Source of the DNA: Comamonas testosteroni TK102
GTDB lineage: Bacteria; Pseudomonadota; Gammaproteobacteria; Burkholderiales; Burkholderiaceae_C
NCBI RefSeq assembly: GCF_000739375.1
Contig: NZ_CP006704.1
Span: 3,410,001-3,474,000, forward strand
DNA: 64,000 nucleotides
Reading direction: 5' to 3'
Under the pieces are notes generated by a model, which saw nothing but the letters and a program-made list of their open reading frames with translations, ran no database searches and was not told where the DNA came from. Shown one piece after another: positions 1-64,000 of the stretch. Every line of letters starts with the position of its first letter. The first letter of the stretch is position 1. The position numbers and the translations under genes are program-made.

Positions 1-161
1 GCCGAAGCGCCCGTGTACTGGGCGCCGATGGTCACCCTGGGCGGAGCGATCTCGGGGTACTGCTCCAGCGGCAGCAGCTTGATCGACAAAGCCCCTGCCA
101 GCATGATGATGATGGCGATGACCCACGCAAAGATGGGCCGGTTGATGAAGAACTGAGCCAT
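1..161 (-). CDS. RND efflux inner-membrane permease, N-terminal fragment
   Basis: Only the first 53 residues are inside the window; the gene continues past base 1. The start [17 protein letters not shown] is the typical opening of AcrB/MexB-type permeases: a short cytoplasmic helix, then TM1, then a conserved [10 protein letters not shown] segment entering the periplasmic porter domain. It begins 18 bases after the stop of the adaptor gene on the same strand, the usual adaptor-permease order. By family it would be a proton-driven trimeric pump expelling drugs or solvents through an outer-membrane channel. Substrate cannot be told from this fragment. Confidence 0.9.
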
Positions 162-179
162 GTGTGTCGCCTGCCTTGC

Positions 180-1478
180 TTACTTCTTGGCAGGCGCATC
201 GGCAGCGGCCTGGACGGGCGGCTCGCCACGCTGGCTCTTGCGCTCGGCCTTGGCCTTCAGATCCACTTCCACGGTCTGGACCTTGTCGCCGGGCTTGATG
301 CGCTGAAAGCCATCCACCATCACACGCTCGCCGGCTTTCAGGCCCGTCTTGAGCAGCCAGAAAGCACCCACGGCGCGATCGAGTTCCACATCGCGCTTTT
401 CAACCACATCGCCGTCCTTGACGACCATGACATTGGCGCGTCCGGTCAGATCGCGGGTCACCGACTGCTGCGGCACCAGCAAGGCATCGGGTGCCAGGGC
501 CGTCGGCAGCAGGGCCTTCACATACATGCCGGGCATGAGCATGCCGTCGGGATTGGGCACCTCGGCGCGCAAGGTCAGCGTGCCGGTCGTGTCGTTGACG
601 ATCACGCCGGCAAAGGCCAGCTTGCCCTGATGCGGGTAGTCGCTGCCGTCGTCAAGCTGGATGCGCACGGGAATCTTGTTGCCTTCCACCTTCTGGTAGC
701 GGCCGGACTCCAGATCTCGCTTGAGCTGCATCAGGTCGGAGCTGGACTGGGTGAAGTCCACATACATCGGGTCCAACTGCACGATGGTGGTGAGCGCCGT
801 GGCCTGGCTGGCCGTGACCAGCGCGCCGGGCGTGACGGCAGACAAAGCGATGCGTCCGCCGATCGGCGCCTCGATACGGCTGTACTTGAGATTGATGCGC
901 GCGGTTTCCAGGTTCGCCTTGGCCACCGCCACGTCGGAAGCGGACTGGGCGGCCGCCGCCTGGCTTTCGTCAAAGGCCTGCTTGCTGATGGCGTCGATCT
1001 TGACCAGCTCGGCATTGCGCCGCGCCGTGGCCGCCAGCGTGCGCTGGCTGGCTTCGGCCTTGGCCACGGCTGCCGCCGCACTGGCCTCGGCAGCCTTCAG
1101 CGATGCGGCATCGATCTGGTAGAGCTGCTGGCCCTGCTTGACCTGAGCGCCTTCGGTGAACAGGCGCTGCTGGATGATGCCCGAGACCTGGGGACGCACT
1201 TCGACCGTCATGAAAGCCCGAGTACGCCCTGGCAGACTGGCATCCAGCTGCTGGCTTTGGGACTGCAAGGTGACCACTCCGACCTTGGGCTCGGACTTGG
1301 CCGGGCCTTTTTGCTCCGCCTCGGGCTTGGAGCAACCCGCCAGCGCCGCAGCGATCAGCATGGCGCCCACAGCCAGCGTCCAGCGCTGCTGGCGATGCCG
1401 CTGCCGGCCTGCACCGGGCAGGCAAGAAAAATGCGCCTCTCGGCGCGGTCTCGGCGAAGCGGACTGGTCAATCTTCAT
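180..1478 (-). CDS. RND efflux periplasmic adaptor lipoprotein (AcrA/MexA family)
   Basis: A 432-residue membrane fusion protein. It has an N-terminal lipoprotein signal with lipobox LAGC, so it should be lipid-anchored in the inner membrane facing the periplasm. The segment VRPQVSGIIQQRLFTEGAQV is the biotinyl-lipoyl-like domain, followed by a coiled-coil hairpin rich in Ala, Lys and Glu, then the second lipoyl half (SRIEAPIGGRI) and beta-barrel domains. It bridges the permease encoded just downstream to an outer-membrane channel, which is not in the window. Start taken at MKIDQ; an upstream in-frame start (1514) would add 12 unlikely residues. No dedicated regulator is visible next to it. 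Confidence 0.9.
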   Translation of the reverse strand: MKIDQSASPRPRREAHFSCLPGAGRQRHRQQRWTLAVGAMLIAAALAGCSKPEAEQKGPAKSEPKVGVVTLQSQSQQLDASLPGRTRAFMTVEVRPQVSGIIQQRLFTEGAQVKQGQQLYQIDAASLKAAEASAAAAVAKAEASQRTLAATARRNAELVKIDAISKQAFDESQAAAAQSASDVAVAKANLETARINLKYSRIEAPIGGRIALSAVTPGALVTASQATALTTIVQLDPMYVDFTQSSSDLMQLKRDLESGRYQKVEGNKIPVRIQLDDGSDYPHQGKLAFAGVIVNDTTGTLTLRAEVPNPDGMLMPGMYVKALLPTALAPDALLVPQQSVTRDLTGRANVMVVKDGDVVEKRDVELDRAVGAFWLLKTGLKAGERVMVDGFQRIKPGDKVQTVEVDLKAKAERKSQRGEPPVQAAADAPAKK

Positions 1479-1510
1479 ACGTGGAACGGTCTGAACTAAG
1501 GAACTTGTCA

Positions 1511-1530
1511 ACATTGTGCGCCGACAATAT
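1511..1530. promoter_or_regulatory. Inverted repeat upstream of the RND adaptor gene, possible operator
   Basis: ATTGT (1513-1517) and ACAAT (1524-1528) form a short palindrome around GCGCCG, beside an AT-rich stretch suited to a promoter and 33 bases before the adaptor start. TetR-type repressors of RND pumps often bind such sites. No regulator gene is adjacent, so this is inference. The rest of the gap between the adaptor and the MFS gene stop (1531-1767) shows no convincing gene. Confidence 0.3.
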
Positions 1531-1767
1531 TAATAAAATGTAAAGCTGCCAAGAGCGCAATGGCATGCCGGCAATCACCCGCCTACCATTCTTCTGCCAC
1601 ACAGGCACACAAGACATGCTGCGCCATCGACTTGGCGGCATCACTTTAGAAAGCCTTGGCAGCAAGGCTCCACCTCATAACGGACTAGAGCCGGCCCCCG
1701 CCGCACTGCGCAATCGATGGTCGGCTGTGCCATCAATATCAGCACGGCAGCCGCTCTTGCTGCCAAA

Positions 1768-3195
1768 TCAATGCTGCGACTTGCCCGGGCGTACCCGCAA
1801 CATGCTGAAAACCCCGGCCAATGCCGCAAAGCCGCCGGCCACTGCCAGCGCCAGCAGTTCAGCATTGCCACCATGCCCGCCCGAGATGGCAAAGATGGTG
1901 GCCAGCACCACGGCACCCAGCGTCTGCCCTGTCATGCGGGCCGAACTCAGCATGCCGCCTGCCGCGCCGCTGCGCGACATGGGGGCCGAAGTGACGATGG
2001 TGTGATTGTTGGGTGACTGGTAGAGCGCAAAGCCGCTGCCCGCCAGCAGCATGCGCCAGACCATATCCCAGTGCGCGACGTCGATGGGCATGGCCGCCAG
2101 CAGCCACAGTCCGCAGGCAAACATGGCCATGCCGATACCGCCCAGCAGCCCGTCGGGATACTTGCCAATCAGACGCCCGGCTACCGGGGCCGTGAGCATG
2201 GTGGCCAGCGGCCAGGCCGTGATCAGCATGCCGGCCTCCATGGGAGACAGGCCGCGAGCCTCCAGCAGCAGGAATGGCAGGGCCAGATAGGACAGCATCT
2301 GCGCGCAGAAGGCCGAGACCGAGCCGCACATCGACAAACGGAACACGGGAATGCGCATCAGATCGACCGGAAACAACGGAGCTGTCCTGTGCCACTGACG
2401 GCGCAGATACACATAGCCGACCACCAGCCCGGCGCCCAGCAGCCACCAGCCCGAAGGCATCAGGGAGCTGCCCGCAGCGCCCTGCCCCATGCGCACGCCC
2501 AGTTGCTCACCGCCCAGGAAAAGCAGGGTGAACATCAGAATATTGAGCAATACGTCAAGCGCCGCGATCGGCTCGCCATCCTTGCGCACCACGGGGTTGG
2601 CCGGCAGCGCCTTGCGTCCCATCCACAAGGTGATCAGGCCCAGCGGCACATTGATGGCAAACAGCCAGGGCCAGTTGGCGACCGACAGGATGGCCGCGGC
2701 CACCGAAGGCCCGGCCATGGACGAGGTCGCCACCACCAGCGAATTGATGGCCATGCCGCGTCCCAGCATGGCGCGCGGATAGGTCAATCGCACCAGCGCT
2801 GCATTCACGCTCATGATGCCGGCCGCACCCATGCCTTGAAACACACGCGCCGCAATCAGAGTGGCCAGCGAGCTGGCCAGCGTGGCCGCCACCGAGGCAA
2901 TGACAAACACCGTCATGCCCAGCAGATAGATGCGCCGGTAACCCAGGCGCTCACCCAGTGCCGCCAGCGGCAGCAGCAGCACCAGACCGGCAAGCTGATA
3001 GGCGTTGACCACCCACAGCGTCAGCGCCGAACTCGCCTGCAGCTCGCGCGCAATGGCGGGCAAGGCCAAATTGACGATGCTGCTGTCCAGCACCGACAGC
3101 GTCAGTCCCAGAATGATGACCAGCATGGCGCGGCCGCGTGCGCCATCGGGCAGGCCGTCGTAGGCGGCAGGAGTCTGGGCAGCGCTCTCAGTCAT
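1768..3195 (-). CDS. MFS transporter, DHA2 (EmrB/QacA) family
   Basis: A 475-residue, roughly 14-helix integral membrane protein. The signature LSVLDSSIVNLALPAI in TM1 is motif D1 of 14-TMS drug:proton antiporters; G-ERLGYRRIYLLG is motif A between TM2 and TM3, and SMAGPSVAAAIL matches the antiporter motif C. These indicate proton-coupled export of amphipathic drugs. The start codon at 3195 lies inside the end of the upstream Bcr/CflA-like gene (8-base overlap), so the two are probably translationally coupled. An in-frame start at 3213 is possible but would lengthen the overlap. Substrate unknown. Confidence 0.88.
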   Translation of the reverse strand: MTESAAQTPAAYDGLPDGARGRAMLVIILGLTLSVLDSSIVNLALPAIARELQASSALTLWVVNAYQLAGLVLLLPLAALGERLGYRRIYLLGMTVFVIASVAATLASSLATLIAARVFQGMGAAGIMSVNAALVRLTYPRAMLGRGMAINSLVVATSSMAGPSVAAAILSVANWPWLFAINVPLGLITLWMGRKALPANPVVRKDGEPIAALDVLLNILMFTLLFLGGEQLGVRMGQGAAGSSLMPSGWWLLGAGLVVGYVYLRRQWHRTAPLFPVDLMRIPVFRLSMCGSVSAFCAQMLSYLALPFLLLEARGLSPMEAGMLITAWPLATMLTAPVAGRLIGKYPDGLLGGIGMAMFACGLWLLAAMPIDVAHWDMVWRMLLAGSGFALYQSPNNHTIVTSAPMSRSGAAGGMLSSARMTGQTLGAVVLATIFAISGGHGGNAELLALAVAGGFAALAGVFSMLRVRPGKSQH

Positions 3196-4387
3196 GGGCA
3201 ACTCGGTGTACACGGCCCAGCGTGATCCAGGTCAGCGCCACGCCCACCAGGGCTCCGGTCGCCATACCCACCACCATGGGCAGGGGCTTGCCGTTGGAAA
3301 AATGCCCCACGATCTGCATGGCCGCCGCGCCGCTCAGCATCTGCAGCGTGCCCAGCAAGGCCGAGGCGGTTCCGGCAATCTCGCCGTGCTCCTCCAGGGC
3401 CAGCACCGAGGTCGTGGGAATCACCAGACCCATGAAGGCACTGGCGATGAAGTACAGCACGATCAGCACCGTCAGCTGCTCGCCGCCCAGCAGGTAATAG
3501 ACCAGCAATGCAGCCATGGTCACGCCCGAGGCAGAAGCTGCGGCCTTGACCACATTGACCAGGCCAAAGCGCTGACCCAGCCGCCCCGTCAGTTGCGCCG
3601 CACCGATGAAGGCGATGGAGTTGAGTGCGAACGCCATGCTGTACTGAGTGGACGAGAGGCCGTAGTAGTTGATCAGCACAAACGGCGAGCCCGCCAGGTA
3701 GACAAAAAAGCCCGCCATGGCGCAGCCGCCGATGAACACCAGGCCCAGGTAATGCCAGTCACGCAACAGGCTCAGATAGGCCTTGAGTGCGCCGCCCAGG
3801 CTGCTGTCCAGCCGCGCCTCGGCGCTGCGGGTTTCCTCCACGCCGCGCCAGGTGGCGATCAAGCCCAGCATGGCTGCGGCGGCCACGACCCAGAACACGG
3901 CACGCCAGCCGGCCAGGGCAATCACGCCGCTGCCGGCCAGAGGCGCCAGAATCGGCGAGACGCTGAAGACCAGCATCAGCAGCGACATCATGCGTGCGGC
4001 CGCGTGGCCCGTATGCAGGTCGCGCACCACGGCACGCGGCACGGCCATGCAGGCTGCAGCGCCCAGACCCTGCACAAAGCGGAACCCCACCAGGGTCTCG
4101 ATATTGGGCGCCAGCGCACATCCCACGCTGGCGGCGGCAAACACCGACAGGCCAAAATACAGCGGCGGCTTGCGGCCCAGCATGTCGGAGACCGGGCCGT
4201 AGAGCAGCTGGCCCACACCGATGGAGAGAAAGAACGCGGTCAGGCTGGCTTGCACGGCACCGACCTGGGCATCCAGGCTGGCGCCGATCTGTGGCAAGGC
4301 CGGCAGATACATATCGATGGCGAAAGGCCCTATGGCCGACAACAGGCCGAGAATCAGAACCAGGCGCAGGGAAACAGAAGCTTGCAT
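3188..4387 (-). CDS. MFS multidrug transporter, Bcr/CflA (DHA1) family
   Basis: A 399-residue protein with about 12 predicted helices. The N-terminal GPFAIDMYLPALPQIGASL and GQLLYGPVSDMLGRKPPLYFG segments are the hallmark TM1 and motif A of the Bcr/CflA family, which exports bicyclomycin, sulfonamides or chloramphenicol in relatives. Start chosen at MQASVSL, directly before TM1; the reading frame extends 20 codons further but that part is not family-like. Stop overlaps the start of the DHA2 exporter. Two dissimilar exporters in one transcript plus an RND pair make this a small efflux island. Confidence 0.88.
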   Translation of the reverse strand: MQASVSLRLVLILGLLSAIGPFAIDMYLPALPQIGASLDAQVGAVQASLTAFFLSIGVGQLLYGPVSDMLGRKPPLYFGLSVFAAASVGCALAPNIETLVGFRFVQGLGAAACMAVPRAVVRDLHTGHAAARMMSLLMLVFSVSPILAPLAGSGVIALAGWRAVFWVVAAAAMLGLIATWRGVEETRSAEARLDSSLGGALKAYLSLLRDWHYLGLVFIGGCAMAGFFVYLAGSPFVLINYYGLSSTQYSMAFALNSIAFIGAAQLTGRLGQRFGLVNVVKAAASASGVTMAALLVYYLLGGEQLTVLIVLYFIASAFMGLVIPTTSVLALEEHGEIAGTASALLGTLQMLSGAAAMQIVGHFSNGKPLPMVVGMATGALVGVALTWITLGRVHRVAHD

Positions 4388-4583
4388 AGGGGTGTGATTG
4401 TCGTGGTAACTTGATTTATGTGCTGAGCAGGCGCTGGTTTCCTGCATGACGGTGCAGGCTCACGCCGGCCAGCCTCCCCCTCTACCTAAGCCGTCAATTA
4501 CGAGGCTTTAGGCCCGGTCATCCAGGCCATGACTGCATGGACAGCCAGCACAATGGGCTCAACTACCCTTCCCTGCTATTGCC

Positions 4584-5198
4584 GTGATTGCTGCAAGTTT
4601 CTACCCACGTCTGCCCTTTTTACTGCTGACTGCGCTATGTCTGACGTCTCCGCCGGCCAGCGCGCAGCCCGCCGCAGCGGCCCCGGCTTTTCTGCCCTCA
4701 CCGGATGGGAACATGGTGATAGACACGCGCGCCAAGCTGGCATGGCCCCGCTGCGCCGAGGGCATGAGCTGGAATGGCAAGACCTGCAGCGGCCAGGCCG
4801 AGGTCTTCAGCTACAAGCAGGCCATGACCCATGCCGCAGAACGCAACAAGGCCGAAAACCTGCGTTGGCGCCTGCCGCGCGTCAACGAACTCAAGCGCCT
4901 GCTCGACCGCAGCAGCAAGCCCCAGGGCCTGAACCCGGAACTTTTTCCCAATGCGCCGCGCGACTGGCACTGGACGGGCACGGCCGCCGTGAATGCCCAG
5001 CGCCTGAACACCTACAACTACGCCCAGGTGGACAAATCCAGCAGCATCTCCGGCCTCTCGGCCCAGCAGGCCTGGGCGGTCAACACCGAGACGCTGCAGG
5101 CCGTGCCTGATATGGGCAAGGGCAATGGCTTGCTGCTGCGCCTGGTGCGTCCGGCCACCGAGGCCGAGCTCGGCCCCCAGACTTCGTCCGCGCCATGA
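4584..5198 (+). CDS. Exported Lcl/DUF1566 domain protein
   Basis: A 204-residue protein with GTG start. Residues 1-28 form a Sec signal peptide ending near ASA-QP. The mature part has the DUF1566 (Lcl C-terminal) pattern: a D-T-AKLAWPRCAEGMSWNG opening, YKQAMTHAAERN, then WRLPRVNELKRLLD, followed by a WTGTAAVN stretch. The fold is a C-type-lectin-like domain found in secreted and surface proteins; a ligand is not known here. Two Cys (CAEG, CSGQ) may form a disulfide. It stands alone and ends in a strong terminator. Confidence 0.8.
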   Translation: MIAASFYPRLPFLLLTALCLTSPPASAQPAAAAPAFLPSPDGNMVIDTRAKLAWPRCAEGMSWNGKTCSGQAEVFSYKQAMTHAAERNKAENLRWRLPRVNELKRLLDRSSKPQGLNPELFPNAPRDWHWTGTAAVNAQRLNTYNYAQVDKSSSISGLSAQQAWAVNTETLQAVPDMGKGNGLLLRLVRPATEAELGPQTSSAP

Positions 5199-5230
5199 AA
5201 AAAGCCTTGCCGCTGCGGCAAGGCTTTTTC
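5198..5230. terminator. Bidirectional intrinsic terminator
   Basis: Stem AAGCCTTGCCGC / GCGGCAAGGCTT with runs of A before and T after. It sits between the stop of the DUF1566 gene and the stop of the convergent SDR gene, so it can end both transcripts. Confidence 0.85.
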
Positions 5231-5243
5231 AGCTCCCTCATGT

Positions 5244-6149
5244 TCAGCCTGCGCGCAGCGCCGCCTTGAGGCTCTCGCCCAGTTCGGGCTTGTGCGCGAA
5301 CGGATCCGTCGGGTTGCGGCCCTGCACCACATCCTCCAGACGCACCTGCACCGAGCCCAGAGCCTGCGGGTGGCTGTAGATATAGAACTGGCCCGACGCA
5401 ATGGCATCGAACACCTTCTGCGCCACCTCGGTCGCCGTGACCTTGCCCGAGCCCACGGCCTTGTCGGTCATGGCCTGACCTATCTTCTGGCTGGCCGTCA
5501 AAGGCTGCGCCTCCAGGCCCTGGGGACGGTTGCGCTCGCTGTGACCTATGCCCGTGGGCACGAAGAAGGGGCAGAGCAGACTGGCGCTGACCTGGTCCGA
5601 GACCAGGGCCAGGTCCTGGTACAGCGTCTCGGTCAGCGACACCACCGCGTGCTTGCTGACGTTGTAGATACCCATGTTCGGCGGCGCCAGCAGACCGGCC
5701 ATGCTGGCGGTGTTGACGATATGGCCTTCGAAGGCGGGATCGGCCTTGGCGGCCTCCAGCATCATGGGCGTGAACAGGCGCACGCCATGGATCACGCCCC
5801 AGACATTGACGCCCAGCACCCACTGCCAGTCGGCCACCGTGTTTTCCCAGACCAGGCCGCCGGCACCGACGCCCGCGTTGTTGAAGACGAAGTGCGGCGC
5901 ACCAAAGGTTTCCTTGACTTCGGCAGCCAGTCGTTCCATCTGCGCCGCATCCGACACATCGACCCTGCGCGCCAGCACCTTGGCACCGGCAGCCTTGAGC
6001 TCGGCCTCGGCCTTGTCCAGCGCCTCCTGCTGCACATCGACCAGCACCAGATTCATGCCTCTGGCAGCTCCCATGCGCGCGCACTCCAGCCCGAAGCCAG
6101 AGCCCGCACCCGTCAGAACCGCCGTCTTTCCCACGAAATTCGTGATCAT
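5244..6149 (-). CDS. Short-chain dehydrogenase/reductase (SDR)
   Basis: A 301-residue classical SDR. It has the cofactor loop TGAGSGFG (residues 13-20), DVSDAAQ for the adenine pocket, NNAGVGAGG, and the catalytic YNVSKHA (Y-xxx-K). A Ser of the triad lies in NTASMAGL. NAD(P)-dependent oxidation or reduction of an alcohol or ketone is expected; the substrate is not predictable. Start at MITNFVGK fits a GGAGAC ribosome site; upstream in-frame codons extend to 6224 but are non-homologous. It heads a minus-strand group that includes an MDR reductase, a thioesterase and a second SDR. Confidence 0.85.
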   Translation of the reverse strand: MITNFVGKTAVLTGAGSGFGLECARMGAARGMNLVLVDVQQEALDKAEAELKAAGAKVLARRVDVSDAAQMERLAAEVKETFGAPHFVFNNAGVGAGGLVWENTVADWQWVLGVNVWGVIHGVRLFTPMMLEAAKADPAFEGHIVNTASMAGLLAPPNMGIYNVSKHAVVSLTETLYQDLALVSDQVSASLLCPFFVPTGIGHSERNRPQGLEAQPLTASQKIGQAMTDKAVGSGKVTATEVAQKVFDAIASGQFYIYSHPQALGSVQVRLEDVVQGRNPTDPFAHKPELGESLKAALRAG

Positions 6150-6238
6150 TCTTGTCTCCGGATATTTTTCTACGAATACACCCACGATGCAGAAGATGGA
6201 CACTGCCCCAACGAGAAACATCAAGCAAGGGCCTATGC

Positions 6239-6378
6239 CGGCCGCGCCGCCCCTCAGCGAGGATGTTGTCCCCCTTCACTAGCGCGCAGCGCGTAAAGAA
6301 AGGGGGCGCCCGGCTAGGGGAAGGCGCGGGGCCGCCCAGGCAAAGCGCCTCAGGGGGTGATTTTTCAGCCTCAGGGGG
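6239..6378. repeat. Dispersed intergenic repeat, copy 1 (CCCCCTGAG family)
   Basis: On the minus strand this begins right after the MDR gene stop with CCCCCTGAGGC, appearing twice in tandem, then CGCTTTGCC and a C-rich tract, and ends with GTCC-type C runs and a GCGCAGCGCG hairpin. The same layout follows the fdx and iscA stops (copies at 44694 and 47675) and, more decayed, near 19850. It can fold into several GC hairpins and may act as a terminator or RNA-stability element. Confidence 0.65.
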
Positions 6379-7395
6379 TCAAATCAGTTTCACCAGCTGC
6401 TTGCCGAAGTTCTTGCCCTTGAGCAGTCCCAGAAACGCGCCGGGCGCCGAGGCCAGACCTTGAGAAATCGTCTCGCGCGGCTTGAGCTTGCCGGCGGCCA
6501 CCAGGCCGCCCAGCTCGGTCAGGGCCTCGCCCCAGACTTCCATGTGCTCGCTGACGATAAAGCCTTCGAGCTTGATGCGGTTGACCAGCAGCAGCGCCGG
6601 GTTGGCCAGTGGCAGGGGCTGGCCGTCATAGCCGGCAATCATTCCGCACAGGGCCACACGCGCAAAGGCATTGGTGCGCAGCAGCACGGCATCGAAGATA
6701 TAGCCGCCCACGTTCTCGAAATAGCCGTCGATGCCGTTGGGGCAGGCATCCTTCAAAGCCTTGGCCATGGTCTTGACATCGGGGTGCTCGCGGTAATCGA
6801 TGCAGGCATCAAAGCCCAGCTCATGCACGGCGTAACGGCATTTCTCGGCACCGCCCGCAATGCCCACCACGCGGCAGCCGCGCGCCTTGGCCAGCGCCAC
6901 AAAGGCGCTGCCCACGGCACCGGTCGCGGCACTGACGACCATGGTTTCACCGGCCTTTGGGTTGATGATCTTGACCAGGCCATACCAGGCCGTGACGCCC
7001 GGCATGCCCACGGCACCCAGATAGTAGGACAGCGGCACATGGGTGGTGTCGACCTTGCGCAGCGCGCCGGGCACGCTGGGGTCGAGCAGCGAGTACTCCT
7101 GCCAGCCGCCCATGCCGACCACCTTGTCGCCGGCCTTGAACTTGGGGTGGCGGCTCTCGACAATCTCGCCTACCGTGCCGCCCTGCATGACCTCGCCCAA
7201 CGGCTGGGGTTGGGCATAGCTCTTGGAGTCGTTCATGCGACCGCGCATGTAAGGGTCCAGGCTCAGATAGTGGTGGCGCACCAGCACCTGACCCTCGCCC
7301 ACCGCGGGCAGCGGCGACTGCACCAGCTTGAAATTGCTCTCCACCGCCTCGCCCTGCGGGCGGTTGTCCAGAAGGATCTGCTGATTGACCGTCAT
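6379..7395 (-). CDS. NADP-dependent MDR oxidoreductase (zinc-free, CurA/leukotriene B4 12-hydroxydehydrogenase type)
   Basis: A 338-residue medium-chain reductase. The N-terminal part has the family phrase LSLDPYMRGRMND, and the Rossmann part has SAATGAVGSAFVALAKARG and GGAEKCRYAV. No catalytic-zinc ligands are present, as in the CurA/YncB and PTGR1 group that reduces activated enones with NADPH. A GGAGAC ribosome site precedes the ATG. Nearby SDR, thioesterase and hydratase genes suggest a role in handling unsaturated or acyl compounds, but that is inference. Confidence 0.85.
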   Translation of the reverse strand: MTVNQQILLDNRPQGEAVESNFKLVQSPLPAVGEGQVLVRHHYLSLDPYMRGRMNDSKSYAQPQPLGEVMQGGTVGEIVESRHPKFKAGDKVVGMGGWQEYSLLDPSVPGALRKVDTTHVPLSYYLGAVGMPGVTAWYGLVKIINPKAGETMVVSAATGAVGSAFVALAKARGCRVVGIAGGAEKCRYAVHELGFDACIDYREHPDVKTMAKALKDACPNGIDGYFENVGGYIFDAVLLRTNAFARVALCGMIAGYDGQPLPLANPALLLVNRIKLEGFIVSEHMEVWGEALTELGGLVAAGKLKPRETISQGLASAPGAFLGLLKGKNFGKQLVKLI

Positions 7396-7530
7396 GTTTC
7401 GTCTCCTGTTTGAAACTCAATTTTCATAGCTGAAAGCGCTTGATATACCTCACACCTACAGCCAATAACATACAAAACAACCATATGAAAGGCGGTAGCT
7501 GCTCATAAAAACAGAGCAGCCGATCTGTAC

Positions 7531-7953
7531 TCAATCCGTGGGCAGGGCTTTCAGTCCGCCTTCGGCTGCAGGCCTGCGCTGCATGTACTTGAAAGTGCCT
7601 GTGGCCTGCACGCACAGGCGTCCTTGCGCGTCATAGATACGGCCTTCGGTGAAAGCCATGCTTCCGGTGCGATGCAGCAGCTTGCCCTGGCCTACCAGCG
7701 GTCCCTTGGCCGCCTGCATGAAGGAACTCTTCATCTCGATCGTGACAACCCCCTGCTCGAAGTCCACGCTGCGCGCGGCCACGGCCATGGTCACATCAAG
7801 CAAGGTCATCGATGCGCCGCCATGCGTGACGCCGAAGGAATTCAGGTGCTCGGGCCGCGGTGTGTAGCGCAGTTCGGATTCGCCGCTTTCCGCCTTGATC
7901 AGGACGAAACCAAGTTCATGCACAAAGGGAATTTCTGGACCAAATGACAACAC
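7531..7953 (-). CDS. PaaI-type hotdog thioesterase
   Basis: About 140 residues. The core HLNSFGVTHGGASMTLLDVTMA is the hotdog-fold active-site helix (G-x-x-HGG) of the PaaI/YdiI group, which hydrolyses acyl- or aryl-CoA thioesters in the cytosol. IEMKSSFMQAAKGPLVGQG is the typical second strand pair. Start placed at a GTG (7953) seven bases after an AAAGG ribosome site; the frame is open to an ATG at 8022 but those 23 residues are unlike the family. It lies between the MDR reductase and the second SDR on the same strand. Confidence 0.8.
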   Translation of the reverse strand: MLSFGPEIPFVHELGFVLIKAESGESELRYTPRPEHLNSFGVTHGGASMTLLDVTMAVAARSVDFEQGVVTIEMKSSFMQAAKGPLVGQGKLLHRTGSMAFTEGRIYDAQGRLCVQATGTFKYMQRRPAAEGGLKALPTD

Positions 7954-8074
7954 CGCAAAACCTTTCAGAAGAATGAAGCGCCGCGCACCGCGCTGCGACA
8001 GCCAAGTCGTGAATATAAACACGCCGGACCGGCCCGAACTCCGGCGCGTGACAAAAACACGGCCAGGCCGGTCT

Positions 8075-8866
8075 TCAGCCTCCGACCAGGGCGCTCACCC
8101 CGCCATCCACCGCCATCCACTGGCCGGTGATGTGCTTGCCAGCATCGCTGGCATAGAGCAGCGTCAGTCCCTTGAGATCCTCGTCGTCACCCAGGCGGCG
8201 CAGCGGGGCATGGGAACGCATTTCGTCCTCACCCAGCGTCTCGATCAGCACGGCCGCCATCTTGGTCTTGAAAAAGCCCGGGCAGATGGCGTTGACCGTG
8301 ATGCCGTGCTCGCCCCACTCGCCAGCCAGCGCGCGCGTGAAATTGATGACCGCGCCCTTGGAGGTGTTGTAGGCAATGGTCTTCATGCCCGTGGGATTGC
8401 CGCCCAGGCCGGCGATTGATGCCAGATTGATGATGCGACCGCTCTTGCGCTCCAGCATGGACAGGCGGGCGATCTGCTGGCTCAGCAGAAAATAGCCGCG
8501 CACATTCAGGTTCATCACCTTGTCCCAGGCCGCCGTCGGGTGGTCCTCAGCCGGGGCGCCCCAGCTGGCTCCGGCGTTGTTGATCAGGATGTCCACATGG
8601 CCGAGGCGCTGCACGGCCTCCTTGGCCAGGCGCGTGATATCGGCCTCGTCCGAGCAGTCGGCGGCAACCCAGTCGGCCTCTATGCCTGCGGCCTGGAGTT
8701 CGGCTGCGGCCTCTTCCAGATCCTTGGCCTTGCGCGAGCTCAGCAGAATCTTCGCGCCGGCCTCGCCCAGCGCATGCGCCATCTGCAGACCCAGGCCACG
8801 CGAGCCACCGGTCACCAGGGCCGTCTTGCCCGAGAGATCGAAAAGTTGCTGCACCGTACGTGTCAT
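8075..8866 (-). CDS. Short-chain dehydrogenase/reductase (SDR, FabG-like)
   Basis: A 263-residue classical SDR: TGGSRGLGLQMAHAL cofactor site, INNAGASWG, catalytic Ser in LASIAGLGG, YNTSKGA for Tyr and Lys, and VNAICPGFFKT; the C-terminus ITGQWMAVDGGVSAL is typical of tetrameric FabG-like enzymes. Likely NADP(H)-dependent, oxidising or reducing a 3-hydroxyacyl or similar substrate. Start at 8866 fits the GGAGAC spacing better than the ATG two codons upstream (8872). Confidence 0.85.
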   Translation of the reverse strand: MTRTVQQLFDLSGKTALVTGGSRGLGLQMAHALGEAGAKILLSSRKAKDLEEAAAELQAAGIEADWVAADCSDEADITRLAKEAVQRLGHVDILINNAGASWGAPAEDHPTAAWDKVMNLNVRGYFLLSQQIARLSMLERKSGRIINLASIAGLGGNPTGMKTIAYNTSKGAVINFTRALAGEWGEHGITVNAICPGFFKTKMAAVLIETLGEDEMRSHAPLRRLGDDEDLKGLTLLYASDAGKHITGQWMAVDGGVSALVGG

Positions 8867-9074
8867 TCTCATGTCTCCTGTTTGTTTTCAAGGTTCAAAC
8901 CGGGCGCGCAGTGCCTTGCAAGGCCTGCCCGTCAAAAGCTGCCTGGATTGTGCGGGCGCCCCAGGTCCGGTGTTGTCACCTGCGTGTCGGCGCTGTCCCG
9001 CAGGTGGCAGAGCCCGCGCTGGCGCTGCCTGCAGGGTCTGCCGGCAGCAGCCCGGCAAATCGCATTCAGCGCCT

Positions 9075-9791
9075 TCAATCGGCAAACAGCGACTGTGTGC
9101 CGCCCCAGGCGCCACCTTCGATCTCCAGCATGCGCAGCTTGGTCAACGCCCCCTGACCGCCCGAAAAGCCGCCCGGTGCCCGCCCCGCCGCCAGCACGCG
9201 ATGACAGGGAACAATCGGTGCAAACGGATTGGCGCCCAGCGCCTGGCCCACGGCGCGCGCGGCACCGGCCTCGCCCAGTGCCGCAGCCACCTCGCCATAG
9301 GTGCTGGTCCGGCCCGGCTCCAGGGCGCGCGTGAAAGCATAGACCCGGCTGTGAAATGCAGGCACGGCAAATTCATCAAGCGCGATCTGCTGCAGATCGG
9401 GCAAATCATGGGTCGACTCTTGCGCAAAGGCCTGGCGCAGATCGCCCAGCACGCCGGCAGCCACAGCCTCCGCGCTGGGTTGCGCCCAGCCCTGCTCGCT
9501 CCGCGAGCTCAGGCCTGCCAGCAGACACTGCACCCCGGCCATGGCCTGCAGTGCAAAACCCGGAACCGCGGAGATGGAGGTCACTGCGCCATAGACCGCA
9601 GGCCCGCGCTGCGGCTGCAGCGCATGGCGTTTGGTCAGGCCCAGCAACATGCGCTCCCGGGTCTCGCCCCAGCTGGCCTCGGGCAGTTGCACGGCGCAGA
9701 CGGCAGCGGCATTCCAGGCCAGTCCGCAGGTACCGATGCGCGTGACAAACAAGGCATGACCGGGAAAAGGCAGCGAAGCAGCGTGATTCAT
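9075..9791 (-). CDS. ogt: Methylated-DNA--protein-cysteine S-methyltransferase
   Basis: A 238-residue alkyl-transfer DNA repair protein. The acceptor motif VPCHRVLAAG contains the Cys that takes the methyl from O6-methylguanine in a suicide reaction; ALGANPFAPI before it and GGFSGGQGALTKLRMLEIEG after it fit Ogt/Ada-C. Residues 1-125 are a ribonuclease-H-like domain typical of this family. It lacks an Ada AraC-like part. Start taken at the ATG at 9791; a GTG two codons upstream is possible. It is divergent from a small gene with a LexA box, and the 116-base gap is shared. Confidence 0.92.
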   Translation of the reverse strand: MNHAASLPFPGHALFVTRIGTCGLAWNAAAVCAVQLPEASWGETRERMLLGLTKRHALQPQRGPAVYGAVTSISAVPGFALQAMAGVQCLLAGLSSRSEQGWAQPSAEAVAAGVLGDLRQAFAQESTHDLPDLQQIALDEFAVPAFHSRVYAFTRALEPGRTSTYGEVAAALGEAGAARAVGQALGANPFAPIVPCHRVLAAGRAPGGFSGGQGALTKLRMLEIEGGAWGGTQSLFAD

Positions 9792-9867
9792 GCACACAGT
9801 CTACAGAGCGCAGTCTTTGGGGAGGCGTAAAAATTTTCCAGGAGCTGGATACAAAAACAGTTAATTA

Positions 9868-9883
9868 CTGTATATTTAAACAG
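9868..9883. promoter_or_regulatory. LexA (SOS) box
   Basis: CTGTATATTTAAACAG matches the proteobacterial LexA operator CTGT-N8-ACAG, with an AT-rich centre close to the E. coli consensus. It ends 24 bases before the ATG at 9908, so it would overlap the promoter of that gene. A second interleaved inverted repeat, ACAG-N7-CTGT at 9857-9871, adjoins it. It could also affect ogt, whose start is 77 bases away on the other strand. Confidence 0.7.
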
Positions 9884-9907
9884 TCAAAACACTGTGGATA
9901 TACGGAC

Positions 9908-10213
9908 ATGCAAGAAGCCCATTTCACCGTCTCTCTGTGCGACTACCCCGAACTGCCCGAGGACAAACGTCATCAAGCCGAGGCGCGCTATGCCCGCGTG
10001 CTGGCCCGCCAGCTCGGCGGGGAAGAACAGGTCGGCCAGGCCCTGTCTCTGGTGCAAGGCCTGGAAGACACCCCGCCCGAGGAAATCACCGATGACGCCA
10101 AACTCACCTTCCAGCGCTGGATGAAAGCCGCCCGCGCCGCTGCCGAAGCCGGCCTGCAAGGCATTGGCGGCACCGAAAGCTGTTTTTTCGATGTACGACG
10201 GGTAGCCTACTGA
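9908..10213 (+). CDS. Small uncharacterised protein, probably SOS-regulated
   Basis: A 101-residue soluble protein, acidic in its first two thirds, with no signal peptide or membrane segment. I do not recognise the family. It opens with MQEAHFTVSLCDYPELPEDK and has a helix-rich middle (RYARVLARQLGGEEQVGQAL), then TFQRWMKAARAAAEAGLQGI, and ends GGTESCFFDVRRVAY. Codon use is like the neighbours, so it is probably a real gene. A LexA box sits 24 bases upstream. Its last 7 bases overlap the end of the convergent acyl-CoA ligase gene. A role in the DNA-damage response is inferred from the operator and from ogt next door. Confidence 0.72.
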   Translation: MQEAHFTVSLCDYPELPEDKRHQAEARYARVLARQLGGEEQVGQALSLVQGLEDTPPEEITDDAKLTFQRWMKAARAAAEAGLQGIGGTESCFFDVRRVAY

Positions 10214-11769
10214 GGCTTGAGCCGCTCGCGCATGGCACGGCGGTTGAGCTTGCCCACCGCCGTCTTTGCAATCTCCTGCACAAAAATCACCTGCTGTGGT
10301 TTTTTGTACGAAGCCAGCTGCGTCGCCACATGGGCTACCAGCTCCTGCTCGCTTGACTGCGCCCCGTCCCTGAGGACAACCGCCGCAGTCACGACTTCGA
10401 CCCATTTGTCGTGCGGCAGCCCTAGCACCACGCATTCGCGTACCGCGGGATGGGTGAGCAAGGCATTCTCGACCTCCAGCGGATAGACGTTGTAGCCGCC
10501 CGTAATGATCATGTCGGACTTGCGATCCTTGAGATGCAGAAAACCTTGGGCATCGAGCAGCCCCATGTCTCGCGTGCGCACCCAGCCGTCCGGGGTAAAA
10601 GTGTCCTCATTGAGTTGCGGGGCGTTGTAGTAGCCGCGCACCGCCGACGGTGCCCTGACGGTGATCTCACCCGGCTCGCCCGGCGCCACATCCCGCCCCT
10701 GTTCGTCCAACAGTCGCAGCTCGACATCCAGACAGGGCTGGCCGCAGGCCGACCCCATGAGCTGAGGCGTGTGGTCTTCGGGCCTCAGAACCGCCAGGCA
10801 CAAAGGCACCTCGGTCTGCCCGTAGTACTGCCAGAAGCGGTGGGTTCCCCAATGCTCCATGGCCTTTTGCAGCACGCTGCGCGGCATGGGTGAGGCGCCA
10901 TAGATCACATACTTGAGCGCCGAGACATTGACTCTGGTGAAATCCGGATGCTCCAGCAGCATCTGCAGCATGGTCGGCACCAGATTGATGGCGGTGATGC
11001 GCTGCGCCTGCAGTACCGCCAGAAACCGGCCCGGCTCAAAGCTCGAGACAATGACGGTACGCCCTCCGCGAAGCCAGAACGGCAGCACGAACACACCACT
11101 GGCGTGAATCAGGGAGGCGGCATGCAGCATGGCGTCATCCGCCGTGGCCGGCAGCAGATTGAGCAGCACATTGCGGCAGATGCTGGCAAAAGATGCCTGG
11201 GAATGCTGGGCAGCCTTCAAGGTACCGGTGGTTCCGGACGTGAACAGCGTCAGCACGATATCGTCGGGCTGCACCTCGATGTCCGGCCCTTGCACGGGAT
11301 GACGGCTAGCCAGCGCACCAAGATCCACGGAACCTGGCATGGCCGCACCAAGCCCCAGGCAGCAAAGCGCGGGCAGCTCGGCCTTGATTTGTGCAGCACG
11401 CTGCTCCAGGCCTGCCCCAAAGATCAGGTGGATGCAGCCTGTCTCCTGGAGCATCTTCACATGCTCAGCCACAGACAAGCGCGCATTCAGAGGCACACGA
11501 TTGAGTCCGGCCTTGACGCAAGCGAAGTCCAGCGGCACGCTGAGCAAGCCATTGTTCAGCAGCAATGCCACGCGATCGTTTTGCTCGATCCCCTGTGAGT
11601 ACAGGGCATGGGCAAGCTGGCTGCTCAGCGCGTCGACCTGGGAGAAACTGAGGCTTTCCTCTCCAAACACCACGGCTACGCGATCCGCATGCTGGCGTGC
11701 TCCGCGCCGTATTAGCTCCAGATAAGTGGGCTGTCTTGCATGCATGCCGCCGCACTGATGGCTCGTCAT
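10207..11769 (-). CDS. AMP-forming acyl-CoA synthetase (fatty-acid/aryl-CoA ligase family)
   Basis: A 520-residue ANL-superfamily enzyme. It has the P-loop LTLFTSGTTGTLKAAQHSQ (A3), YGQTEVPLCLAVL (A5), GWVRTRDMGLLDAQGF (A7), the hinge KDRKSDMIITGGYNVYPLEVE (A8), and the catalytic Lys near the C-terminus in KTAVGKLNRRAM (A10). It activates a carboxylic acid with ATP and joins it to CoA in the cytosol. The start at 11769 follows a perfect AGGAGGAG site. It is downstream of a crotonase gene, and a PaaX-like regulator is divergent, suggesting catabolism of an aromatic or branched acid. Confidence 0.9.
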   Translation of the reverse strand: MTSHQCGGMHARQPTYLELIRRGARQHADRVAVVFGEESLSFSQVDALSSQLAHALYSQGIEQNDRVALLLNNGLLSVPLDFACVKAGLNRVPLNARLSVAEHVKMLQETGCIHLIFGAGLEQRAAQIKAELPALCCLGLGAAMPGSVDLGALASRHPVQGPDIEVQPDDIVLTLFTSGTTGTLKAAQHSQASFASICRNVLLNLLPATADDAMLHAASLIHASGVFVLPFWLRGGRTVIVSSFEPGRFLAVLQAQRITAINLVPTMLQMLLEHPDFTRVNVSALKYVIYGASPMPRSVLQKAMEHWGTHRFWQYYGQTEVPLCLAVLRPEDHTPQLMGSACGQPCLDVELRLLDEQGRDVAPGEPGEITVRAPSAVRGYYNAPQLNEDTFTPDGWVRTRDMGLLDAQGFLHLKDRKSDMIITGGYNVYPLEVENALLTHPAVRECVVLGLPHDKWVEVVTAAVVLRDGAQSSEQELVAHVATQLASYKKPQQVIFVQEIAKTAVGKLNRRAMRERLKPQ

Positions 11770-11809
11770 CGTGATCTCCTCCTGTTTCAGCCTCAAGCCT
11801 TGTCAACGA

Positions 11810-12586
11810 TCAGCGCGAAAACTGCCCATGACGCCCCTCGCCTCGGGTGAAGTGCGCTGCGCCGCCAGCGCCCTCCGCAGCCACCATCGGCACCCCTTTG
11901 CGACCCTCGCTGCGCAAGGCATCCGCAAGACTCATGTCCCACTGCGCGTAGGCAGAATCGCGATCGGTGCGCATGCACTGCTGGGGAAATGCGGCCAGTT
12001 GCTGCGCCAGCGCCCTTGCCGCTTGCAAAGCCTGCCCGGCAGGCACAAGCCGGTTCGCAAGGCCCATGGAAAGAGCCTCCTCGGCCTTGACGGGCCGTCC
12101 GGTCAAGATCATGTCCAGCGCCCTACCCATTCCCACCACCCGAGGCAGGCGCACCGTCCCCCCATCAATCAACGGCACTCCCCACCGGCGGCAGAAGACG
12201 CCGAACACGCAAGACTCGTCAACCACGCGAAGATCGGCCAGCAACGCCAGCTCCAGCCCTCCTGCTACCGCGTAGCCACTGATGGCCGCAATCACCGGCT
12301 TGCTCAATTCAAGCCGTGTCGGACCCATGGGACCACCTCCGCCGCCTTCGGAATCCAGTTCGTTGCGCAACCCGGGGTCAGCCACTGCCGCCAGATCAGC
12401 GCCAGCACAGAAATGCCCTGCGCTGCCGGTCAGCACCGCAACATGCAGTGCTTCATCGCGCTCAAACCGCAAAAAGGCATCGCGCAGCTCCTGGGCCATG
12501 GGCCGGTGAACAGCGTTTCGCTTGTCAGGCCGATTCATGGTGATGGTGCAGACTGGGCCATTGATTTCGAATTGCACAAACCGCAT
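11810..12586 (-). CDS. Enoyl-CoA hydratase/isomerase (crotonase family)
   Basis: A 258-residue crotonase. Oxyanion-hole segments are GSAGHFCAGADLAAV (residues about 57-71) and SGYAVAGGLELALLADL. The second catalytic Glu region reads GVFCRRWGVPLIDGGTVRLP, where family members vary between hydratases, isomerases and hydrolases, so the exact reaction is open. Start at 12586 follows GGAGACAACGC; upstream residues (to 12616) are not homologous. It is first of a two-gene unit with the acyl-CoA ligase, whose start lies 40 bases after its stop. Confidence 0.87.
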   Translation of the reverse strand: MRFVQFEINGPVCTITMNRPDKRNAVHRPMAQELRDAFLRFERDEALHVAVLTGSAGHFCAGADLAAVADPGLRNELDSEGGGGGPMGPTRLELSKPVIAAISGYAVAGGLELALLADLRVVDESCVFGVFCRRWGVPLIDGGTVRLPRVVGMGRALDMILTGRPVKAEEALSMGLANRLVPAGQALQAARALAQQLAAFPQQCMRTDRDSAYAQWDMSLADALRSEGRKGVPMVAAEGAGGAAHFTRGEGRHGQFSR

Positions 12587-12645
12587 GCGTTGTCTCCTTT
12601 TTTGCTTGACGCCCATGCTAGTAAAGCTCTCAATATTTCTCCATC

Positions 12646-13512
12646 ATGGACAAATCATGTAATGTTCTGCCAAGACGCCCTTGCGCTACAGACTTGATAC
12701 TGGACCTGCTGGTGGCACGTGCGATTCCGCTCTCCGCCCGTGCCATCACCCAGGCAGCAGCCTTGTTCGGCATTGGGGAAAATGCGGTCCGCGTCTGCCT
12801 GAGTCGCCTGATATCGGCCGGTAAAGTGGACAGGCCCGGGCGTGGTCTGTATCTGGCGCGGCTCCAGCCCTCTCATCTCGCCCATATCGTGGACAACTGG
12901 CACCGGCGTGAGCAGTTGCGTCGGCCCTGGCACGGGCAATGGCTTGCGTTACAGGACGCATCCGCCTCCAAAGCGGACAAATCTCTATGGCGCCGTCATC
13001 AACGCGCGCTGGGCTTGCGCGGCTTTGCATCGCTTGGTCCTCAGCTGCATATACGCCCCGACAATCTGCGCATTACGTTCACCGAGTTCCAGGTCGAGCT
13101 GGAATCACTGGGCATCGCGTCAGGCAGTTGTCTGATGCAGATTCACCAGATTGACAAGCTGCACGAGGCCCAGGCACGCAAGCTCTGGAACACGCAGGCA
13201 CTGGAGGCCGCCCACAAGCACTGGATCTGCGTGATTCTCAGCAGCCACCAAAGACTGGACGACATGCCGCTGCCAAGCGCAGTGCGTGAATCGCTGCTGC
13301 TAGGTCGCTCGGCCATAGCCCATCTGCTGCGGGACCCCTTGCTGCCGGAAGAGCTCATGCCATCACACTCCAGATTGAGCCTGGAACAAGAGCTGCGAAG
13401 CTATCAGCAACATGCCATTGAGCTCTGGTCCGCATGGCTCGATCAGAAAGGGGCACAGACCCTGTCCAGGGCCGACATTCACAATGCCATCCCTCAATCC
13501 AGCCAGAATTGA
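12646..13512 (+). CDS. PaaX-like transcriptional regulator
   Basis: A 288-residue protein. The N-terminal 70 residues form a winged helix (ATDLILDLLVARAIPLSARAI, then GENAVRVCLSRLISAGKVDR and the wing GRGLYLARL), matching the PaaX family start, which represses aromatic acyl-CoA pathways and is released by an aryl-CoA. The C-terminal part resembles the PaaX effector domain. It is divergent from the crotonase/acyl-CoA ligase pair with 59 bases between starts, so control of that pair by its CoA-ester product is the natural inference. Confidence 0.75.
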   Translation: MDKSCNVLPRRPCATDLILDLLVARAIPLSARAITQAAALFGIGENAVRVCLSRLISAGKVDRPGRGLYLARLQPSHLAHIVDNWHRREQLRRPWHGQWLALQDASASKADKSLWRRHQRALGLRGFASLGPQLHIRPDNLRITFTEFQVELESLGIASGSCLMQIHQIDKLHEAQARKLWNTQALEAAHKHWICVILSSHQRLDDMPLPSAVRESLLLGRSAIAHLLRDPLLPEELMPSHSRLSLEQELRSYQQHAIELWSAWLDQKGAQTLSRADIHNAIPQSSQN

Positions 13513-13617
13513 TGCCAAGCCGCACAAAGACGCCCCTAACTGCATACACTGGCGCCCTTTTCATCACCAATTCGCAATGCCCTGGCTCCGGTTGCAGGGC
13601 TAGTTCTGCGCTCCCCC

Positions 13618-14574
13618 ATGCAAGCCCTGCTCGATGCCATTGCCCAGATGCCCTTCCCCACCGATGCCCAGCGCATCTTTCATGGCCGTGGCGGCCGCTA
13701 TCCGGGCTGCGAACAGATCTCGCTGGACGCTTTTGCGCCCGTCATCGTGCTGACCAGCTTTGCGCCCTTGGAAGAAGCACAGCTAAGCCGGATCGGTCAG
13801 GCGCTGGAGCAGCGCTGGCAGCAGATCGCCCCGGCAGGCCAGCCGCTGACCTGGGCCTTCCAGAGCCGCGAAAGCGGCGGCAAGGTCGAAACCCGCATCA
13901 TGGCCGGCGAGCTGCCCGAGCCGCATGTGGTGACCGAGAACGGCGCCCGCTATCTGATCCATATCGCACGCGGGCAGAACCACGGCCTGTTCCTCGACAT
14001 GGCCGCCGGCCGCGAGTGGGTGCGCCGGCAGGTGCTGGCCCATGAGCGGCCCGCGCGCATGAAGGTGCTCAACCTGTTTGCCTATACCTGCGCGTTCTCG
14101 GTCGTGGCCAAGCTGGCCGGCGCGGGCCAGGTGCTGAATATGGACATGAGCAAGGGTGCTCTGGCCACGGGTCAGCACAACCATCAGCTCAACGGCGTCA
14201 AGGCCGGCGCCAGCTTTGCTGCCCACGATATTTTCAGCAGCCGGGGCAAGATCAACCGCAGCGGACCGTACGATCTGATCGTCGTGGACCCGCCCAGCTA
14301 CCAGAAAGGCAGCTTCATCGCCACCAAGGACTATGCGCGCCTGATGCGCCGCCTGCCCGATCTGCTGGTGCCGGGCGGCCAGGTCCTGCTGTGCCTGAAC
14401 GCACCCGAACTCGGCACGGACTTCCTGCGCGGGCAGATGGCGGAAATCGCCCCCGAGTTGGAGTTCGTCGAGCGCCTGGCCAACCCGGCCGTATTTGCCG
14501 ATGTGGACGAGGAGCGCAGCCTCAAGGTCATGGTCTATCGCGCACCGGCGCTGACTGAGGCCCCGCAGCCATGA
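13618..14574 (+). CDS. Class I SAM-dependent methyltransferase (RlmI/RlmK-like domain)
   Basis: A 318-residue enzyme. VLNLFAYTCAFSVVAKLAGAGQVLNMDMS is the SAM-binding region (motif I, with the acidic ribose-binding D), and DLIVVDPPSYQKGSF contains the DPPSY catalytic loop found in RNA and protein amino-methyltransferases. The N-terminal RNA-binding PUA domain of true RlmI is absent, so this belongs to the shorter group of PF10672-like proteins; an rRNA base or protein target is possible. Its stop overlaps the start of the esterase gene by 4 bases (ATGA). Confidence 0.8.
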   Translation: MQALLDAIAQMPFPTDAQRIFHGRGGRYPGCEQISLDAFAPVIVLTSFAPLEEAQLSRIGQALEQRWQQIAPAGQPLTWAFQSRESGGKVETRIMAGELPEPHVVTENGARYLIHIARGQNHGLFLDMAAGREWVRRQVLAHERPARMKVLNLFAYTCAFSVVAKLAGAGQVLNMDMSKGALATGQHNHQLNGVKAGASFAAHDIFSSRGKINRSGPYDLIVVDPPSYQKGSFIATKDYARLMRRLPDLLVPGGQVLLCLNAPELGTDFLRGQMAEIAPELEFVERLANPAVFADVDEERSLKVMVYRAPALTEAPQP

Positions 14575-15572
14575 ACGACGGTACAGACAACCGCCAAGAC
14601 CTGCCTCCGCAGCCCATAGATCCGGCACTGGGACGCATCTTGCAGCGCTTTGCCCAGCTCGATACAGACATGCCGACCCCGCAGCTCGACTATGTGGAAC
14701 GCCGGCGCCTGCTCAGCGAACTGCAGGCCGGATTGATTCGCTCGGCACTGCCCGGCATCTCCAGGGCCGAGCATTTCCTGGCCGCCGAGGGCCGCGAGAT
14801 CTGCATGCGCAGCTATCACCGGCAAGGCTGTGGCAGCGGTCGGACGCTGGTCTGGCTGCATGGCGGTGGCTGGATGGTCGGCGATCTCAACACCCATGAC
14901 GACCTGTGCGAGCATCTGGCCCAGTTCACCGGCCATGTGGTGCTGTCCGTGCATTACCGCCGCACGCCGGAGAACCGCTTTCCCGCGCCGCTGGACGATG
15001 TGATGACCGTGCTGCAGTGGCTGAGCGACATGCGCGGGCTGCTGCCTTTTGCGGCCGACCAGGTCCTGCTCGGTGGCGATAGCGCTGGCGCCCATCTGGC
15101 ACTGGCAGCGGCGGTGCGCCAGATTCAGCACCCCACCGATGCGGCCCGCATTGCTGGCCTGCTGCTGCTCTACCCGCCGCTGCAGCCCGATCAGGACAAT
15201 GACAGCATGCGCCGCTTTGCCACAGGCTTCGGGCTCACGCCCGCCGCCATGCAGCGCTACTGGCAGGAACTGGGCCGGCCCGAGGGCCAGGCCGCACAAT
15301 GGCTGACGCCGGGCTGCAGCAGCGCAGCCATCGTCCATTTGCCGCCCACGCTTTTGATGACGGCCAGCCACGATATTCTGCGCGACGAGGCCGAAGCCTT
15401 TGTCCATCAGGCCAAGGCACTGGGCGCACCGCTGCAGCTTTTGCGCGCCCCGGCCATGGTCCACGGCTTTGCACGCATGCTGGCTGCCAGCCCGGCGGCA
15501 CGCCAGCAGGTGGAGCTCGCCTGCTCGGCCTGGGCGGAACTAATGGGCCGTCAACGCCCTCTGAGCAAATAA
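14571..15572 (+). CDS. Alpha/beta hydrolase, hormone-sensitive-lipase family esterase
   Basis: A 333-residue esterase. The oxyanion-hole motif is HGGGWMVGDL, the nucleophile elbow GGDSAGAHLAL, an acidic residue lies in TASHDILRDEAE, and the His is in APAMVHGFARML. These are the HSL (family IV) hallmarks. Cytosolic; expected to hydrolyse short-chain esters. Translation is coupled to the methyltransferase by an ATGA overlap, though a functional link is not obvious. Confidence 0.88.
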   Translation: MNDGTDNRQDLPPQPIDPALGRILQRFAQLDTDMPTPQLDYVERRRLLSELQAGLIRSALPGISRAEHFLAAEGREICMRSYHRQGCGSGRTLVWLHGGGWMVGDLNTHDDLCEHLAQFTGHVVLSVHYRRTPENRFPAPLDDVMTVLQWLSDMRGLLPFAADQVLLGGDSAGAHLALAAAVRQIQHPTDAARIAGLLLLYPPLQPDQDNDSMRRFATGFGLTPAAMQRYWQELGRPEGQAAQWLTPGCSSAAIVHLPPTLLMTASHDILRDEAEAFVHQAKALGAPLQLLRAPAMVHGFARMLAASPAARQQVELACSAWAELMGRQRPLSK

Positions 15573-15716
15573 GCTTTGCTTTCCAGACGGGTAGCGGCAT
15601 GGCCCTGCAGTTGTACGCTGCAAGGCGCCGGGCGCCGCACCGCCCTCTTTAAAACACAACAGTTGCGGCGCTGATGCATCAGGCATCCGGCGCCTGCCGC
15701 CACAGCTTTCATCGCC

Positions 15717-16190
15717 ATGAGTCCAACTTCCGCCACCCCACAACAACTGATGCGCCTGGCCGTGAACCTGGCCCATGCCAACCGCCTTCAGGGCGGCCGC
15801 CCGTTCGGCGCCGTGCTCGCCCAGGGAAATGAAGTCGTTGCCACCGGCGTCAACGAGATCATTGCCAGCCACGACCCCAGCACCCATGCCGAAATGCAGG
15901 CAATACGCGCGGGCACGCAGCAGCGCGCCAACCCCAGCCTGGCGGGCCTGTCCATCTATGCCAGCGGCCACCCGTGCCCCATGTGCCTGGCGGCCCTGGT
16001 CATGAATGGCGCCGAACAGGTATTCTTCGCCTTCGACAACCAAGATGCCGCGCCCTATGGCCTGTCCAGCGAGGGTACCTACCAGCGCCTGCGCCTGTCG
16101 CTGACGCCACCGCCGCTGCCCATCACCCGCATCGACACCGGCATCCGCGCGGCGCAGCTCTACGGAGATGAGGCCTGGCCAACTGCCTGA
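15717..16190 (+). CDS. Nucleoside/nucleobase deaminase (CDA superfamily, guanine-deaminase-like)
   Basis: A 157-residue zinc deaminase: the His-Ala-Glu signature THAEMQAIR and the Cys pair in HPCPMCLAALV bind zinc and activate water. The length and the FAFDNQDAAPYGLSSEGTYQRL segment suit the GuaD-like branch (guanine to xanthine), although tRNA adenosine deaminases share the core. tRNA binding residues are not obvious. Stands alone, followed by a CynX-type transporter. Confidence 0.82.
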   Translation: MSPTSATPQQLMRLAVNLAHANRLQGGRPFGAVLAQGNEVVATGVNEIIASHDPSTHAEMQAIRAGTQQRANPSLAGLSIYASGHPCPMCLAALVMNGAEQVFFAFDNQDAAPYGLSSEGTYQRLRLSLTPPPLPITRIDTGIRAAQLYGDEAWPTA

Positions 16191-16281
16191 CCCTCCTCGC
16201 CGCCAAAAAACCACAACAACAAACCGGGCTGCCTAAGGCGACCGCACCGATGCACTGCACCGTCGGCAGCCTCAGCGCTTT

Positions 16282-17520
16282 ATGACATCGACATCTTCCC
16301 GAACGCATCGCGTGCCGCCGCTGCTCTGGCTGCTGGTGGTGATACTGGTCACCATCAATCTGCGTCCATTTCTGACGGCACCCGGCCCCTTGGCACCGAC
16401 CATACAGCAGGCCACGGGCATGGATTTGCGCAGCTTCTCCTGGCTCACGCTGCTGCCCATGGCGCTGATGGGCATTGGTGGCTGGCTTGCTCCCACGGCT
16501 TTGCAACGCTGGGGCGCGCGCGCCAGCATTTGCGCCTCGCTGCTGCTGATTGCCCTGGGCTGCGCACTGCGCCTGACGCCTGCGGGTGCCGCCACCGGTA
16601 CGCTGCTGATCGCCACGGCCGGCCTGTGCGGCGCGGGCGTGGCGCTGGCACAAAGCATTCTGCCGGGACTCATCAAGCGCCAGTCTCCCCACAACGTGGC
16701 GCCCATGATGGGCCTGTATTCGGCGGCGCTCATGGGAGGCGGCGCACTCAGTGCCCAGCTCTCGCCCCTGGCCATGCAGCTGGGCCTGAGCTGGCAGGCT
16801 TCGCTGGCCATCTGGGCCATTCCCGTGCTGCCGGCATTGCCGCTGGCCTGGTATGCGCTGACCCTGATGCGCGAGTCCGCTACCCCTGTGCCCTCCGCGC
16901 CCCTGGTACAAGCCAGCAGGGACAGCGACACCGGCTGGCTGCTGCGCCGTGGCCGCACCTGGCTGCTGCTGATCAGCTTTGGCCTGATGAACGGCGGTTA
17001 TGGCTCCACGGTTGCCTGGCTCGCTCCGTTCTATCAAACCCATGGCTGGACGGCCACGCAAAGCGGCTCGCTGCTGGCCATTTTGTCGATTGCACAAGCC
17101 GCATCGGCGCTGGCCATGCCTGCTCTCGCGCGCCGCAGCCTGGACCGTCGCTGCTGGCTCATGCTGGCCTTGCTGCTGCAGATCATCGGCTTTGCCGGCC
17201 TCGGGCTCTGGCCCGATGCCATGCCCACGCTCAATGCCATCGTGCTGGGGCTGGGTCTGGGCGGCTGCTTTTCGCTCTTCATGCTGGTGGCGCTGGACCA
17301 TCTGCCCTCGCCCACACAAGCCGGCGCCCTCAACTCGCTGATGCAGGGCGGCGGCTTCATCCTTGCAGCGCTGGCCCCTCTGGTCATGGCGCAGTTGCAC
17401 CAGATCAGCGGCAACTGGATGACGGGCTGGCTCTATCAGGCTGGTGTGGCAGCGCTGGTCTGCCTGCTGGTGACACGCTTCAATCCCAAGGGCTACCTGC
17501 AAGCCATGCAGCGGCCTTGA
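16282..17520 (+). CDS. MFS transporter, CynX/NimT family
   Basis: A 412-residue, about 12-helix transporter. The N-terminal VILVTINLRPFLTAPGPLAPTI matches the TM1 signature of CynX (cyanate transporter) and 2-nitroimidazole transporter NimT. Motif A is degenerate, as usual in this family. Substrate is unknown; the deaminase upstream raises a nucleobase or small nitrogen compound as a possibility only. It ends at a bidirectional terminator. Confidence 0.82.
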   Translation: MTSTSSRTHRVPPLLWLLVVILVTINLRPFLTAPGPLAPTIQQATGMDLRSFSWLTLLPMALMGIGGWLAPTALQRWGARASICASLLLIALGCALRLTPAGAATGTLLIATAGLCGAGVALAQSILPGLIKRQSPHNVAPMMGLYSAALMGGGALSAQLSPLAMQLGLSWQASLAIWAIPVLPALPLAWYALTLMRESATPVPSAPLVQASRDSDTGWLLRRGRTWLLLISFGLMNGGYGSTVAWLAPFYQTHGWTATQSGSLLAILSIAQAASALAMPALARRSLDRRCWLMLALLLQIIGFAGLGLWPDAMPTLNAIVLGLGLGGCFSLFMLVALDHLPSPTQAGALNSLMQGGGFILAALAPLVMAQLHQISGNWMTGWLYQAGVAALVCLLVTRFNPKGYLQAMQRP

Positions 17521-17540
17521 GCACGACATTGCCCCTGCAC

Positions 17541-17574
17541 AAAAAGGGCCTGGAAACTTCCAGGCCCTTTTTCC
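17541..17574. terminator. Bidirectional intrinsic terminator
   Basis: Stem AAAAAGGGCCTGGAA / TTCCAGGCCCTTTTT between the stops of the convergent CynX-type gene and the HD-Pnk gene. Confidence 0.88.
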
Positions 17575-17577
17575 TTT

Positions 17578-18738
17578 TCATGTTTGCGTGGATGACTCGT
17601 TGACCAGCAGTTGCAGCCCATGCGCCTCGGTCGGCAAGGGCACCTCCCATCGGTGCAACATGCCCAGCAGTGCGGCATTGCCGAGCGTGGTGTCGCGCTT
17701 GCTGTTGCGCGCCAGCAAGGTGGATCTGGCAGCCTCCAGATGCACCAGCTCCACCTGTGCACCATAGGCCAGGCACAGGTCCAGCGTCTTGCCACGCATC
17801 TGTCTGGACAGATGCGTGGCATTCCAGACGAAGGCAGCCTTGGCTCGCAACAGGCTCTTGGCCTTGTCCACGGCTCGGTGGGCAGCAGCGCCCTCGTTCT
17901 CGCCATGGCGCAGGCCCAGCTCGGCACGCGCATCGTCAAACGACACCACGGGCAGGCCCGCATGATGCTGGGTCACCCAGTGGTTCTTGCCCGATGCGGG
18001 CAGGCCGCACATGACAATGACGCGCGAGCCCGGATCTTCGTGCAAGGCGTAGTCCGGGTGCAGCTCGGCACCGCGGAAATAGCGCAGTGCGGTTTCGGCC
18101 GAAGCAAAGCTGCGCGGCTTGCGCAAACAGCCCTCTTCCAGGGCCAGCTCCCTGAACAGCTCGATATTCACCAGCACATTGCCCACATCGGGGCAGATGC
18201 GACCGCGAATATCGGCACGGGCCAGCAGCACCAGCAAATGCAGATCGACCTGCCAGGACAGCTCTCTGACCATGAACTCGGGCGAGACGCCTCGGCGCGA
18301 ATCGGCAAAGGCAAAAAACGGCACCTGATGCACGGCAATCAGCCGACAGACCGCCTCGCGCCGGGCCACGGGCGCGCCCGCCTCCCAGAGCATGAGCCGC
18401 GCATCGAGCGCCCCACGGCGCGAATGGCCGGGCTGCGAGATGCGGCCGTCGTCGGCTATCTGCGTGGTCGAGCACTTGGCGACATCGTGCAGCAGCGCGG
18501 CCAGAAAGACCGTCTCGCGCTCCTCGTTGGTGAGCCCTGCATAGTCGCCGTCCTGCAGCAGTTCGGTCACCACCATCTGCGTATGCGTCCAGACATCGCC
18601 TTCGGCATGGTAGATCGGGTCTTGCGGCGTGGTCCTGGCCAGCTCAAGTTGCGGGAAGGCGTCCAGGCAGGCCGCCCAGTCCACCGAGTCGTGAGCGGAA
18701 TGCGGCACCAGGGCCGCGATCTGTTTCCAGCTCCACAT
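17578..18738 (-). CDS. HD-phosphoesterase/polynucleotide kinase fusion (HD-Pnk), RNA end healing
   Basis: A 386-residue two-domain protein. The N-terminal HD domain shows YHAEGDVWTHTQMVV, FLAALLHDVAKCS (the HD pair), GHSRRGAL and VHQVPFFAF; by analogy with Runella HD-Pnk it would remove 2',3'-cyclic or 3'-phosphate ends. The C-terminal P-loop kinase starts at VIVMCGLPASGKNHW, with the Walker A Ser/Thr replaced by Asn, followed by VSFDDARAELG supplying the catalytic Asp and Arg, and an Arg-rich lid (RNSKRDTTLG); it would phosphorylate 5'-OH ends. The start at 18738 sits five bases after AAAGGAG. The RNA ligase gene lies 72 bases upstream on the same strand, giving a complete healing and sealing set. 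Confidence 0.85.
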   Translation of the reverse strand: MWSWKQIAALVPHSAHDSVDWAACLDAFPQLELARTTPQDPIYHAEGDVWTHTQMVVTELLQDGDYAGLTNEERETVFLAALLHDVAKCSTTQIADDGRISQPGHSRRGALDARLMLWEAGAPVARREAVCRLIAVHQVPFFAFADSRRGVSPEFMVRELSWQVDLHLLVLLARADIRGRICPDVGNVLVNIELFRELALEEGCLRKPRSFASAETALRYFRGAELHPDYALHEDPGSRVIVMCGLPASGKNHWVTQHHAGLPVVSFDDARAELGLRHGENEGAAAHRAVDKAKSLLRAKAAFVWNATHLSRQMRGKTLDLCLAYGAQVELVHLEAARSTLLARNSKRDTTLGNAALLGMLHRWEVPLPTEAHGLQLLVNESSTQT

Positions 18739-18779
18739 AAGTTCTCCTTTCACCGCAGCTTCATCACAAAACCACGGTT

Positions 18780-18793
18780 CTGATAGCTATCAG
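18780..18793. repeat. Perfect 14-bp palindrome CTGATAGCTATCAG
   Basis: In the short spacer between the RNA ligase and HD-Pnk genes. Similar TAGCTATCA or TTGATAGCT words occur near 20366, 54207, 54285, 57767 and 58199, all intergenic, suggesting a small dispersed element rather than an operator specific to this operon. Confidence 0.6.
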
Positions 18794-18810
18794 CGATTTC
18801 TGGTAGAGGC

Positions 18811-19647
18811 TTACCAGCTCTTTTGAATCGCATTGGCAAAGATATCGACGCCTGTGCGCAGACCGTTGGCGACAATGGGCCGCTCGCTGTGATGCGAGCC
18901 GGACTCCAGGATCACCTGCACAAAGTCGGAGCGCACGAACTTGTAGCGCTCCACGGTCTGACCGTTCTCCTCGACCTTGATATACAGACCTTCGGCCAGC
19001 TCGGATCTGTCGGTCTGGCGCCAGGCCAGCGGCAAATCCAGTTTCTGCTTTTGCACCTGATCCTCGAACACCGCCTTCCAGCGAGCGCTGCGCCCCAGGG
19101 ACGGTGCCAGCAATGCCAACAAATCCTGCATGCGCCTCGGCGCGATACCGGCGTAGAGCACAGGCACGGACACCACGGGCACACCGGCCAGCAGCGCATG
19201 ACGCTGCGGCGTGTCCAGAAACTGCTGCTCCGAGCGGTCCCAGACGTCGAACTCGCAAAACCAGTGCGGCAAGGCGTCGTAGTAAAGCGAGTGCTTGGCG
19301 TACAGCCACTCGCCATACATCACATAGCGCTCGTCCAGCAGTGCCATCAGCGCGCCTTCATGGGCTCTGGCCCATTGCTTGTAGGCATTGAACTGGCGCT
19401 CGCGCCCGCCCATCTGATCGGCTTGCAGATAGTGGCCACGCGACTGCAGCAACAAACTGCCGTCGGCGCCAAAGCTCAGCGCCGCATTGGCGCCATCGAG
19501 CTTTTCCTCGACCACGATATGCCGGCCGGCCAGGGCTTCATAGGACACGGCATCGGCCTGATCACCGACCTGCAGCCGCGAGCCACGCAGATGCGGCGTG
19601 CGCGGATATTTGAGTATCTCCAGATTGAATAAATGGGAAGTAGTCAT
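18811..19647 (-). CDS. ATP-dependent RNA ligase (Rnl2/DraRnl-like)
   Basis: A 278-residue nucleotidyltransferase. Motif I is VVEEKLDGANAALSF, with Lys as the AMP acceptor; motif Ia LLLQSRGHYL; motif III/IIIa RYVMYGEWLYAKHSLYYDAL and WFCEFDVWD; motif IV AEGLYIKVE; motif V ERYKFVRSDF. This is the complete set for joining 3'-OH to 5'-phosphate ends through ligase-AMP and RNA-adenylate. Start at MTTSHLFNLEI after a GGAAAG site; the frame is open 41 codons further but those are not ligase-like. Paired with the HD-Pnk gene downstream. Confidence 0.9.
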   Translation of the reverse strand: MTTSHLFNLEILKYPRTPHLRGSRLQVGDQADAVSYEALAGRHIVVEEKLDGANAALSFGADGSLLLQSRGHYLQADQMGGRERQFNAYKQWARAHEGALMALLDERYVMYGEWLYAKHSLYYDALPHWFCEFDVWDRSEQQFLDTPQRHALLAGVPVVSVPVLYAGIAPRRMQDLLALLAPSLGRSARWKAVFEDQVQKQKLDLPLAWRQTDRSELAEGLYIKVEENGQTVERYKFVRSDFVQVILESGSHHSERPIVANGLRTGVDIFANAIQKSW

Positions 19648-19849
19648 GTTGTGCTTTCCAAAAAGGGAATAAGCCACGCGCCAAAAGACGTGGCAGACAA
19701 ACCAAGGACAACGAAAGCGGCAATCGCCGCCACCATCGGGCGAAGACAAGAACACCTGGCCGCCGAGCAAAGGGCAGGCCGGGATTCAGAGAGTGCAAGA
19801 GCGCAGGACCGGGGCGCGAGCCAGGTCGGGAACGCCGGGCAAGGGCTTG

Positions 19850-19912
19850 CCCATCGTGAAGAAACTGCCCCTCCGGGGCGGCAGGCCACCTGGGCCAGGC
19901 GCCTCAGGGGAC
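19850..19912. repeat. Decayed copy of the CCCCCTGAG intergenic repeat
   Basis: Contains CCCCTCCGGGGCGGCAGG followed by CCAGGCGCCTCAGGGG, the same closing words as copies near 6300, 44700 and 47700. It lies in the gene-free stretch 19648-20180, where I see no other convincing feature apart from AT-rich possible promoter sequence. Confidence 0.4.
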
Positions 19913-20180
19913 CGATATGTCCATACCGCAGCGCACACCTGAAAAATCAGCGTGTGGCGAAGTCGTTTAGCGCAAACGAATCTGGCAGGACATGGTGCAC
20001 CTCGAAAATGAGAGCGTATAACGCAAGCGGGGTAAAGGCTGGCGAGTTTATTGGCTTGGCATAGCAACTGCCAAGCGGTTTGCCGTGACTGTGGTGCAAA
20101 GGCCACGAATCGGTTTCAAAACGATGAGATGCAGACTGGTGAGACATCGAAGTTTTCCTCCTGCATCTGCCAAGCTGTCA

Positions 20181-20344
20181 ATGACATCTGCACAGGGCTT
20201 GCGCCAACCTCTTCTGATTTCCATGATTGCAGCCGCCGCCCTGGCCGCCTGCGGTGGTGAGGACAACAACGCGAAAAAAGCACCCCAGCGCCGGCTCCCG
20301 AGGTCCCGGCACCAGCACCCGAACCCGAGCAAACGCCTGTCTAG
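20181..20344 (+). pseudogene. Small lipoprotein gene with a one-base frame break
   Basis: The frame from ATG 20181 encodes a lipoprotein signal (LLISMIAAAALAACGGE, lipobox LAAC) and then NNAKKAP. At the C run at 20283-20286 the sense-looking frame moves by -1: from 20285 it continues PAPAPEVPAPAPEPEQTPV and stops at TAG 20342-20344. Read together this is a normal 50-odd residue lipoprotein with a Pro/Ala/Glu-rich tail, common in Comamonadaceae. In the unshifted frame the protein becomes Arg/Pro-rich and runs on. One missing C (or A in the preceding A6) explains it. A real mutation or a base-calling error cannot be told apart here. No classic slippery site is present. Confidence 0.6.
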
Positions 20345-20490
20345 CGCCTGCTTGAGAGGATCGGTAGCTATCAATCGGGCATCATGGCAAGCCCCTGCTG
20401 ATGCCAGACAACGAGGTCAGCGCAACCACGGTCTTCTACCTGCTGCATCTGCAATATTGGAACCTGCAGACAAGCAGTCGCTTTCATGCC

Positions 20491-20516
20491 AAGCCCCGTC
20501 CCCACGGGGCTTTTTG
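20491..20516 (+). terminator. Intrinsic terminator
   Basis: Stem AAGCCCCGT / ACGGGGCTT, loop CCCC, followed by TTT. It lies 147 bases after the lipoprotein stop, so it ends that transcript or a separate small RNA from 20345-20516. Confidence 0.75.
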
Positions 20517-20570
20517 CTATCCAAATCAAGCAAAGACTGCGCCGAGGGTTTCTCAATTACGTAACAATAA

Positions 20571-20629
20571 GCGCCAGCGGTCGGTGTACCGCCCATGGGT
20601 TTCCATTCGCCGCAAGCCAAACGCTTGTG
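20571..20629 (+). promoter_or_regulatory. Structured 5' leader of the PhnD-like operon, possible riboswitch or attenuator
   Basis: Two hairpins precede the transporter genes: GCGGT-CGGTGT-ACCGC at 20577-20592, and CGCAAGC-CAAAC-GCTTGTG at 20611-20629 (one G-U pair). They are followed at once by an intrinsic terminator ending 15 bases before the start codon. This order (folded aptamer-like part, then terminator, then gene) suggests control by early termination. I could not match it to a known riboswitch class. Confidence 0.45.
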
Positions 20630-20639
20630 ACCTACTAAA

Positions 20640-20671
20640 CCGCCGTGTATCCGGACGGCGGTGGCTTTTTT
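20640..20671 (+). terminator. Intrinsic terminator inside the leader of the PhnD-like gene
   Basis: Stem CCGCCGT / ACGGCGG followed by GGCTTTTTT, ending just ahead of the GGAGC ribosome site of the gene at 20686. As no convincing gene ends directly upstream, an attenuator role is likely; a simple terminator for the upstream transcript is the alternative. Confidence 0.7.
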
Positions 20672-20685
20672 GAACGGAGCACTTA

Positions 20686-21567
20686 ATGAAGCACTCTTTC
20701 GCTCGCCGCCAGGCGCTGCGCGGCTTGGCCGTGGCAGCTCTGGCTTCCTCCTCCTTGCTGTCCGCCGCGCATGCAGACACCCCTGCGGTGCTGCGCGTCT
20801 CGGCCATTCCCGACGAGGCACCGACCGAGCTGCAGCGCAAGTTCAAGCCCCTGGGCGAATACCTCTCGCAGGCCACCGGCATGAAAGTGGTGTTCACCCC
20901 CGTATCCGACTACGCGGCAGTGGTCGAGTCCCTGGCCACCCGCAAGCTGGATCTGGCCTGGCTGGGCGGTTTCACCTATGTGCAAGCCAAGATCCGCACC
21001 AACGGCACGGCCATCCCCATCGTGCAGCGGGCCGAGGATGCGGTCTTCACCAGCAAGTTCATCACGGCCGACCCCGCCATCAAGACGCTGGCCGACCTCA
21101 AGGGCAAGACCTTTGCCTTCGGCGCCCCCTCCTCCACTTCGGGCAGCCTGATGCCGCGCTTTTTCCTGCAGCAGGACGGCTTGAATCCCGAAAAGGACTT
21201 CAAGACCGTGGCCTACTCGGGCGCACATGACGCCACCGTGGCCTTTGTGGCCGCAGGCAAGGCCGAGGCCGGCGTGCTCAACACTTCGGTGTGGGACAAG
21301 CTGGTCGAGTCCAAGAAGGTGGACACCAGCAAGGTGCGCGTGTTCGCCACGACGCCCACCTACTTTGACTACAACTGGACGGTGCGCGGCGACCTGGACC
21401 CGGCCATTGTCAAGAAGCTGACCGCCGCCTTCCTGGCACTGGACCCCAGCAAGCCAGAGCACAAGGCCATCATGGACCTGCAGCGCGCCTCCAAGTTCAT
21501 CGCCACCGACACCAAGAACTACGACGGCATTGAAGCCGCCGCCAAGTCCGCCGGTCTGCTGAAGTAA
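20686..21567 (+). CDS. PhnD-family ABC transporter substrate-binding protein (phosphonate or putative selenate type)
   Basis: A 293-residue periplasmic binding protein with signal peptide (RRQALRGLAVAALASSSLLSAAHA). The mature start LRVSAIPDEAPTELQRKFKPL and LAWLGGFTYVQAK are PhnD/PtxB-family features. The IPDEAPTELQRKFKPLGEYL wording resembles the subgroup described as putative selenate binders rather than classical PhnD, but I recall this from family knowledge only. It would capture an oxyanion and deliver it to the fused permease encoded downstream. Confidence 0.82.
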   Translation: MKHSFARRQALRGLAVAALASSSLLSAAHADTPAVLRVSAIPDEAPTELQRKFKPLGEYLSQATGMKVVFTPVSDYAAVVESLATRKLDLAWLGGFTYVQAKIRTNGTAIPIVQRAEDAVFTSKFITADPAIKTLADLKGKTFAFGAPSSTSGSLMPRFFLQQDGLNPEKDFKTVAYSGAHDATVAFVAAGKAEAGVLNTSVWDKLVESKKVDTSKVRVFATTPTYFDYNWTVRGDLDPAIVKKLTAAFLALDPSKPEHKAIMDLQRASKFIATDTKNYDGIEAAAKSAGLLK

Positions 21568-21642
21568 GAAATTCAGCTTTTTTTGACTGCCAACGCTTAT
21601 TTATCAAGCGTTGGCAGCTATTGTTTCCAGAGTATTCGTCTC

Positions 21643-22485
21643 ATGAGCTTCATGCTGGACGATGTGGGCCTGACCCACAGCAACGGCTTTACCGCCCTGT
21701 CCCATATCTCCTTGTCCGCCATCCAGGGCGAGAGCATTGCGCTCATCGGCCCCTCGGGCGCCGGCAAGACTTCGCTGCTCAGCACCATAGGCACAGCCTA
21801 CCTGCCCACGGCTGGTCGCATGCAGGTGCTGGGCCGGACTGCGGCCGCGCAATCCGCCGCCCGCGAACTCAAGGCTTTGCGCAGCCGCATCGGCACCGTG
21901 CACCAGGCCGCCCCCATTCCGCTGCGTCAACGGGTGGTCACGGCCGTGCTGGCCGGCAAGCTCGGCCAGTGGCCGCTGTGGAAGGCGCTGGCATCGCTGG
22001 CCTATCCGCAGGACATTGCGGGCGCGCGCGAGGCCCTGGCCCGCGTGCAGCTTGAGGACAAGCTGTTTGCACGCTGCGACCAGCTCTCAGGCGGCCAGTT
22101 GCAGCGCGTGGGCATTGCCCGCGTGCTCTACCAGCAGGCCGGCCTGATTCTGGCCGACGAACCCGTCTCCGCCCTGGACCCTGCGCTCTCGCAGGCCACG
22201 GTGCAATTGCTGGTGCAGGAAGCTGCCGCGCGCAAGGCCACGCTGGTGGCCAGCCTGCATGCCGTCGATCTGGCTCTGGCCAACTTTGCCCGCATCGTCG
22301 GCGTACGCAATGGCCGCCTGGCCTTTGACCTGCCCGCCGCGCAAGTCAGCGAAGCCCAGTTGCAAGCGCTCTACGCCCATGCCGATGGCAGCCCCGCCGA
22401 TCTGCCCATGCTGCACAACCGCCTGGTTCAGCGCGATCCCGCCAGCACCGCGCCCGCTCCCATCCAGGTGAACGCATGCCGATAG
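21643..22485 (+). CDS. ABC transporter ATP-binding protein (PhnC-like)
   Basis: A 280-residue ATPase: Walker [13 protein letters not shown]-loop near [13 protein letters not shown], signature [18 protein letters not shown], Walker [14 protein letters not shown] and an H-loop in SLHAVDLAL. The layout fits PhnC. Start at [10 protein letters not shown]; the frame extends 20 codons upstream. It overlaps the permease gene by 10 bases, so the subunits are made together. Confidence 0.9.
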
Positions 22486-24050
22486 AAAGGGCCGAGCCCG
22501 CCCGGCCATCGCGCCGCGACCCCTCCGCTCGCGGCCGCCTCAGCGGCCTGATCCTGACTCTGGTCGTGCTCTGGCCCATGCTGCAGACCTCTGGCTTTTC
22601 GCTCAAGCCGCTATTCGATGCCGACAATCTCAAAGTCATCGGCGGCTTTCTCGCGCAGTTTCTGCCGCCCGAAACCAGTGGGGAGTTCCTGGCCTACCTG
22701 GGTCAGGCCACGCTGGAGACCCTGGCCATCGCCACGGCAGGCATGGCGCTGGCCTTTGTGATTGCCGTGCCCATGGCCTATCTGTCCACGGGCGCGGCGC
22801 GTGAGAGGGTCACGCTCAACCCCATCGCCCGCAGCGTGCTCACCATCCTGCGCGGCATTCCCGAACTGGTCTGGGCTCTGGTGTTTGTGCGCGTCTTCGG
22901 CCTGGGTCCTGCAGCCGGAGTCCTGGCCCTGGGGCTAACCTATGGCGGCATGCTGGCCAAGGTCTATGCCGAAATTCTCGAATCCACAGTTCCCGCTCCG
23001 GCCCACGCCCTGCGTGCCAGCGGTGCCGGCCGTATCCAGGCCTTGCTCTATGGCCTGCTGCCGCAGGCGGCCAAGGAGCTGACCTCCTACACCGTCTACC
23101 GCTGGGAATGTGCGATCCGTGCCTCGGTGGTCATGGGCTTTGTCGGCGCAGGAGGCCTGGGCCAGCTCATGGACCAGGCCATGAAGATGCTCAACGGCGG
23201 CGAAGCCGCCAGCATTCTGCTGGCCTTCATGCTGCTGGTGGCGGCGGCCGACCTGCTTTCCTGGTGGCTGCGTCGCGCACTCGACGCCGCGCCTGCCGCA
23301 CGCGCCCTGCCCTTCGGCTGGCGCACCGGCACATTTGTGCTGACTGCCTGTGCGGCGCTATGGGCCAGCATGCGGCTTCTGGATATTGATTTCTCGGCCC
23401 TGTTCACGGCAGATGCGGCCACCAGCATGGGCGACTTTGTACGCGGCTTTTTCCCGCCCGATCTGAGCCGGCCCTGGCTGCTCAGGGTGCTGCAAGGCAT
23501 CTGGGAGACCCTGGCCATCTCCATCGTCGGCACCTTGCTGGCCGCGATCGCGGGCCTGCTGCTGGCCCTGCCGCGCTGGCGTGCACCATGGAACGTGGTG
23601 CTCAACGTGCTGCGCTCGGTGCCCGAACTGGTCTGGGCCACGATCACTGCGCTGGCCGTGGGTCTGGGCCCATTCGCCGGAGCCCTGGCCCTGGCCCTGC
23701 ATACCACCGGCGTGCTGGGCCGCCTGTTTGCCGAGGCCTTGCAGAATGCTCCGGCCGCTCCCGCGAATGCGCTCAAGCTCAGCGGCAGCAATCGCCTGCT
23801 GGCATTTTGCTATGGAACCCTCCCTGGCGCTGCGCCGCAACTGCTGGCTTACACGCTGTACCGCTGGGAGATGAATATCCGCATGGCGGCGATTCTGGGC
23901 TTTGTGGGAGCTGGCGGATTGGGCCAACTGCTGTACTTCGAGCTTTCGCTGTTCCACTATGCCCAGGCCAGCACCGTGATCATGGCCATGCTCTTGCTGA
24001 GCATCGCCGTGGACTGGAGCAGCGCTGCCTTGCGCCGCGCCATGCGTTGA
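22476..24050 (+). CDS. Fused PhnE-PhnE ABC transporter permease
   Basis: A 524-residue membrane protein with two consecutive binding-protein-dependent permease domains, residues about 70-275 and 325-520. Each carries an EAA-type loop: [20 protein letters not shown] and [19 protein letters not shown], both followed by LPQAAKEL or LPGAAPQL, and each ends in [12 protein letters not shown] typical PhnE is about 260-290 residues and homodimerises; here both halves are in one chain, so one polypeptide forms the whole channel. The operon then has just three proteins: binding protein, ATPase, double permease. Confidence 0.88.
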
Positions 24051-24244
24051 GACGGCTGCGCGGTGCCCCGGCTCCGCGTCAGCTTCATCAACTCCTCCAT
24101 CAATCCGACGCGCAGCCGCCCCCGATGGGCCAGCGCCGCAGCGGCCCGGCCTGCATCCAGGTTCGATGAGCACCGGAGTCTGAATGACTTCAGCCACACC
24201 GGATCCGTGCCGCGACTGATCGCACCACGAAGAGCGATGCCGCT

Positions 24245-24700
24245 TCACACGCCCAAGGGCAGGTCTGCTTTTTTCAGCGTACGCAGCACAAAGCTGGACT
24301 GGCTGTGGCGTATGCCCTTGATCTTGTAGAGCTTCTCACGCAGCAGGCGCTCGTAGTCACGCGTGTCTTTGACGACGATGCGTAGCAGATAGTCGTACTC
24401 GCCAGAGACCAGATGCGCTTCCACAACTTCGGGAATGGTGGCCAGCACCTCGCCGAACTTTTCCAGCGTGTTGTCTGAGTGGCTGTCCAGCGTGACCATG
24501 ACCAGAACCGAATCGGCCAGCCCCAGCGCCTGCGGGTTCAGACGCACGGTATAGCCCTCGATCACACCGGCCTCCTCCATCTTCTTGATGCGGGCCCAGC
24601 ATGGCGATGCACTCAGGCCCACTGCAGCACCAATGTCCTGCAGGCTGGCGCGCGCATTAGCCTGCAAGGCAGCAAGAATCTTTTTATCCAAGGTATCCAT
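24245..24700 (-). CDS. Lrp/AsnC family transcriptional regulator
   Basis: A 151-residue regulator: N-terminal helix-turn-helix (LDKKILAALQANARASLQDIG and LSASPCWARIKKMEEAGVI) and a C-terminal RAM ligand domain (VLVMVTLDSHS through SGEYDYLLRIVVKDTRDYERL). Such proteins form dimers to octamers and sense amino acids. Start at MDTLDKKI; the frame opens further upstream (24814) but without homology. It stands between the convergent transporter operon and the GMC dehydrogenase operon; its target is unclear. Confidence 0.9.
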   Translation of the reverse strand: MDTLDKKILAALQANARASLQDIGAAVGLSASPCWARIKKMEEAGVIEGYTVRLNPQALGLADSVLVMVTLDSHSDNTLEKFGEVLATIPEVVEAHLVSGEYDYLLRIVVKDTRDYERLLREKLYKIKGIRHSQSSFVLRTLKKADLPLGV

Positions 24701-24904
24701 ATTCTTGAATTTACCGCTAAAAATACAAAGACAGAAAATTTTTCTGTAGCAACGCTGTATTCGCAGAATTTGAAGCAACATTTTCTGCGCTGCAACATGC
24801 ACACTTGAGTCCATGGAAGCACGTCTACCGACGCCGCAAAACCATTCAACATGCCGCGCCGTTTACCGTCAGCATCCGGTTGGTTGATCCGCAACACGCC
24901 TACG

Positions 24905-24951
24905 CAACAGGCCGCATCACTTAAGCACAGTGGTGCGGCCTGTTGATTTTT
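24905..24951. other. Long perfect hairpin between the Lrp and cytochrome c genes
   Basis: Arms CAACAGGCCGCA and TGCGGCCTGTTG (12 bp, extendable by weaker pairs), with T-rich sequence on the plus-strand 3' side. No plus-strand gene ends here. It could be a terminator of an unseen plus-strand transcript or part of the 5' region of the Lrp gene. The rest of 24701-25069 shows no gene. Confidence 0.5.
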
Positions 24952-24985
24952 GGAAGGCTCCATCGTCCGGGCCAGCAGCTGCTGC

Positions 24986-25023
24986 ATAAAAAACCCAGCC
25001 GGATTTCCATCGGGCTGGGTTTC
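24986..25023 (-). terminator. Intrinsic terminator of the GMC dehydrogenase operon
   Basis: On the minus strand a stem AACCCAGCC / GGCTGGGTT is followed by TTTTTT. It begins about 50 bases after the cytochrome c stop. Confidence 0.85.
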
Positions 25024-25069
25024 GGGAGCCTGCCTGGCGCGCAAAGCACCTGGCAGATACGCGTGCTAT

Positions 25070-26449
25070 TTACTGGGCTCTCTGCGGAGCAGCATCGGCT
25101 TGCACATGCTGGCGCACCTTGCTGACCTGGCTTTCGCTCACATCCGAAGCCTGGTTGCCCCAGCCTTTGCGCACGAAGCTGGCCAGTGCGGCCACTTCAC
25201 CGTCGGTAAGGCGGTCGGCGTAGCCCTGCATCACCAGATGCATGGGACGGCGATCCGTAGCAGGCGAGGAGGCGCCCTTCAGAATCACCGACACCAGCGG
25301 GCTGGCATCCTTGCCCAGCACCATGGCATTGCCTTGCAGTTCGGGGAAGATCTCGGGAGCACCCTTGCCGCTGACAAAGTGGCAGGCTGCGCAGTTGTCG
25401 AGATACAGGCGAGCACCCAAAGGCATGTCGGGAGACGCGGATTTCAGCAGTTTGGCCGTGGCCTCGCCGGCTCCATCCGCCTTGGCAACCGCAGTGCTGC
25501 GAGGGCCTGGCGTGGCCACTTTTTCAGGGGCTGCATCTGCGGCCTGGCCGTCCATGGTCTTGAGGAACTTGGCCATGGCGTTCAGATCGGCATCGGTCAT
25601 GTACTGCATGGAGTGCTCGACCACCAGCGCCATTTCTCCGTTGGCCACCGCATGGGCATTGCGGCCGGTTGCCAGATAGGCGGCCACCTGCTCGGTCGTC
25701 CATTGCTGAACACGCGAGTCCTTGCCGCGCAGTGCAGGAGCAGACCAGTCGTCCACCATGCCGCCGGTCAGGAAGCTGGAGTCGGACAGGCGTGTGCCGT
25801 TCTGCGCCATGAAGGCAGTGCGAGGGCTATGGCAGGCTGCGCAGTGGCCGGCACCTTCGACCAGATACTGACCGCGAATCTGCTGGTCGTCACCGGCCAT
25901 GGGCTTGAACTCGGCTTCACCCGACAGCGCCAGCCAGTTCCAGGCACGGATGCCGAAGCGCATATTGAACGGGAAGCTCAGGCTGGTGGCCTGCACCTCG
26001 TTCCTGACGGGCTTGACCTCGGTCTGGAGGTAGTCGAACAGCGCGCGGATATCGCTTTCCTTCATGAAGCGATAGTTCTCGTAGGGCATGGCCGGGTACA
26101 GTTGCTGGCCGTGACCACCGATACCGTCCACCATCGCGGCACGGAACTGGTCCAGAGTCCAGCTGCCTATGCCGGTTTCCTTGTCCGGCGTGATGTTGGA
26201 GGACCAGATGGTGCCCATGGGGCTTTCAATGCCACGACCGCCGGCCATGGGCTCGCCACCCTTGGCGGTGTGACAGGCCATACAGTCACTGGCGCGCATG
26301 ACATATTCGCCACGACCGGCTTCTGCCTTCCAGTCGGCGGCCAGCGCCTCATTCGCCGGTGTCGGCTTGAATGGCAGGTAGATCAGCGCCAGCGCCGCCA
26401 GAACGCCCAGAACGATCAGCGCAATCAGAATGCTGAGGATTTTCTTCAT
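25070..26449 (-). CDS. Triheme cytochrome c subunit of a GMC dehydrogenase
   Basis: A 459-residue cytochrome with three heme-binding motifs: CMACHTAKGG (residues about 58-67), CAACHSPRTAF (about 206) and CAACHFVSGKGAPE (about 355). An N-terminal hydrophobic helix (ILSILIALIVLGVLAALALIYL) serves as export signal and probably anchor. This matches the cytochrome subunits of gluconate 2-, sorbitol and fructose dehydrogenases, which pass electrons from the flavin subunit to ubiquinone or a terminal oxidase in the periplasm. It follows the flavoprotein gene by 12 bases. Confidence 0.92.
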   Translation of the reverse strand: MKKILSILIALIVLGVLAALALIYLPFKPTPANEALAADWKAEAGRGEYVMRASDCMACHTAKGGEPMAGGRGIESPMGTIWSSNITPDKETGIGSWTLDQFRAAMVDGIGGHGQQLYPAMPYENYRFMKESDIRALFDYLQTEVKPVRNEVQATSLSFPFNMRFGIRAWNWLALSGEAEFKPMAGDDQQIRGQYLVEGAGHCAACHSPRTAFMAQNGTRLSDSSFLTGGMVDDWSAPALRGKDSRVQQWTTEQVAAYLATGRNAHAVANGEMALVVEHSMQYMTDADLNAMAKFLKTMDGQAADAAPEKVATPGPRSTAVAKADGAGEATAKLLKSASPDMPLGARLYLDNCAACHFVSGKGAPEIFPELQGNAMVLGKDASPLVSVILKGASSPATDRRPMHLVMQGYADRLTDGEVAALASFVRKGWGNQASDVSESQVSKVRQHVQADAAPQRAQ

Positions 26450-26461
26450 GTCTTGCTCTCC

Positions 26462-28231
26462 TCAGACCAGCGGACGTGGGTTTTTCAGATACATGGTGCG
26501 AATCGCATGCAGCGTCCAGTACGCCAGGCCGCCGACCATGCCGGTGGGGTTGTACTGGGTGTTCTGCACGAAGTTGCCTGCGCCGAAGACGAACACGTTG
26601 TGCTTGTCCCAGGCCTGGCAGTAGCGATTCACCACGCCTTCCGTGGGCTTGTCGGACATGATGTGACCGCCAGTGGTGTGTGTGGTCTGGTAGGGTCGCA
26701 CGTCGAACTGCGCACCGATGTCCTTGAAACCCAGCTGGATCTGATCAGGCTTCATGTTGTTGCCAACTTCTGCCGCCTTGAGCTTCTGGTACTGGTTCAT
26801 CTTCAGGTCGTTGTCCTGCCAGTTGAAGGTCATGCGCATCAGCGGACGGCCGTGTGGATCCTTGTAAGTGGGGTCCAGATCCAGGTGATTGGCGCGGTAG
26901 GACATATGCGAGCCGTGCGTGCCGATGGACATGGAGTGCCCATACCACTCGCCGATACCCTTCTTCCAACCGGCACCCCAGCCCGGCGTACCCTTGGGCA
27001 GCGGCATGGAGCGGATGGGCTGACCATTGAAGGTCCCCGAACGCCAGTAAGCACCGCCGATGAAGCCCAGCTTGCCGAAATCGTTCTGGTTGACGCTGAA
27101 GTCATCGATGCAGATACCGTTGGAGCCGTGACCGATGAAGGGGTTGAAGTTCGCCTCCTTGTAGAACATCGTCACGCCACCGTTCATCTGATAGGCGTAG
27201 TTCTTGCCGGTCACCCCTTCGTTGGTCTTGGGGTCATAGGGCTTGCCGATGCCGGAAACCAGCAGCAGGTGCACGTTGTTGAGCTGGAAGGAAGAAAGGA
27301 TCACTAGATCTGCTGGCTGGAACACTTCTTCGTTGGTGTTGGAGTCGAAGTAGGTCACTCCGGTGGCGGTCTTGCCGTCTTGCGAGCTTTCCACGCGCAG
27401 CACTTCGCAGTGCGTGCGGTAGCTGAAATTCTTTTTGCGCTTGAGCGCGTCCAGAACGGCCGTCTGCGGCGACGACTTGGAATACTGGTAGCAGCCGTAG
27501 CGCTCGCAGAAACCGCAGAAATTGCAAGGCCCCATCTGCATGCCATAAGGGTTCACATAGGCGGTGGAGGCAATACCTGCGGGCGCCGGGAAGGTGTGAT
27601 AGCCCATTTGCTTGGCCGTCGCTTCGAACAAGGTTGCGTCGTAGGTCGCAGGCAGCGGGGGCATGGGGTAGTCCTTGGAACGCCAGCCTTCGAAAGGGTT
27701 GCCGCCGGGCTGAATCTTGCCGTTGAGATTGCCGGCCTTGCCGGAGATACCCGCCACTTCGTCAAACTGCGTGAAGAACGGCTCCAGCTCGTCGTAAGTG
27801 ACGGGGTAGTCCATCAGATTCATGCCTTCCGGAATGATGGACTCGCCCCAGTGCTGCTTCACATAGCTGCGCAGCTGAATTTCTTCAGCTTGCGGGCGCC
27901 ACAGCAGCCCGTTCCAGTGGGTGCCCGCGCCACCAACGCCGTTGGCAGGCAGGAACGAGCCCATCGCACGGTATGGCAGCGCGATTTCGCCGTCATTGCG
28001 ACGGATGGTCACGGTCTGCTGGCGCGGATGCTGCATGTTTTTCAGGCGCACGCCCCAGGTCAACTCGTCGATCTGGTTGGGGTACTTGAACTCGGGCACC
28101 GTGTTCTGGTCGCCACCACGCTCCAGCGCCACGATTTCCAGGCCTTCGGCCGCCAGCTCCATGCCGGCGATGGAGCCGGTCCAGCCCAGGCCAACGATGA
28201 CCACGTCTTTCTTTTTTTCAATGCGTGCCAT
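26462..28231 (-). CDS. GMC-family flavoprotein dehydrogenase, large subunit
   Basis: A 589-residue FAD enzyme. The ADP-binding site is VIVGLGWTGSIAGMELAAEG near the N-terminus; GVGGAGTHWNGLLWRPQ is GMC signature 1; the C-terminal part has TTHTTGGHIMSDKP with the catalytic His. CNFCGFCERYGCYQYS is a Cys cluster seen in the membrane-bound gluconate 2-dehydrogenase group, which can hold an iron-sulfur cluster. No signal peptide of its own: it is probably exported bound to the Tat-targeted small subunit. It would oxidise a sugar, sugar acid or alcohol in the periplasm; the substrate is not clear. Confidence 0.9.
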   Translation of the reverse strand: MARIEKKKDVVIVGLGWTGSIAGMELAAEGLEIVALERGGDQNTVPEFKYPNQIDELTWGVRLKNMQHPRQQTVTIRRNDGEIALPYRAMGSFLPANGVGGAGTHWNGLLWRPQAEEIQLRSYVKQHWGESIIPEGMNLMDYPVTYDELEPFFTQFDEVAGISGKAGNLNGKIQPGGNPFEGWRSKDYPMPPLPATYDATLFEATAKQMGYHTFPAPAGIASTAYVNPYGMQMGPCNFCGFCERYGCYQYSKSSPQTAVLDALKRKKNFSYRTHCEVLRVESSQDGKTATGVTYFDSNTNEEVFQPADLVILSSFQLNNVHLLLVSGIGKPYDPKTNEGVTGKNYAYQMNGGVTMFYKEANFNPFIGHGSNGICIDDFSVNQNDFGKLGFIGGAYWRSGTFNGQPIRSMPLPKGTPGWGAGWKKGIGEWYGHSMSIGTHGSHMSYRANHLDLDPTYKDPHGRPLMRMTFNWQDNDLKMNQYQKLKAAEVGNNMKPDQIQLGFKDIGAQFDVRPYQTTHTTGGHIMSDKPTEGVVNRYCQAWDKHNVFVFGAGNFVQNTQYNPTGMVGGLAYWTLHAIRTMYLKNPRPLV

Positions 28232-28234
28232 GGT

Positions 28235-28933
28235 TTATGCCCTTTCGCCCTTGATGGAAACCGGACCCAGCGGGTACTTCTTGTTGTGTTGGTCGACCCA
28301 TTCGGCATAGCTGGCACGAGCGCCAGGAAAGCCAATGTATTTCCAGGACTGCATGCCGTGGTTGCCGCCATGCATGGGGTCGGCGAAATAGCCTTCCTTG
28401 GTGTTGGCCAGCAAGGTGGTGAAGAAGATGCTCAGCTCGGGGTCCAGCTTGATCTCACCTTTTTGCAAAGCCGTCAGCGCTTCATCCTGCTGCTCATGTG
28501 AGAGGTCCTTGAATTCCTTGCCGTAGCGTGTCTTGCACTCGGCGTTGAAGGCAGGAATCGCCTTGCGATAGAGCTGTGCAGGCGTCAAAGGCGTTTGCCA
28601 GCCGCGATCGGGCTTGGCCGTGGGATCGTGCGGCCCCTCCATGTACCAGATATCCGCAGTGCCGTAGTAGCCCTTGAGCTGACGGTCGATGAACACCGGC
28701 ACATGGGCTTCAATCGCTCCGGGACCGTCGCCTTCGGACGGGATCAGGCGCGCTGTCGCTGCCAGAACGAAAGCCCACTCATCCGCATTGAAATACTCGG
28801 GCTTGTATGCATCCAGTTTGAGCGCTGGCTCCTTGGAGTTGGCATGCATGGTCACGGCCGTTCCGGCCAGTGCGACGCCAGCACCGGAGGCGAACAGAAA
28901 GGATCTGCGGCTGGGTGGGGAAAAGTTGGACAT
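28235..28933 (-). CDS. Gluconate 2-dehydrogenase-type small (gamma) subunit, Tat-exported
   Basis: A 232-residue protein with a Tat signal (SRRSFLFASGAGVALAGTAV). The mature part begins after MHANS and contains the family phrases YFNADEWAFVLAATARLIPSE, GAIEAHVPVFIDRQLKG and GNHGMQSWKYIGFPGA. In this group the small subunit carries the folded flavoprotein through the Tat pore and stabilises it. It heads the operon, three bases from the flavoprotein start. The reading frame is open upstream to 29107, but the ATG at 28933 is the one with a Tat signal. Confidence 0.88.
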   Translation of the reverse strand: MSNFSPPSRRSFLFASGAGVALAGTAVTMHANSKEPALKLDAYKPEYFNADEWAFVLAATARLIPSEGDGPGAIEAHVPVFIDRQLKGYYGTADIWYMEGPHDPTAKPDRGWQTPLTPAQLYRKAIPAFNAECKTRYGKEFKDLSHEQQDEALTALQKGEIKLDPELSIFFTTLLANTKEGYFADPMHGGNHGMQSWKYIGFPGARASYAEWVDQHNKKYPLGPVSIKGERA

Positions 28934-29051
28934 TTTGCGATTCCTACATCGTGTGAACCCGCTCATGCACAGCCAGTTGTGCGTTGGGCAAGTGTTCAAG
29001 TTTTTTGAATCAGCGGTGGTTCCGACCGAAAGCTGCACGCCCCAAAGAAAA

Positions 29052-29068
29052 TGCCCGCAAAGCGGGCA
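29052..29068 (-). terminator. Hairpin with T-rich tail in the GMC operon leader
   Basis: Minus-strand stem TGCCCGC-TTT-GCGGGCA followed by TTTTCTTT, 119 bases before the small-subunit start. It can end read-through from the histidine kinase gene, or act as an attenuator if the promoter lies at about 29130. Confidence 0.6.
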
Positions 29069-29126
29069 CTCGCACACAGAGCCAAAGCATTTTTCAAGCC
29101 GGCCCAAACCGCCTTAACAATTTAAT

Positions 29127-29148
29127 AATAGTTGCGCTGGCAACTATT
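29127..29148. promoter_or_regulatory. 22-bp palindromic operator candidate upstream of the GMC operon
   Basis: Perfect 9-bp arms AATAGTTGC and GCAACTATT around GCTG. On the minus strand it overlaps a possible -35 (TTGCCA) and the AT-rich stretch after it. It is the best regulator-binding site in the 458-base gap 28934-29391, which otherwise holds no gene. The regulator is unknown. Confidence 0.5.
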
Positions 29149-29391
29149 TGTGTCAGACGACCGCCTTGACTGCTAGTAGGCAGTGGTCTTTTATTGGAGC
29201 GAACAACTGGGGTTTTCACTTAGATATAAGACATAAGACTGCTATCAATCTGCAGGCGACTGCCACTTAGCAAAACGCCGCCTTCCGCAGGGCCGGACTC
29301 ATGGCGATACCGACGACCGGTGATGGTCCAGATCTTCCGGCAGGCAGGGCTCTATTGCCCGTGAAACGCCAGCGTGCAGCCCTGTTGCAGA

Positions 29392-30861
29392 TCAGGCCTC
29401 CGGAGCCCGTGGCAGGCGAAACCGGAACGCAGCGCCCCCGCCGCTGCTCTCGACCAGATGGATGCTGACCCCGTGCAGCTCCAGCATCTGGTGCACGATT
29501 CTCAAGCCAAGCCCCCCGTCGCGGCGGGCGCCGCCGACCGTGAACGGACGCCTGAACAAACCTTCGCGCAGCTCTGGCGAAATGCCAGGGCCAGTGTCGC
29601 TGACCGTCAGCTCCAGCTCCGGGCCCACGCTTCTGATGCCTATGCTGATCGACCCGCCTTCGGGGGTATAGCGCAAGGCGTTGTCGAGCAGGTTGCTCAG
29701 GACTCGCTCCATCATTCCCAGATCTGCACGAACCGCCGGCAACTGCGGCGGCAGATCCGCCTGCAGGGCGATATGGCGCGACTCTGCAGCAAGCTCGAAC
29801 TTCTGAAACACGTCCTGCACCAGGTCCCGCAGCGAGAATGACTCGGGCTCGGGCTGCACAAAGCCATACTCCAGCCTCGCCAGCTCGAACAGACTTTGGG
29901 ACAGCGCTCCCACCCTCTGGCTTTGGTCGAGCGCAATGCCCAGATAGCGCCTGCGCTCTGCGGGCTCCAGGCTTGCATCCTTGAGCAGCAGGGTCTCCAG
30001 ATACCCATGCAAGGACGACAGCGGCGTGCGCAGATCGTGGGAGACATTCGCGATCAATTCCCGGCGCTCCTGATCCTGTCGCCTCAGCGCCTGCCATTGC
30101 TCGCTGATGCGCAGCACCATCTGCCTGTAGGCCGAGTCCAGCACGGCGATCTCGTCATGGCTGTGATCTGCCGCCTCCGAAGCACGCGCCGGCATCTCAG
30201 GCGGAACGCCATGCATATCGAACTGCCGCACCGACTCGGTCAGGCGCCGCAAGGGGCGTGTGATCAAGGTGAAGGCGACAAGCCCGGCGGCCAGGCATAG
30301 CAGCCCCACCATGCCGATCGACAGCAATGCAGTCTTCAGCACCGCATCTGCGGAACCTCTGGCGGCAAGCAGATCATGGGCCTCGCCGAGCAACACCACA
30401 TAGATGAAGCCGACCTCCCTCCCGTTCACGCTCAGGGGAGCCGCACTGAAGACCTTGCGGCCATCGCGGCTGCGCGGATCGTCACCCAGGATGGGCAGCA
30501 TATGACCATCGATAAATCGATGGACCGGTTCCAGATCGACCCGGTCGCGGCGCAAGCGCCCTTCGGGAGCCGCATGACCCGCAATGCGTCCATCGGGCTC
30601 CAGCAGATAGACCTCGACACTCGGGTTCACCATCATCAGCTGGTTGAACAGATTGCGCACCGCGCTCGGCATCAGGCCGTTCGCATCCGTCAACTGGGCG
30701 TCGCGGGCAATGCTCTCGGCAACGTCGCGGGACAAGGCCTGCACCACCTCCAGTTCATGCATGCGGTTGGAGCGAAGCTGCAGCCAGGCGGAAGTGCCGC
30801 TGCAGACCAGCAGCAGCAGCGCAAACACGATCGCCAGCCGCTGAGTCAGGGTCAGATTCAT
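29392..30861 (-). CDS. Sensor histidine kinase
   Basis: A 489-residue membrane kinase: TM1 at residues about 9-25, a periplasmic sensor domain of about 140 residues, TM2 (LLSIGMVGLLCLAAGLVAFTLI), a HAMP segment (RPLRRLTESVRQFD), then HisKA with the phospho-acceptor in ELIANVSHDLRTPLSSLHGY, N-box LSNLLDNALRYTPEGG, G1 DTGPGIS and G2 GGLGLRIVHQML. Its start overlaps the response regulator stop by 4 bases. Signal unknown; position next to envelope methionine repair genes suggests oxidants or damaged envelope proteins. Confidence 0.92.
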   Translation of the reverse strand: MNLTLTQRLAIVFALLLLVCSGTSAWLQLRSNRMHELEVVQALSRDVAESIARDAQLTDANGLMPSAVRNLFNQLMMVNPSVEVYLLEPDGRIAGHAAPEGRLRRDRVDLEPVHRFIDGHMLPILGDDPRSRDGRKVFSAAPLSVNGREVGFIYVVLLGEAHDLLAARGSADAVLKTALLSIGMVGLLCLAAGLVAFTLITRPLRRLTESVRQFDMHGVPPEMPARASEAADHSHDEIAVLDSAYRQMVLRISEQWQALRRQDQERRELIANVSHDLRTPLSSLHGYLETLLLKDASLEPAERRRYLGIALDQSQRVGALSQSLFELARLEYGFVQPEPESFSLRDLVQDVFQKFELAAESRHIALQADLPPQLPAVRADLGMMERVLSNLLDNALRYTPEGGSISIGIRSVGPELELTVSDTGPGISPELREGLFRRPFTVGGARRDGGLGLRIVHQMLELHGVSIHLVESSGGGAAFRFRLPRAPEA

Positions 30862-31574
30862 TCGCGCTCCCCGGCTTCGGCAAACTTGTAGCCGCGTCCC
30901 CAGACCGTGAGGATTCGTGTGGGCTGTGCAGGGTTGCGCTCCACCTTGGCGCGCAGCCGGTTGATATGGGTGTTGACGGTGTGCTCATAGCCCTCGTGCT
31001 GATAGCCCCAGACCGCGTTGAGCAGGTCCATGCGCGAAAACACCTTGCCCGACTGGCGGGCAAAAAAATACAGAAGATCGAACTCCCGGGGTGTGAGGTC
31101 GAGATGTCGTCCGTTCAGGCTGGCATCCCTGGCGACCGGGTCCATGACCAGCCCATTGACCGACAGGCTGCCCGATTCCAGGCGCGCGCTCTGAGCCAGC
31201 GCGTCGACCCGGCGCAGCAGGGCCTTCACCCTGGCCACCAGTTCCAGCACCGAAAACGGCTTGGCCAGATAGTCGTCAGCGCCGATCTCCAGTCCCAGAA
31301 TGCGATGCACCTCGCTGGAGCGGGCACTGATGATGATGATCGGCGTGTAGCGCGTCATGGCGCGCGCACGTCTGCAGATCTCCAGGCCGTCCACCCCAGG
31401 CAGCATCAGATCCAGTACCAGCGCATCCCAGCCGCCACGCTCCAGATGCGCCAGCCCGTCGTCGCCGCGGGCGCAATGCACGACCTCCAACCCCTCGTCC
31501 CGAAGGTGAAGCGAAAGCAGATCGGCGATATGGGCGTCGTCCTCGACCAGCAGAATGCGACGGGCAATGGTCAT
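30858..31574 (-). CDS. OmpR/PhoB-family response regulator
   Basis: A 238-residue regulator. Receiver domain: acidic pair in LLVEDDAHIADLL, phospho-Asp in ALVLDLMLPGVDGLEIC, Thr/Ser switch in IIISARSSE, Lys in DDYLAKPFSVLEL. Winged-helix domain: RHLDLTPREFDLLYFFARQ and GYEHTVNTHINRLRAKVE. Divergent from msrB with a 173-base gap, so direct control of msrB-dipZ-msrA is likely. HprR-type systems elsewhere control periplasmic MsrP in response to hypochlorite, a parallel but not proof. Confidence 0.92.
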   Translation of the reverse strand: MTIARRILLVEDDAHIADLLSLHLRDEGLEVVHCARGDDGLAHLERGGWDALVLDLMLPGVDGLEICRRARAMTRYTPIIIISARSSEVHRILGLEIGADDYLAKPFSVLELVARVKALLRRVDALAQSARLESGSLSVNGLVMDPVARDASLNGRHLDLTPREFDLLYFFARQSGKVFSRMDLLNAVWGYQHEGYEHTVNTHINRLRAKVERNPAQPTRILTVWGRGYKFAEAGERE

Positions 31575-31747
31575 GGGTATTCAGGTCTCCGGGGCAGTTG
31601 GTGCAGCTCGGCGGCGCAGTACCGCCTGATTTCACATTGTGCTCAAACTGCTCGCGGGGAGATATCACGTTTTTTTTAACTTTGCGTGAGGACTTCGGGA
31701 TCCGCACTTCCTAAGCTGGATGCCATCGAACCCTGAAAGCCGATGCC

Positions 31748-32239
31748 ATGACCACCCGACGCCACATGCTGCTTGGCACCGCAGCCTCCGCCGCCGCGCT
31801 CTGCGCCGCAACACTCCACCGCCGGGCCACTGCCGCGACCGAGTCCTTCGAAATCAGCTACACCGACGCCCAGTGGCGTGCCCGGCTAAGCCCCCAGCAA
31901 TATGCCGTGCTTCGTCAGGAGGCCACGGAGCCTCCGGGCAGCAGTCCGCTCAACAAGGAGCATCGCCCCGGCATCTTCTCCTGCGCTGGCTGCTCATTGC
32001 CCTTGTTTGCCTCCACCACCAAGTTCGAGAGCGGCACCGGCTGGCCGAGCTTCTGGAAGCCACTGGACAATGCCGTCGCCACGCGCAAGGATCGAAGCTA
32101 CGGCATGGTGCGCATCGAGGCCCACTGCCGGCGCTGCGGCGGTCACCTTGGCCACGTCTTCGAGGACGGGCCGCCTCCGACAGGTCTGCGCTACTGCATG
32201 AACGGTCTTGCACTGACTTTCGCGCCCAAGCCCGCTTGA
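31748..32239 (+). CDS. msrB: Exported peptide-methionine (R)-S-oxide reductase
   Basis: A 163-residue MsrB. N-terminal Tat-like signal MTTRRHMLLGTAASAAALCA. Core: zinc-type CAGC (CxxC 1), GTGWPSFWKPL, CRRCGGHLGHVFEDGPPPTG (CxxC 2), and the catalytic Cys in GLRYCMNGLALTF (usual family text is RYCxNS; here Gly replaces Ser). It would reduce the R epimer of methionine sulfoxide in periplasmic proteins. First gene of the msrB-dipZ-msrA operon, 13 bases before dipZ. Confidence 0.92.
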   Translation: MTTRRHMLLGTAASAAALCAATLHRRATAATESFEISYTDAQWRARLSPQQYAVLRQEATEPPGSSPLNKEHRPGIFSCAGCSLPLFASTTKFESGTGWPSFWKPLDNAVATRKDRSYGMVRIEAHCRRCGGHLGHVFEDGPPPTGLRYCMNGLALTFAPKPA

Positions 32240-32252
32240 GGAGAAACAGGCC

Positions 32253-34079
32253 ATGTTGCTGATCGTCCTTGCCTATCTGGGCGGCGTGCTGACCATCGTC
32301 AGTCCCTGCATCCTGCCCGTACTGCCCTTCGTGTTCTCTCGCGCGAATCAGCCCTTTGTGCGCAGCGGCCTGCCATTGCTGGCAGGCATGGCACTGACCT
32401 TTGCGGTCGTTGCCTCTCTCGCAGCCGTAGGCGGCGGCTGGGTGGTGGCTGCCAATCAATATGGCCGCTGGCTGGCTCTGGCGCTGGTGGCCGTTTTCGG
32501 GCTGACCCTGTTGCTGCCGCATCTGTCGCAGCGGCTGACCCGTCCATTGGTAACTGCCGGATCGCGCCTGTCCGAGTCGGTACAGCAAGACGGTACGCCA
32601 AAGACGGCCTCCTCCGTGTTGCTGGGAGTCGCGACGGGGCTGCTGTGGGCTCCATGCGCCGGGCCCATCCTGGGACTGATACTGACCGGCGCCGCCCTGC
32701 AGGGTGCCAACACGACCTCAAGCTTGCTGCTGCTGGCCTATGCCGCCGGGGCAGCGACCTCCATGGCTGCGGCTTTGCTGCTGGGCGGCCGGGTATTTGC
32801 AGCGCTCAAGCGTTCGCTGGGTGCCGGTGAATGGGTGCGACGCGGCCTCGGGGCAGCCATGCTCGCAGGCGTTGCAGCCATCGCACTGGGAATAGACACC
32901 GGCGTGCTGGCCCGACTGTCAACGGCATCCACCGGCAGCCTGGAGCAGAAACTGGTCGAGCACCTGAACCAGCCGCAGAGCGACGACCAGTTGGCCATGC
33001 GTGGCAACCCGGGCAAGATGATGCAATCCCTTGCACCTGCTGACGGGGCTGCCATGATGGCCGCGGGAGCTGCAATGCGCATGAGCGGCCCGTCCAGCAC
33101 AGCCCGGGCCCTACCCGATGAGGGCATCGCGCCGCCCCTGGACGGTGCAACCCAATGGCTCAACTCCAAGCCACTGGATGGGCAGGACCTGAGAGGCAAG
33201 GTGGTGTTGGTGGATTTCTGGACCTACTCCTGCATCAACTGCCTGCGCACTCTCCCCTATGTGAAGGCCTGGGCCGAGAAATACCGAGACCAGGGCCTGG
33301 TCGTGATCGGCGTGCACGCACCCGAGTTCGCCTTCGAACGCGACATCGGCAACGTGAGCAAGGCCATGAAAGATCTGGGCATCAGCTATCCGGTGGCCGT
33401 GGATAACCAATATGCGATCTGGCGCGCCTTCCGCAACCAATACTGGCCTGCCCATTACTTCATCGATGCCACGGGACGCATACGCCACCACCACTTTGGC
33501 GAAGGCGGCTATGCAGAGTCTGAACGGGTGATACAGCAGCTTCTCAAAGAAGCGGGCAGCACCCGTTCGGCCATGGACCTGACGCAGGTGGATGCAGGAG
33601 GCGTGCAGCTGGCCGCCAGCATGGATGAGGTCGCCTCGCCCGAAACCTATCTGGGCTACGAGCGCGCCGAGAACTTCGCCTCCACCCCCAAAGCCGTGCA
33701 CGACAAAACGACCACGTATCTGGAGCCGCATGAGACCCGGCTGAACGCCTGGGGCCTGGGCGGTCAATGGATGGTGGGGCCGCAAAGCGCTTCGCTGGCC
33801 GGTCCTTCGGGGCGCATCGTCTACCAGTTCAAGGCGCGTGATCTGCACCTGGTGCTGAGCCCCGGCCCCGATGGCAAGCCAGTGCGCTTCAAGGTCAGCG
33901 TCGACGGCAAGCCACCCGGCGATGCCCACGGTGTGGACGTGGCAACCGACGGCAGCGGCACCGTCACCGCGCAACGTCTCTATCAGCTGGTGCGCCAGTC
34001 CGGTGCCGTTGCCGAGCGGACCTTCAGCATCGAGTTTCTTGACAGCGGCGTTTCTGCCTACGCCTTCACTTTCGGATGA
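32253..34079 (+). CDS. dipZ: Transmembrane thiol-disulfide transporter with thioredoxin domain (DipZ)
   Basis: A 608-residue fusion. Residues 1-235 form a CcdA-like membrane domain with redox Cys in GGVLTIVSPCILPVLPF and GLLWAPCAGPILGL. Residues about 300-440 are a TlpA/thioredoxin domain with active site TYSCINCLRTLPYV. The last 150 residues (from about YLGYERAENF) are the beta-rich DipZ C-terminal domain. It carries electrons from cytosolic thioredoxin across the membrane to periplasmic partners. Between msrB and msrA, the natural partners are those two reductases, which need re-reduction after each cycle. Confidence 0.9.
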   Translation: MLLIVLAYLGGVLTIVSPCILPVLPFVFSRANQPFVRSGLPLLAGMALTFAVVASLAAVGGGWVVAANQYGRWLALALVAVFGLTLLLPHLSQRLTRPLVTAGSRLSESVQQDGTPKTASSVLLGVATGLLWAPCAGPILGLILTGAALQGANTTSSLLLLAYAAGAATSMAAALLLGGRVFAALKRSLGAGEWVRRGLGAAMLAGVAAIALGIDTGVLARLSTASTGSLEQKLVEHLNQPQSDDQLAMRGNPGKMMQSLAPADGAAMMAAGAAMRMSGPSSTARALPDEGIAPPLDGATQWLNSKPLDGQDLRGKVVLVDFWTYSCINCLRTLPYVKAWAEKYRDQGLVVIGVHAPEFAFERDIGNVSKAMKDLGISYPVAVDNQYAIWRAFRNQYWPAHYFIDATGRIRHHHFGEGGYAESERVIQQLLKEAGSTRSAMDLTQVDAGGVQLAASMDEVASPETYLGYERAENFASTPKAVHDKTTTYLEPHETRLNAWGLGGQWMVGPQSASLAGPSGRIVYQFKARDLHLVLSPGPDGKPVRFKVSVDGKPPGDAHGVDVATDGSGTVTAQRLYQLVRQSGAVAERTFSIEFLDSGVSAYAFTFG

Positions 34080-34855
34080 GCCCCATGAAAACCAACCTCA
34101 CCTCCTCGGCCACCTCGAATCGGCGCGGCCCGCATAGGCGCGGCCTGCATAGGCGCGGCCTGCTCCAGACCTTGACTGGCGGCATCGTTTTGCTAGGCAG
34201 CGGACTGCTGTGGCAATCAACGGCCTTCTCGGCCGACGAGGCAGTCCGCATCCCGCCCCCTGTCATGGACATGCCGGCCACCGGGCCCGCGCCGCAGCGC
34301 GCCATCTTTGCCGGCGGCTGCTTCTGGGGAGTGCAGGGCGTATTCCAGCATGTCAAAGGCGTGCAGCGGGCCGTCTCGGGCTATAGCGGAGGCACTGCAG
34401 CCACCGCCTCCTATGAGCTGGTCAGCCGCGGCAATACCGGACATGCCGAATCGGTAGAAGTTACCTTCGATCCGTCCCTGGTGAGCTATGGACAGCTGCT
34501 GCAGATATTTTTCTCTGTGGTTCATGATCCCACCCAGCTCAACCGGCAGGGCCCGGACACCGGCACGCAATACCGCTCAGCCATTTTCGCGACCAGCCCC
34601 GCCCAGCTCAAGACAGCACAGGCCTATGTCGCGCAGCTTGACGCGGCACACCCGTATCCGAATCCCATCGTCACCCGCCTCGAGGACAGGGCAAGCTTCT
34701 ATCCGGCCGAGCTCTACCACCAGGATTTCATGACCGAAAACCCGCGTCACCCCTATATCGTCTTCAATGATCTGCCCAAGGTGAACAACCTCAAGCGCCT
34801 CTTCCCAGACCGCTACCGGAGCGAACCGGTGCTAACCAAGAAAACGCATCCGTAG
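34076..34855 (+). CDS. msrA: Exported peptide-methionine (S)-S-oxide reductase
   Basis: A 259-residue MsrA with catalytic Cys in FAGGCFWGVQGVFQ, then GYSGGTAATASYELV, GHAESVEVTFDPSLVSY and FFSVVHDPTQLNRQGPDTGTQYRS, all family hallmarks. The N-terminal 50 residues form an export signal: three RRG repeats, then LLQTLTGGIVLLGSGLLWQSTAFSADEA; the last RRGLLQ may serve as Tat motif. Start ATG overlaps the dipZ stop (ATGA); a second ATG at 34085 is possible. The resolving Cys at the C-terminus seen in some MsrA is absent here (tail EPVLTKKTHP), so direct reduction by the DipZ thioredoxin domain is likely. Confidence 0.9.
   Translation: MSPMKTNLTSSATSNRRGPHRRGLHRRGLLQTLTGGIVLLGSGLLWQSTAFSADEAVRIPPPVMDMPATGPAPQRAIFAGGCFWGVQGVFQHVKGVQRAVSGYSGGTAATASYELVSRGNTGHAESVEVTFDPSLVSYGQLLQIFFSVVHDPTQLNRQGPDTGTQYRSAIFATSPAQLKTAQAYVAQLDAAHPYPNPIVTRLEDRASFYPAELYHQDFMTENPRHPYIVFNDLPKVNNLKRLFPDRYRSEPVLTKKTHP
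34122..34163 (+). repeat. 15-bp tandem repeat in the msrA signal region
   Basis: About 2.8 copies of GGCGCGGCCYGCATA at 34122, 34137 and 34152 (last copy partial). In frame it encodes RRGPH-RRGLH-RRGLL, multiplying the basic n-region of the export signal. Copy number could change by slippage without breaking the frame. Confidence 0.85.
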
Positions 34856-34950
34856 CAGTCCGACACTGGAAGCCTGACAAGCCTGGTCTGAAGGACAGCC
34901 GTGGCGCAGCCGCCACGGAGATGCGCAGCAGTTTGCCTACAATTTGATGC

Positions 34951-35445
34951 ATGCAGCAAAGCCCCTCTACCTCAACCGCTACGGGTGCCGCAGTGGAGCG
35001 GCTTGTCCAGCTGTACGAACAACTGGCCCCTGACCATCTACAGCGACTCGACAGCTATTACGCGAGCGATGCGCACTTCAAGGATCCGTTCAATGAAGTG
35101 CGCGGCGTGACCGCAATCGCCGGCATCTTCGCCCATATGTTCGACACGCTGCAAGAGCCGCGCTTTGTCGTCACCGAGCGGCTGGTACAGGACAGTCAGG
35201 CCTTTCTGGCCTGGGAATTTCGCTTTCGCTTGCGACGCTGGCGGCCCGGTTCCGAGCAATGCATTCGGGGTGCCAGCCTGCTGCGCTTTGATGCACAAGG
35301 TCTTGTCTGCCAGCATCGCGATTACTGGGATGCAGCTGAAGAGCTTTACGAGAAACTGCCATTGCTTGGAATCTTGATGCGCTGGCTGCGCAACGCAGGT
35401 TCCGCTTCCAGGAAAACGCCCCATGATCACCGTTCATCACCTTGA
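34951..35445 (+). CDS. Nuclear transport factor 2-like (SnoaL-fold) protein
   Basis: A 164-residue small alpha+beta protein. The segments LVQLYEQLAPDHLQRLDSYY, FKDPFNEVRGVTAIAGIFAHM and FRFRLRRWRPGSEQCIRGASLLRFDAQGLVCQHRDYWDAAEELY are like proteins coupled to fatty-acid-modifying clusters in other proteobacteria. Function in the cell unknown; it may bind or isomerise a lipid intermediate. Its last 23 bases overlap the GST gene. The Cfa-type operon 1.5 kb downstream is where such a protein is often found, so a link is plausible. Confidence 0.75.
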   Translation: MQQSPSTSTATGAAVERLVQLYEQLAPDHLQRLDSYYASDAHFKDPFNEVRGVTAIAGIFAHMFDTLQEPRFVVTERLVQDSQAFLAWEFRFRLRRWRPGSEQCIRGASLLRFDAQGLVCQHRDYWDAAEELYEKLPLLGILMRWLRNAGSASRKTPHDHRSSP

Positions 35446-36112
35446 AACTTCGCGCTCGCAGCGCATACTCTGGCTGCTTGAGGAGCTCGGTGTTCCTTAC
35501 GAACTGCGTCGCTACCAGCGCGATCCCGGGACCCGCCTGGCGCCACCGGAGCTCAAGCGCGTGCATCCTCTGGGCAAATCGCCGGTAATTACCGATGCGG
35601 ACATTGTTGTCGCCGAATCAGGCGCGATCATCGAGTATCTGGTGGAGCGCTATGGCCATCAGGCGCCTTCGGAGCTTTCCCACCTTGAACCCCTGCGCGG
35701 CACCCAAGAACACCGTGAGTGCCGCTTCTGGATGCACTATGCCGAGGGTTCGCTGATGAACTGGCTGGTGATGAAACTGGTTTTCGACACCATCCCGCGC
35801 CAGCCCATGCCTTTTTTCGTGCGTCCCGTCGCGCGCGCCCTGTGCAAGCGGGCGCAGCAAAGACTCGTTGCGCCCAATGTGCAGACTGCATTGGCCTTTA
35901 TGGAGGCGCATTTGGCAGAACATCGCTGGTTTGCCGGCGAGCATCTGAGCATGGCCGACTTCCAGATGAGCTTTGCCGTTGAAGCGGCTCTGGTGCGCAG
36001 CGAAAACGAGAACGCCTGGCCTCATCTGATCGCCTATCGCCAGCGCATGCACGAGCGTGCTGCATACCAGCGAGCCTTGAGCAAGGGCGGGCCGGTCATC
36101 ATGCAATCCTGA
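35423..36112 (+). CDS. Glutathione S-transferase
   Basis: A 229-residue GST. N-terminal thioredoxin fold: TVHHLETSRSQRILWLLEEL with a Ser as candidate glutathione activator, VHPLGKSPVITDAD (cis-Pro) and ESGAIIEYLVERYG (glutathione carboxylate binding). Helical C-terminal domain contains WFAGEHLSMADFQMSFAVE, the N-capping box motif. Overlaps the NTF2-like gene, so the two are co-translated. Substrate unknown. Confidence 0.9.
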   Translation: MITVHHLETSRSQRILWLLEELGVPYELRRYQRDPGTRLAPPELKRVHPLGKSPVITDADIVVAESGAIIEYLVERYGHQAPSELSHLEPLRGTQEHRECRFWMHYAEGSLMNWLVMKLVFDTIPRQPMPFFVRPVARALCKRAQQRLVAPNVQTALAFMEAHLAEHRWFAGEHLSMADFQMSFAVEAALVRSENENAWPHLIAYRQRMHERAAYQRALSKGGPVIMQS

Positions 36113-36194
36113 GAGTACGGCAGACTTCCACAAACCGGATCGAACCCTTGTCAGGACAGCGCCAGGTGCTGGTGCATCTGCTGGTACCGGCTTC

Positions 36195-36839
36195 TCAGCG
36201 CGCCACCGCAAGCCCGTCAAACGTGGTGCTCGTCACCCAGTCGATGATCTGCGCATGCGTGTACTGCCCCGATTCCTTGAGCAGGGCCACGACAGGATCG
36301 CAAGCCCGTGCGAACAGGGTATACAGCACCAGTTCGGGGGGTAGCGCGGCATGCAGCTGGCCGCTGGTCTGGGCTTCGGTGATCCAGATGCTGAGCCGGT
36401 TGCTAAGGGCAATCAGCCGGTCCATATAGGCGTCGTTGGATTGCAAAGAGGCGCTGAGATTCGAGTTCTGCGCCGGCAGCGAAGGCATTTCACCCTCCAG
36501 CTGCGTCTGCATGGCCCAGCGCGTCACGGCCTTGAGCTGATCCAGCGGGCGCATGGGAGCACCTGCCTCGACCGCCTGGCTTGCTTCGTCGCGCAGGGCG
36601 TCCACGAAGGCCAGGGCACGATCCAGCACCCCGACCATGGCAGCTCCCGCCAGTTCCTCCTTGGAGGTGAACAGCTTGTAGAGGCTGGCCTTGGCCATGC
36701 CGGCTTCGGCAGCGACCTCGTCCACCGTCATGGCGTCATAGCCCTTGGTGGCCAGCAGCCGGTTGACGGCCACCACGATGGCCTGCTCACGCACGCGCTG
36801 TATCTGCTGTTTGATGGAGGAGCGGCTTGTCATGGGCAT
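36195..36839 (-). CDS. TetR-family transcriptional regulator
   Basis: A 214-residue repressor. N-terminal HTH: AIVVAVNRLLATKGYDAMTVDEVAAEAGMAKASLYKLFTSKEEL is the clear TetR DNA-binding domain; the C-terminal part is variable and binds the ligand. Divergent from the lipid-modification operon starting at 36974, with inverted repeats in the gap, so it most likely represses that operon. Start at 36839 or the ATG two codons later (36833). Confidence 0.9.
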   Translation of the reverse strand: MPMTSRSSIKQQIQRVREQAIVVAVNRLLATKGYDAMTVDEVAAEAGMAKASLYKLFTSKEELAGAAMVGVLDRALAFVDALRDEASQAVEAGAPMRPLDQLKAVTRWAMQTQLEGEMPSLPAQNSNLSASLQSNDAYMDRLIALSNRLSIWITEAQTSGQLHAALPPELVLYTLFARACDPVVALLKESGQYTHAQIIDWVTSTTFDGLAVAR

Positions 36840-36893
36840 ATTTTAGACCTGATAGGCCACACCTAATACTAGATAGTGCAAAGTGGAAATGTT

Positions 36894-36959
36894 TGGTTTA
36901 TAGTTTGAACTCATCAGTTCACGATTTGACCTTCCTGGTGCAAACGAACTGATAAACCA
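36894..36959. promoter_or_regulatory. Nested inverted repeats in the TetR/lipid operon gap
   Basis: Outer arms TGGTTTAT (36894-36901) and ATAAACCA (36952-36959); an inner palindrome GAACT-CATC-AGTTC at 36907-36920; and a further GAACTGAT word at 36946. These lie 55-140 bases before the FAD oxidoreductase... start side and just upstream of the TetR gene, as expected for a repressor operator. Confidence 0.5.
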
Positions 36960-36973
36960 GGAAAGGCATTCCC

Positions 36974-38311
36974 ATGCATCGCATTGCAGTCATAGGGTCT
37001 GGGGTTGCGGGGCTGGCCGCTGCCCGGCGTATGGCAGGCGCGCCTGGCCAGCATCGCGTGACATTGCTGGAAGCGGGCCACCATTTCGGCGGGCATGCCA
37101 ACACCGTCGATATGACGCTGAATGGCGTGAGCCAGGGTGTAGACACCGGCTTTCTGGTATTCAACCACCGCACCTATCCGCTTCTGACGCAATTGTTCGA
37201 AGAGCTGCAAGTACCTACGGCGGCCGCCGAGATGTCGTTTTCGGTACAGGTTCCCCTGGCCGACGGGCGTGCCGGCCTCGAGTGGAGCGGCAGCTCACTG
37301 GGAGCAGTCTTCGCGCAGCGCAGCAATCTGCTGCGCCCCCGTTTTCTGAAGATGCTGGCCGAGATCCTGCGCTTCAATCGTCTGGCCACAGGCATCGCCC
37401 GGGAAGGCGACGAGGCCGGCCTGCGCAGCTCCATCGAAGCTTTTCTGGATGAGCACGGCTTCGGCACCGCCTTCCGGCAGGACTACCTGCTGCCCATGAT
37501 GGGTTGCATCTGGTCCTGCCCGACGGATCAGATGCTGCGCTTTCCCGTGGCCACGCTGATCCGCTTTTGTCACAACCATGGCCTGATCCAGGTCTCCGAC
37601 CGGCCCCAGTGGTACACCGTGCGGGGCGGCTCGCGCCAGTACGTGCGGCGCATGGTGGCCGCGCTGCAGCACGATGGCCGCCACGAGGCCCGTCTGAACG
37701 CGCCCGTGCTGGGCCTGCACCGCGTGGAACATGGCGTGTTGCTGCAGATGGCGCATGGCACGGAGCACTTCGATGCCGTGGTACTGGCCTGCCACAGCGA
37801 TCAGGCCCTGCGCCTGCTCGGTCTCGACGCCACGCCGCAGGAGCGCAGCGTGCTGGGTGCCATACGCTACCAACCCAATCAGGCCGTGCTGCACACCGAT
37901 GCCAGCGTGCTGCCCAGCCGCGAGGCAGCCTGGGCGGCCTGGAACTACGAACGCGCGGCCGATGCGGGGCGCAACCGGACAGGCGTCTGCCTGCACTACC
38001 TGATCAACCGCCTGCAGCCTCTGCCGTGGCAGCAGCCCGTGATGGTCTCCTTGAATCCGGTGCGTCCCATCGACGACAGCAAGGTTCACGCGCGCATTGC
38101 ATACAGCCATCCAGTCTTCGACCTGGCGGCCATCGAGGCCCAGGGCCAGGTCGCGGCTCTGCAAGGCCAGCGCCGGACCTGGTTCTGCGGAGCATGGTGT
38201 GGCTACGGCTTTCACGAGGATGGCCTGCGTTCAGGGCTCGATGCGGCCGATGGCCTGCTGGACGTCTTGCCCAGGCTGACCGCCAGCCCTGCCATCAGGG
38301 GGGCGGCATGA
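36974..38311 (+). CDS. FAD-dependent oxidoreductase (amine-oxidase-like, Cfa-cluster type)
   Basis: A 445-residue flavoprotein: dinucleotide site IAVIGSGVAGLAAARRM, LLEAGHHFGGHANTVD for ribose, and FLVFNHRTYPLLTQLFEEL typical of the NAD/FAD-binding proteins found beside cyclopropane synthases. The C-terminus WFCGAWCGYGFHEDGLRSGLDAADGLL closes the FAD site. In Rhodobacter a flavoprotein takes part in furan fatty acid formation by desaturating a methylated chain; a similar lipid role is inferred. First gene of the operon; overlaps the DUF1365 gene (ATGA). Confidence 0.85.
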   Translation: MHRIAVIGSGVAGLAAARRMAGAPGQHRVTLLEAGHHFGGHANTVDMTLNGVSQGVDTGFLVFNHRTYPLLTQLFEELQVPTAAAEMSFSVQVPLADGRAGLEWSGSSLGAVFAQRSNLLRPRFLKMLAEILRFNRLATGIAREGDEAGLRSSIEAFLDEHGFGTAFRQDYLLPMMGCIWSCPTDQMLRFPVATLIRFCHNHGLIQVSDRPQWYTVRGGSRQYVRRMVAALQHDGRHEARLNAPVLGLHRVEHGVLLQMAHGTEHFDAVVLACHSDQALRLLGLDATPQERSVLGAIRYQPNQAVLHTDASVLPSREAAWAAWNYERAADAGRNRTGVCLHYLINRLQPLPWQQPVMVSLNPVRPIDDSKVHARIAYSHPVFDLAAIEAQGQVAALQGQRRTWFCGAWCGYGFHEDGLRSGLDAADGLLDVLPRLTASPAIRGAA

Positions 38312-39060
38312 ACGCCCGGCCGCTCATCGGCTTCGGCCATGTCTGGCATCGCCGTCTGCGGCCCGTCGAGCATGCCTTCCGATATTCGGGCTACTTCCTC
38401 ATGCTGCCGATGCGCAGCCTGCGCATGCACACCGATACCGCGCTGCGGCGCAACCGGCTCGGGTGGATCAGCTTTCACGACAGTGACCACGGCGATGGCG
38501 GAGCCGATGCCCTGGACTGGCTCGAGCAACTGCTGCACAGCGAAGGCATTGACGATGCCGACGGCGAAATCTGGCTGCACACCTTCCCGCGCGTGCTGGG
38601 TTATGTCTTCAAGCCCGTGAGCTTCTGGTATGCCCACCGCCGCGATGGCTCCCTGGCCGCCGTGCTGGCGGAAGTCAACAACACCTTTGGCGAGCGCCAT
38701 GCCTATCTGCTGGCCGGCCCTGACCTGGCCTGGGGCCGCGAGCAGGTGGCACGCAAGCAATTCCATGTCTCGCCGTTCTGCGAAGTGCGGGGCGAGTACC
38801 GCTTCCGCTTCGAGCGCAGCGAGAAACGCACCCTGGCTCGCGTGGATCTGCATGACGAAAACGGCCCGCTGCTGCAGACCAGCGTGGGTGGCACGCTGCA
38901 TCCGCTGGACGCGGCCACCGTGCGCCGCGCCTTCTTCGGCACTCCTTTGATGACGCTGGGCGTCATCGCCCGCATCCACTGGCAGGCGCTGCGCCTCTGG
39001 GCCAAGCGCCTGCCCTTCCATGGCAAACCCACCGAGCCCGAGCGCTTCGTCACACGATGA
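38308..39060 (+). CDS. DUF1365 protein
   Basis: A 250-residue protein of unknown function. Family phrases are GHVWHRRLRPVEHAFRYSGY, LHTFPRVLGYVFKPVSFWYA, LAEVNNTFGERHAYLL and KQFHVSPFCEVRGEYRFRF. DUF1365 proteins are almost always encoded between an FAD oxidoreductase and a Cfa-like methyltransferase, as here, so it probably acts on the same lipid. Start ATG overlaps the upstream stop; its own stop overlaps the next start. The open frame reaches far upstream but that part is antiparallel noise to the FAD gene. Confidence 0.85.
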   Translation: MNARPLIGFGHVWHRRLRPVEHAFRYSGYFLMLPMRSLRMHTDTALRRNRLGWISFHDSDHGDGGADALDWLEQLLHSEGIDDADGEIWLHTFPRVLGYVFKPVSFWYAHRRDGSLAAVLAEVNNTFGERHAYLLAGPDLAWGREQVARKQFHVSPFCEVRGEYRFRFERSEKRTLARVDLHDENGPLLQTSVGGTLHPLDAATVRRAFFGTPLMTLGVIARIHWQALRLWAKRLPFHGKPTEPERFVTR

Positions 39061-40331
39061 ACACCACCGCCGCCCCCTTGCTGAGCCCCGCCGCCGCAGC
39101 ACCGCGCCGCACGCCTGCGCGGGCACGCCGTGTGCTGAACTTGCTCGAATGCCTGCCCCGCGGGCAGCTGGACCTGGAGCAGCCCGACGGTCGCCTGCTG
39201 CACCTGCCTCAGATGCGCTCAGCATCCGGCATCGCCGACGCACATTGCGTGCTACGCGACTGGCAGGCGCTGGAGCGCCCCCTGAAATCGGGCGACATCG
39301 GCCTGGCCGAGGGCTATATCGCCGGCGAATGGGACAGCCCCGACCTGGCGGCACTGCTGCGGCTGTGCATGTCCAACCGCGACCATGTACAAAGCCTGAT
39401 CTACGGCAGCTGGTGGGGCCGCTTGGGCTACCGCCTGCGTCACCTGCTGCAGCGCAATACGCGGGCCGGCAGCGCCAGAAACATTCACGCCCACTACGAC
39501 CTGGGCAATGACTTCTACCAGCTGTGGCTGGACCCCGGCATGAGCTATAGCGCAGCCTGGTTTGAGGGGCGCACGGGCGAATCGCTGCAACAAGCCGACC
39601 TGCAGGCAGCCCAGCAGGCCAAGCTCAGGCGCACGCTGGACGAGGTACGGCTGAAGCCCGGCCAGCGCTTGCTGGAGATCGGCTGCGGCTGGGGCGGCCT
39701 GGCCGAGGCGGCAGCGCACGAATTCGGCGCCCGGGTCACGGGCGTGACGCTGTCGCGCGAGCAGCTGAACTGGGGGCAGCAGCGCATGCGGCAGTCCGGT
39801 CTGACCGATGCCGTGGAGCTGCGCTACCAGGACTACCGCGACCTGCCTGCCCTGCATGCCCGCCAGCCCTTCGATGCCATCGTATCCATCGAGATGTTCG
39901 AGGCCGTGGGCCGCGAATACTGGCGCGGCTACTTCCAGACACTGCGCGACTGTCTCAAGCCCGGAGGCCTGGCCTGCATACAGACCATCACGCTGCGCGA
40001 AGACCTGTTCGCTCGCTATCTTCGCTCCACCGACTTCATACAGCAGTACATCTTCCCGGGCGGGCTGCTGCCCAGCGTTTCAGCCTTCGAGCAGGAAGCA
40101 CGGCGTGCCGGCCTGGTGGTCGAGCATCACCTGGCCTTCGGCGGCGACTATGCGGAAACGCTGCGCCGCTGGCGCCAGTCCTTCGAGCACCAGCTCGACG
40201 CCGTTCGCTCCCAGGGCTTTGACGAGCGCTTTGTACGCATCTGGCGCTTCTACCTTGCCTATTGCGAAGCGGCCTTCGACACCGGCAACACCGATGTCGT
40301 CCAGTTCACCCTGCGCAGGCCTCTGTCATGA
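39057..40331 (+). CDS. Cyclopropane-fatty-acyl-phospholipid synthase-family methyltransferase
   Basis: A 424-residue SAM-dependent enzyme. The N-terminal part is the lipid-binding region of Cfa (GDIGLAEGYIAGEWDSPDL, then HAHYDLGNDFYQLWLDPGM). SAM site: LLEIGCGWGGLAEAAAHEFG; later FDAIVSIEMFEAVGREYW and YIFPGGLLPS. It would methylate or cyclopropanate double bonds of membrane phospholipid acyl chains. In furan-lipid clusters a Cfa relative (UfaM) adds a methyl only; the reaction here cannot be decided by eye. Overlaps both neighbours by 4 bases. Confidence 0.88.
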   Translation: MNTTAAPLLSPAAAAPRRTPARARRVLNLLECLPRGQLDLEQPDGRLLHLPQMRSASGIADAHCVLRDWQALERPLKSGDIGLAEGYIAGEWDSPDLAALLRLCMSNRDHVQSLIYGSWWGRLGYRLRHLLQRNTRAGSARNIHAHYDLGNDFYQLWLDPGMSYSAAWFEGRTGESLQQADLQAAQQAKLRRTLDEVRLKPGQRLLEIGCGWGGLAEAAAHEFGARVTGVTLSREQLNWGQQRMRQSGLTDAVELRYQDYRDLPALHARQPFDAIVSIEMFEAVGREYWRGYFQTLRDCLKPGGLACIQTITLREDLFARYLRSTDFIQQYIFPGGLLPSVSAFEQEARRAGLVVEHHLAFGGDYAETLRRWRQSFEHQLDAVRSQGFDERFVRIWRFYLAYCEAAFDTGNTDVVQFTLRRPLS

Positions 40332-40918
40332 CAGCCCCTCAACCCCGCGCGCACCGCCGCCAGGCCTTGGCCTGGGGCGCTGCCTGCGCTCTTGCCCCTT
40401 CACTGACCGCCATGTCCAAGCTGACCCACGCCATGACCACGACAGCAGATCTCCCCATTGAACTGCGCAGCACCCTGCCTGCCGGTCGCCTAGTCGGCAA
40501 AGGCGTGCTGCGCTTCTTCGGTCTGCGTGTCTACGAGGCACGGCTGTGGGCCGCTCCCGGCTTCCCTCCCGGAGACTACGCCCGACACCCGTTTGCGCTG
40601 GAGCTGGTCTATGACCGCAAGCTCGAGGGCATGGCCATTGCCGAACGCTCCATCGCCGAAATGCGCAGGGTGGGCAGCTTCACCGAGGAGCAGGCCCGGC
40701 AATGGCTGGAGCTGATGAAACAGGCCTTCCCCGACGTGCAGGCCCAGGACAGGCTGCTGGGCCTGAACGACGGCCAGGGCGAAGTGCGCTTCTTCCACAA
40801 CGGCCGCCAGACCGCGCAGCTGCGCGATGCAGAGTATGCACGCCTGTTCTTCGGCATCTGGCTGTCGCCGCAGACTTCGGCCCCTGCCATGCGCAGTTCG
40901 CTGCTGGGCCTTGGCTGA
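40328..40918 (+). CDS. Exported chalcone-isomerase-like protein
   Basis: A 196-residue protein. Signal-like N-terminus RAHRRQALAWGAACALAPSLTA, possibly Tat. The body matches the bacterial chalcone isomerase-like domain: VGKGVLRFFGLRVYEARLWA, FALELVYDRKLEGMAIAERS, and LRDAEYARLFFGIWLSPQTS. Bacterial members are not true flavonoid enzymes; they are thought to bind lipids. It is coupled by ATGA to the Cfa gene. Confidence 0.8.
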   Translation: MTAPQPRAHRRQALAWGAACALAPSLTAMSKLTHAMTTTADLPIELRSTLPAGRLVGKGVLRFFGLRVYEARLWAAPGFPPGDYARHPFALELVYDRKLEGMAIAERSIAEMRRVGSFTEEQARQWLELMKQAFPDVQAQDRLLGLNDGQGEVRFFHNGRQTAQLRDAEYARLFFGIWLSPQTSAPAMRSSLLGLG

Positions 40919-40936
40919 GCGCCAGCGGAGCATCTC

Positions 40937-42226
40937 ATGGCTTCACATACGGCCACCGCCCCCCTCCTGCCTTGGCGCACAGGCCTGGCCTATGGCGCTC
41001 TGGCCGCGCCGCTGGCCTTCGCCTCCCTGCCGCTGTATGTGAACCTGCCCTACCACTACGCCAGCGTGGCAGGCGCTCCGCTGGCGGGACTGGGCGCCGT
41101 GCTGCTGGCCACACGGGCCTTCGACGCCCTGCTCGACCCGGCCGTCGGCCGCTGGGTCGACCGCCTTCTGCGCCAAGGCGTGGTTTGCACCGCCATTGCG
41201 GCGATCCTGGCCAGTCTGCTGATGGCGCTGGGCTTCGGTGCCCTCTGGCATCCGCCTTTCGATGCGCAGGACACGACGGGCATGCTGGGCTGGCTTGCCT
41301 GCAGCCTGCTGGTGTGCACGCTGGCCTATAGCGTGCTCGTCATCCTCCACCAGGCCTGGGGCACGCGCTGGGGCGGTGAGCCCACCTGGCGTGCGCGTGT
41401 CACGGCCTGGCGCGAAGGAGCCAGCCTGACGGGCGTGCTGCTGGCCAGCATGCTGCCGGCCTGGCTGGGACTGGATGCGACCACAGGCTTTCTCGCCCTG
41501 GGTCTGGTGCTGGGCCTGACCGGCCTGTTGCGGCTCAAGACCCCGGTTCCACCACAGCAACAGCCGCAGTCCGCGACCGGGCCTGCCAACTCCCCATGGG
41601 CCAATGCAGGCTTCAGGCGGCTGCTGGCTATCTTCATGGTCAATGGGGTGGCTGCCGCCATTCCCGCCACCCTGTTGCCTTTCTTCGTGGCAGACCGGCT
41701 GCAGGCCTCGGAACTGCAGCCGCTGCTGCTGCTTTGCTTCTTCGGCGCTGCAGCCCTGGGCCTGCCGCTATGGGTGAAAGCCGTCGCACGCTGGGGTCTG
41801 GCACCCTGCTGGCGGGCCGGCATGCTGGCCAGCGTGCTGGCCTTCGGCTTCACGCCCTGGCTGGGCGAAGGCGACGGCATGGCCTTTGCCGTGATCTGCC
41901 TGGCCAGCGGTCTGGCCCTGGGCGCGGATCTGGCCCTGCCAGGTGCGTTGCTCACAGGCGTGATTCACGAGTCCGGCGAAGGCGGCCGCAGCGAAGGCCG
42001 CTACCTGGGCTGGTGGACCTGCGCCACCAAGCTCAACCTGGCCCTGGCGGCGGGCCTGGCCCTGCCCCTGCTGTCGGCAGCCGGCTATCGCAGCGGTGCC
42101 AGCGAGCCCGCAGGCCTGCAGGCGCTGGCCTGGGCCTATGGCGGCCTGCCCTGCCTGCTCAAGCTCGCAGCAGCGGCCCTGCTCTGGCGCGCCGAGCGTC
42201 TGCATTCTTCCTGGAGGCACATATGA
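40937..42226 (+). CDS. MFS transporter, sugar:cation symporter-like
   Basis: A 429-residue, about 12-helix protein. LAYGALAAPLAFASLPLYVNL and LATRAFDALLDPAVGRWVDR resemble the GPH/MFS_2 family (MelB-like) fold; such genes recur in Cfa/DUF1365 clusters. It may move a lipid or lipid precursor across the membrane rather than sugar; this is inference. It begins 18 bases after the chalcone-isomerase-like gene and overlaps the DUF3833 gene by 4. Confidence 0.8.
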   Translation: MASHTATAPLLPWRTGLAYGALAAPLAFASLPLYVNLPYHYASVAGAPLAGLGAVLLATRAFDALLDPAVGRWVDRLLRQGVVCTAIAAILASLLMALGFGALWHPPFDAQDTTGMLGWLACSLLVCTLAYSVLVILHQAWGTRWGGEPTWRARVTAWREGASLTGVLLASMLPAWLGLDATTGFLALGLVLGLTGLLRLKTPVPPQQQPQSATGPANSPWANAGFRRLLAIFMVNGVAAAIPATLLPFFVADRLQASELQPLLLLCFFGAAALGLPLWVKAVARWGLAPCWRAGMLASVLAFGFTPWLGEGDGMAFAVICLASGLALGADLALPGALLTGVIHESGEGGRSEGRYLGWWTCATKLNLALAAGLALPLLSAAGYRSGASEPAGLQALAWAYGGLPCLLKLAAAALLWRAERLHSSWRHI

Positions 42227-42783
42227 GCCACATCATCCGCTCCACCTCGTTTTCGCCGCTGCGGCGTGCCTGCCTGGGCGCGGCATTGGCGCTGAGCCTT
42301 GCTGGCTGTGCCGGCCCTTCCGTGCAGGACTATGCCAAGGAGCAGCCGCAACTGGACCTGCGCCAGTACTTCAACGGGCCGCTGACGGCGCACGGCATGT
42401 TCACGGACCGCTCGGGCAAGGTGGTCAAGCGCTTCACCGTGCGCATGACAGGGACCTGGAAGGGCGACGAGGGCACGCTGGACGAGCACTTTGTCTACAG
42501 CGACGGCAGCACGCAGCAACGCGTCTGGCATATCCGTCATCTGGGCGACGGGCGCTACAGCGGCCGCGCCGACGACGTGGTGGGACAAGCCCAGGGCCAG
42601 AGCGCTGGCAATGCCATCCGCTGGAGCTATGTGCTGGCCCTGCCCGTGAATGGAAGAGTCTGGAATGTCAGCATGGATGACTGGATGTACCTGATCGACG
42701 GACGCACCCTGCTCAACCGCACCGCCATGAGCAAGCTGGGCCTGCATCTGGGCGATGTGACGCTTGCCATCGTCAAGGAGTGA
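42223..42783 (+). CDS. DUF3833 lipoprotein
   Basis: A 186-residue lipoprotein: signal (RRACLGAALALSLAGCAGPS) with lipobox LAGC. The mature part has the DUF3833 text QLDLRQYFNGPLTAHGMFTDRSG, HFVYSDGSTQQRVWHI and MDDWMYLIDGRTLLNRTAMS. Predicted beta-rich, lipocalin-like shape; probably carries or senses a lipid at the envelope. Function unproven. Coupled to the MFS gene by ATGA. Confidence 0.85.
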   Translation: MSHIIRSTSFSPLRRACLGAALALSLAGCAGPSVQDYAKEQPQLDLRQYFNGPLTAHGMFTDRSGKVVKRFTVRMTGTWKGDEGTLDEHFVYSDGSTQQRVWHIRHLGDGRYSGRADDVVGQAQGQSAGNAIRWSYVLALPVNGRVWNVSMDDWMYLIDGRTLLNRTAMSKLGLHLGDVTLAIVKE

Positions 42784-42788
42784 AGATC

Positions 42789-43580
42789 ATGTCACTGCTC
42801 TGTGCACGGCTGAACCCGCCACTGCGCGACTGGCAGGGTCGCTCGGCCTGGATTCTGGGAGCCTCCTCGGGCATAGGTCGCGCCACGGCCGACGCGCTGC
42901 ACAGGCAGGGAGCCACAGTGATCGTTTCTGCGCGCCAAGACGACGCGCTGCAGGATTTCGTGCGCAGCCACGACGGCTGTCTGGCCCTGCCGCTGGACGT
43001 GACCGATGCCGATGCCCTGTCTACAGCAGCCCGGGCGGTGCAGGTTCATTGCGGCAAGGCTCCGGACCTGATTCTCTATTGCGCAGGCCGCTACAAGCCC
43101 CAACGCGCCACGGAGTTCGACCTGTCCGAGATGCAGCGCCACCTGGCCGTGAACTATGGCGGCGCCCTGCATTTGCTCGATGCCGTGCTTCCTATGCTGC
43201 TGGCCGCTGGGCAAGGCCATCTGGCACTGGTCGGCTCGGTGGCCGGCTATCGCGGGCTGCCGATGTCCCTGGCCTACGGCCCGACCAAGGCGGCACTCAA
43301 CAACCTCGCCGAGAACCTCTATCTGGACCTGCACGACCGGGGCCTGGGTGTATCCATCATCAACCCCGGCTTTGTCGATACCCCGCTGACGGCGCAGAAC
43401 CGCTTCAGCATGCCGGCCCTGATAGACGCCGACGAGGCTGCCCGGCATATGCTGCAAGGCTGGGCCCAGGGACGCTTCGAGATGAATTTCCCGCGCCGCT
43501 TCACACGCTGGATGCGTCTGCTGCGCTGCCTGCCCGATGCCTGGTATTTCTCGGCCGTGCGCCGCATCACCGGCAACTGA
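42789..43580 (+). CDS. Short-chain dehydrogenase/reductase
   Basis: A 263-residue SDR: ILGASSGIGRATADAL cofactor site, LDVTDADA, catalytic Ser in VGSVAGYRG, Tyr and Lys in AYGPTKAALNN, and INPGFVDTPLT. Last gene of the lipid operon. Start at the ATG (42789) eight bases after AAGGAG; a GTG at 42780 is in frame. Likely reduces or oxidises a lipid or carbonyl intermediate. Confidence 0.85.
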   Translation: MSLLCARLNPPLRDWQGRSAWILGASSGIGRATADALHRQGATVIVSARQDDALQDFVRSHDGCLALPLDVTDADALSTAARAVQVHCGKAPDLILYCAGRYKPQRATEFDLSEMQRHLAVNYGGALHLLDAVLPMLLAAGQGHLALVGSVAGYRGLPMSLAYGPTKAALNNLAENLYLDLHDRGLGVSIINPGFVDTPLTAQNRFSMPALIDADEAARHMLQGWAQGRFEMNFPRRFTRWMRLLRCLPDAWYFSAVRRITGN

Positions 43581-43740
43581 CTGCCTGCCACTGCCCAAGC
43601 TGCTGAGGCCGAGCAGACGCTCTGCCACGGAGCCATGCTCTTGAGCACATGGCGCCCGCCAGGCCCCAACGGCTCGCGTGCGAGCCCGAACACCGCAGCT
43701 CGGCATATATCAACGGGATGAATGCAACCCGCATCCCGAA

Positions 43741-43778
43741 ACAAAAAACCCTCTTGAATCATTGATTCAAGAGGGTTT
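43741..43778 (-). terminator. Intrinsic terminator after tRNA-Val
   Basis: A perfect 15-bp stem: AAACCCTCTTGAATC pairs with GATTCAAGAGGGTTT, loop ATT, followed on the minus strand by T-rich sequence. It lies just after the CCA end of the tRNA gene. Confidence 0.9.
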
Positions 43779-43784
43779 GATATC

Positions 43785-43859
43785 TGGTGGGTGATACATG
43801 GATCGAACATGTGACCCCTGCCGTGTGAAGGCAGTGCTCTACCGCTGAGCTAATCACCC
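43785..43859 (-). tRNA. tRNA-Val, anticodon CAC
   Basis: Minus-strand cloverleaf: acceptor GGGTGAT pairs with ATCACCC, D-arm TAGCTCAGCGGTAGAGCA, anticodon stem CTGCC-TTCACAC-GGCAG giving anticodon CAC, T-arm ACATG-TTCGATC-CATGT, and an encoded CCA end. 75 nt long. It lies right after dnaQ on the same strand. Confidence 0.95.
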
Positions 43860-43875
43860 GATGAACGTTATTGTA

Positions 43876-44607
43876 TCAGGGATTGGCGCTCACATTTTCA
43901 AAGTTGCGCCAAGCGGTCTTGCCGCCGCTGGATTTATCCATCTGCTTGAGAACATCGTCGTGGGCCGCCTGCTCCTGCTCGTTGGCACGCAGCACCGGCA
44001 GCCTGAAGCTGCTCAGGTCCACCGAGGCAACGATCATCGTCCCGGCCGCGGGGGCATCTGCAGGCTCCTCTGACATGAGCAAGGCATCTTGCCCGCGCGT
44101 CAGATTGATGTAGACATCCGCCAGCAGCTCCGCATCGAGCAAGGCTCCGTGCAGCGTGCGGTTGGAATTGTCGACACCCAGACGATCGCACAGCGAGTCC
44201 AGCGAGTTGCGCTTGCCCGGGTACATCTCCTTGGCCATGACCAGAGTGTCAATGACGCCCCCCACGCACTGCTTGAGCGGCGGACGCTTGGCCAGCTTGA
44301 GCTCGTTGTTCAGAAAGCCCAGGTCGAACGGCGCATTGTGGATGATGAGTTCTGCGCCTTGCAGATACTCCCAGATCTCGTCGATCTTTTCCTCGAAGCG
44401 CGGCTTGTCCTTGAGGAACTCGGTCGTGATGCCGTGCACGCGCAGGGCATCGGGGTGGCTGTCGCGACCCGCATTGAAGTACAGATGCAGATTGTTGCCG
44501 GTGAGCTTTCGGTTCACCAGCTCCACGCAGCCCAGCTCGATCAGGCGATCGCCATCGATGGCCGACAGACCGGTGGTTTCCGTATCCAGAACAATTTGGC
44601 GCGACAT
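43876..44607 (-). CDS. dnaQ: DNA polymerase III epsilon subunit, 3'-5' proofreading exonuclease
   Basis: A 243-residue protein. Exo I: IVLDTETTGLSAIDGDRLIE, with the metal-binding Asp and Glu; Exo II: ELIIHNAPFDLGFLNNEL; Exo III: TLHGALLDAELLADVYINL with His and Asp. C-terminal tail binds the alpha subunit. It removes misincorporated bases during replication. It is followed by tRNA-Val on the same strand and separated from fdx by a dispersed repeat. Confidence 0.95.
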   Translation of the reverse strand: MSRQIVLDTETTGLSAIDGDRLIELGCVELVNRKLTGNNLHLYFNAGRDSHPDALRVHGITTEFLKDKPRFEEKIDEIWEYLQGAELIIHNAPFDLGFLNNELKLAKRPPLKQCVGGVIDTLVMAKEMYPGKRNSLDSLCDRLGVDNSNRTLHGALLDAELLADVYINLTRGQDALLMSEEPADAPAAGTMIVASVDLSSFRLPVLRANEQEQAAHDDVLKQMDKSSGGKTAWRNFENVSANP

Positions 44608-44693
44608 TCAATTTCTCTCCGTTAACTGTGGCGCTCACATCGCCCTATTTTCAAAAACTGGCGTCGACCACACCAGAGACAGCAAGCAAGCGC

Positions 44694-44761
44694 CGCCGCG
44701 CAGCGAGGCTGTCGTCCCCCTCCCGAAGAGAGAGGGGGAAGCGGCAAAGCCGCTCAGGGGG
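44694..44761. repeat. Dispersed intergenic repeat, copy 2 (CCCCCTGAG family)
   Basis: Read on the minus strand it starts immediately after the fdx stop: CCCCCTGAGCGGCTTTGCCG, CTTCCCCCTCT, a small hairpin, then GGGGGACGACAGCCTCGCTG. Very similar to the copy after iscA (47675-47741). Confidence 0.8.
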
Positions 44762-45100
44762 TCAGTGATTTTCCTTGGCGTGATTGATGGAGTATTTGGG
44801 GATCTCCACCGTCACATTCTCGCGCGCCAGAATGGCCTGGCAGGACAGGCGCGACTGAGGCTGCAGGCCCCAGGCCTTGTCAAGCAGATCTTCTTCCTCT
44901 TCCTCGGCCTCGTTCAGGGAGTTGAAGCCTTCCTTGACGATGACATGACAGGTCGTGCAGGCGCAGCTCATGTCGCAGGCATGCTCGATATTGATGCCGT
45001 TGTCCAGCATGGCTTCGCAGATCGAAGTGCCGACGGGAGCTTCGATTTCTGTTCCGTTGGGGCAGTACTCGGCGTGAGGAAGGATTTTGATGATGGGCAT
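44762..45100 (-). CDS. fdx: ISC-type [2Fe-2S] ferredoxin
   Basis: A 112-residue adrenodoxin-type ferredoxin. Cluster ligands: CDMSCACTTCHV (three Cys with C-x5-C-x2-C spacing) and a fourth in SRLSCQAILA. It gives electrons for cluster assembly on IscU. Last gene of the isc operon; 15 bases after hscA. Confidence 0.95.
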   Translation of the reverse strand: MPIIKILPHAEYCPNGTEIEAPVGTSICEAMLDNGINIEHACDMSCACTTCHVIVKEGFNSLNEAEEEEEDLLDKAWGLQPQSRLSCQAILARENVTVEIPKYSINHAKENH

Positions 45101-45115
45101 TGTTCTGTTTATGGA

Positions 45116-46975
45116 TTAAATGGTGTTGACACTCTTGCCGGCCAGCGCCTGCTGGATGCTGCGATTCATGCGTTCGGCCGCAAATGACTCGGTTCCCTTG
45201 GCCAGGGCCTGCGTCGCGCCTTCCACGACGGCCGGATCATCGCTGGAGACGGCCGCGCGCAGCGCCGTCATCAGGCCGTCGATGCTGTCGCGCTGCTCGG
45301 CGCCGAGCACATCGCCATCCGCGTCCAGCGCGCTCTGCGTGGCCAGCAGCATGCGATCGGCATCCACGCGGGCCTCGACCAGGGCGCGGGCCTTCATGTC
45401 TTCCTGTGCCGTGGCAAAGCCGTCCTGCAGCATCTGGGCGATCTGGTCGTCGGAGAGGCCGTACGAAGGCTTGACGTTGATATGCGCTTCGACGCCGCTG
45501 GTCTGCTCCTTGGCGCTGACGGACAGCAGGCCATCGGCATCGACCGTGAAGGTCACGCGGATGCGCGCCGCACCGGCGGCCATGGGCGGAATGCCGCGCA
45601 GCTCGAAACGCGCCAGGCTGCGGCAGTCGGCCACCAGGTCGCGCTCGCCTTGCACCACGTGAACGGCCAGAGCAGTCTGGCCATCCTTGTAGGTCGTGAA
45701 GTCCTGTGCGCGGGCCGTGGGAATGGTCTCGTTGCGCGTGATGATGCGCTCGGACAAGCCGCCCATGGTTTCCACGCCCAGCGACAGCGGGATCACGTCC
45801 AGCAGCAGCAAATCGCCGGCAGTATTGTTGCCGGCCAGCTGATTGGCCTGAATGGCAGCGCCCAGCGCCACGACTTCGTCGGGATTGAGATTGGTCAGCG
45901 GCTCGCTGCCGAAGAAATCGGCCACGGCCTGGCGAATCTGGGGCATGCGGGTGGAGCCGCCAACCATGACCACGCCCTGCACCTCATCGCGGCCCAGGTC
46001 TGCATCCTTGAGCGCGCGGCGCACGGCCGCAAGGCTCTTACTGGTTAAGTGAGCAGTCAGCGCAATGAATTCCTCACGCTTGACATCAAATGACACTGAA
46101 CCCGAGGAAATATCAGCGGTAAACGCTACAGTTTCAGAATCAGTCAAAGCCTGCTTGCAATGGCGCGCGGCAATACGCCAGGCGGTCTTGTCTGCTGCCG
46201 ACTCCAGTTGCGTGCCCGTCTTTTCCGCGACCCAGGTTGCCAGCGCGTCATCGTAGTCGTCGCCACCCAGTGCCGAGTCGCCGCCGGTGGCGATCACTTC
46301 GAACACGCCATGTGCAAGGCGCAGCACCGAGATATCGAAGGTACCGCCACCCAGATCGTAGACGGCGTAGACCCCCTCTGCTGCGTTATCCAGACCGTAG
46401 GCAATGGCTGCCGCCGTGGGTTCGTTGATCAGGCGCAGCAGATTGATGCCGGCCAGCTTGGCCGCATCCTTGGTGGCCTGACGCTGGGCATCGTCAAAGT
46501 ACGCGGGCACGGTGATGACGGCGCCATAGAGCTCGTCATCAAACGTGTCTTCGGCGCGGAAACGCAGGGTCGCCAGGATTTCGGCGCTGATTTCCACGGG
46601 CGTCTTGGCGCCGTCCGCAGTCTCGATGGAGATAACGCCTCCGTCCTCGGCCTTGAAGCGATAAGGCAGCTTCTCGGGCGACTCGATATCGGCCAGGCTG
46701 CGCCCCATGAAGCGCTTGGCCGAACTGATGGTGTTGGTGGCATCCTGCGCCTGAGCGGCCTTGGCATCGAAGCCGATCTGGCGGCGGCCCATTTCCATGT
46801 AGCGCACCACCGACGGCAGCAGCACACGCCCCTGATCGTCAGGCAGGCATTCAGCCACGCCATTGCGCACGGCGGCGACCAGAGAGTGCGTGGTGCCCAG
46901 GTCGATACCCACGGCAATGCGACGCTGATGGGGGTCGGGGGATTGGCCGGGCTCGGAAATCTGCAAAAGCGCCAT
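45116..46975 (-). CDS. hscA: Fe-S cluster assembly chaperone HscA
   Basis: A 619-residue Hsp70. ATPase signatures: [31 protein letters not shown] and [17 protein letters not shown]. Substrate domain then recognises the LPPVK loop of IscU, present here. It works with HscB to help transfer the cluster from IscU to target proteins. Typical HscA length is about 616-620. Confidence 0.95.
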
Positions 46976-47069
46976 GAAATTCTTCTTTTGAAACGTCTGA
47001 GGCCAGCGTGGCTGGCCCGCTCAAGATGGATACGCCATGCGCCATGGGCACAAAGCGTTGCTCTGGGTC

Positions 47070-47588
47070 TTATTGTCCCAGTTGATCGCGACGGCGATCC
47101 ACATCTTGCGCAAATCGCGCAACAAACATGAGGGCTCTCACCTGCTCCACGGCAGCGACCGCATCGCCAGCCTCGTCCAGCAAACGGCCGCATTCGGCAA
47201 GCATCTGCTTTTTGGCGGCGAGCATCTCGGCCTCCAGCGCATCGAGCTCCTGCTCGCCGACAGCATCCTCCAGCGCTTCGCGCCACTCCATCTGCTGCAT
47301 CAGGAATGCCGCAGGCATGGCCGTGTTGTCTTCCGCACGCACCGGAGCGCCGGCCAGCTCGCACAGATAGGCCGCGCGCTTGAGCGGGTCCTTGAGGCGC
47401 TGATAGGCCTCGTTGATGCGCACCGACCACTGCATGGCCACACGCTGCGCGGCCGCACCCTGCGCCGCAAAACGGTCAGGATGCGCCTCGCGCTGCAGCT
47501 CTTTCCAGCGTGCGTCGATCTGGCTGCGCTCCTGCGCAAACTTGCGCGGCAGGCCAAACAATTCAAAGTCGTCAGATTGTAGATTCAT
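47070..47588 (-). CDS. hscB: Fe-S cluster co-chaperone HscB
   Basis: A 172-residue J-protein with HPD in LQREAHPDRFAAQG. The C-terminal helical bundle (REALEDAVGEQELDALEAEM) binds IscU. It delivers IscU to HscA and stimulates its ATPase. Gap of 94 bases to hscA. Confidence 0.93.
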   Translation of the reverse strand: MNLQSDDFELFGLPRKFAQERSQIDARWKELQREAHPDRFAAQGAAAQRVAMQWSVRINEAYQRLKDPLKRAAYLCELAGAPVRAEDNTAMPAAFLMQQMEWREALEDAVGEQELDALEAEMLAAKKQMLAECGRLLDEAGDAVAAVEQVRALMFVARFAQDVDRRRDQLGQ

Positions 47589-47674
47589 GGCATTAAAAAA
47601 CCGCCTGCAGCAAAGCTGAGGCGGCTTCCTTTACTCAAAACCAGGGAGCTGACCAAGAGGCCAGAGACACCAAG

Positions 47675-47741
47675 CAAAAGCCGCCTTGCGGCGAAGGTGT
47701 CGTCCCCCTCTGGGGGAAGCCGCAAAGCGGCTCAGGGGGAG
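47675..47741. repeat. Dispersed intergenic repeat, copy 3 (CCCCCTGAG family)
   Basis: Immediately after the iscA stop on the minus strand: CCCCCTGAGCCGCTTTGCGG, CTTCCCCCAGAGGGGGACGA, then a GCCGCAAGGCGG hairpin. Closest to the copy after fdx. It sits within the isc operon between iscA and hscB. Confidence 0.8.
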
Positions 47742-48065
47742 TCAGATTCTAAAGCTCTCACCACAACCGCAGCGATCACGCTCGTTGGGGTTGTGGAACT
47801 TGAAGCCCTCGTTCAGGCCCTCGCGCACGAAATCCAGTTCCGTGCCGTCAATATAGGCCAGGCTCTTGGGGTCGATCAGCACCTTGATTCCATGGTCTTC
47901 GAACACCACGTCATCGGGCTGAACCTCGTCCACATACTCCAGCTTGTAAGCCAGACCGGAGCAACCCGTGGTCTTCACGCCGAGGCGCACGCCAATCCCC
48001 TTGCCGCGACGTGAAAGATAGCGGTTCACATGACGGGCAGCCGCCTCGGTCATTGAGATGGCCAT
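47742..48065 (-). CDS. iscA: A-type Fe-S carrier IscA
   Basis: A 107-residue A-type protein with ligand Cys in [13 protein letters not shown] and the C-terminal CGCGESF. It carries iron or pre-formed clusters to apo-targets. Starts 4 bases after the iscU stop. Confidence 0.95.
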
Positions 48066-48069
48066 GGCC

Positions 48070-48465
48070 TCAGGCTTCCGTTGCAGTGCGCTTTGCGCGG
48101 TAGTCGTTCACGGCAGCCTTGATGGCGTCTTCGGCCAGGATGGAGCAGTGAACCTTGACCGGGGGCAACGCCAGCTCTTCGGCGATCTGGCTGTTCTTCA
48201 GGGCCGCAGCCTCGTCCAGCGTCTTGCCCTTGACCCATTCGGTCACCAGCGAAGACGAGGCGATGGCAGAGCCGCAGCCATAGGTCTTGAAACGTGCGTC
48301 CTCGATCACGCCAGTGGCGGGATTGACCTTGATCTGCAGCTTCATCACGTCGCCACAGGCGGGCGCGCCCACCATACCCGTGCCCACGGAGTCATCGCTC
48401 TTGTCGAACGAGCCAACGTTGCGGGGGTTTTCGTAGTGGTCAACAACTTTTTCGGAGTAAGCCAT
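48070..48465 (-). CDS. iscU: Fe-S cluster scaffold IscU
   Basis: A 131-residue scaffold: Cys in [22 protein letters not shown] and [11 protein letters not shown]; the LPPVK HscA-binding loop is intact ([10 protein letters not shown]). It receives sulfur from IscS and assembles [2Fe-2S]. Confidence 0.96.
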
Positions 48466-48499
48466 GGTGTCTACCTCTTGAACTCTTTGTAATCTGTGC

Positions 48500-49720
48500 T
48501 TAGTGTGCAGCCCATTGAATAGTGCTGAGGTCGATGCCGTCTTTGTACATCTCCCACAGCGGGCTCAGCTCGCGCAGCTTCAGCACGTTTTCGCGGATCG
48601 ACTTGATCGCGTAGTCGATCTCCTCTTCCGTCGTGAAGCGACCAAAGGTCATGCGCAAAGAGCTGTGTGCCAACTCGTCGCTGCGGCCCAGGGCACGCAG
48701 CACATAGCTGGGCTCCAGGCTGGCGGATGTACAGGCGGAACCCGAGGACACGGCCAAGCCCTTGATACCCATGATCAGCGACTCGCCTTCGACGAAGTTG
48801 AAGCTCATGTTCAGGTAATGGGGAACACCGTTGTCCATATCACCGTTCACGAACACCTGCTCCAGATCCTTGAGACCGTCGAGCAGACGCTGGCGCAGTG
48901 CACGGGCGTGTGCCATATCCTTGGCCATCTCTTCCTTGGCGATGCGGAAGGCCTCGCCCATGCCCACGATCTGGTGGGTTGCCAGCGTGCCCGAACGCAT
49001 GCCGCGCTCATGACCGCCGCCGTGCATCTGCGCTTCCAGGCGCACGCGCGGCTTGCGGCGCACATACAGCGCACCGATGCCCTTGGGACCGTAGGTCTTG
49101 TGCGAAGCCAGGCTCATCAGGTCGATGGGCATGGTCTGCATGTCCAGATCCATCTTGCCCGAAGCCTGAGCGGCGTCGACGTGGAAGATGATGCCCTTTT
49201 CACGGCACAGAGCGCCGATGGTGTTCAGGTCCTGAACCACACCGATCTCGTTGTTCACGGCCATCACGCTGGCGAGGATGGTGTCGGGGCGGATCGCCGC
49301 CTTGAACACCTCGATGTCCAGCAGACCGTTTTCCTGCACGTCCAGATAGCTGACTTCAAAGCCCTGGCGCTCCAGTTCACGCATGGTGTCCAGCACAGCC
49401 TTGTGCTCGGTCTTCACGGTGATCAGGTGCTTGCCCTTGCCTTGGTAGAAATGCGCTGCACCCTTGATGGCCAGGTTGTCGGACTCAGTCGCACCGCTGG
49501 TCCAGACGATTTCGCGCGGGTCGGCGCCAATCAGATCGGCGACCTGCTTGCGGGCCTTCTCGACAGCTTCTTCGGCTTCCCAGCCCCAGGCATGGCTGCG
49601 CGATGCGGCATTGCCAAAATGTTCACGCAGCCAGGGAATCATGGCGTCCGCCACGCGGGGGTCCACCGGAGTGGTTGCACCGTAGTCGAGATAAATGGGA
49701 AAGTGCGGGGTCATGTCCAT
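48500..49720 (-). CDS. iscS: Cysteine desulfurase IscS
   Basis: A 406-residue PLP enzyme. PLP Lys in [17 protein letters not shown]; persulfide Cys in [32 protein letters not shown] at the N-terminus. It removes sulfur from cysteine for IscU and for thionucleosides. Start at MDMTPHF (49720); the frame extends 26 codons further without homology. 34 bases before iscU. Confidence 0.96.
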
Positions 49721-49896
49721 GACTGGCTCGTCTTGTTTTTGGCTGACAAATCGTGAGGAATCGATGCACCTTGTGGTGCCATCAGGGCGAGAAAACATGC
49801 CGCACAGCCATGCATGTATCCAGGCCCTGACTATCGGAGTCGGGCTTCAGAGTGATCCTGTTGTCGCCGCACGAGCACTGCTCGAGCGGCTGCGGA

Positions 49897-50433
49897 TCAG
49901 GATTTCGCGAAGGCGTTACCCAGGGCGAACACCGAGTTCGGTGCGTTCACACGGATGGGCTTGACCACGGGCGCAGTGGAGATGGCGCGGCGCACCACGG
50001 GCTTGTCCTCGATCTGGATGCCCTTGGCCAGTTGTTCGTCCACCAGCTTTTGCAGCGTGACGGAGTCCAGGAATTCCACCATGCGCTGGTTCAGTGCGGC
50101 CCACAGTTCATGGGTCATGCAGCGACCAGCTTCGCCCAGACAGTTTTCCTTGCCACCGCACTGGGTCGCATCAATGGGTTCATCCACCGAGACGATGATG
50201 TCGGCCACGGTGATGTCTGTTGCCTTGCGGGCCAGCGTGTAGCCGCCGCCGGGGCCACGGGTGGATTCCACCAGTTCGTGGCGACGCAGCTTGCCAAACA
50301 GCTGTTCCAGATAAGACAGCGAAATTTGTTGACGCTGGCTGATGGCAGCCAGGGTCACGGGGCCATTGTTCTGGCGCAGTGCCAGGTCGATCATCGCGGT
50401 GACCGCAAAGCGGCCTTTGGTCGTAAGACGCAT
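49897..50433 (-). CDS. iscR: Fe-S cluster-sensing regulator IscR
   Basis: A 178-residue Rrf2 regulator: HTH in LTLAAISQRQQISLSYLEQLF, wing RGPGGGYTLARKA, and cluster ligands C-x5-C-x5-C plus His in TQCGGKENCLGEAGRCMTHE. Holo-IscR represses the isc operon when clusters are plentiful; apo-IscR activates or represses others. First gene of the operon; promoter expected in the gap to uvrB. Confidence 0.95.
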   Translation of the reverse strand: MRLTTKGRFAVTAMIDLALRQNNGPVTLAAISQRQQISLSYLEQLFGKLRRHELVESTRGPGGGYTLARKATDITVADIIVSVDEPIDATQCGGKENCLGEAGRCMTHELWAALNQRMVEFLDSVTLQKLVDEQLAKGIQIEDKPVVRRAISTAPVVKPIRVNAPNSVFALGNAFAKS

Positions 50434-50580
50434 ACGAGCTCCTTCAGTCAGGATTGTTCGTTACAGAAACGCACGCCTGGTCACAGTACCTAGACGAGCA
50501 CAGTCTCCGCCCTTACTCCGTCCTGTGATTAGGTTCAGAGCCCTTCTGTGAGGGAAGTTTGTTGTTGAGTGTTTGATGCG

Positions 50581-50589
50581 AGTATATCA
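50581..50589 (-). promoter_or_regulatory. Extended -10 promoter element of iscR
   Basis: Minus-strand TGATATACT is an extended -10 hexamer, giving a start near 50574 and a leader of about 140 nt. A possible -35 is a GACAA word about 18 bases upstream. I did not find a clear IscR type 1 site, though the divergence of betaproteobacterial sites makes this a weak negative. Confidence 0.45.
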
Positions 50590-50661
50590 CATTCCCCATC
50601 AATTTTGTCGGGTAACAGCGTGCACTCACGTAATAACCCTGAGGGTTGCGAAGGAATATTC

Positions 50662-52728
50662 CTACGGCGCCGCGCCGAACAATTGCTGCTTGAGAAGCGA
50701 GAGCTGGTCTCGCACACGCGCTGCCTGCTCGAATTCCAGGTTCCTGGCGTGCTCGAGCATTTGCTTCTCCAGACGCTTGATCTCCCTGGCGATGTCTTTC
50801 TCTGTCATGTCCTCGACACGTGCCTGCTGTAGGGCCTGCTCCTGCAGGCGTTCAGCCTCTTTGCCGCTCTTTTCGCTGTAGACACCATCAATCAGGTCTT
50901 TCACCCTCTTGACAATCTGCTTGGGCACGATCCCGTTGGCTTCATTGAAAGCCATCTGTTTTTCGCGGCGTCTTTCGGTTTCGCCGATGGCTTTCTTCAT
51001 GGACTCGGTGATGCGGTCCGCATAGAGAATCGCCTTGCCGTTGACGTTGCGCGCCGCGCGACCGATGGTCTGGATCAGGCTGCGCTCGGCACGCAGAAAA
51101 CCTTCCTTGTCGGCATCCAGGATCGCCACCAGCGAGACCTCGGGAATATCCAGGCCTTCGCGCAGCAGGTTGATGCCGACCAGCACATCAAAGGCCCCCA
51201 GGCGCAGGTCGCGGATGATTTCCACGCGCTCCACCGTGTCCACATCGGAGTGCAGATAGCGCACCTTCACGCCGTTGTCGGTCAGGTATTCGGTCAGTTG
51301 CTCGGCCATGCGCTTGGTCAGCGTGGTGATGAGCACGCGCTCCTCCAGCTCCACGCGCTGGCGGATCTCCTGCAACACGTCATCGACCTGGTGGATGGCC
51401 GGCCGCACTTCGATCTCGGGATCGACCAGGCCCGTGGGACGCACCACCTGCTCCACCACCTGCCCGGCATGGGTCTTTTCGTATTCGGCGGGCGTGGCCG
51501 AGACGAAAACCACCTGGCGCATGCGCTGCTCGAACTCCTCGAACTTGAGCGGGCGATTGTCCAGCGCCGACGGCAGGCGAAAGCCATATTCCACCAGCGT
51601 GGTCTTGCGCGCCCGGTCGCCGTTGTACATGGCGTTGAGCTGGCCGATCATCTGATGGCTCTCATCGAGGAACATGATGGAGTCGCGCGGCAGATAGTCG
51701 GTCAGCGTGCTGGGCGGATCGCCGGGCCGGGAGGCCGAGAGATGGCGCGTGTAGTTCTCGATCCCCTTGCAGTGTCCCACTTCGCTGAGCATTTCCAGAT
51801 CGAAGCGCGTGCGCTGCTCCAGGCGCTGCGCCTCCACCAGCTTGCCCATGCCCACGAGCTGCTTGAGGCGCTCGGCCAGCTCTTCCTTGATGGTCTCCAC
51901 GGCCGCCAGCACCTTGTCGCGCGGCGTCACATAGTGGCTACTGGGATAGATGGTGAAGCGCGGAATGCTCTGGCGCACCCGGCCCGTGAGCGGATCGAAC
52001 AGCTGCAGGCTTTCGACCTCGTCGTCGAACAGCTCGATGCGCACGGCCAGCTCCGAATGCTCGGCCGGAAACACGTCGATGGTGTCGCCGCGCACGCGGA
52101 AGGTGCCGCGCGAGAAATCCTGGTCGTTGCGCTGGTACTGCATGCGGATCAACTGCGCGATCGCGTCGCGCTGGTTGAGCGTGTCGCCCGCGCGCAGCGT
52201 CATGATCATGCGGTGGTAGCTCTCGGGCTCGCCGATGCCGTAGATGGCCGAGACAGTGGCCACGATCACCACGTCGCGCCGCTCCATGATGCTCTTGGTA
52301 CAGGACAGGCGCATCTGCTCGATGTGCTCGTTGATGGCGCTGTCCTTTTCGATGAACAGGTCGCGCTGGGGCACATAGGCTTCGGGCTGGTAGTAGTCGT
52401 AGTAGCTGACGAAGTACTCGACCGCATTTTTCGGGAAAAACTCCCTGAACTCCGAGTACAGCTGTGCCGCCAGCGTCTTGTTGGGCGCAAAAACGATGGC
52501 CGGCTTGCCCAGACGCGCGATCACATTGGCCATGGTGAAGGTCTTGCCCGAGCCCGTCACGCCCAGCAGCGTCTGGAAGGACTCGCCGTCATTGACGCCT
52601 TCGACCAGTTTTTCGATGGCCGTAGGCTGATCTCCAGCGGGCGGATAGGGCTGGAACAGCTCGAACGGCGAGTCCGGATATTGCACGAAACGGCCTTGCG
52701 GCTCGGCAGTCATATTTTGTTCTTGCAT
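50662..52728 (-). CDS. uvrB: Excinuclease ABC subunit B
   Basis: A 688-residue damage-recognition helicase: Walker [15 protein letters not shown], beta-hairpin [15 protein letters not shown], motif [10 protein letters not shown], motif [10 protein letters not shown], and the C-terminal UVR domain that binds UvrC ([20 protein letters not shown]). Start at [10 protein letters not shown] with GAGAT just ahead; an ATG at 52713 is also possible. I saw no LexA box upstream. In a conserved order with the aminotransferase and isc genes in this group of bacteria. Confidence 0.96.
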
Positions 52729-52902
52729 GATCTCATGTCCATGACGCATAGGGTAAGCGCGAGTAGAATGGCAGCCCAACCCTCAAGCCTAACCTAGGCT
52801 GATGCGTTTTTTCGAGCACCGGGCAATGCCCTGTCCGTCAAACGCTCTCGGAGCAATAGCTGGGGGTGACCTGACTTATTTCCATCCCTCAAGGATTTTT
52901 TC

Positions 52903-54099
52903 ATGTCTCTGTTTACCGCCGTCGAAATGGCCCCCCGCGACCCCATCCTGGGTCTGAACGAGCAATTTGCTGCTGACGCAAACCCCAACAAAGTGAATCT
53001 GGGCGTGGGCGTGTACTTCGACGACAACGGCAAGCTGCCCTTGCTGGAGTGCGTGCAGGCCGCCGAGAAGGCCATGATGGAAAAGCCCACCGCCCGTGGC
53101 TACCTGCCTATCGACGGTATCGCCGCCTATGACAACGGCGTCAAGGCCCTGGTGTTCGGTGCCGAGTCCGACGTGGTCAAGTCCGGCCGCGTGGCCACCG
53201 TGCAAGCCATCGGCGGTACCGGCGGTCTGAAGATCGGCGCCGACTTCCTGAAGAAGCTCAACCCCAACGCCAAGGTCCTGATCTCCAACCCCAGCTGGGA
53301 AAACCACAAGGCCATCTTCACCAACGCAGGTTTTGAAGTCGGCTCCTACGCTTACTACGATGCAGCGACCCGCTCCATCGACTTCGCCGGCATGCTGGCC
53401 GACCTGAACGCTGCCGCCGCCGGCACCGTGGTCGTGCTGCACGCCTGCTGCCACAACCCCACCGGCTACGACATCACTGCCGCTCAGTGGGATGAAGTGA
53501 TTGCCGTCGTCAAGGCCAAGGGCCTGATCCCCTTCCTGGACATGGCCTACCAGGGCTTTGGCCACGGCATCGCCGAAGACGGCGCCGTGATCGGCAAGTT
53601 TGTGGCCGCCGGCCTGGACATCTTTGTCTCGACTTCCTTCTCCAAGAGCTTCAGCCTGTACGGCGAGCGCGTGGGCGCCCTGTCCGTGGTGGCCTCCGAC
53701 AAGGACGAGGCCGCTCGCGTGCTGTCGCAGCTGAAGATCGTCATCCGCACCAACTACTCCAACCCTCCCACCCATGGCGGCGCCGTCGTGGCTGCGGTGC
53801 TGAACAACCCCGAGCTGCACGCTCTGTGGGAAAAGGAACTGGGCGAGATGCGCGTGCGCATCAAGGCCATGCGCCAGAAGCTGGTTGACGGTCTGAAGGC
53901 TGCCGGCGTGCAGCAAGACATGTCCTTCATCACCACCCAGATCGGCATGTTCTCGTACTCCGGCCTGTCCAAGGACCAGATGGTGCGCCTGCGCTCCGAA
54001 TTCGGCGTCTACGGCACCGATACCGGCCGCATGTGCGTGGCTGCGCTGAACAGCAAGAACATCGACTATGTCTGCAAGGCCATCGCCGCCGTGATCTAA
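52903..54099 (+). CDS. Aromatic/aspartate amino acid aminotransferase (class I)
   Basis: A 398-residue PLP enzyme. PLP Lys in STSFSKSFSLYGERVGA; ACCHNPTGYDIT and FLDMAYQGFGHGI are Asp/TyrB-family marks; the C-terminal GMFSYSGLSKDQM and substrate Arg in DTGRMCVAAL bind the alpha-carboxylate. It moves amino groups between glutamate and aspartate or aromatic amino acids. Divergent from uvrB; followed by a strong terminator. Confidence 0.93.
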   Translation: MSLFTAVEMAPRDPILGLNEQFAADANPNKVNLGVGVYFDDNGKLPLLECVQAAEKAMMEKPTARGYLPIDGIAAYDNGVKALVFGAESDVVKSGRVATVQAIGGTGGLKIGADFLKKLNPNAKVLISNPSWENHKAIFTNAGFEVGSYAYYDAATRSIDFAGMLADLNAAAAGTVVVLHACCHNPTGYDITAAQWDEVIAVVKAKGLIPFLDMAYQGFGHGIAEDGAVIGKFVAAGLDIFVSTSFSKSFSLYGERVGALSVVASDKDEAARVLSQLKIVIRTNYSNPPTHGGAVVAAVLNNPELHALWEKELGEMRVRIKAMRQKLVDGLKAAGVQQDMSFITTQIGMFSYSGLSKDQMVRLRSEFGVYGTDTGRMCVAALNSKNIDYVCKAIAAVI

Positions 54100-54130
54100 G
54101 CGCGCGATGCAGGGCCTGGTCCCTGAAAGC

Positions 54131-54168
54131 AAAAGAGCAACGGACTTTTAGTCCCTTGCTCTTTTTTT
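54131..54168 (+). terminator. Intrinsic terminator of the aminotransferase gene
   Basis: Stem AAAAGAGCAA / TTGCTCTTTT enclosing an inner GGACTTTTAGTCC hairpin, followed by T residues; 32 bases after the stop. Confidence 0.88.
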
Positions 54169-54206
54169 ATGGCCGCTTCGGTGCCAGCTTCAGTGCCCGA
54201 TCAATA

Positions 54207-54294
54207 TTTGATAGCTGCTAGTGATTTATCCATATAGTTTTCAGATATAAAAGTATCTAAAACCATTTTAAAAAAAGCGCATCAAGCTATCAAA
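54207..54294. repeat. Inverted-repeat element with TTTGATAGCT / AGCTATCAAA ends
   Basis: Ten-base perfect inverted ends at 54207-54216 and 54285-54294 around AT-rich DNA, next to GCTAGTGATT on the left side. The words resemble the palindrome at 18780 and those near 57767 and 58199. It may be a small mobile or structural element; no gene inside. Confidence 0.55.
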
Positions 54295-54300
54295 ATCATA

Positions 54301-55245
54301 TCAGGCGCTCAATCCCCAGATGGCCGAGCGCATGGACAGCGCCGCATACTGGTAGGCCGTGTTGAACACGCGCGGCGCTTCGCCCTCCTGCACCGCCCCT
54401 GCCGCATACAGCAGGGGCAGATAGTGGTCGTGTGTGGGATGGGCCAGACGGGCCTGCGGGCCCCAGTCCAGGAAGGTGCTCAGATCGGCCAGATTGCCGC
54501 TGTCCAGGCGCTGCTGCACTTCGGTGTCGAACTGAATCGTCCAGTCATAGGCCTGGTTGTCGCTGGCACCGCGCTGCATGGCGCGCAGGTTGTGCACGAC
54601 ATTGCCGCTGCCCACGATCAGCACGCCGCGGTCGCGCAGCGCGCGCAGCTGGCGGCCCATCTCGAAATGCTTTTCGGGCGCCAGTCCATAGGGCATGCTC
54701 AGCTGCATGACGGGAATGCTGGCCTCGGGAAACATGGGCAGCAGCACCGACCAGGTGCCGTGGTCGAAGCCCCATTTCTGGTCCACCAGCAGCGCCGATC
54801 CGTCCAGCGGCGAATGCAGCTCGGCCGCCAGCTGCATGGCCACCTCGGGCGCGCCGGGGGCCGGATATTGCTGATCGAACAGCTCTTGCGGAAAGCCGCC
54901 GAAATCATGAATCGTGCGCGGCTGGGCCATGCCGGTCAGCGCCCAGTCGGACTCGGTCAGCCAGTGGGCCGAGACGCAGAGAATCAGCTGCGGCGCAATG
55001 CCCTTGGCCGTCAGCTCCTGGCCCAGCGCCTTCCAGCTCTGGCGCCAGTGCGTGTCCTCGATCACATTCATGGGGCTGCCATGGCCGAGAAACATCACCG
55101 GCATGCGCGGCGAGGGCTTGAGCTTCTGCAGCAGCTGCTCGGGCAACAGGGAAGAAGAAGTGGAGTTCATGGAAAAAGCCTTCCAGCCCCCGCCGGCGGC
55201 CAGCACGGAGGCTGCGCCCAGGGACAAAAGCGTACGTCTACGCAT
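54301..55245 (-). CDS. Exported DODA-type class III extradiol ring-cleavage dioxygenase
   Basis: A 314-residue protein. Catalytic domain: MFLGHGSPMNVIEDTHWRQ (iron His), VSAHWLTE (iron His), FGGFPQELFDQQYPAPGAPE, WGFDHGTWSVLLPMFPEASI and VGSGNVVHNLRAMQR. This is the LigB-fold 4,5-DOPA dioxygenase family (YgiD). Oddly, an N-terminal Tat-like signal (RRRTLLSLGAASVLAAGGG) precedes it, while most relatives are cytosolic. ATG at 55245 preferred over an upstream TTG (55254). It would cleave a catechol ring; a periplasmic catechol is implied if exported. Confidence 0.85.
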   Translation of the reverse strand: MRRRTLLSLGAASVLAAGGGWKAFSMNSTSSSLLPEQLLQKLKPSPRMPVMFLGHGSPMNVIEDTHWRQSWKALGQELTAKGIAPQLILCVSAHWLTESDWALTGMAQPRTIHDFGGFPQELFDQQYPAPGAPEVAMQLAAELHSPLDGSALLVDQKWGFDHGTWSVLLPMFPEASIPVMQLSMPYGLAPEKHFEMGRQLRALRDRGVLIVGSGNVVHNLRAMQRGASDNQAYDWTIQFDTEVQQRLDSGNLADLSTFLDWGPQARLAHPTHDHYLPLLYAAGAVQEGEAPRVFNTAYQYAALSMRSAIWGLSA

Positions 55246-55261
55246 CTCGGTCAATCGAACA

Positions 55262-55279
55262 CGCCCCTAGGGGCGTTTT
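55262..55279 (+). terminator. Hairpin with T run in the DODA leader
   Basis: CGCCCCTAGGGGCG followed by T7 on the plus strand. No plus-strand gene ends here, so on the minus strand it is a hairpin 16 bases upstream of the DODA start and might affect its translation. No gene is visible in 55280-55500 apart from possible promoter sequence. Confidence 0.4.
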
Positions 55280-55500
55280 TTTACAGATAGGGCAAGCTTG
55301 CCACAGCGCAACAGCGCCTGAAAGCATCGCCAGCGCAACAGACTGTCCTGAAAGTGCCAGCACCAGGGCCCCGCTTGCACTACAACTGCAGTTGCACAAG
55401 CACGACTGGTGCCAATCGGCTCAGGCAAGGGCTTCGCTTCTAGCAAGCCATCCTGATGCACCCTGGTTTGCGCAAGTCCAGACAAGGAATACTCCCACTC

Positions 55501-56391
55501 ATGCCCAGCACCGACATTCAGCCCCTGCAAGGAATTCGCATACTCAGCCTGGCTCTGAACCTGCCCGGCCCCGCCGCCCTGTGGCGCTGCGCCGGCATGG
55601 GAGCCGATTGCCGCAAGCTCGAGCCCCTGGCCCCCGGCGCAGGCCGCAGCGCCGACCCCATGGGCCTCTACTGTCCCGATGCCTACGCGCAGATGCATGA
55701 CAAGGTGCAAACCCTGCAGGCCGATCTCAAGACCGCCGAAGGTCAGGCCAGCCTGCATGCGCAACTGGCGCAAACCGATGTGCTGCTGACCTCGTTCCGT
55801 CCTTCTGCCCTGAGCAAGCTGGGCCTGGGCTGGGAAGCCCTGCAGCAGCGCTACCCGCGACTGTCGCTGGTGCGCGTGGTCGGCAGCGCGGGCGAGCTGG
55901 CCGATGTTCCCGGCCACGACCTCACCTATCAGGCCGAAGCAGGCCTCGTGCACAGCACCGCACTGCCCCCCAGCCTGTTTGCCGATATGGCGGGGGCGCT
56001 GATGGCCAGCGAGGCCGTGCTCCAGGCCGTGCTGGTCAGCAGCCGCAGCGGACGCGGCATCCTGCGCGAAGTCGGACTGGCCCAGGCCGCGCAATGGCTG
56101 GCCCTGCCCTGGCACTGGGGCCTGACCCAGCCCGCGGGCGATGTCGGCGGCGCCCATGCGGGCTACCGCATCTACCCCTGCGCCGACGGCATCGTGGCCG
56201 TGGCCGCGCTGGAGCCTCACTTTGCCCAGCGCCTGAGCGAAGCGGCGGACCTGCTGCTCAGCCACCCAACCGATATGCGCAAGCCCGAGATCCATCAGGG
56301 CGTGGCCCGGTTTCTGGCCGCGCGCAGCTGTGCTGAGCTGATGCAGCTGGCCCAGGACAGGGATATTCCCCTGCACGCCCTGCCCGCCTAG
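55501..56391 (+). CDS. CaiB/BaiF (family III) CoA-transferase, short form
   Basis: A 296-residue protein. N-terminal PLQGIRILSLALNLPGPAALW and LLTSFRPSALSKLGLGWEALQQ are family III; the catalytic Asp is in VPGHDLTYQAEAG. At under 300 residues it lacks the usual C-terminal part (380-430 residues), similar to short racemase-like members. It would move CoA between acids or racemise a 2-methylacyl-CoA. Start at MPSTDIQ preferred; an earlier GTG/ATG extends 15 residues. Confidence 0.75.
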   Translation: MPSTDIQPLQGIRILSLALNLPGPAALWRCAGMGADCRKLEPLAPGAGRSADPMGLYCPDAYAQMHDKVQTLQADLKTAEGQASLHAQLAQTDVLLTSFRPSALSKLGLGWEALQQRYPRLSLVRVVGSAGELADVPGHDLTYQAEAGLVHSTALPPSLFADMAGALMASEAVLQAVLVSSRSGRGILREVGLAQAAQWLALPWHWGLTQPAGDVGGAHAGYRIYPCADGIVAVAALEPHFAQRLSEAADLLLSHPTDMRKPEIHQGVARFLAARSCAELMQLAQDRDIPLHALPA

Positions 56392-56427
56392 GCCGCCCGA
56401 GCCCGCCAGCGCAATCTGCAACCGGCC

Positions 56428-57450
56428 TCAGGCCGGGCGTTTTTCAAACGCGTATTTCTCGGTATCCACCTCGCCCTGGCCTTGCAGTGCATAGCGATCA
56501 CCGGCAATGGCTTCGGGCTTGAAGATGTCATCGAGCTCGGCCAGCAGCTCGGCACCAAGCTTGACGCTGCCGCCGCGAATGTCTTCGTGCAGATGCTCCA
56601 CGCTGGTGGTGCCGGGCAAGGCAATCACATGCTCACCCTGGTGCAGCACCCAGGCGATGGCCAGCTCGGCCAGCGTGCAGCCGGCCTTTTCCGCCACGGC
56701 CTGCATGGGCGCCAGCAGGCGCAGATTCTGCGCATAGGCCTCGCCGGCAAAGCGCGGCATGGAGGCGCGGATATCGCCCTTGACCAGGTTGTCCACCTGC
56801 TGCAGCTTGCCGCTGAAGAAGGCGCGGCCCATGGGGCTGAAGGCCACATAGGCAATGCCCAGTTCCTTGCAGGCGGCGAGCGTGCCCAGCTCCGCGTTGC
56901 GCGACCACAGCGAATATTCGCTTTGCAGCGCGGCAATCGGGTGCTCCTTGTGCGCGCGGCGCAGCGCATCGGTCCCCACTTCCGACAGGCCCAGAGCGCG
57001 AACCTTGCCCTCTTCCTTCAGGCGTGCCATCTCGCCCACCGACTCCTCGATGGGCACGTTCCTGTCCCAGCGATGCAGATAGTAGAGATCGATCACATCG
57101 GTGCCCAGACGCTTGAGACTGTCTTCGCAGTTCTGGCGCAGGGTTTTGGGACGACCGTCGATGACGCGGCGCATCACGCCGTCTTCGCCGCGCACGCCGG
57201 CCATGCCGCATTTGCTGGCCAGGGTGATGTGGTTGCGGTGAGGCTTGAGCACAGGGCCGATCAGCGATTCGCTGGCGCCAAAGCCATAGAGAGCAGCGGT
57301 GTCGAACAGCGTCACGCCCGCATCCAGCGCCGCATGCAGCACGGCGTGCGACTGCTCGGTGGAGACGGGGTTGCCGTAGGCATGGCAGAAATTCATGCAA
57401 CCCAGTGCGACACTGGCCACGCTGAATGGGCCGATTTTGCGGTTTTCCAT
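56428..57450 (-). CDS. Aldo/keto reductase
   Basis: A 340-residue (beta/alpha)8 NADPH enzyme. Catalytic tetrad: Asp and Tyr in TLFDTAALYGFGASE, Lys in HITLASKCGM, His in DLYYLHRWDRNV. C-terminal GTTSVEHLHEDI contributes to cofactor binding. Reduces an aldehyde or ketone; substrate unknown. The gene ends 37 bases after the convergent CoA-transferase stop. Confidence 0.9.
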   Translation of the reverse strand: MENRKIGPFSVASVALGCMNFCHAYGNPVSTEQSHAVLHAALDAGVTLFDTAALYGFGASESLIGPVLKPHRNHITLASKCGMAGVRGEDGVMRRVIDGRPKTLRQNCEDSLKRLGTDVIDLYYLHRWDRNVPIEESVGEMARLKEEGKVRALGLSEVGTDALRRAHKEHPIAALQSEYSLWSRNAELGTLAACKELGIAYVAFSPMGRAFFSGKLQQVDNLVKGDIRASMPRFAGEAYAQNLRLLAPMQAVAEKAGCTLAELAIAWVLHQGEHVIALPGTTSVEHLHEDIRGGSVKLGAELLAELDDIFKPEAIAGDRYALQGQGEVDTEKYAFEKRPA

Positions 57451-57519
57451 TAACTTTCCTTAAGCATCCAAAGGCCTCCAACCGAACCAAGCGCGGGCGC
57501 AGGCCGCTATACAAGCTGG

Positions 57520-58850
57520 AGCAATATTATTCCAGCTCTGCCTTGTCGCCAGCGACAGGGCCCGGGTTTCGCCCCGGCAGGCGACTTGCTTTCTGACACG
57601 CCGATATGCCGGACCACCGGGAAGTCAGCAAAGAACGCTTTCAGACTAGGCGTCCCCGACCGTCCGCGTCCCTGCGCTTCGCTACGGGCAAACCTGCGTC
57701 ACGGGGGGTGCGGGTGGCCTGCAAGAGTTATGACGAAATCGACCTCAAACGCCTATCCAGAAAGCGATAGCAGCTATCAAAAAGAAGCTATCCCGTATCC
57801 GGTATCGCCCCTTGTGCCCGCGCCTGCGGCGGCAATCTCTTGCGGTACGCGGCTGCACCGCAGAGTGCAGACGCATCGTGCTCTGACTTGCGGCCGCTTG
57901 TCTGAGCGAAGCGTGCACAGCACGCGCAGCGAGTTGGGCCGCACAGCCACAAGAGTTTGACGACGCAGGTTGCCCCGTAGCTCAGCGAAGGGGTCGAGGG
58001 CAGCAGGGCCGGCTCTTTGCCTACTTTCTGGTGGTCCGGCACACCGGCAGCAGAAAGTAGGTCGACAAGGCGGGCCGAAACCCGCCCTCTGTCAGTGAAT
58101 CAAGCAGGTCATGTGCCTCGCTCACCAGTTCCTGCTATCGGAGATAGCAATAGAAGTTTCAAACCTAATCAGGCTCTAGCCCAATTGCAGAAAGCGCAAG
58201 CAGCTATCAAAAAAAATTGCCTTGCCGCTAGCGACAGAGGCCTTGCTGGCCGCGCCGGGTCTCGCCCCGGCTGGCGACTCACTTTCTGACGCGTCAGAAA
58301 GTAAGCAAAGAGCGCTTCCCGACCGTCTGCGTCCCTGCGCTTCGCTACGGGCAAACCTGCACCACGCCATTCAGGCTGCGTGCCGCCCAACTCGCTGCGC
58401 GGCATAGCCGCTACGCTCAAACAGACGGCGGCAAGTCAGAGCACGAGGCAACGCTGTCCTGCGGCAGCGTTGCGCGCAGCCCGAACCGCGTGCCGCAGGC
58501 GCTGACACACGGGTGAACTCATGCTGCCAGCAAGAGTTATGGCGAAATCAATCTCAAATGCCCATCCAGAAAGCGATAACAGCCATCAAAAAGACAAAGA
58601 AGCTCTGGTATTGCCCCTTGTGCCCACGCCTGCGACGGCAAGCTCTTGGGGCTTAGGTTACCCCGTAGCGCAGCGAAGGAGTCGTGGCAGTAGGGACCGG
58701 CTCTTTGCCTGCTTTCTGGTGGTCCGGCACACCGGCGCAAGAGAGTAGGTCGGCTGGCGGGCCTAGACCCGCCGGGGCCGCCCAGCCCTCTGCAAATCAA
58801 TAAAGCAGTTCGTTTGCCCAGCGCACCTTCTACTGCCATCAGGCCGACGG
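57520..58850. repeat. Non-coding block with a duplicated mosaic repeat
   Basis: Two diverged copies of a roughly 600-base unit, about 57540-58160 and 58200-58840, share the same word order: GCGACAG...CGCCCCGG...GGCGAC...TTTCTGAC, CCCTGCGCTTCGCTACGGGC, CCAGAAAGCGATA, CTTGTGCCC, GCAGCGAAGG-GTCG, and TGGTGGTCCGGCACACCGGC. The second has the palindrome TTTCTGACGCGTCAGAAA (58282-58299). Open frames are short and lack family features. No gene or tRNA was recognised; the block is probably built by repeat spread and duplication. Confidence 0.7.
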
Positions 58851-58904
58851 AGACTCGTTGCTCATCAAGCAAGTCTTCATGCCCACGAGGTCCCGTTGGT
58901 TGAC

Positions 58905-59852
58905 TCAGCGGGCTCTCGTTGTGAGCAGCGCGGCAAAGCGCTCGATGCTGTGCGTGATGACAGCCTGCGCGCCGGGCGACCAGCGACCCATGTCGAAGAA
59001 ACCGTGGATCATGCCCGCACCTTCAATCAGCTCGGCCTGCCCGCCCGCAGCACGCAGCGCCTCGGCATAGGCCGCGCCCTGATCACGCAGCGGATCGAAC
59101 TCGGCATTCACGATCACGGCGGACGGCAGGTTTGCCAGGCTCTTGGCCTGCAGCGGTGCCAGGCGCGGATCCAGCGCATCGGGGGAGGTGCCGGCGTAAT
59201 GGTTGTAGAACCAGGCCATGGTCTCGGCCTCCAGGAAATAGCCCTTGGCGTTCTGCTCGGCGCTGGCGTACTCGGCGGCGGCGTGGTCTACCGCGGGGTA
59301 GATGAGGAATTGCGCAGCCAGGGCAATGCCCGCATCGCGCAGCTGCTGCGTCACCACGGCGCAAAAGTTGCCGCCGGCGCTATCGCCGGCCACGGCCACG
59401 GTGGCGCTGCCCCCCAGCGCATGCGCATTGGCGACCACCCATCGGGCGGCAGCTACGGCATCCTCTATGCCTGCGGGGAAGGGATGCTCGGGGGCAAGCC
59501 GGTAGTCCACCGACACCACCACGGCCTGCGCGCCACGGCAGATCTCGCGGCAGATATTGTCATGCGTGTCCAGGTTGCCGATGACATAGCCTCCGCCGTG
59601 GAAATAGGCCACGGTGGGAAAAGGCCCTGCGCCTTCGGGCCTGTAGATGCGCGCGGCCACTGGGCCTGCACCGCCGGGCACGGTCGTGTCCTGCACGCTG
59701 GCCACGGGCACGATCTGCTCGGGCGTGAGCGAGCCACGGGTCAGCGCCAGATAGCCGGCACGGCCCTCTTCGGGCGTGCCTTCGGCGGTGGATTTCCTGT
59801 TGGCAGCGGCCAGTTGCTGCAGGACGCCGGCCAGATGGGGATCGAGAGCCAT
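58905..59852 (-). CDS. Alpha/beta hydrolase, HSL-family esterase
   Basis: A 315-residue enzyme: oxyanion HGGGYVIGNLDTHDNICREI, nucleophile VAGDSAGGNFCAVV, Asp in NAEFDPLRDQGAA and His in GAGMIHGFFDMG. Downstream of a Baeyer-Villiger-type monooxygenase (53 bases away, same strand), it probably hydrolyses the ester that enzyme makes from a ketone. Start follows AGGAGACTACAAGC. Confidence 0.9.
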   Translation of the reverse strand: MALDPHLAGVLQQLAAANRKSTAEGTPEEGRAGYLALTRGSLTPEQIVPVASVQDTTVPGGAGPVAARIYRPEGAGPFPTVAYFHGGGYVIGNLDTHDNICREICRGAQAVVVSVDYRLAPEHPFPAGIEDAVAAARWVVANAHALGGSATVAVAGDSAGGNFCAVVTQQLRDAGIALAAQFLIYPAVDHAAAEYASAEQNAKGYFLEAETMAWFYNHYAGTSPDALDPRLAPLQAKSLANLPSAVIVNAEFDPLRDQGAAYAEALRAAGGQAELIEGAGMIHGFFDMGRWSPGAQAVITHSIERFAALLTTRAR

Positions 59853-59905
59853 GCTTGTAGTCTCCTGTCGTTACAAAGAGTGAGGGAACGGATACGGGGG
59901 CGGAC

Positions 59906-61366
59906 CTAGCGATAGGCCAAGGCATCGTCCTGCAGCGATGCGGCAGGCAGAACCACGCGCTCTTCGGCGTACTCCAGGTCATGCCTCCAGGGCTGGCGGT
60001 CGCCCTGGCCGAACATGGCATCCTGCGCACGCAGCACATAGCCGGCGTTGAAGTTGTCGGCCTCTATCCATGACAGGCGCTGCATGCCGGCATCGGCTGC
60101 CGCCACGGTGGGCCGTACCTCGGCATGGCCTTGCTCGCTCATATGGGCAAGCAGGCGGCACACCCAGTCGCACACCAGGTCGCAGCGCAGCGTCCAGCTG
60201 GAGCGGAAGTAGCCCTGGGTGTAGGCCATATTGGGCAAGCCCTCGATCATCACGCCGCGGTAGGAGATGCGCTCGCGAAAATCCACCGGCGCGTCATCCA
60301 CGCTGAACGCGATGCCGCCGAACAGCTTGAGATTGAAGCCCGTGGCAGTAACGATGATGTCGGCGTCCAGATGCCCGCCGCCGGTCAGCTGTATGCCGCT
60401 GCCATCGAAGCGCTCTATGGTGTCCGTCACCACCGAGGCCTTGCCTTCTCGCATGCTCTGGAAGAAGTCGCCGTTGGGCACCACGGCAATGCGCTGCTGC
60501 CAGGGGCGGTAGCCGGGGTTGAAGTGCCTATCGATGTCGAAGCCCTCTGGCAGATGGGAGCGGATCTCGCCAAGCAGGAAGGCGCGCATCGCTTCGGGGT
60601 GCTGCCTGGAGGTCTGCACGATCTCGTCAGTGCGCGCGATAAAGGCGCGGCGCATGATCTCGTGGTACCAGTCCTCGGGCAGATTCAGAGGCTTGAGCAG
60701 CGGCACCAGCGGATGCTCGGACGCGGGCAGGAAAAAGGTGGGCGAGCGCTGCAGCATGGTCACATGGCCCGCATCCGGTGCCAGGCTGGGGATCAGCGTG
60801 GCCGCCGTGGCACCCGAGCCTATGACCACGATGCGCTTGCCCTCGTAATCCAGCTCCTGCGGCCAGTGCTGCGGGTGAATGACCTGGCCCTTGAAGTCCT
60901 TGAGCGTCGGCCACTCGGGCACATAGCCCCGGCCGTGGTCGTAATAGCCGGCGCAGACCCAGAGAAAACCGGTGGTGAAGGTCTGCACCTCGTCCGAGCC
61001 GCTGTGAGTGACTTCCAGCGTCCAGCGCCTGTCCTCGGACGACCAGCGGGCCGACTGTACCTTGTGGCCGTAGCGGATCAGCGGGGCCAGACCGTTCTCC
61101 TCAATGGTCTCGGCCAAGTAGTGGCGAATCTCGTCCGCCGTGGCAATGGCATTGCCCGTCCAGGGCTTGAAGCCATAGCCATAGGTGAACAGGTCGCTGT
61201 CCGAGCGCGCCCCCGGGTAGCGGTGCGTCCACCAGGTGCCGCCGAAGCCGTCCATGGCTTCGAGGATGGCGAGGCTGCGGTCCGCGAACTGCTCACGCAG
61301 ATGACGCGCCGCACCAATGCCGGAAATACCGGCGCCGATGATGAGAAAGTCGAAATGCTGTGCCAT
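59906..61366 (-). CDS. Flavin-containing monooxygenase, Baeyer-Villiger type
   Basis: A 486-residue flavoenzyme: FAD site IIGAGISGIGAARHL, type I BVMO fingerprint FKGQVIHPQHWP (F-x-G-x3-H-x3-W-P), and NADPH site VVIGSGATAATLIPSLA. It would insert oxygen next to a ketone carbonyl to make an ester or lactone, using NADPH and O2. First of a pair with an esterase; the AraC-type gene is divergent. Substrate unknown (aliphatic or cyclic ketone). Confidence 0.9.
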   Translation of the reverse strand: MAQHFDFLIIGAGISGIGAARHLREQFADRSLAILEAMDGFGGTWWTHRYPGARSDSDLFTYGYGFKPWTGNAIATADEIRHYLAETIEENGLAPLIRYGHKVQSARWSSEDRRWTLEVTHSGSDEVQTFTTGFLWVCAGYYDHGRGYVPEWPTLKDFKGQVIHPQHWPQELDYEGKRIVVIGSGATAATLIPSLAPDAGHVTMLQRSPTFFLPASEHPLVPLLKPLNLPEDWYHEIMRRAFIARTDEIVQTSRQHPEAMRAFLLGEIRSHLPEGFDIDRHFNPGYRPWQQRIAVVPNGDFFQSMREGKASVVTDTIERFDGSGIQLTGGGHLDADIIVTATGFNLKLFGGIAFSVDDAPVDFRERISYRGVMIEGLPNMAYTQGYFRSSWTLRCDLVCDWVCRLLAHMSEQGHAEVRPTVAAADAGMQRLSWIEADNFNAGYVLRAQDAMFGQGDRQPWRHDLEYAEERVVLPAASLQDDALAYR

Positions 61367-61566
61367 ACCGGGTGTCTCCTGCTTGTCTGCTGGTGCGTGA
61401 GCCGACAGGAATGTGCAGGGATCGCGGCCTTGAGGTGAAGCTCCTGCCTAGACCTGATTTGCGTCAACCGTGTCTGTCACGCAGACATGCTAGGTCTAGC
61501 CCTCTGGCAAAACTTGTGTTTGCGCGACAGGATTTTGATGTTGAACGACATGCAGTACATACCCCG

Positions 61567-62605
61567 ATGCCTGCCAAGCCCGCTGATTCCGCCGTCATGA
61601 CCAGTGTCCGCGCCGCCTCGCTCGCGGGCTTTGAAGACCTGGTGCGCACACAGGGCGGCGACCCCGCCGCCATCCTGGGCGCCTGCGGCCTGGTGCCTGA
61701 CGATCTGGCCGACCCCGAGCGCTACCTGCCCAGCCACGCTGTGGCCCTGGCCATAGAGGAAGCGGCCTGCGTGCTGGGCGTGCAGGATTTCGGGCTGCGC
61801 CTGTGCGCCCGGCAAGGTGTCGAAACCCTGGGCCTGCTGGGGCTGGTCATACAGTCCGCGCCCACCGTGCGCGAGGGCATGATGCAGGGCGGCAAGTACG
61901 TCCACTTCCACAACCCCACCCTGAGCTACAGAACCTTCATGGCGCCTGACGAGGGGCTGGAATGCGTGGAAGTGCTTTCGCGCCTGCCCCCCCCACGCCC
62001 ACATGCCCCAGGGCACGGAAATCTGCGTGGCCTATATGTGCCGCCTGATCCATGTGCTGTCCGAAGGTGCGCTGCGCCCCTCCTCCATCCATCTGCGCCA
62101 TGCCCCCGTGGGCAGCAGCGCGCAATACCGGCGGCACCTGGGCCAGTTGCCGCGCTTCGGCTCCAGCTTTGACGGCATTGCCATCGACCCGCTGGCCTGG
62201 CGTCAGCCCATGCCTCGGCACAACCGGCTGCTGCAGCAGTTTGTCGAACGTTTCCTGCTGGGAGCCGCGCCAGGCAGGAATACCAGTGTGACGGACCAGG
62301 TGCGCAGCGCGCTGGCCAATCTGGTTCGCATGGGCATGGCCGACCTGCCCTCGGCGGCACGCGCCCTGAGCCAGCACCCGCGCACCCTGCAGCGACGCCT
62401 GCAAGCGGAAGGCGCGGCCTTCGAGGAACTGCGCGATAGCGCACGCAGGACCTGGGTGGCCCAATTGCTCGCACAGCCCGAGCTGAGCCTGGGCCATATC
62501 GCGCAATTGCTGGGGTATTCAGACCAGGCCGTGCTCACCCGAGCGTGCCAGCGCTGGTTTGGCCAATCCCCCCGTCAGCTGCGCCATGGTTCCCGGGAGG
62601 GATAG
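61567..62605 (+). pseudogene. AraC-family regulator with frame break at a C8 run
   Basis: The N-terminal half (from ATG 61567 or 61597) has the ligand domain typical of AraC regulators such as OruR: SLAGFEDLVRTQGGDPAAIL, YLPSHAVALAIEEAACVLG, GVETLGLLGLVIQSAPTVREG. The frame is lost at eight C (61987-61994); removing one C continues it as HAHMPQGTEICVAYMCRLIH and into the C-terminal HTH (ARALSQHPRTLQRRLQAEG, then LGHIAQLLGYSDQAVLTRACQRWFG). Together about 345 residues, normal for the family. Divergent from the BVMO/esterase pair, so its target is probably that pair. A mutation, an error or a switchable tract are all possible. Confidence 0.8.
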
Positions 62606-62688
62606 CCTCGGTACAGGCTCTGGATTCGGCCACACGAGAATGCGACTACGATCTCCTCGCGCAGCGACAGAGACTTTGCGCGATGAAA

Positions 62689-62720
62689 CAAGCCCCCGCA
62701 GCCACAGGCTGGGGGGCTTG
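62689..62720 (-). terminator. Probable terminator between pmdC and the AraC-type gene
   Basis: Arms CAAGCCCCC and GGGGGCTTG with an inner GCAGCC/GGCT pairing; on the minus strand followed by TTTC. It is 37 bases after the pmdC stop. Confidence 0.55.
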
Positions 62721-62756
62721 CGTGCGCAGATGCGCCAGGCAATCAGTCCGCGCTGA

Positions 62757-63716
62757 TCAGTCCGCGTTCAGTTGCTGCTCCAGGTCATGCAGGACCTTAT
62801 AGCAGTTGAAGACCTGCTGCACGCTGGAGTTGGGCTCGCGGCCTTCGCGGATGGCGGCGAAGAATTCGCGGTCCTGCAGCTCGATGCCGTTCATGGAGAC
62901 ATCGACCTGGGACACGTCGATCTTCTCGTCCTTGCCGGTATACAGATCGTCGTAGCGGGCCAGATAGGTGCCGGTGTCGCCGATGTAGCGGAAGAAGGTG
63001 CCCAGAGGGCCGTCGTTGTTGAACGACAGGCTCAGTGTGCAGATCGCGCCATTGGCCGCCTTGAGCTGGATGCTCATGTCCATGGCGATGCCCAGATCCT
63101 TGTGGATGGGGCCTTGCACGGCATTGGCCTTGACGATGGGGCTGCCGGCCTGGTAGGCGAACAGGTCCACGGTGTGGGCGGCATGGTGCCACAGCAGGTG
63201 GTCGGTCCAGCTGCGGGCCTGGCCCAGCGCATTCATATTGGTGCGGCGGAAGAAGTAGGTTTGCACATCCATCTGCTGGATGTTGAACTCGCCGGCCTCG
63301 ATCTTCTTGTGCACCCACTGATGGCTGGGGTTGAAGCGGCGGGTGTGGCCCACCATGGCCACCAGTCCGGTCTGCTTTTGCAGCTCGGCCACTTCCTGGG
63401 CGTCCTTCAGGGCATCGGCCAGGGGAATCTCGACCTGCACATGCTTGCCGGCCTTCATGCAGGCAATGGCCTGCTCGGCGTGCATCTGCGTGGGCGTGCA
63501 CAGGATCACGGCATCGACTTCGGGCAGCGCCAGGCTTTCGGCCAGATCGGTTGCCACATGTGCGATACCGTATTTGTCGGCCACTTCCTTGGTCTGGTCA
63601 AAGCGGCGACCGACCAGGGAGACGACTTCCACGCCGTCGATGTTCTTGATGCCGTCCAGGTGCTTGATGCCGAAGGCACCCGCGCCAGCCAGCGCTACTT
63701 TGATGGTCTTGCTCAT
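62757..63716 (-). CDS. pmdC: 4-carboxy-2-hydroxymuconate-6-semialdehyde dehydrogenase
   Basis: A 319-residue Gfo/Idh/MocA-fold enzyme: Rossmann site VALAGAGAFGIKHLDGI, VILCTPTQMHAEQAIACMKAGK, then HVQVEIPLADAL in place of the sugar-enzyme EKP motif, and a histidine-rich substrate part (WTDHLLWHHAAHTVDLF). By length and by position after pmdB it is the PmdC/LigC that oxidises the ring-cleavage product of protocatechuate, in hemiacetal form, to 2-pyrone-4,6-dicarboxylate with NADP. Start follows GGAGATCCCAATC. Confidence 0.93.
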   Translation of the reverse strand: MSKTIKVALAGAGAFGIKHLDGIKNIDGVEVVSLVGRRFDQTKEVADKYGIAHVATDLAESLALPEVDAVILCTPTQMHAEQAIACMKAGKHVQVEIPLADALKDAQEVAELQKQTGLVAMVGHTRRFNPSHQWVHKKIEAGEFNIQQMDVQTYFFRRTNMNALGQARSWTDHLLWHHAAHTVDLFAYQAGSPIVKANAVQGPIHKDLGIAMDMSIQLKAANGAICTLSLSFNNDGPLGTFFRYIGDTGTYLARYDDLYTGKDEKIDVSQVDVSMNGIELQDREFFAAIREGREPNSSVQQVFNCYKVLHDLEQQLNAD

Positions 63717-63753
63717 GATTGGGATCTCCGTAGAGCCGCCTCAGGGAGGCGAA

Positions 63754-63770
63754 GCCCCCCACAGGGGGGC
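63754..63770. promoter_or_regulatory. GC hairpin between pmdB and pmdC
   Basis: GCCCCCCACAGGGGGGC, preceded by a smaller GCCTC-AGG-GAGGC hairpin, in the 89-base gap. It is related in wording to the CCCCCTGAG repeats. It may slow 3' decay of the upstream message or lower pmdC expression. Confidence 0.4.
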
Positions 63771-63805
63771 GATGGATACGTGAAGCAGCGAACGTGGTGA
63801 AACGT

Positions 63806-64000
<195 letters not shown>

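Follow-up and report, generated by a model that had tools for sequence, protein, structure and literature searches.

A candidate RNA repair operon of Comamonas testosteroni encoding an RNA ligase and HD-Pnk, and the association of HD-Pnk with PrfH-RtcB2

The window, a stretch of 64,000 nucleotides of Comamonas testosteroni TK102 (contig NZ_CP006704.1, positions 3,410,001 to 3,474,000), contains a two-gene cassette for an RNA ligase and the end-healing enzyme HD-Pnk. HD-Pnk co-occurs with the release factor gene prfH in several genome samples, and the two genes are direct neighbours at a number of loci. The operon probably serves the repair of toxin-damaged translation RNA (tRNA and/or rRNA), where it would act as a heal-and-seal arm alongside the RtcB2-PrfH pair of the same genome.

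Both reading frames of the original prediction are present at the positions it gave. The first gene of the operon (18811..19647, minus strand) encodes an ATP-dependent RNA ligase of 278 aa, and directly after it follows the gene for HD-Pnk (17578..18738, minus strand), a protein of 386 aa that combines an HD phosphoesterase with a P-loop polynucleotide kinase. The intergenic gap of 72 bp (18739..18810, minus strand) holds the palindrome TGATAGCTATCA and a likely ribosome-binding site, AAAGGAGAACTT, in front of the ATG of HD-Pnk. This ATG at 18738 is the more likely start compared to a GTG at 18753, and the N-terminus MW.W that results from it is common to 4 of 9 aligned database proteins. A terminator-like hairpin with a 14-bp stem and a T-run on either side (17541..17572, no strand assigned), found by consensus match, lies between HD-Pnk and a convergent MFS gene. 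Since 4363 homologues of the ligase and 1603 of HD-Pnk were found at E ≤ 1e-10 (about 8000 candidates scored for each), neither gene is a chance open reading frame.

A neighbouring ligase has been described for HD-Pnk before, and the HD-Pnk of Runella slithyformis is reportedly often found next to an ATP-dependent ligase. In the genus and family searches a ligase gene is located directly upstream of HD-Pnk at all 32 loci, including that of the window. A wider set of 69 entries revealed two ligase subfamilies that replace each other beside HD-Pnk: within the fetched stretch, type A, to which the ligase of the window belongs, was found in 48 cases and type B in 12, while 7 had no ligase and 2 ended at a contig edge. 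Clustering of neighbours over the homologous loci gave no third conserved gene at a fixed position. An RtcB cluster was present in three loci, and PrfH was therefore followed up.

The ligase matches the Pfam family RNA_ligase (PF09414; E 2e-36, 126 bits, cut-off 27) and, as predicted, carries all nucleotidyltransferase motifs (I, Ia, III, IIIa, IV and V). Motif I, EEKLDGAN (19486..19509, minus strand), includes Lys49, the predicted site of adenylation, and its K, D, G and N are found in 86 of 88 relatives, the other two having gaps. Across the 88 aligned relatives, 86–88 retain the key residues of motifs I, Ia, IIIa, IV and V. The AF2 model is confident (pLDDT 93.5), and its best PDB matches are Naegleria RNA ligase, T4 Rnl2 and TbREL1 (TM about 0.5). 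The single sequence had no match in a phmmer search of the PDB, and the profile gave a weak match (best E 0.02). The protein lies outside the DRB0094 subfamily (TIGR02306, 12.5 bits, cut-off 151).

The partner was described as a 3′-end HD phosphoesterase joined to a 5′-kinase, and Pfam matches, conserved residues and fold agree with this. The HD domain (PF01966; E 1e-5, 25.8 bits, cut-off 22) spans residues about 41–182 (18193..18618, minus strand) and shows the metal-ligand pattern H..HD..D, with H52, D85 and D176 present in 109/109 and H84 in 108/109 HD-Pnks. For this part the A2 profile matched Poly A polymerase 3wfo in its HD portion (E 8e-10). The 5′-OH polynucleotide kinase domain follows at residues about 238–381 (17596..18027, minus strand; AAA_33, PF13671, E 6e-18). 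A phmmer search of the PDB with the single HD-Pnk sequence had no match; a profile search related the kinase domain to Clostridium thermocellum Pnkp, T4 Pnk (1ltq) and PSTK. The AF2 model of HD-Pnk is likewise confident (pLDDT 96), and its kinase half resembles the kinase of C. thermocellum Pnkp (TMt 0.75). The Walker A lysine, general-base aspartate and lid arginine of polynucleotide kinases are all represented: K251, D268 and R315 are found in 108 and R348 in 107 of the 109 family members. These four residues presumably correspond to those of T4 Pnk.

The Walker A motif, GLPASGKN (17983..18006, minus strand), has Asn after GK, which had been regarded as an oddity. In the alignment of 109 HD-Pnks this position is occupied by Asp (56), Asn (43), Ser (8) or Arg (1), with one gap. 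Because Asp or Asn, found in 99 of 109, is the norm for HD-Pnks, GKN was rejected as a sign of an inactive kinase. The Deinococcus radiodurans homologue has a canonical GKS. Three Ser/Thr matches of a first pattern survey of Walker A were off-target.

On family alignment no loss of catalytic residues was seen in the HD, kinase or ligase parts. Judged by these intact residues, the two proteins would supply all steps for mending RNA breaks with 2′,3′-cyclic phosphate and 5′-OH ends, as originally proposed. The substrate would be RNA that metal-independent RNases have cleaved. The HD domain would take off the 2′,3′-cyclic or 3′-phosphate and the kinase would add a phosphate to the 5′-OH, while the ligase would react with ATP to form ligase-Lys49-AMP, pass the AMP on to give an RNA-adenylate and join the 3′-OH to the 5′-phosphate. 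We infer that both proteins are active, that they act jointly on RNA, and what their RNA target is.

T4 Pnkp with Rnl1 or Rnl2 follows the same heal-and-seal logic and chemistry. The kinase domain of the window protein matches T4 Pnk, and its ligase is similar in fold to T4 Rnl2; in contrast to T4 Pnkp, HD-Pnk has an HD instead of a HAD phosphatase, a reversed domain order and a chromosomal gene. C. thermocellum Pnkp combines kinase, phosphatase and adenylyltransferase within a single polypeptide. HD-Pnk shares its kinase fold but is not a member of this family (TIGR04075, 19.6 bits, equivalog cut-off 750). The three Pnkp activities are also named in the consulted part of PMC1997131.

HD-Pnk had been said to be described from Runella. 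This is incomplete, since the consulted part of a 2007 study already deals with the same architecture, N-terminal HD phosphoesterase and C-terminal P-loop kinase, in D. radiodurans, and refers in addition to a PNK with an HD domain from phage RM378 (PMC1997131). According to the same part, the Deinococcus protein DRB0098, which corresponds by operon order to WP_010884033.1, is likewise encoded beside an ATP-dependent ligase; kinase activity was measured for it, and adenylyltransferase activity but no sealing was seen for the ligase (PMC1997131). The HD-Pnk of the window is 31% identical to WP_010884033.1 and differs from it in GKN versus GKS. Its ligase belongs to another PF09414 subfamily than the Deinococcus ligase (278 aa versus 210 aa), and no PARG/macro gene lies between the two genes, unlike in Deinococcus.

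The Deinococcus operon was termed a putative DNA repair operon, is upregulated on irradiation, and its DRB0098 phosphorylates DNA 5′ ends (PMC1997131, consulted part). HD-Pnk could accordingly prepare 3′-phosphate/5′-OH DNA ends for a DNA ligase. Nevertheless, both family and fold place the partner ligase among RNA ligases, the recurring neighbours are genes of RNA repair and ribosome rescue, and the study detected no DNA ligation by the proteins of the Deinococcus operon, whether singly or together (PMC1997131). A role in DNA strand-break repair is scarcely probable on these grounds. Two points on relatives count against the proposed repair of translation RNA: the Deinococcus ligase showed no sealing, and the Runella HD-Pnk is said to heal DNA ends in addition to RNA.

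The pair is not the only means of RNA repair in the genome. Three RtcB loci were found, all outside the ligase/HD-Pnk locus. The first comprises an Rsr-like gene, YrlA, RtcB and RtcA, the second a third RtcB, and the remaining one RtcB2-PrfH, both of whose proteins score above the NCBIfam cut-offs. An Rsr query over the HD-Pnk loci found no locus.

HD-Pnk and PrfH are found in the same genomes more often than expected. Among 340 genomes of the order sample, 21 have HD-Pnk, 33 PrfH and 17 both (expected 2.0; Fisher 2.8e-16), and counting by genus (108 genera) gave 11, 17 and 9 (p 2.9e-7). The corresponding numbers are 10, 9 and 4 for 200 genomes of the family sample (p 3.6e-4), 24, 18 and 16 for 53 Comamonas genomes (p 4.8e-6) and 4, 6 and 2 for 369 genomes of the class sample (p 0.0013). 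The tests were repeated without G388 or G000, the genomes that had prompted them. Significance was retained for the order (p 2.4e-15; genera 1.5e-6), the family (p 0.0032; genera 0.029), Comamonas (p 9.4e-6) and the class (p 0.04); omission of both genomes left no signal in the class sample (0 genomes with both genes). HD-Pnk without PrfH occurs in 4/21 order, 6/10 family, 8/24 Comamonas and 2/4 class genomes. Common descent or comparable mobility of the two genes could account for part of the co-occurrence, an effect which the counts by genus lessen but do not abolish.

Physical linkage was surveyed over 88 HD-Pnk loci using 706 open reading frames of the own genome and six RNA-repair genes entered by name as queries. 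RtcB2 and PrfH lead at ≥35% identity (6 and 5 loci) and at ≥40% (5 and 4), while at ≥30% two ABC-transporter ATPases, a paralogous family, match 8 and 7 loci and rank above RtcB2. HD-Pnk and PrfH are adjacent at 7 of the 88 loci (L044, L070, L100, L102, L201, L211, L213), with at least four origins on a tree that includes six of the seven. L211 carries a contiguous array rtcB2-prfH-ligase-HD-Pnk on one strand, with 14–50 bp from prfH to the ligase. No mention of a link between HD-Pnk and PrfH was found in the literature searched, supplements excluded, including the consulted parts of PMC9223846, PMC6514570 and PMC1586002; within this literature the co-occurrence and adjacency may be new.

According to the consulted part of PMC9223846, the RtcB2-PrfH pair repairs colicin-cut ribosomes, with colicin E3 cuts in 16S rRNA as one known source of damage, and does not work against colicins E5 and D, which act on tRNA. 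Like the window pair it deals with 2′,3′-cyclic phosphate/5′-OH RNA breaks, but by different enzymes, namely GTP-dependent RtcB sealing and a release factor. As RtcB2 already seals such ends, a partnership would be redundant unless the targets differ; the failure against E5 and D leaves such a niche for ligase and HD-Pnk. The distance of about 0.79 Mb between the two systems in the genome of the window also counts against a partnership.

PrfH does not adjoin HD-Pnk in the surveyed Comamonas genomes, judged by contig positions, which would fit the original view of a free-standing tRNA repair system against phage- or stress-triggered anticodon nucleases, unrelated to ribosome rescue. Its chemistry would be as in T4 Pnkp/Rnl1; homologues occur on viral contigs, and one locus (L117) adjoins topoisomerase and terminase-like genes. 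However, only 2 among 50,697 records of named phages gave a match, each below 60% identity and one covering 19% of the query, no defence gene adjoins the pair in the window, and the association with PrfH would need a separate explanation. Indeed, no toxin, phage gene or RtcB was found among the immediate neighbours examined, as had been stated, and the suggested setting of phage defence was not supported: PADLOC, applied to nine window proteins, gave no model for HD-Pnk or ligase at E ≤ 0.001. Of the seven neighbours, an ABC transporter ATPase matched mad3 (E 9e-22) as well as four weaker models, and a deaminase matched one weak model. We attribute these hits to the general resemblance among ATPases and among deaminases; a defence island at this locus was rejected. 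Altogether we regard free-standing tRNA repair as rather unlikely.

The cassette is patchily distributed (24/53 Comamonas genomes, 10/200 in the family sample), as would be expected for a mobile cassette of little current importance to this host that is maintained by transfer while decaying. Five genomes with mfs and without HD-Pnk were fetched: in two (L159, L160) mfs adjoins phnD and the cassette is absent, while the others (L157, L158, L161) say nothing on an empty site because the fetched stretch has no phnD match. In one near-identical HD-Pnk allele 41 aa are missing from the HD domain. Nevertheless, the HD, kinase and ligase residues are nearly invariant across phyla, and the 24 Comamonas matches are free of internal stops except near the C-terminal end. 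Mere persistence by transfer is highly improbable in view of these data.

HD-Pnk enzymes occur in a wide range of bacterial phyla. They have been assayed, though no report of their natural RNA was found in the literature searched. The statistical and physical link to PrfH-RtcB2 turns this question into a simple toxin-recovery test and is a better lead than the original reading. We tentatively propose, at somewhat less than even chances, that HD-Pnk and ligase form the conventional (3′-OH/5′-phosphate) sealing arm of a PrfH-RtcB2 translation-repair network, joined to it repeatedly and covering breaks, for example anticodon cuts in tRNA, that RtcB2-PrfH cannot mend. HD-Pnk would be the constant part and the ligase interchangeable or doubled according to the target; that a single healing enzyme is paired with either of two exchangeable subtypes of ligase suggests target-specific sealing.

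The original observation of a two-gene module, predicted to repair RNA, is borne out: both genes are present and adjacent on the minus strand and carry matching Pfam domains. The first gene (18811-19647) encodes an RNA ligase of 278 aa (Pfam RNA_ligase), and the second one, HD-Pnk (17578-18738; Pfam HD and AAA_33), follows after 72 bp. Because the ATG at 18738 is preceded by AAAGGAGAACTT, HD-Pnk probably comprises 386 aa; from the GTG start it would have 391. Between HD-Pnk and a convergent MFS gene is a terminator-like hairpin (17541-17572), whose 14-bp stem is flanked by a T-run at either end. In a natural HD-Pnk allele of a close relative (P0029, 340 aa) 41 residues of the HD domain are missing. 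The HD-Pnk gene of the window (18738-17578, minus strand) has direct repeats TTCGCGCCG bordering the deleted stretch, at codons 105 and 146 with a spacing of 123 bp, which suggests slippage or recombination between these repeats as the origin of the deletion.

The ligase shows motifs I (EEKLDGAN), Ia (SRG), III (YGEW), IIIa, IV (EGLYIK) and V (RYKFVR), with key residues conserved in 86-88 of 88 aligned relatives. The Gly of KxDG in motif I is not absolute, since it is replaced by Ala in 24 and by Cys in 2 of the 120 best ligase matches (26/120; P0121-P0240). H52, D85, H105, D176 and R180 are the same in all 109 aligned HD-Pnks, and H84 in 108; the kinase residues K251, D268 and R315 are each present in 108 and R348 in 107. 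AlphaFold2 yielded confident models for HD-Pnk (pLDDT 96.0) and the ligase (93.5). The kinase half structurally matches the Clostridium thermocellum Pnkp kinase (TMt 0.75) and also mammalian PNKP. The HD-Pnk profile A2 additionally picks up T4 Pnk and, through the HD half, the HD region of poly A polymerase. The ligase fold resembles those of Naegleria RNA ligase, T4 Rnl2 and trypanosome REL1 (TM about 0.5). The ligase does not belong to the DRB0094 subfamily (TIGR02306; 12.5 bits vs. a cut-off of 151).

The Walker A sequence GKN of the kinase had been considered noteworthy, Ser/Thr being usual at this position. Within the family this view does not hold: of the 109 HD-Pnks, 56 have D after GK, 43 have N and 8 have S, with one R and one gap. 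Of these rows 32 stem from searching the genus and the family, and two contigs or more (L028/L034, L010/L101) are, to judge by their length, present twice. Thus, N or D marks most of the HD-Pnk family. The Deinococcus homologue, assigned as DRB0098 by operon order, has GKS, and 5′-kinase activity of DRB0098 was measured (PMC1997131).

HD-Pnk was found in 24 of 53 Comamonas genomes, in 10 of 200 genomes family-wide, in 4 of 369 class-wide and in 21 of 340 from the order of G388. All 32 loci obtained by searching the genus and the family, among them that of the window, have the ligase directly upstream of HD-Pnk. The distance between HD-Pnk and mfs is at most 0.6 kb in 10 of the 24 Comamonas genomes, and 2.2 and 6.6 kb in another two. 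On the other side of HD-Pnk, phnD (named after a PF12974 match) is present in four of the five mfs-linked stretches fetched (L162, L163, L169 and L170, not L171), and five further fetched stretches carry HD-Pnk at other sites. Other neighbours are presumably phnC, phnE and PaaX. L159 and L160 lack the cassette, and their mfs and phnD matches are separated by about 360 bp. The existence of mfs-phnD sites with and without the cassette, together with the split of Comamonas HD-Pnks over separate tree clades (L002/L026, L029, L030), points to a mobile unit of two genes. By the tree labels, homologues are spread over at least seven phyla; they are also present on plasmids (48 of 72,556 records) and on viral contigs, one of which (L117) bears topoisomerase and terminase-like genes. 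In L057 (Pectobacterium sp.) and L102 (Jannaschia sp.) HD-Pnk is broken into two reading frames.

The partner ligases belong to two PF09414 subfamilies, type A, which includes the window's ligase, and type B, which is smaller at about 210-250 aa. For 81 HD-Pnks (51 with A, 17 with B, 3 with both, 8 with none, 2 at a contig edge), a tree built by a quick method with long rows flagged, and labelled by HMM score thresholds of our own, requires at least five changes between A and B. Sister HD-Pnks with unlike ligases are those of Comamonas L029 (A) and Bordetella L043 (B) and of Burkholderia L044 (A) and L113 (B). Five of the eight Walker A Ser rows are distant copies (L099, L100, L105, L119, L120); the tree includes four of these, all within the deep type-B clade. 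In L214, L215 and L216 (order of G388) a three-gene array places HD-Pnk between ligase B and an A-like one, so that a single healing enzyme is flanked by two different RNA ligases. In Deinococcus radiodurans a microbial-type PARG gene (PF10021; L175:5063-5917) lies between the small ligase and HD-Pnk, a hint that this variant may involve ADP-ribose chemistry.

The window's genome contains a single PF09414 match and three RtcB loci. The first (L172) comprises, in this order, an Rsr-like gene (76 bits, under the cut-off of 900), the Y-RNA YrlA (7378-7507), RtcB, a gene we read as nucleotidyltransferase-like, and RtcA, together a Ro/Y RNA/Rtc locus. Another encodes a 492-aa RtcB relative. At the RtcB2-PrfH locus, about 0.79 Mb from the cassette, both proteins exceed the NCBIfam cut-offs.

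By tblastn, RtcB2 and PrfH adjoin HD-Pnk in four loci (L044, L070, L100, L102). To test this link, HD-Pnk was counted against PrfH alone in slightly overlapping genome samples, with p-values that ignore phylogeny except for those by genus. PrfH is present in 33 of the 340 order genomes, 17 of them with HD-Pnk vs. 2.0 expected (Fisher 2.8e-16); by genus (n=108) the numbers are 11 for HD-Pnk, 17 for PrfH and 9 for both (p 2.9e-7). The family sample gave 9 with PrfH and 4 with both (p 3.6e-4), by genus (n=141) 8, 7 and 3 (p 0.004), and the class sample 6 and 2 (p 0.0013). Among the Comamonas genomes 18 have PrfH and 16 both (p 4.8e-6); the two genomes that have PrfH but lack HD-Pnk show a completeness of 85 and 87%. 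The window's genome was already known to carry both genes, and the order was sampled because they are side by side in G388. With the prompting genomes dropped, p is 2.4e-15 for the order (genera 1.5e-6), 0.0032 for the family (genera 0.029), 9.4e-6 for Comamonas and 0.04 for the class; in the class sample without both the window's genome and G388 the signal is gone.

Eighteen flanking stretches (17 of the 22 order matches plus G553) revealed further adjacent loci (L201, L211, L213), L212 being, to judge by its length, the same contig as L100. For the five remaining order matches PrfH is on another contig, 47 kb off (G893) or absent (G941). L211 is a four-gene array rtcB2-prfH-ligase-HD-Pnk on one strand: rtcB2 overlaps with prfH, as does the ligase gene with HD-Pnk, and the gap from prfH to the ligase start is 14 or 50 bp, depending on which of two ATGs is used. 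Adjacency requires at least four changes on the HD-Pnk tree, counted for six of the seven loci (fragmentary L102 omitted), and occurs with type A (L044, L070, L102) and type B (L100, L201, L211, L213). As a neighbour control, 706 ORFs from 43 stretches of the window's genome (40 at spaced positions plus those of the three RtcB loci) and six RNA-repair genes entered by name were compared to 88 HD-Pnk loci. At ≥35% identity RtcB2 (6 loci) and PrfH (5) rank top, ahead of three proteins with 4 loci each; when the threshold is lowered to ≥30%, 8 and 7 loci are matched by two ABC ATPases of a paralogous family. This control misses L044, whose adjacency is detectable by tblastn alone. In L044 (11529-18168, Burkholderia aenigmatica) two HD-Pnk-matching frames beside RtcB2-PrfH are separated by three genes on the minus strand, of which two resemble integrases (PF13009, PF00589), as if an element had inserted at HD-Pnk or duplicated part of it. 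In L100 a small LMW phosphatase-like gene (8749-9093) separates PrfH from the ligase.

HD-Pnk and its frequent operon with a ligase have reportedly been described for Runella. The Deinococcus operon of both genes is likewise known (PMC1997131). The surroundings of PrfH-RtcB are described to include TPR, Pol-beta and other accessory genes (PMC6514570); 'kinase' and 'polynucleotide kinase' are absent from the main text of that paper. A link between HD-Pnk and PrfH was not found in the literature searched, Burroughs and Aravind (2016) lying outside it. The operon is thus of a known type, and the PrfH association is, as far as could be seen, unreported.

Colicins E3, E5 and D generate breaks with 2′,3′-cyclic phosphate and 5′-OH ends; RtcB2-PrfH shields Escherichia coli from colicin E3, a 16S rRNA cutter, but gives no protection against E5 and D, which act on tRNA (PMC9223846). 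A heal-and-seal ligase and HD-Pnk, co-occurring with RtcB2-PrfH, would fit as an arm for breaks of other kinds. The association with PrfH makes the role of HD-Pnk and its ligase testable.
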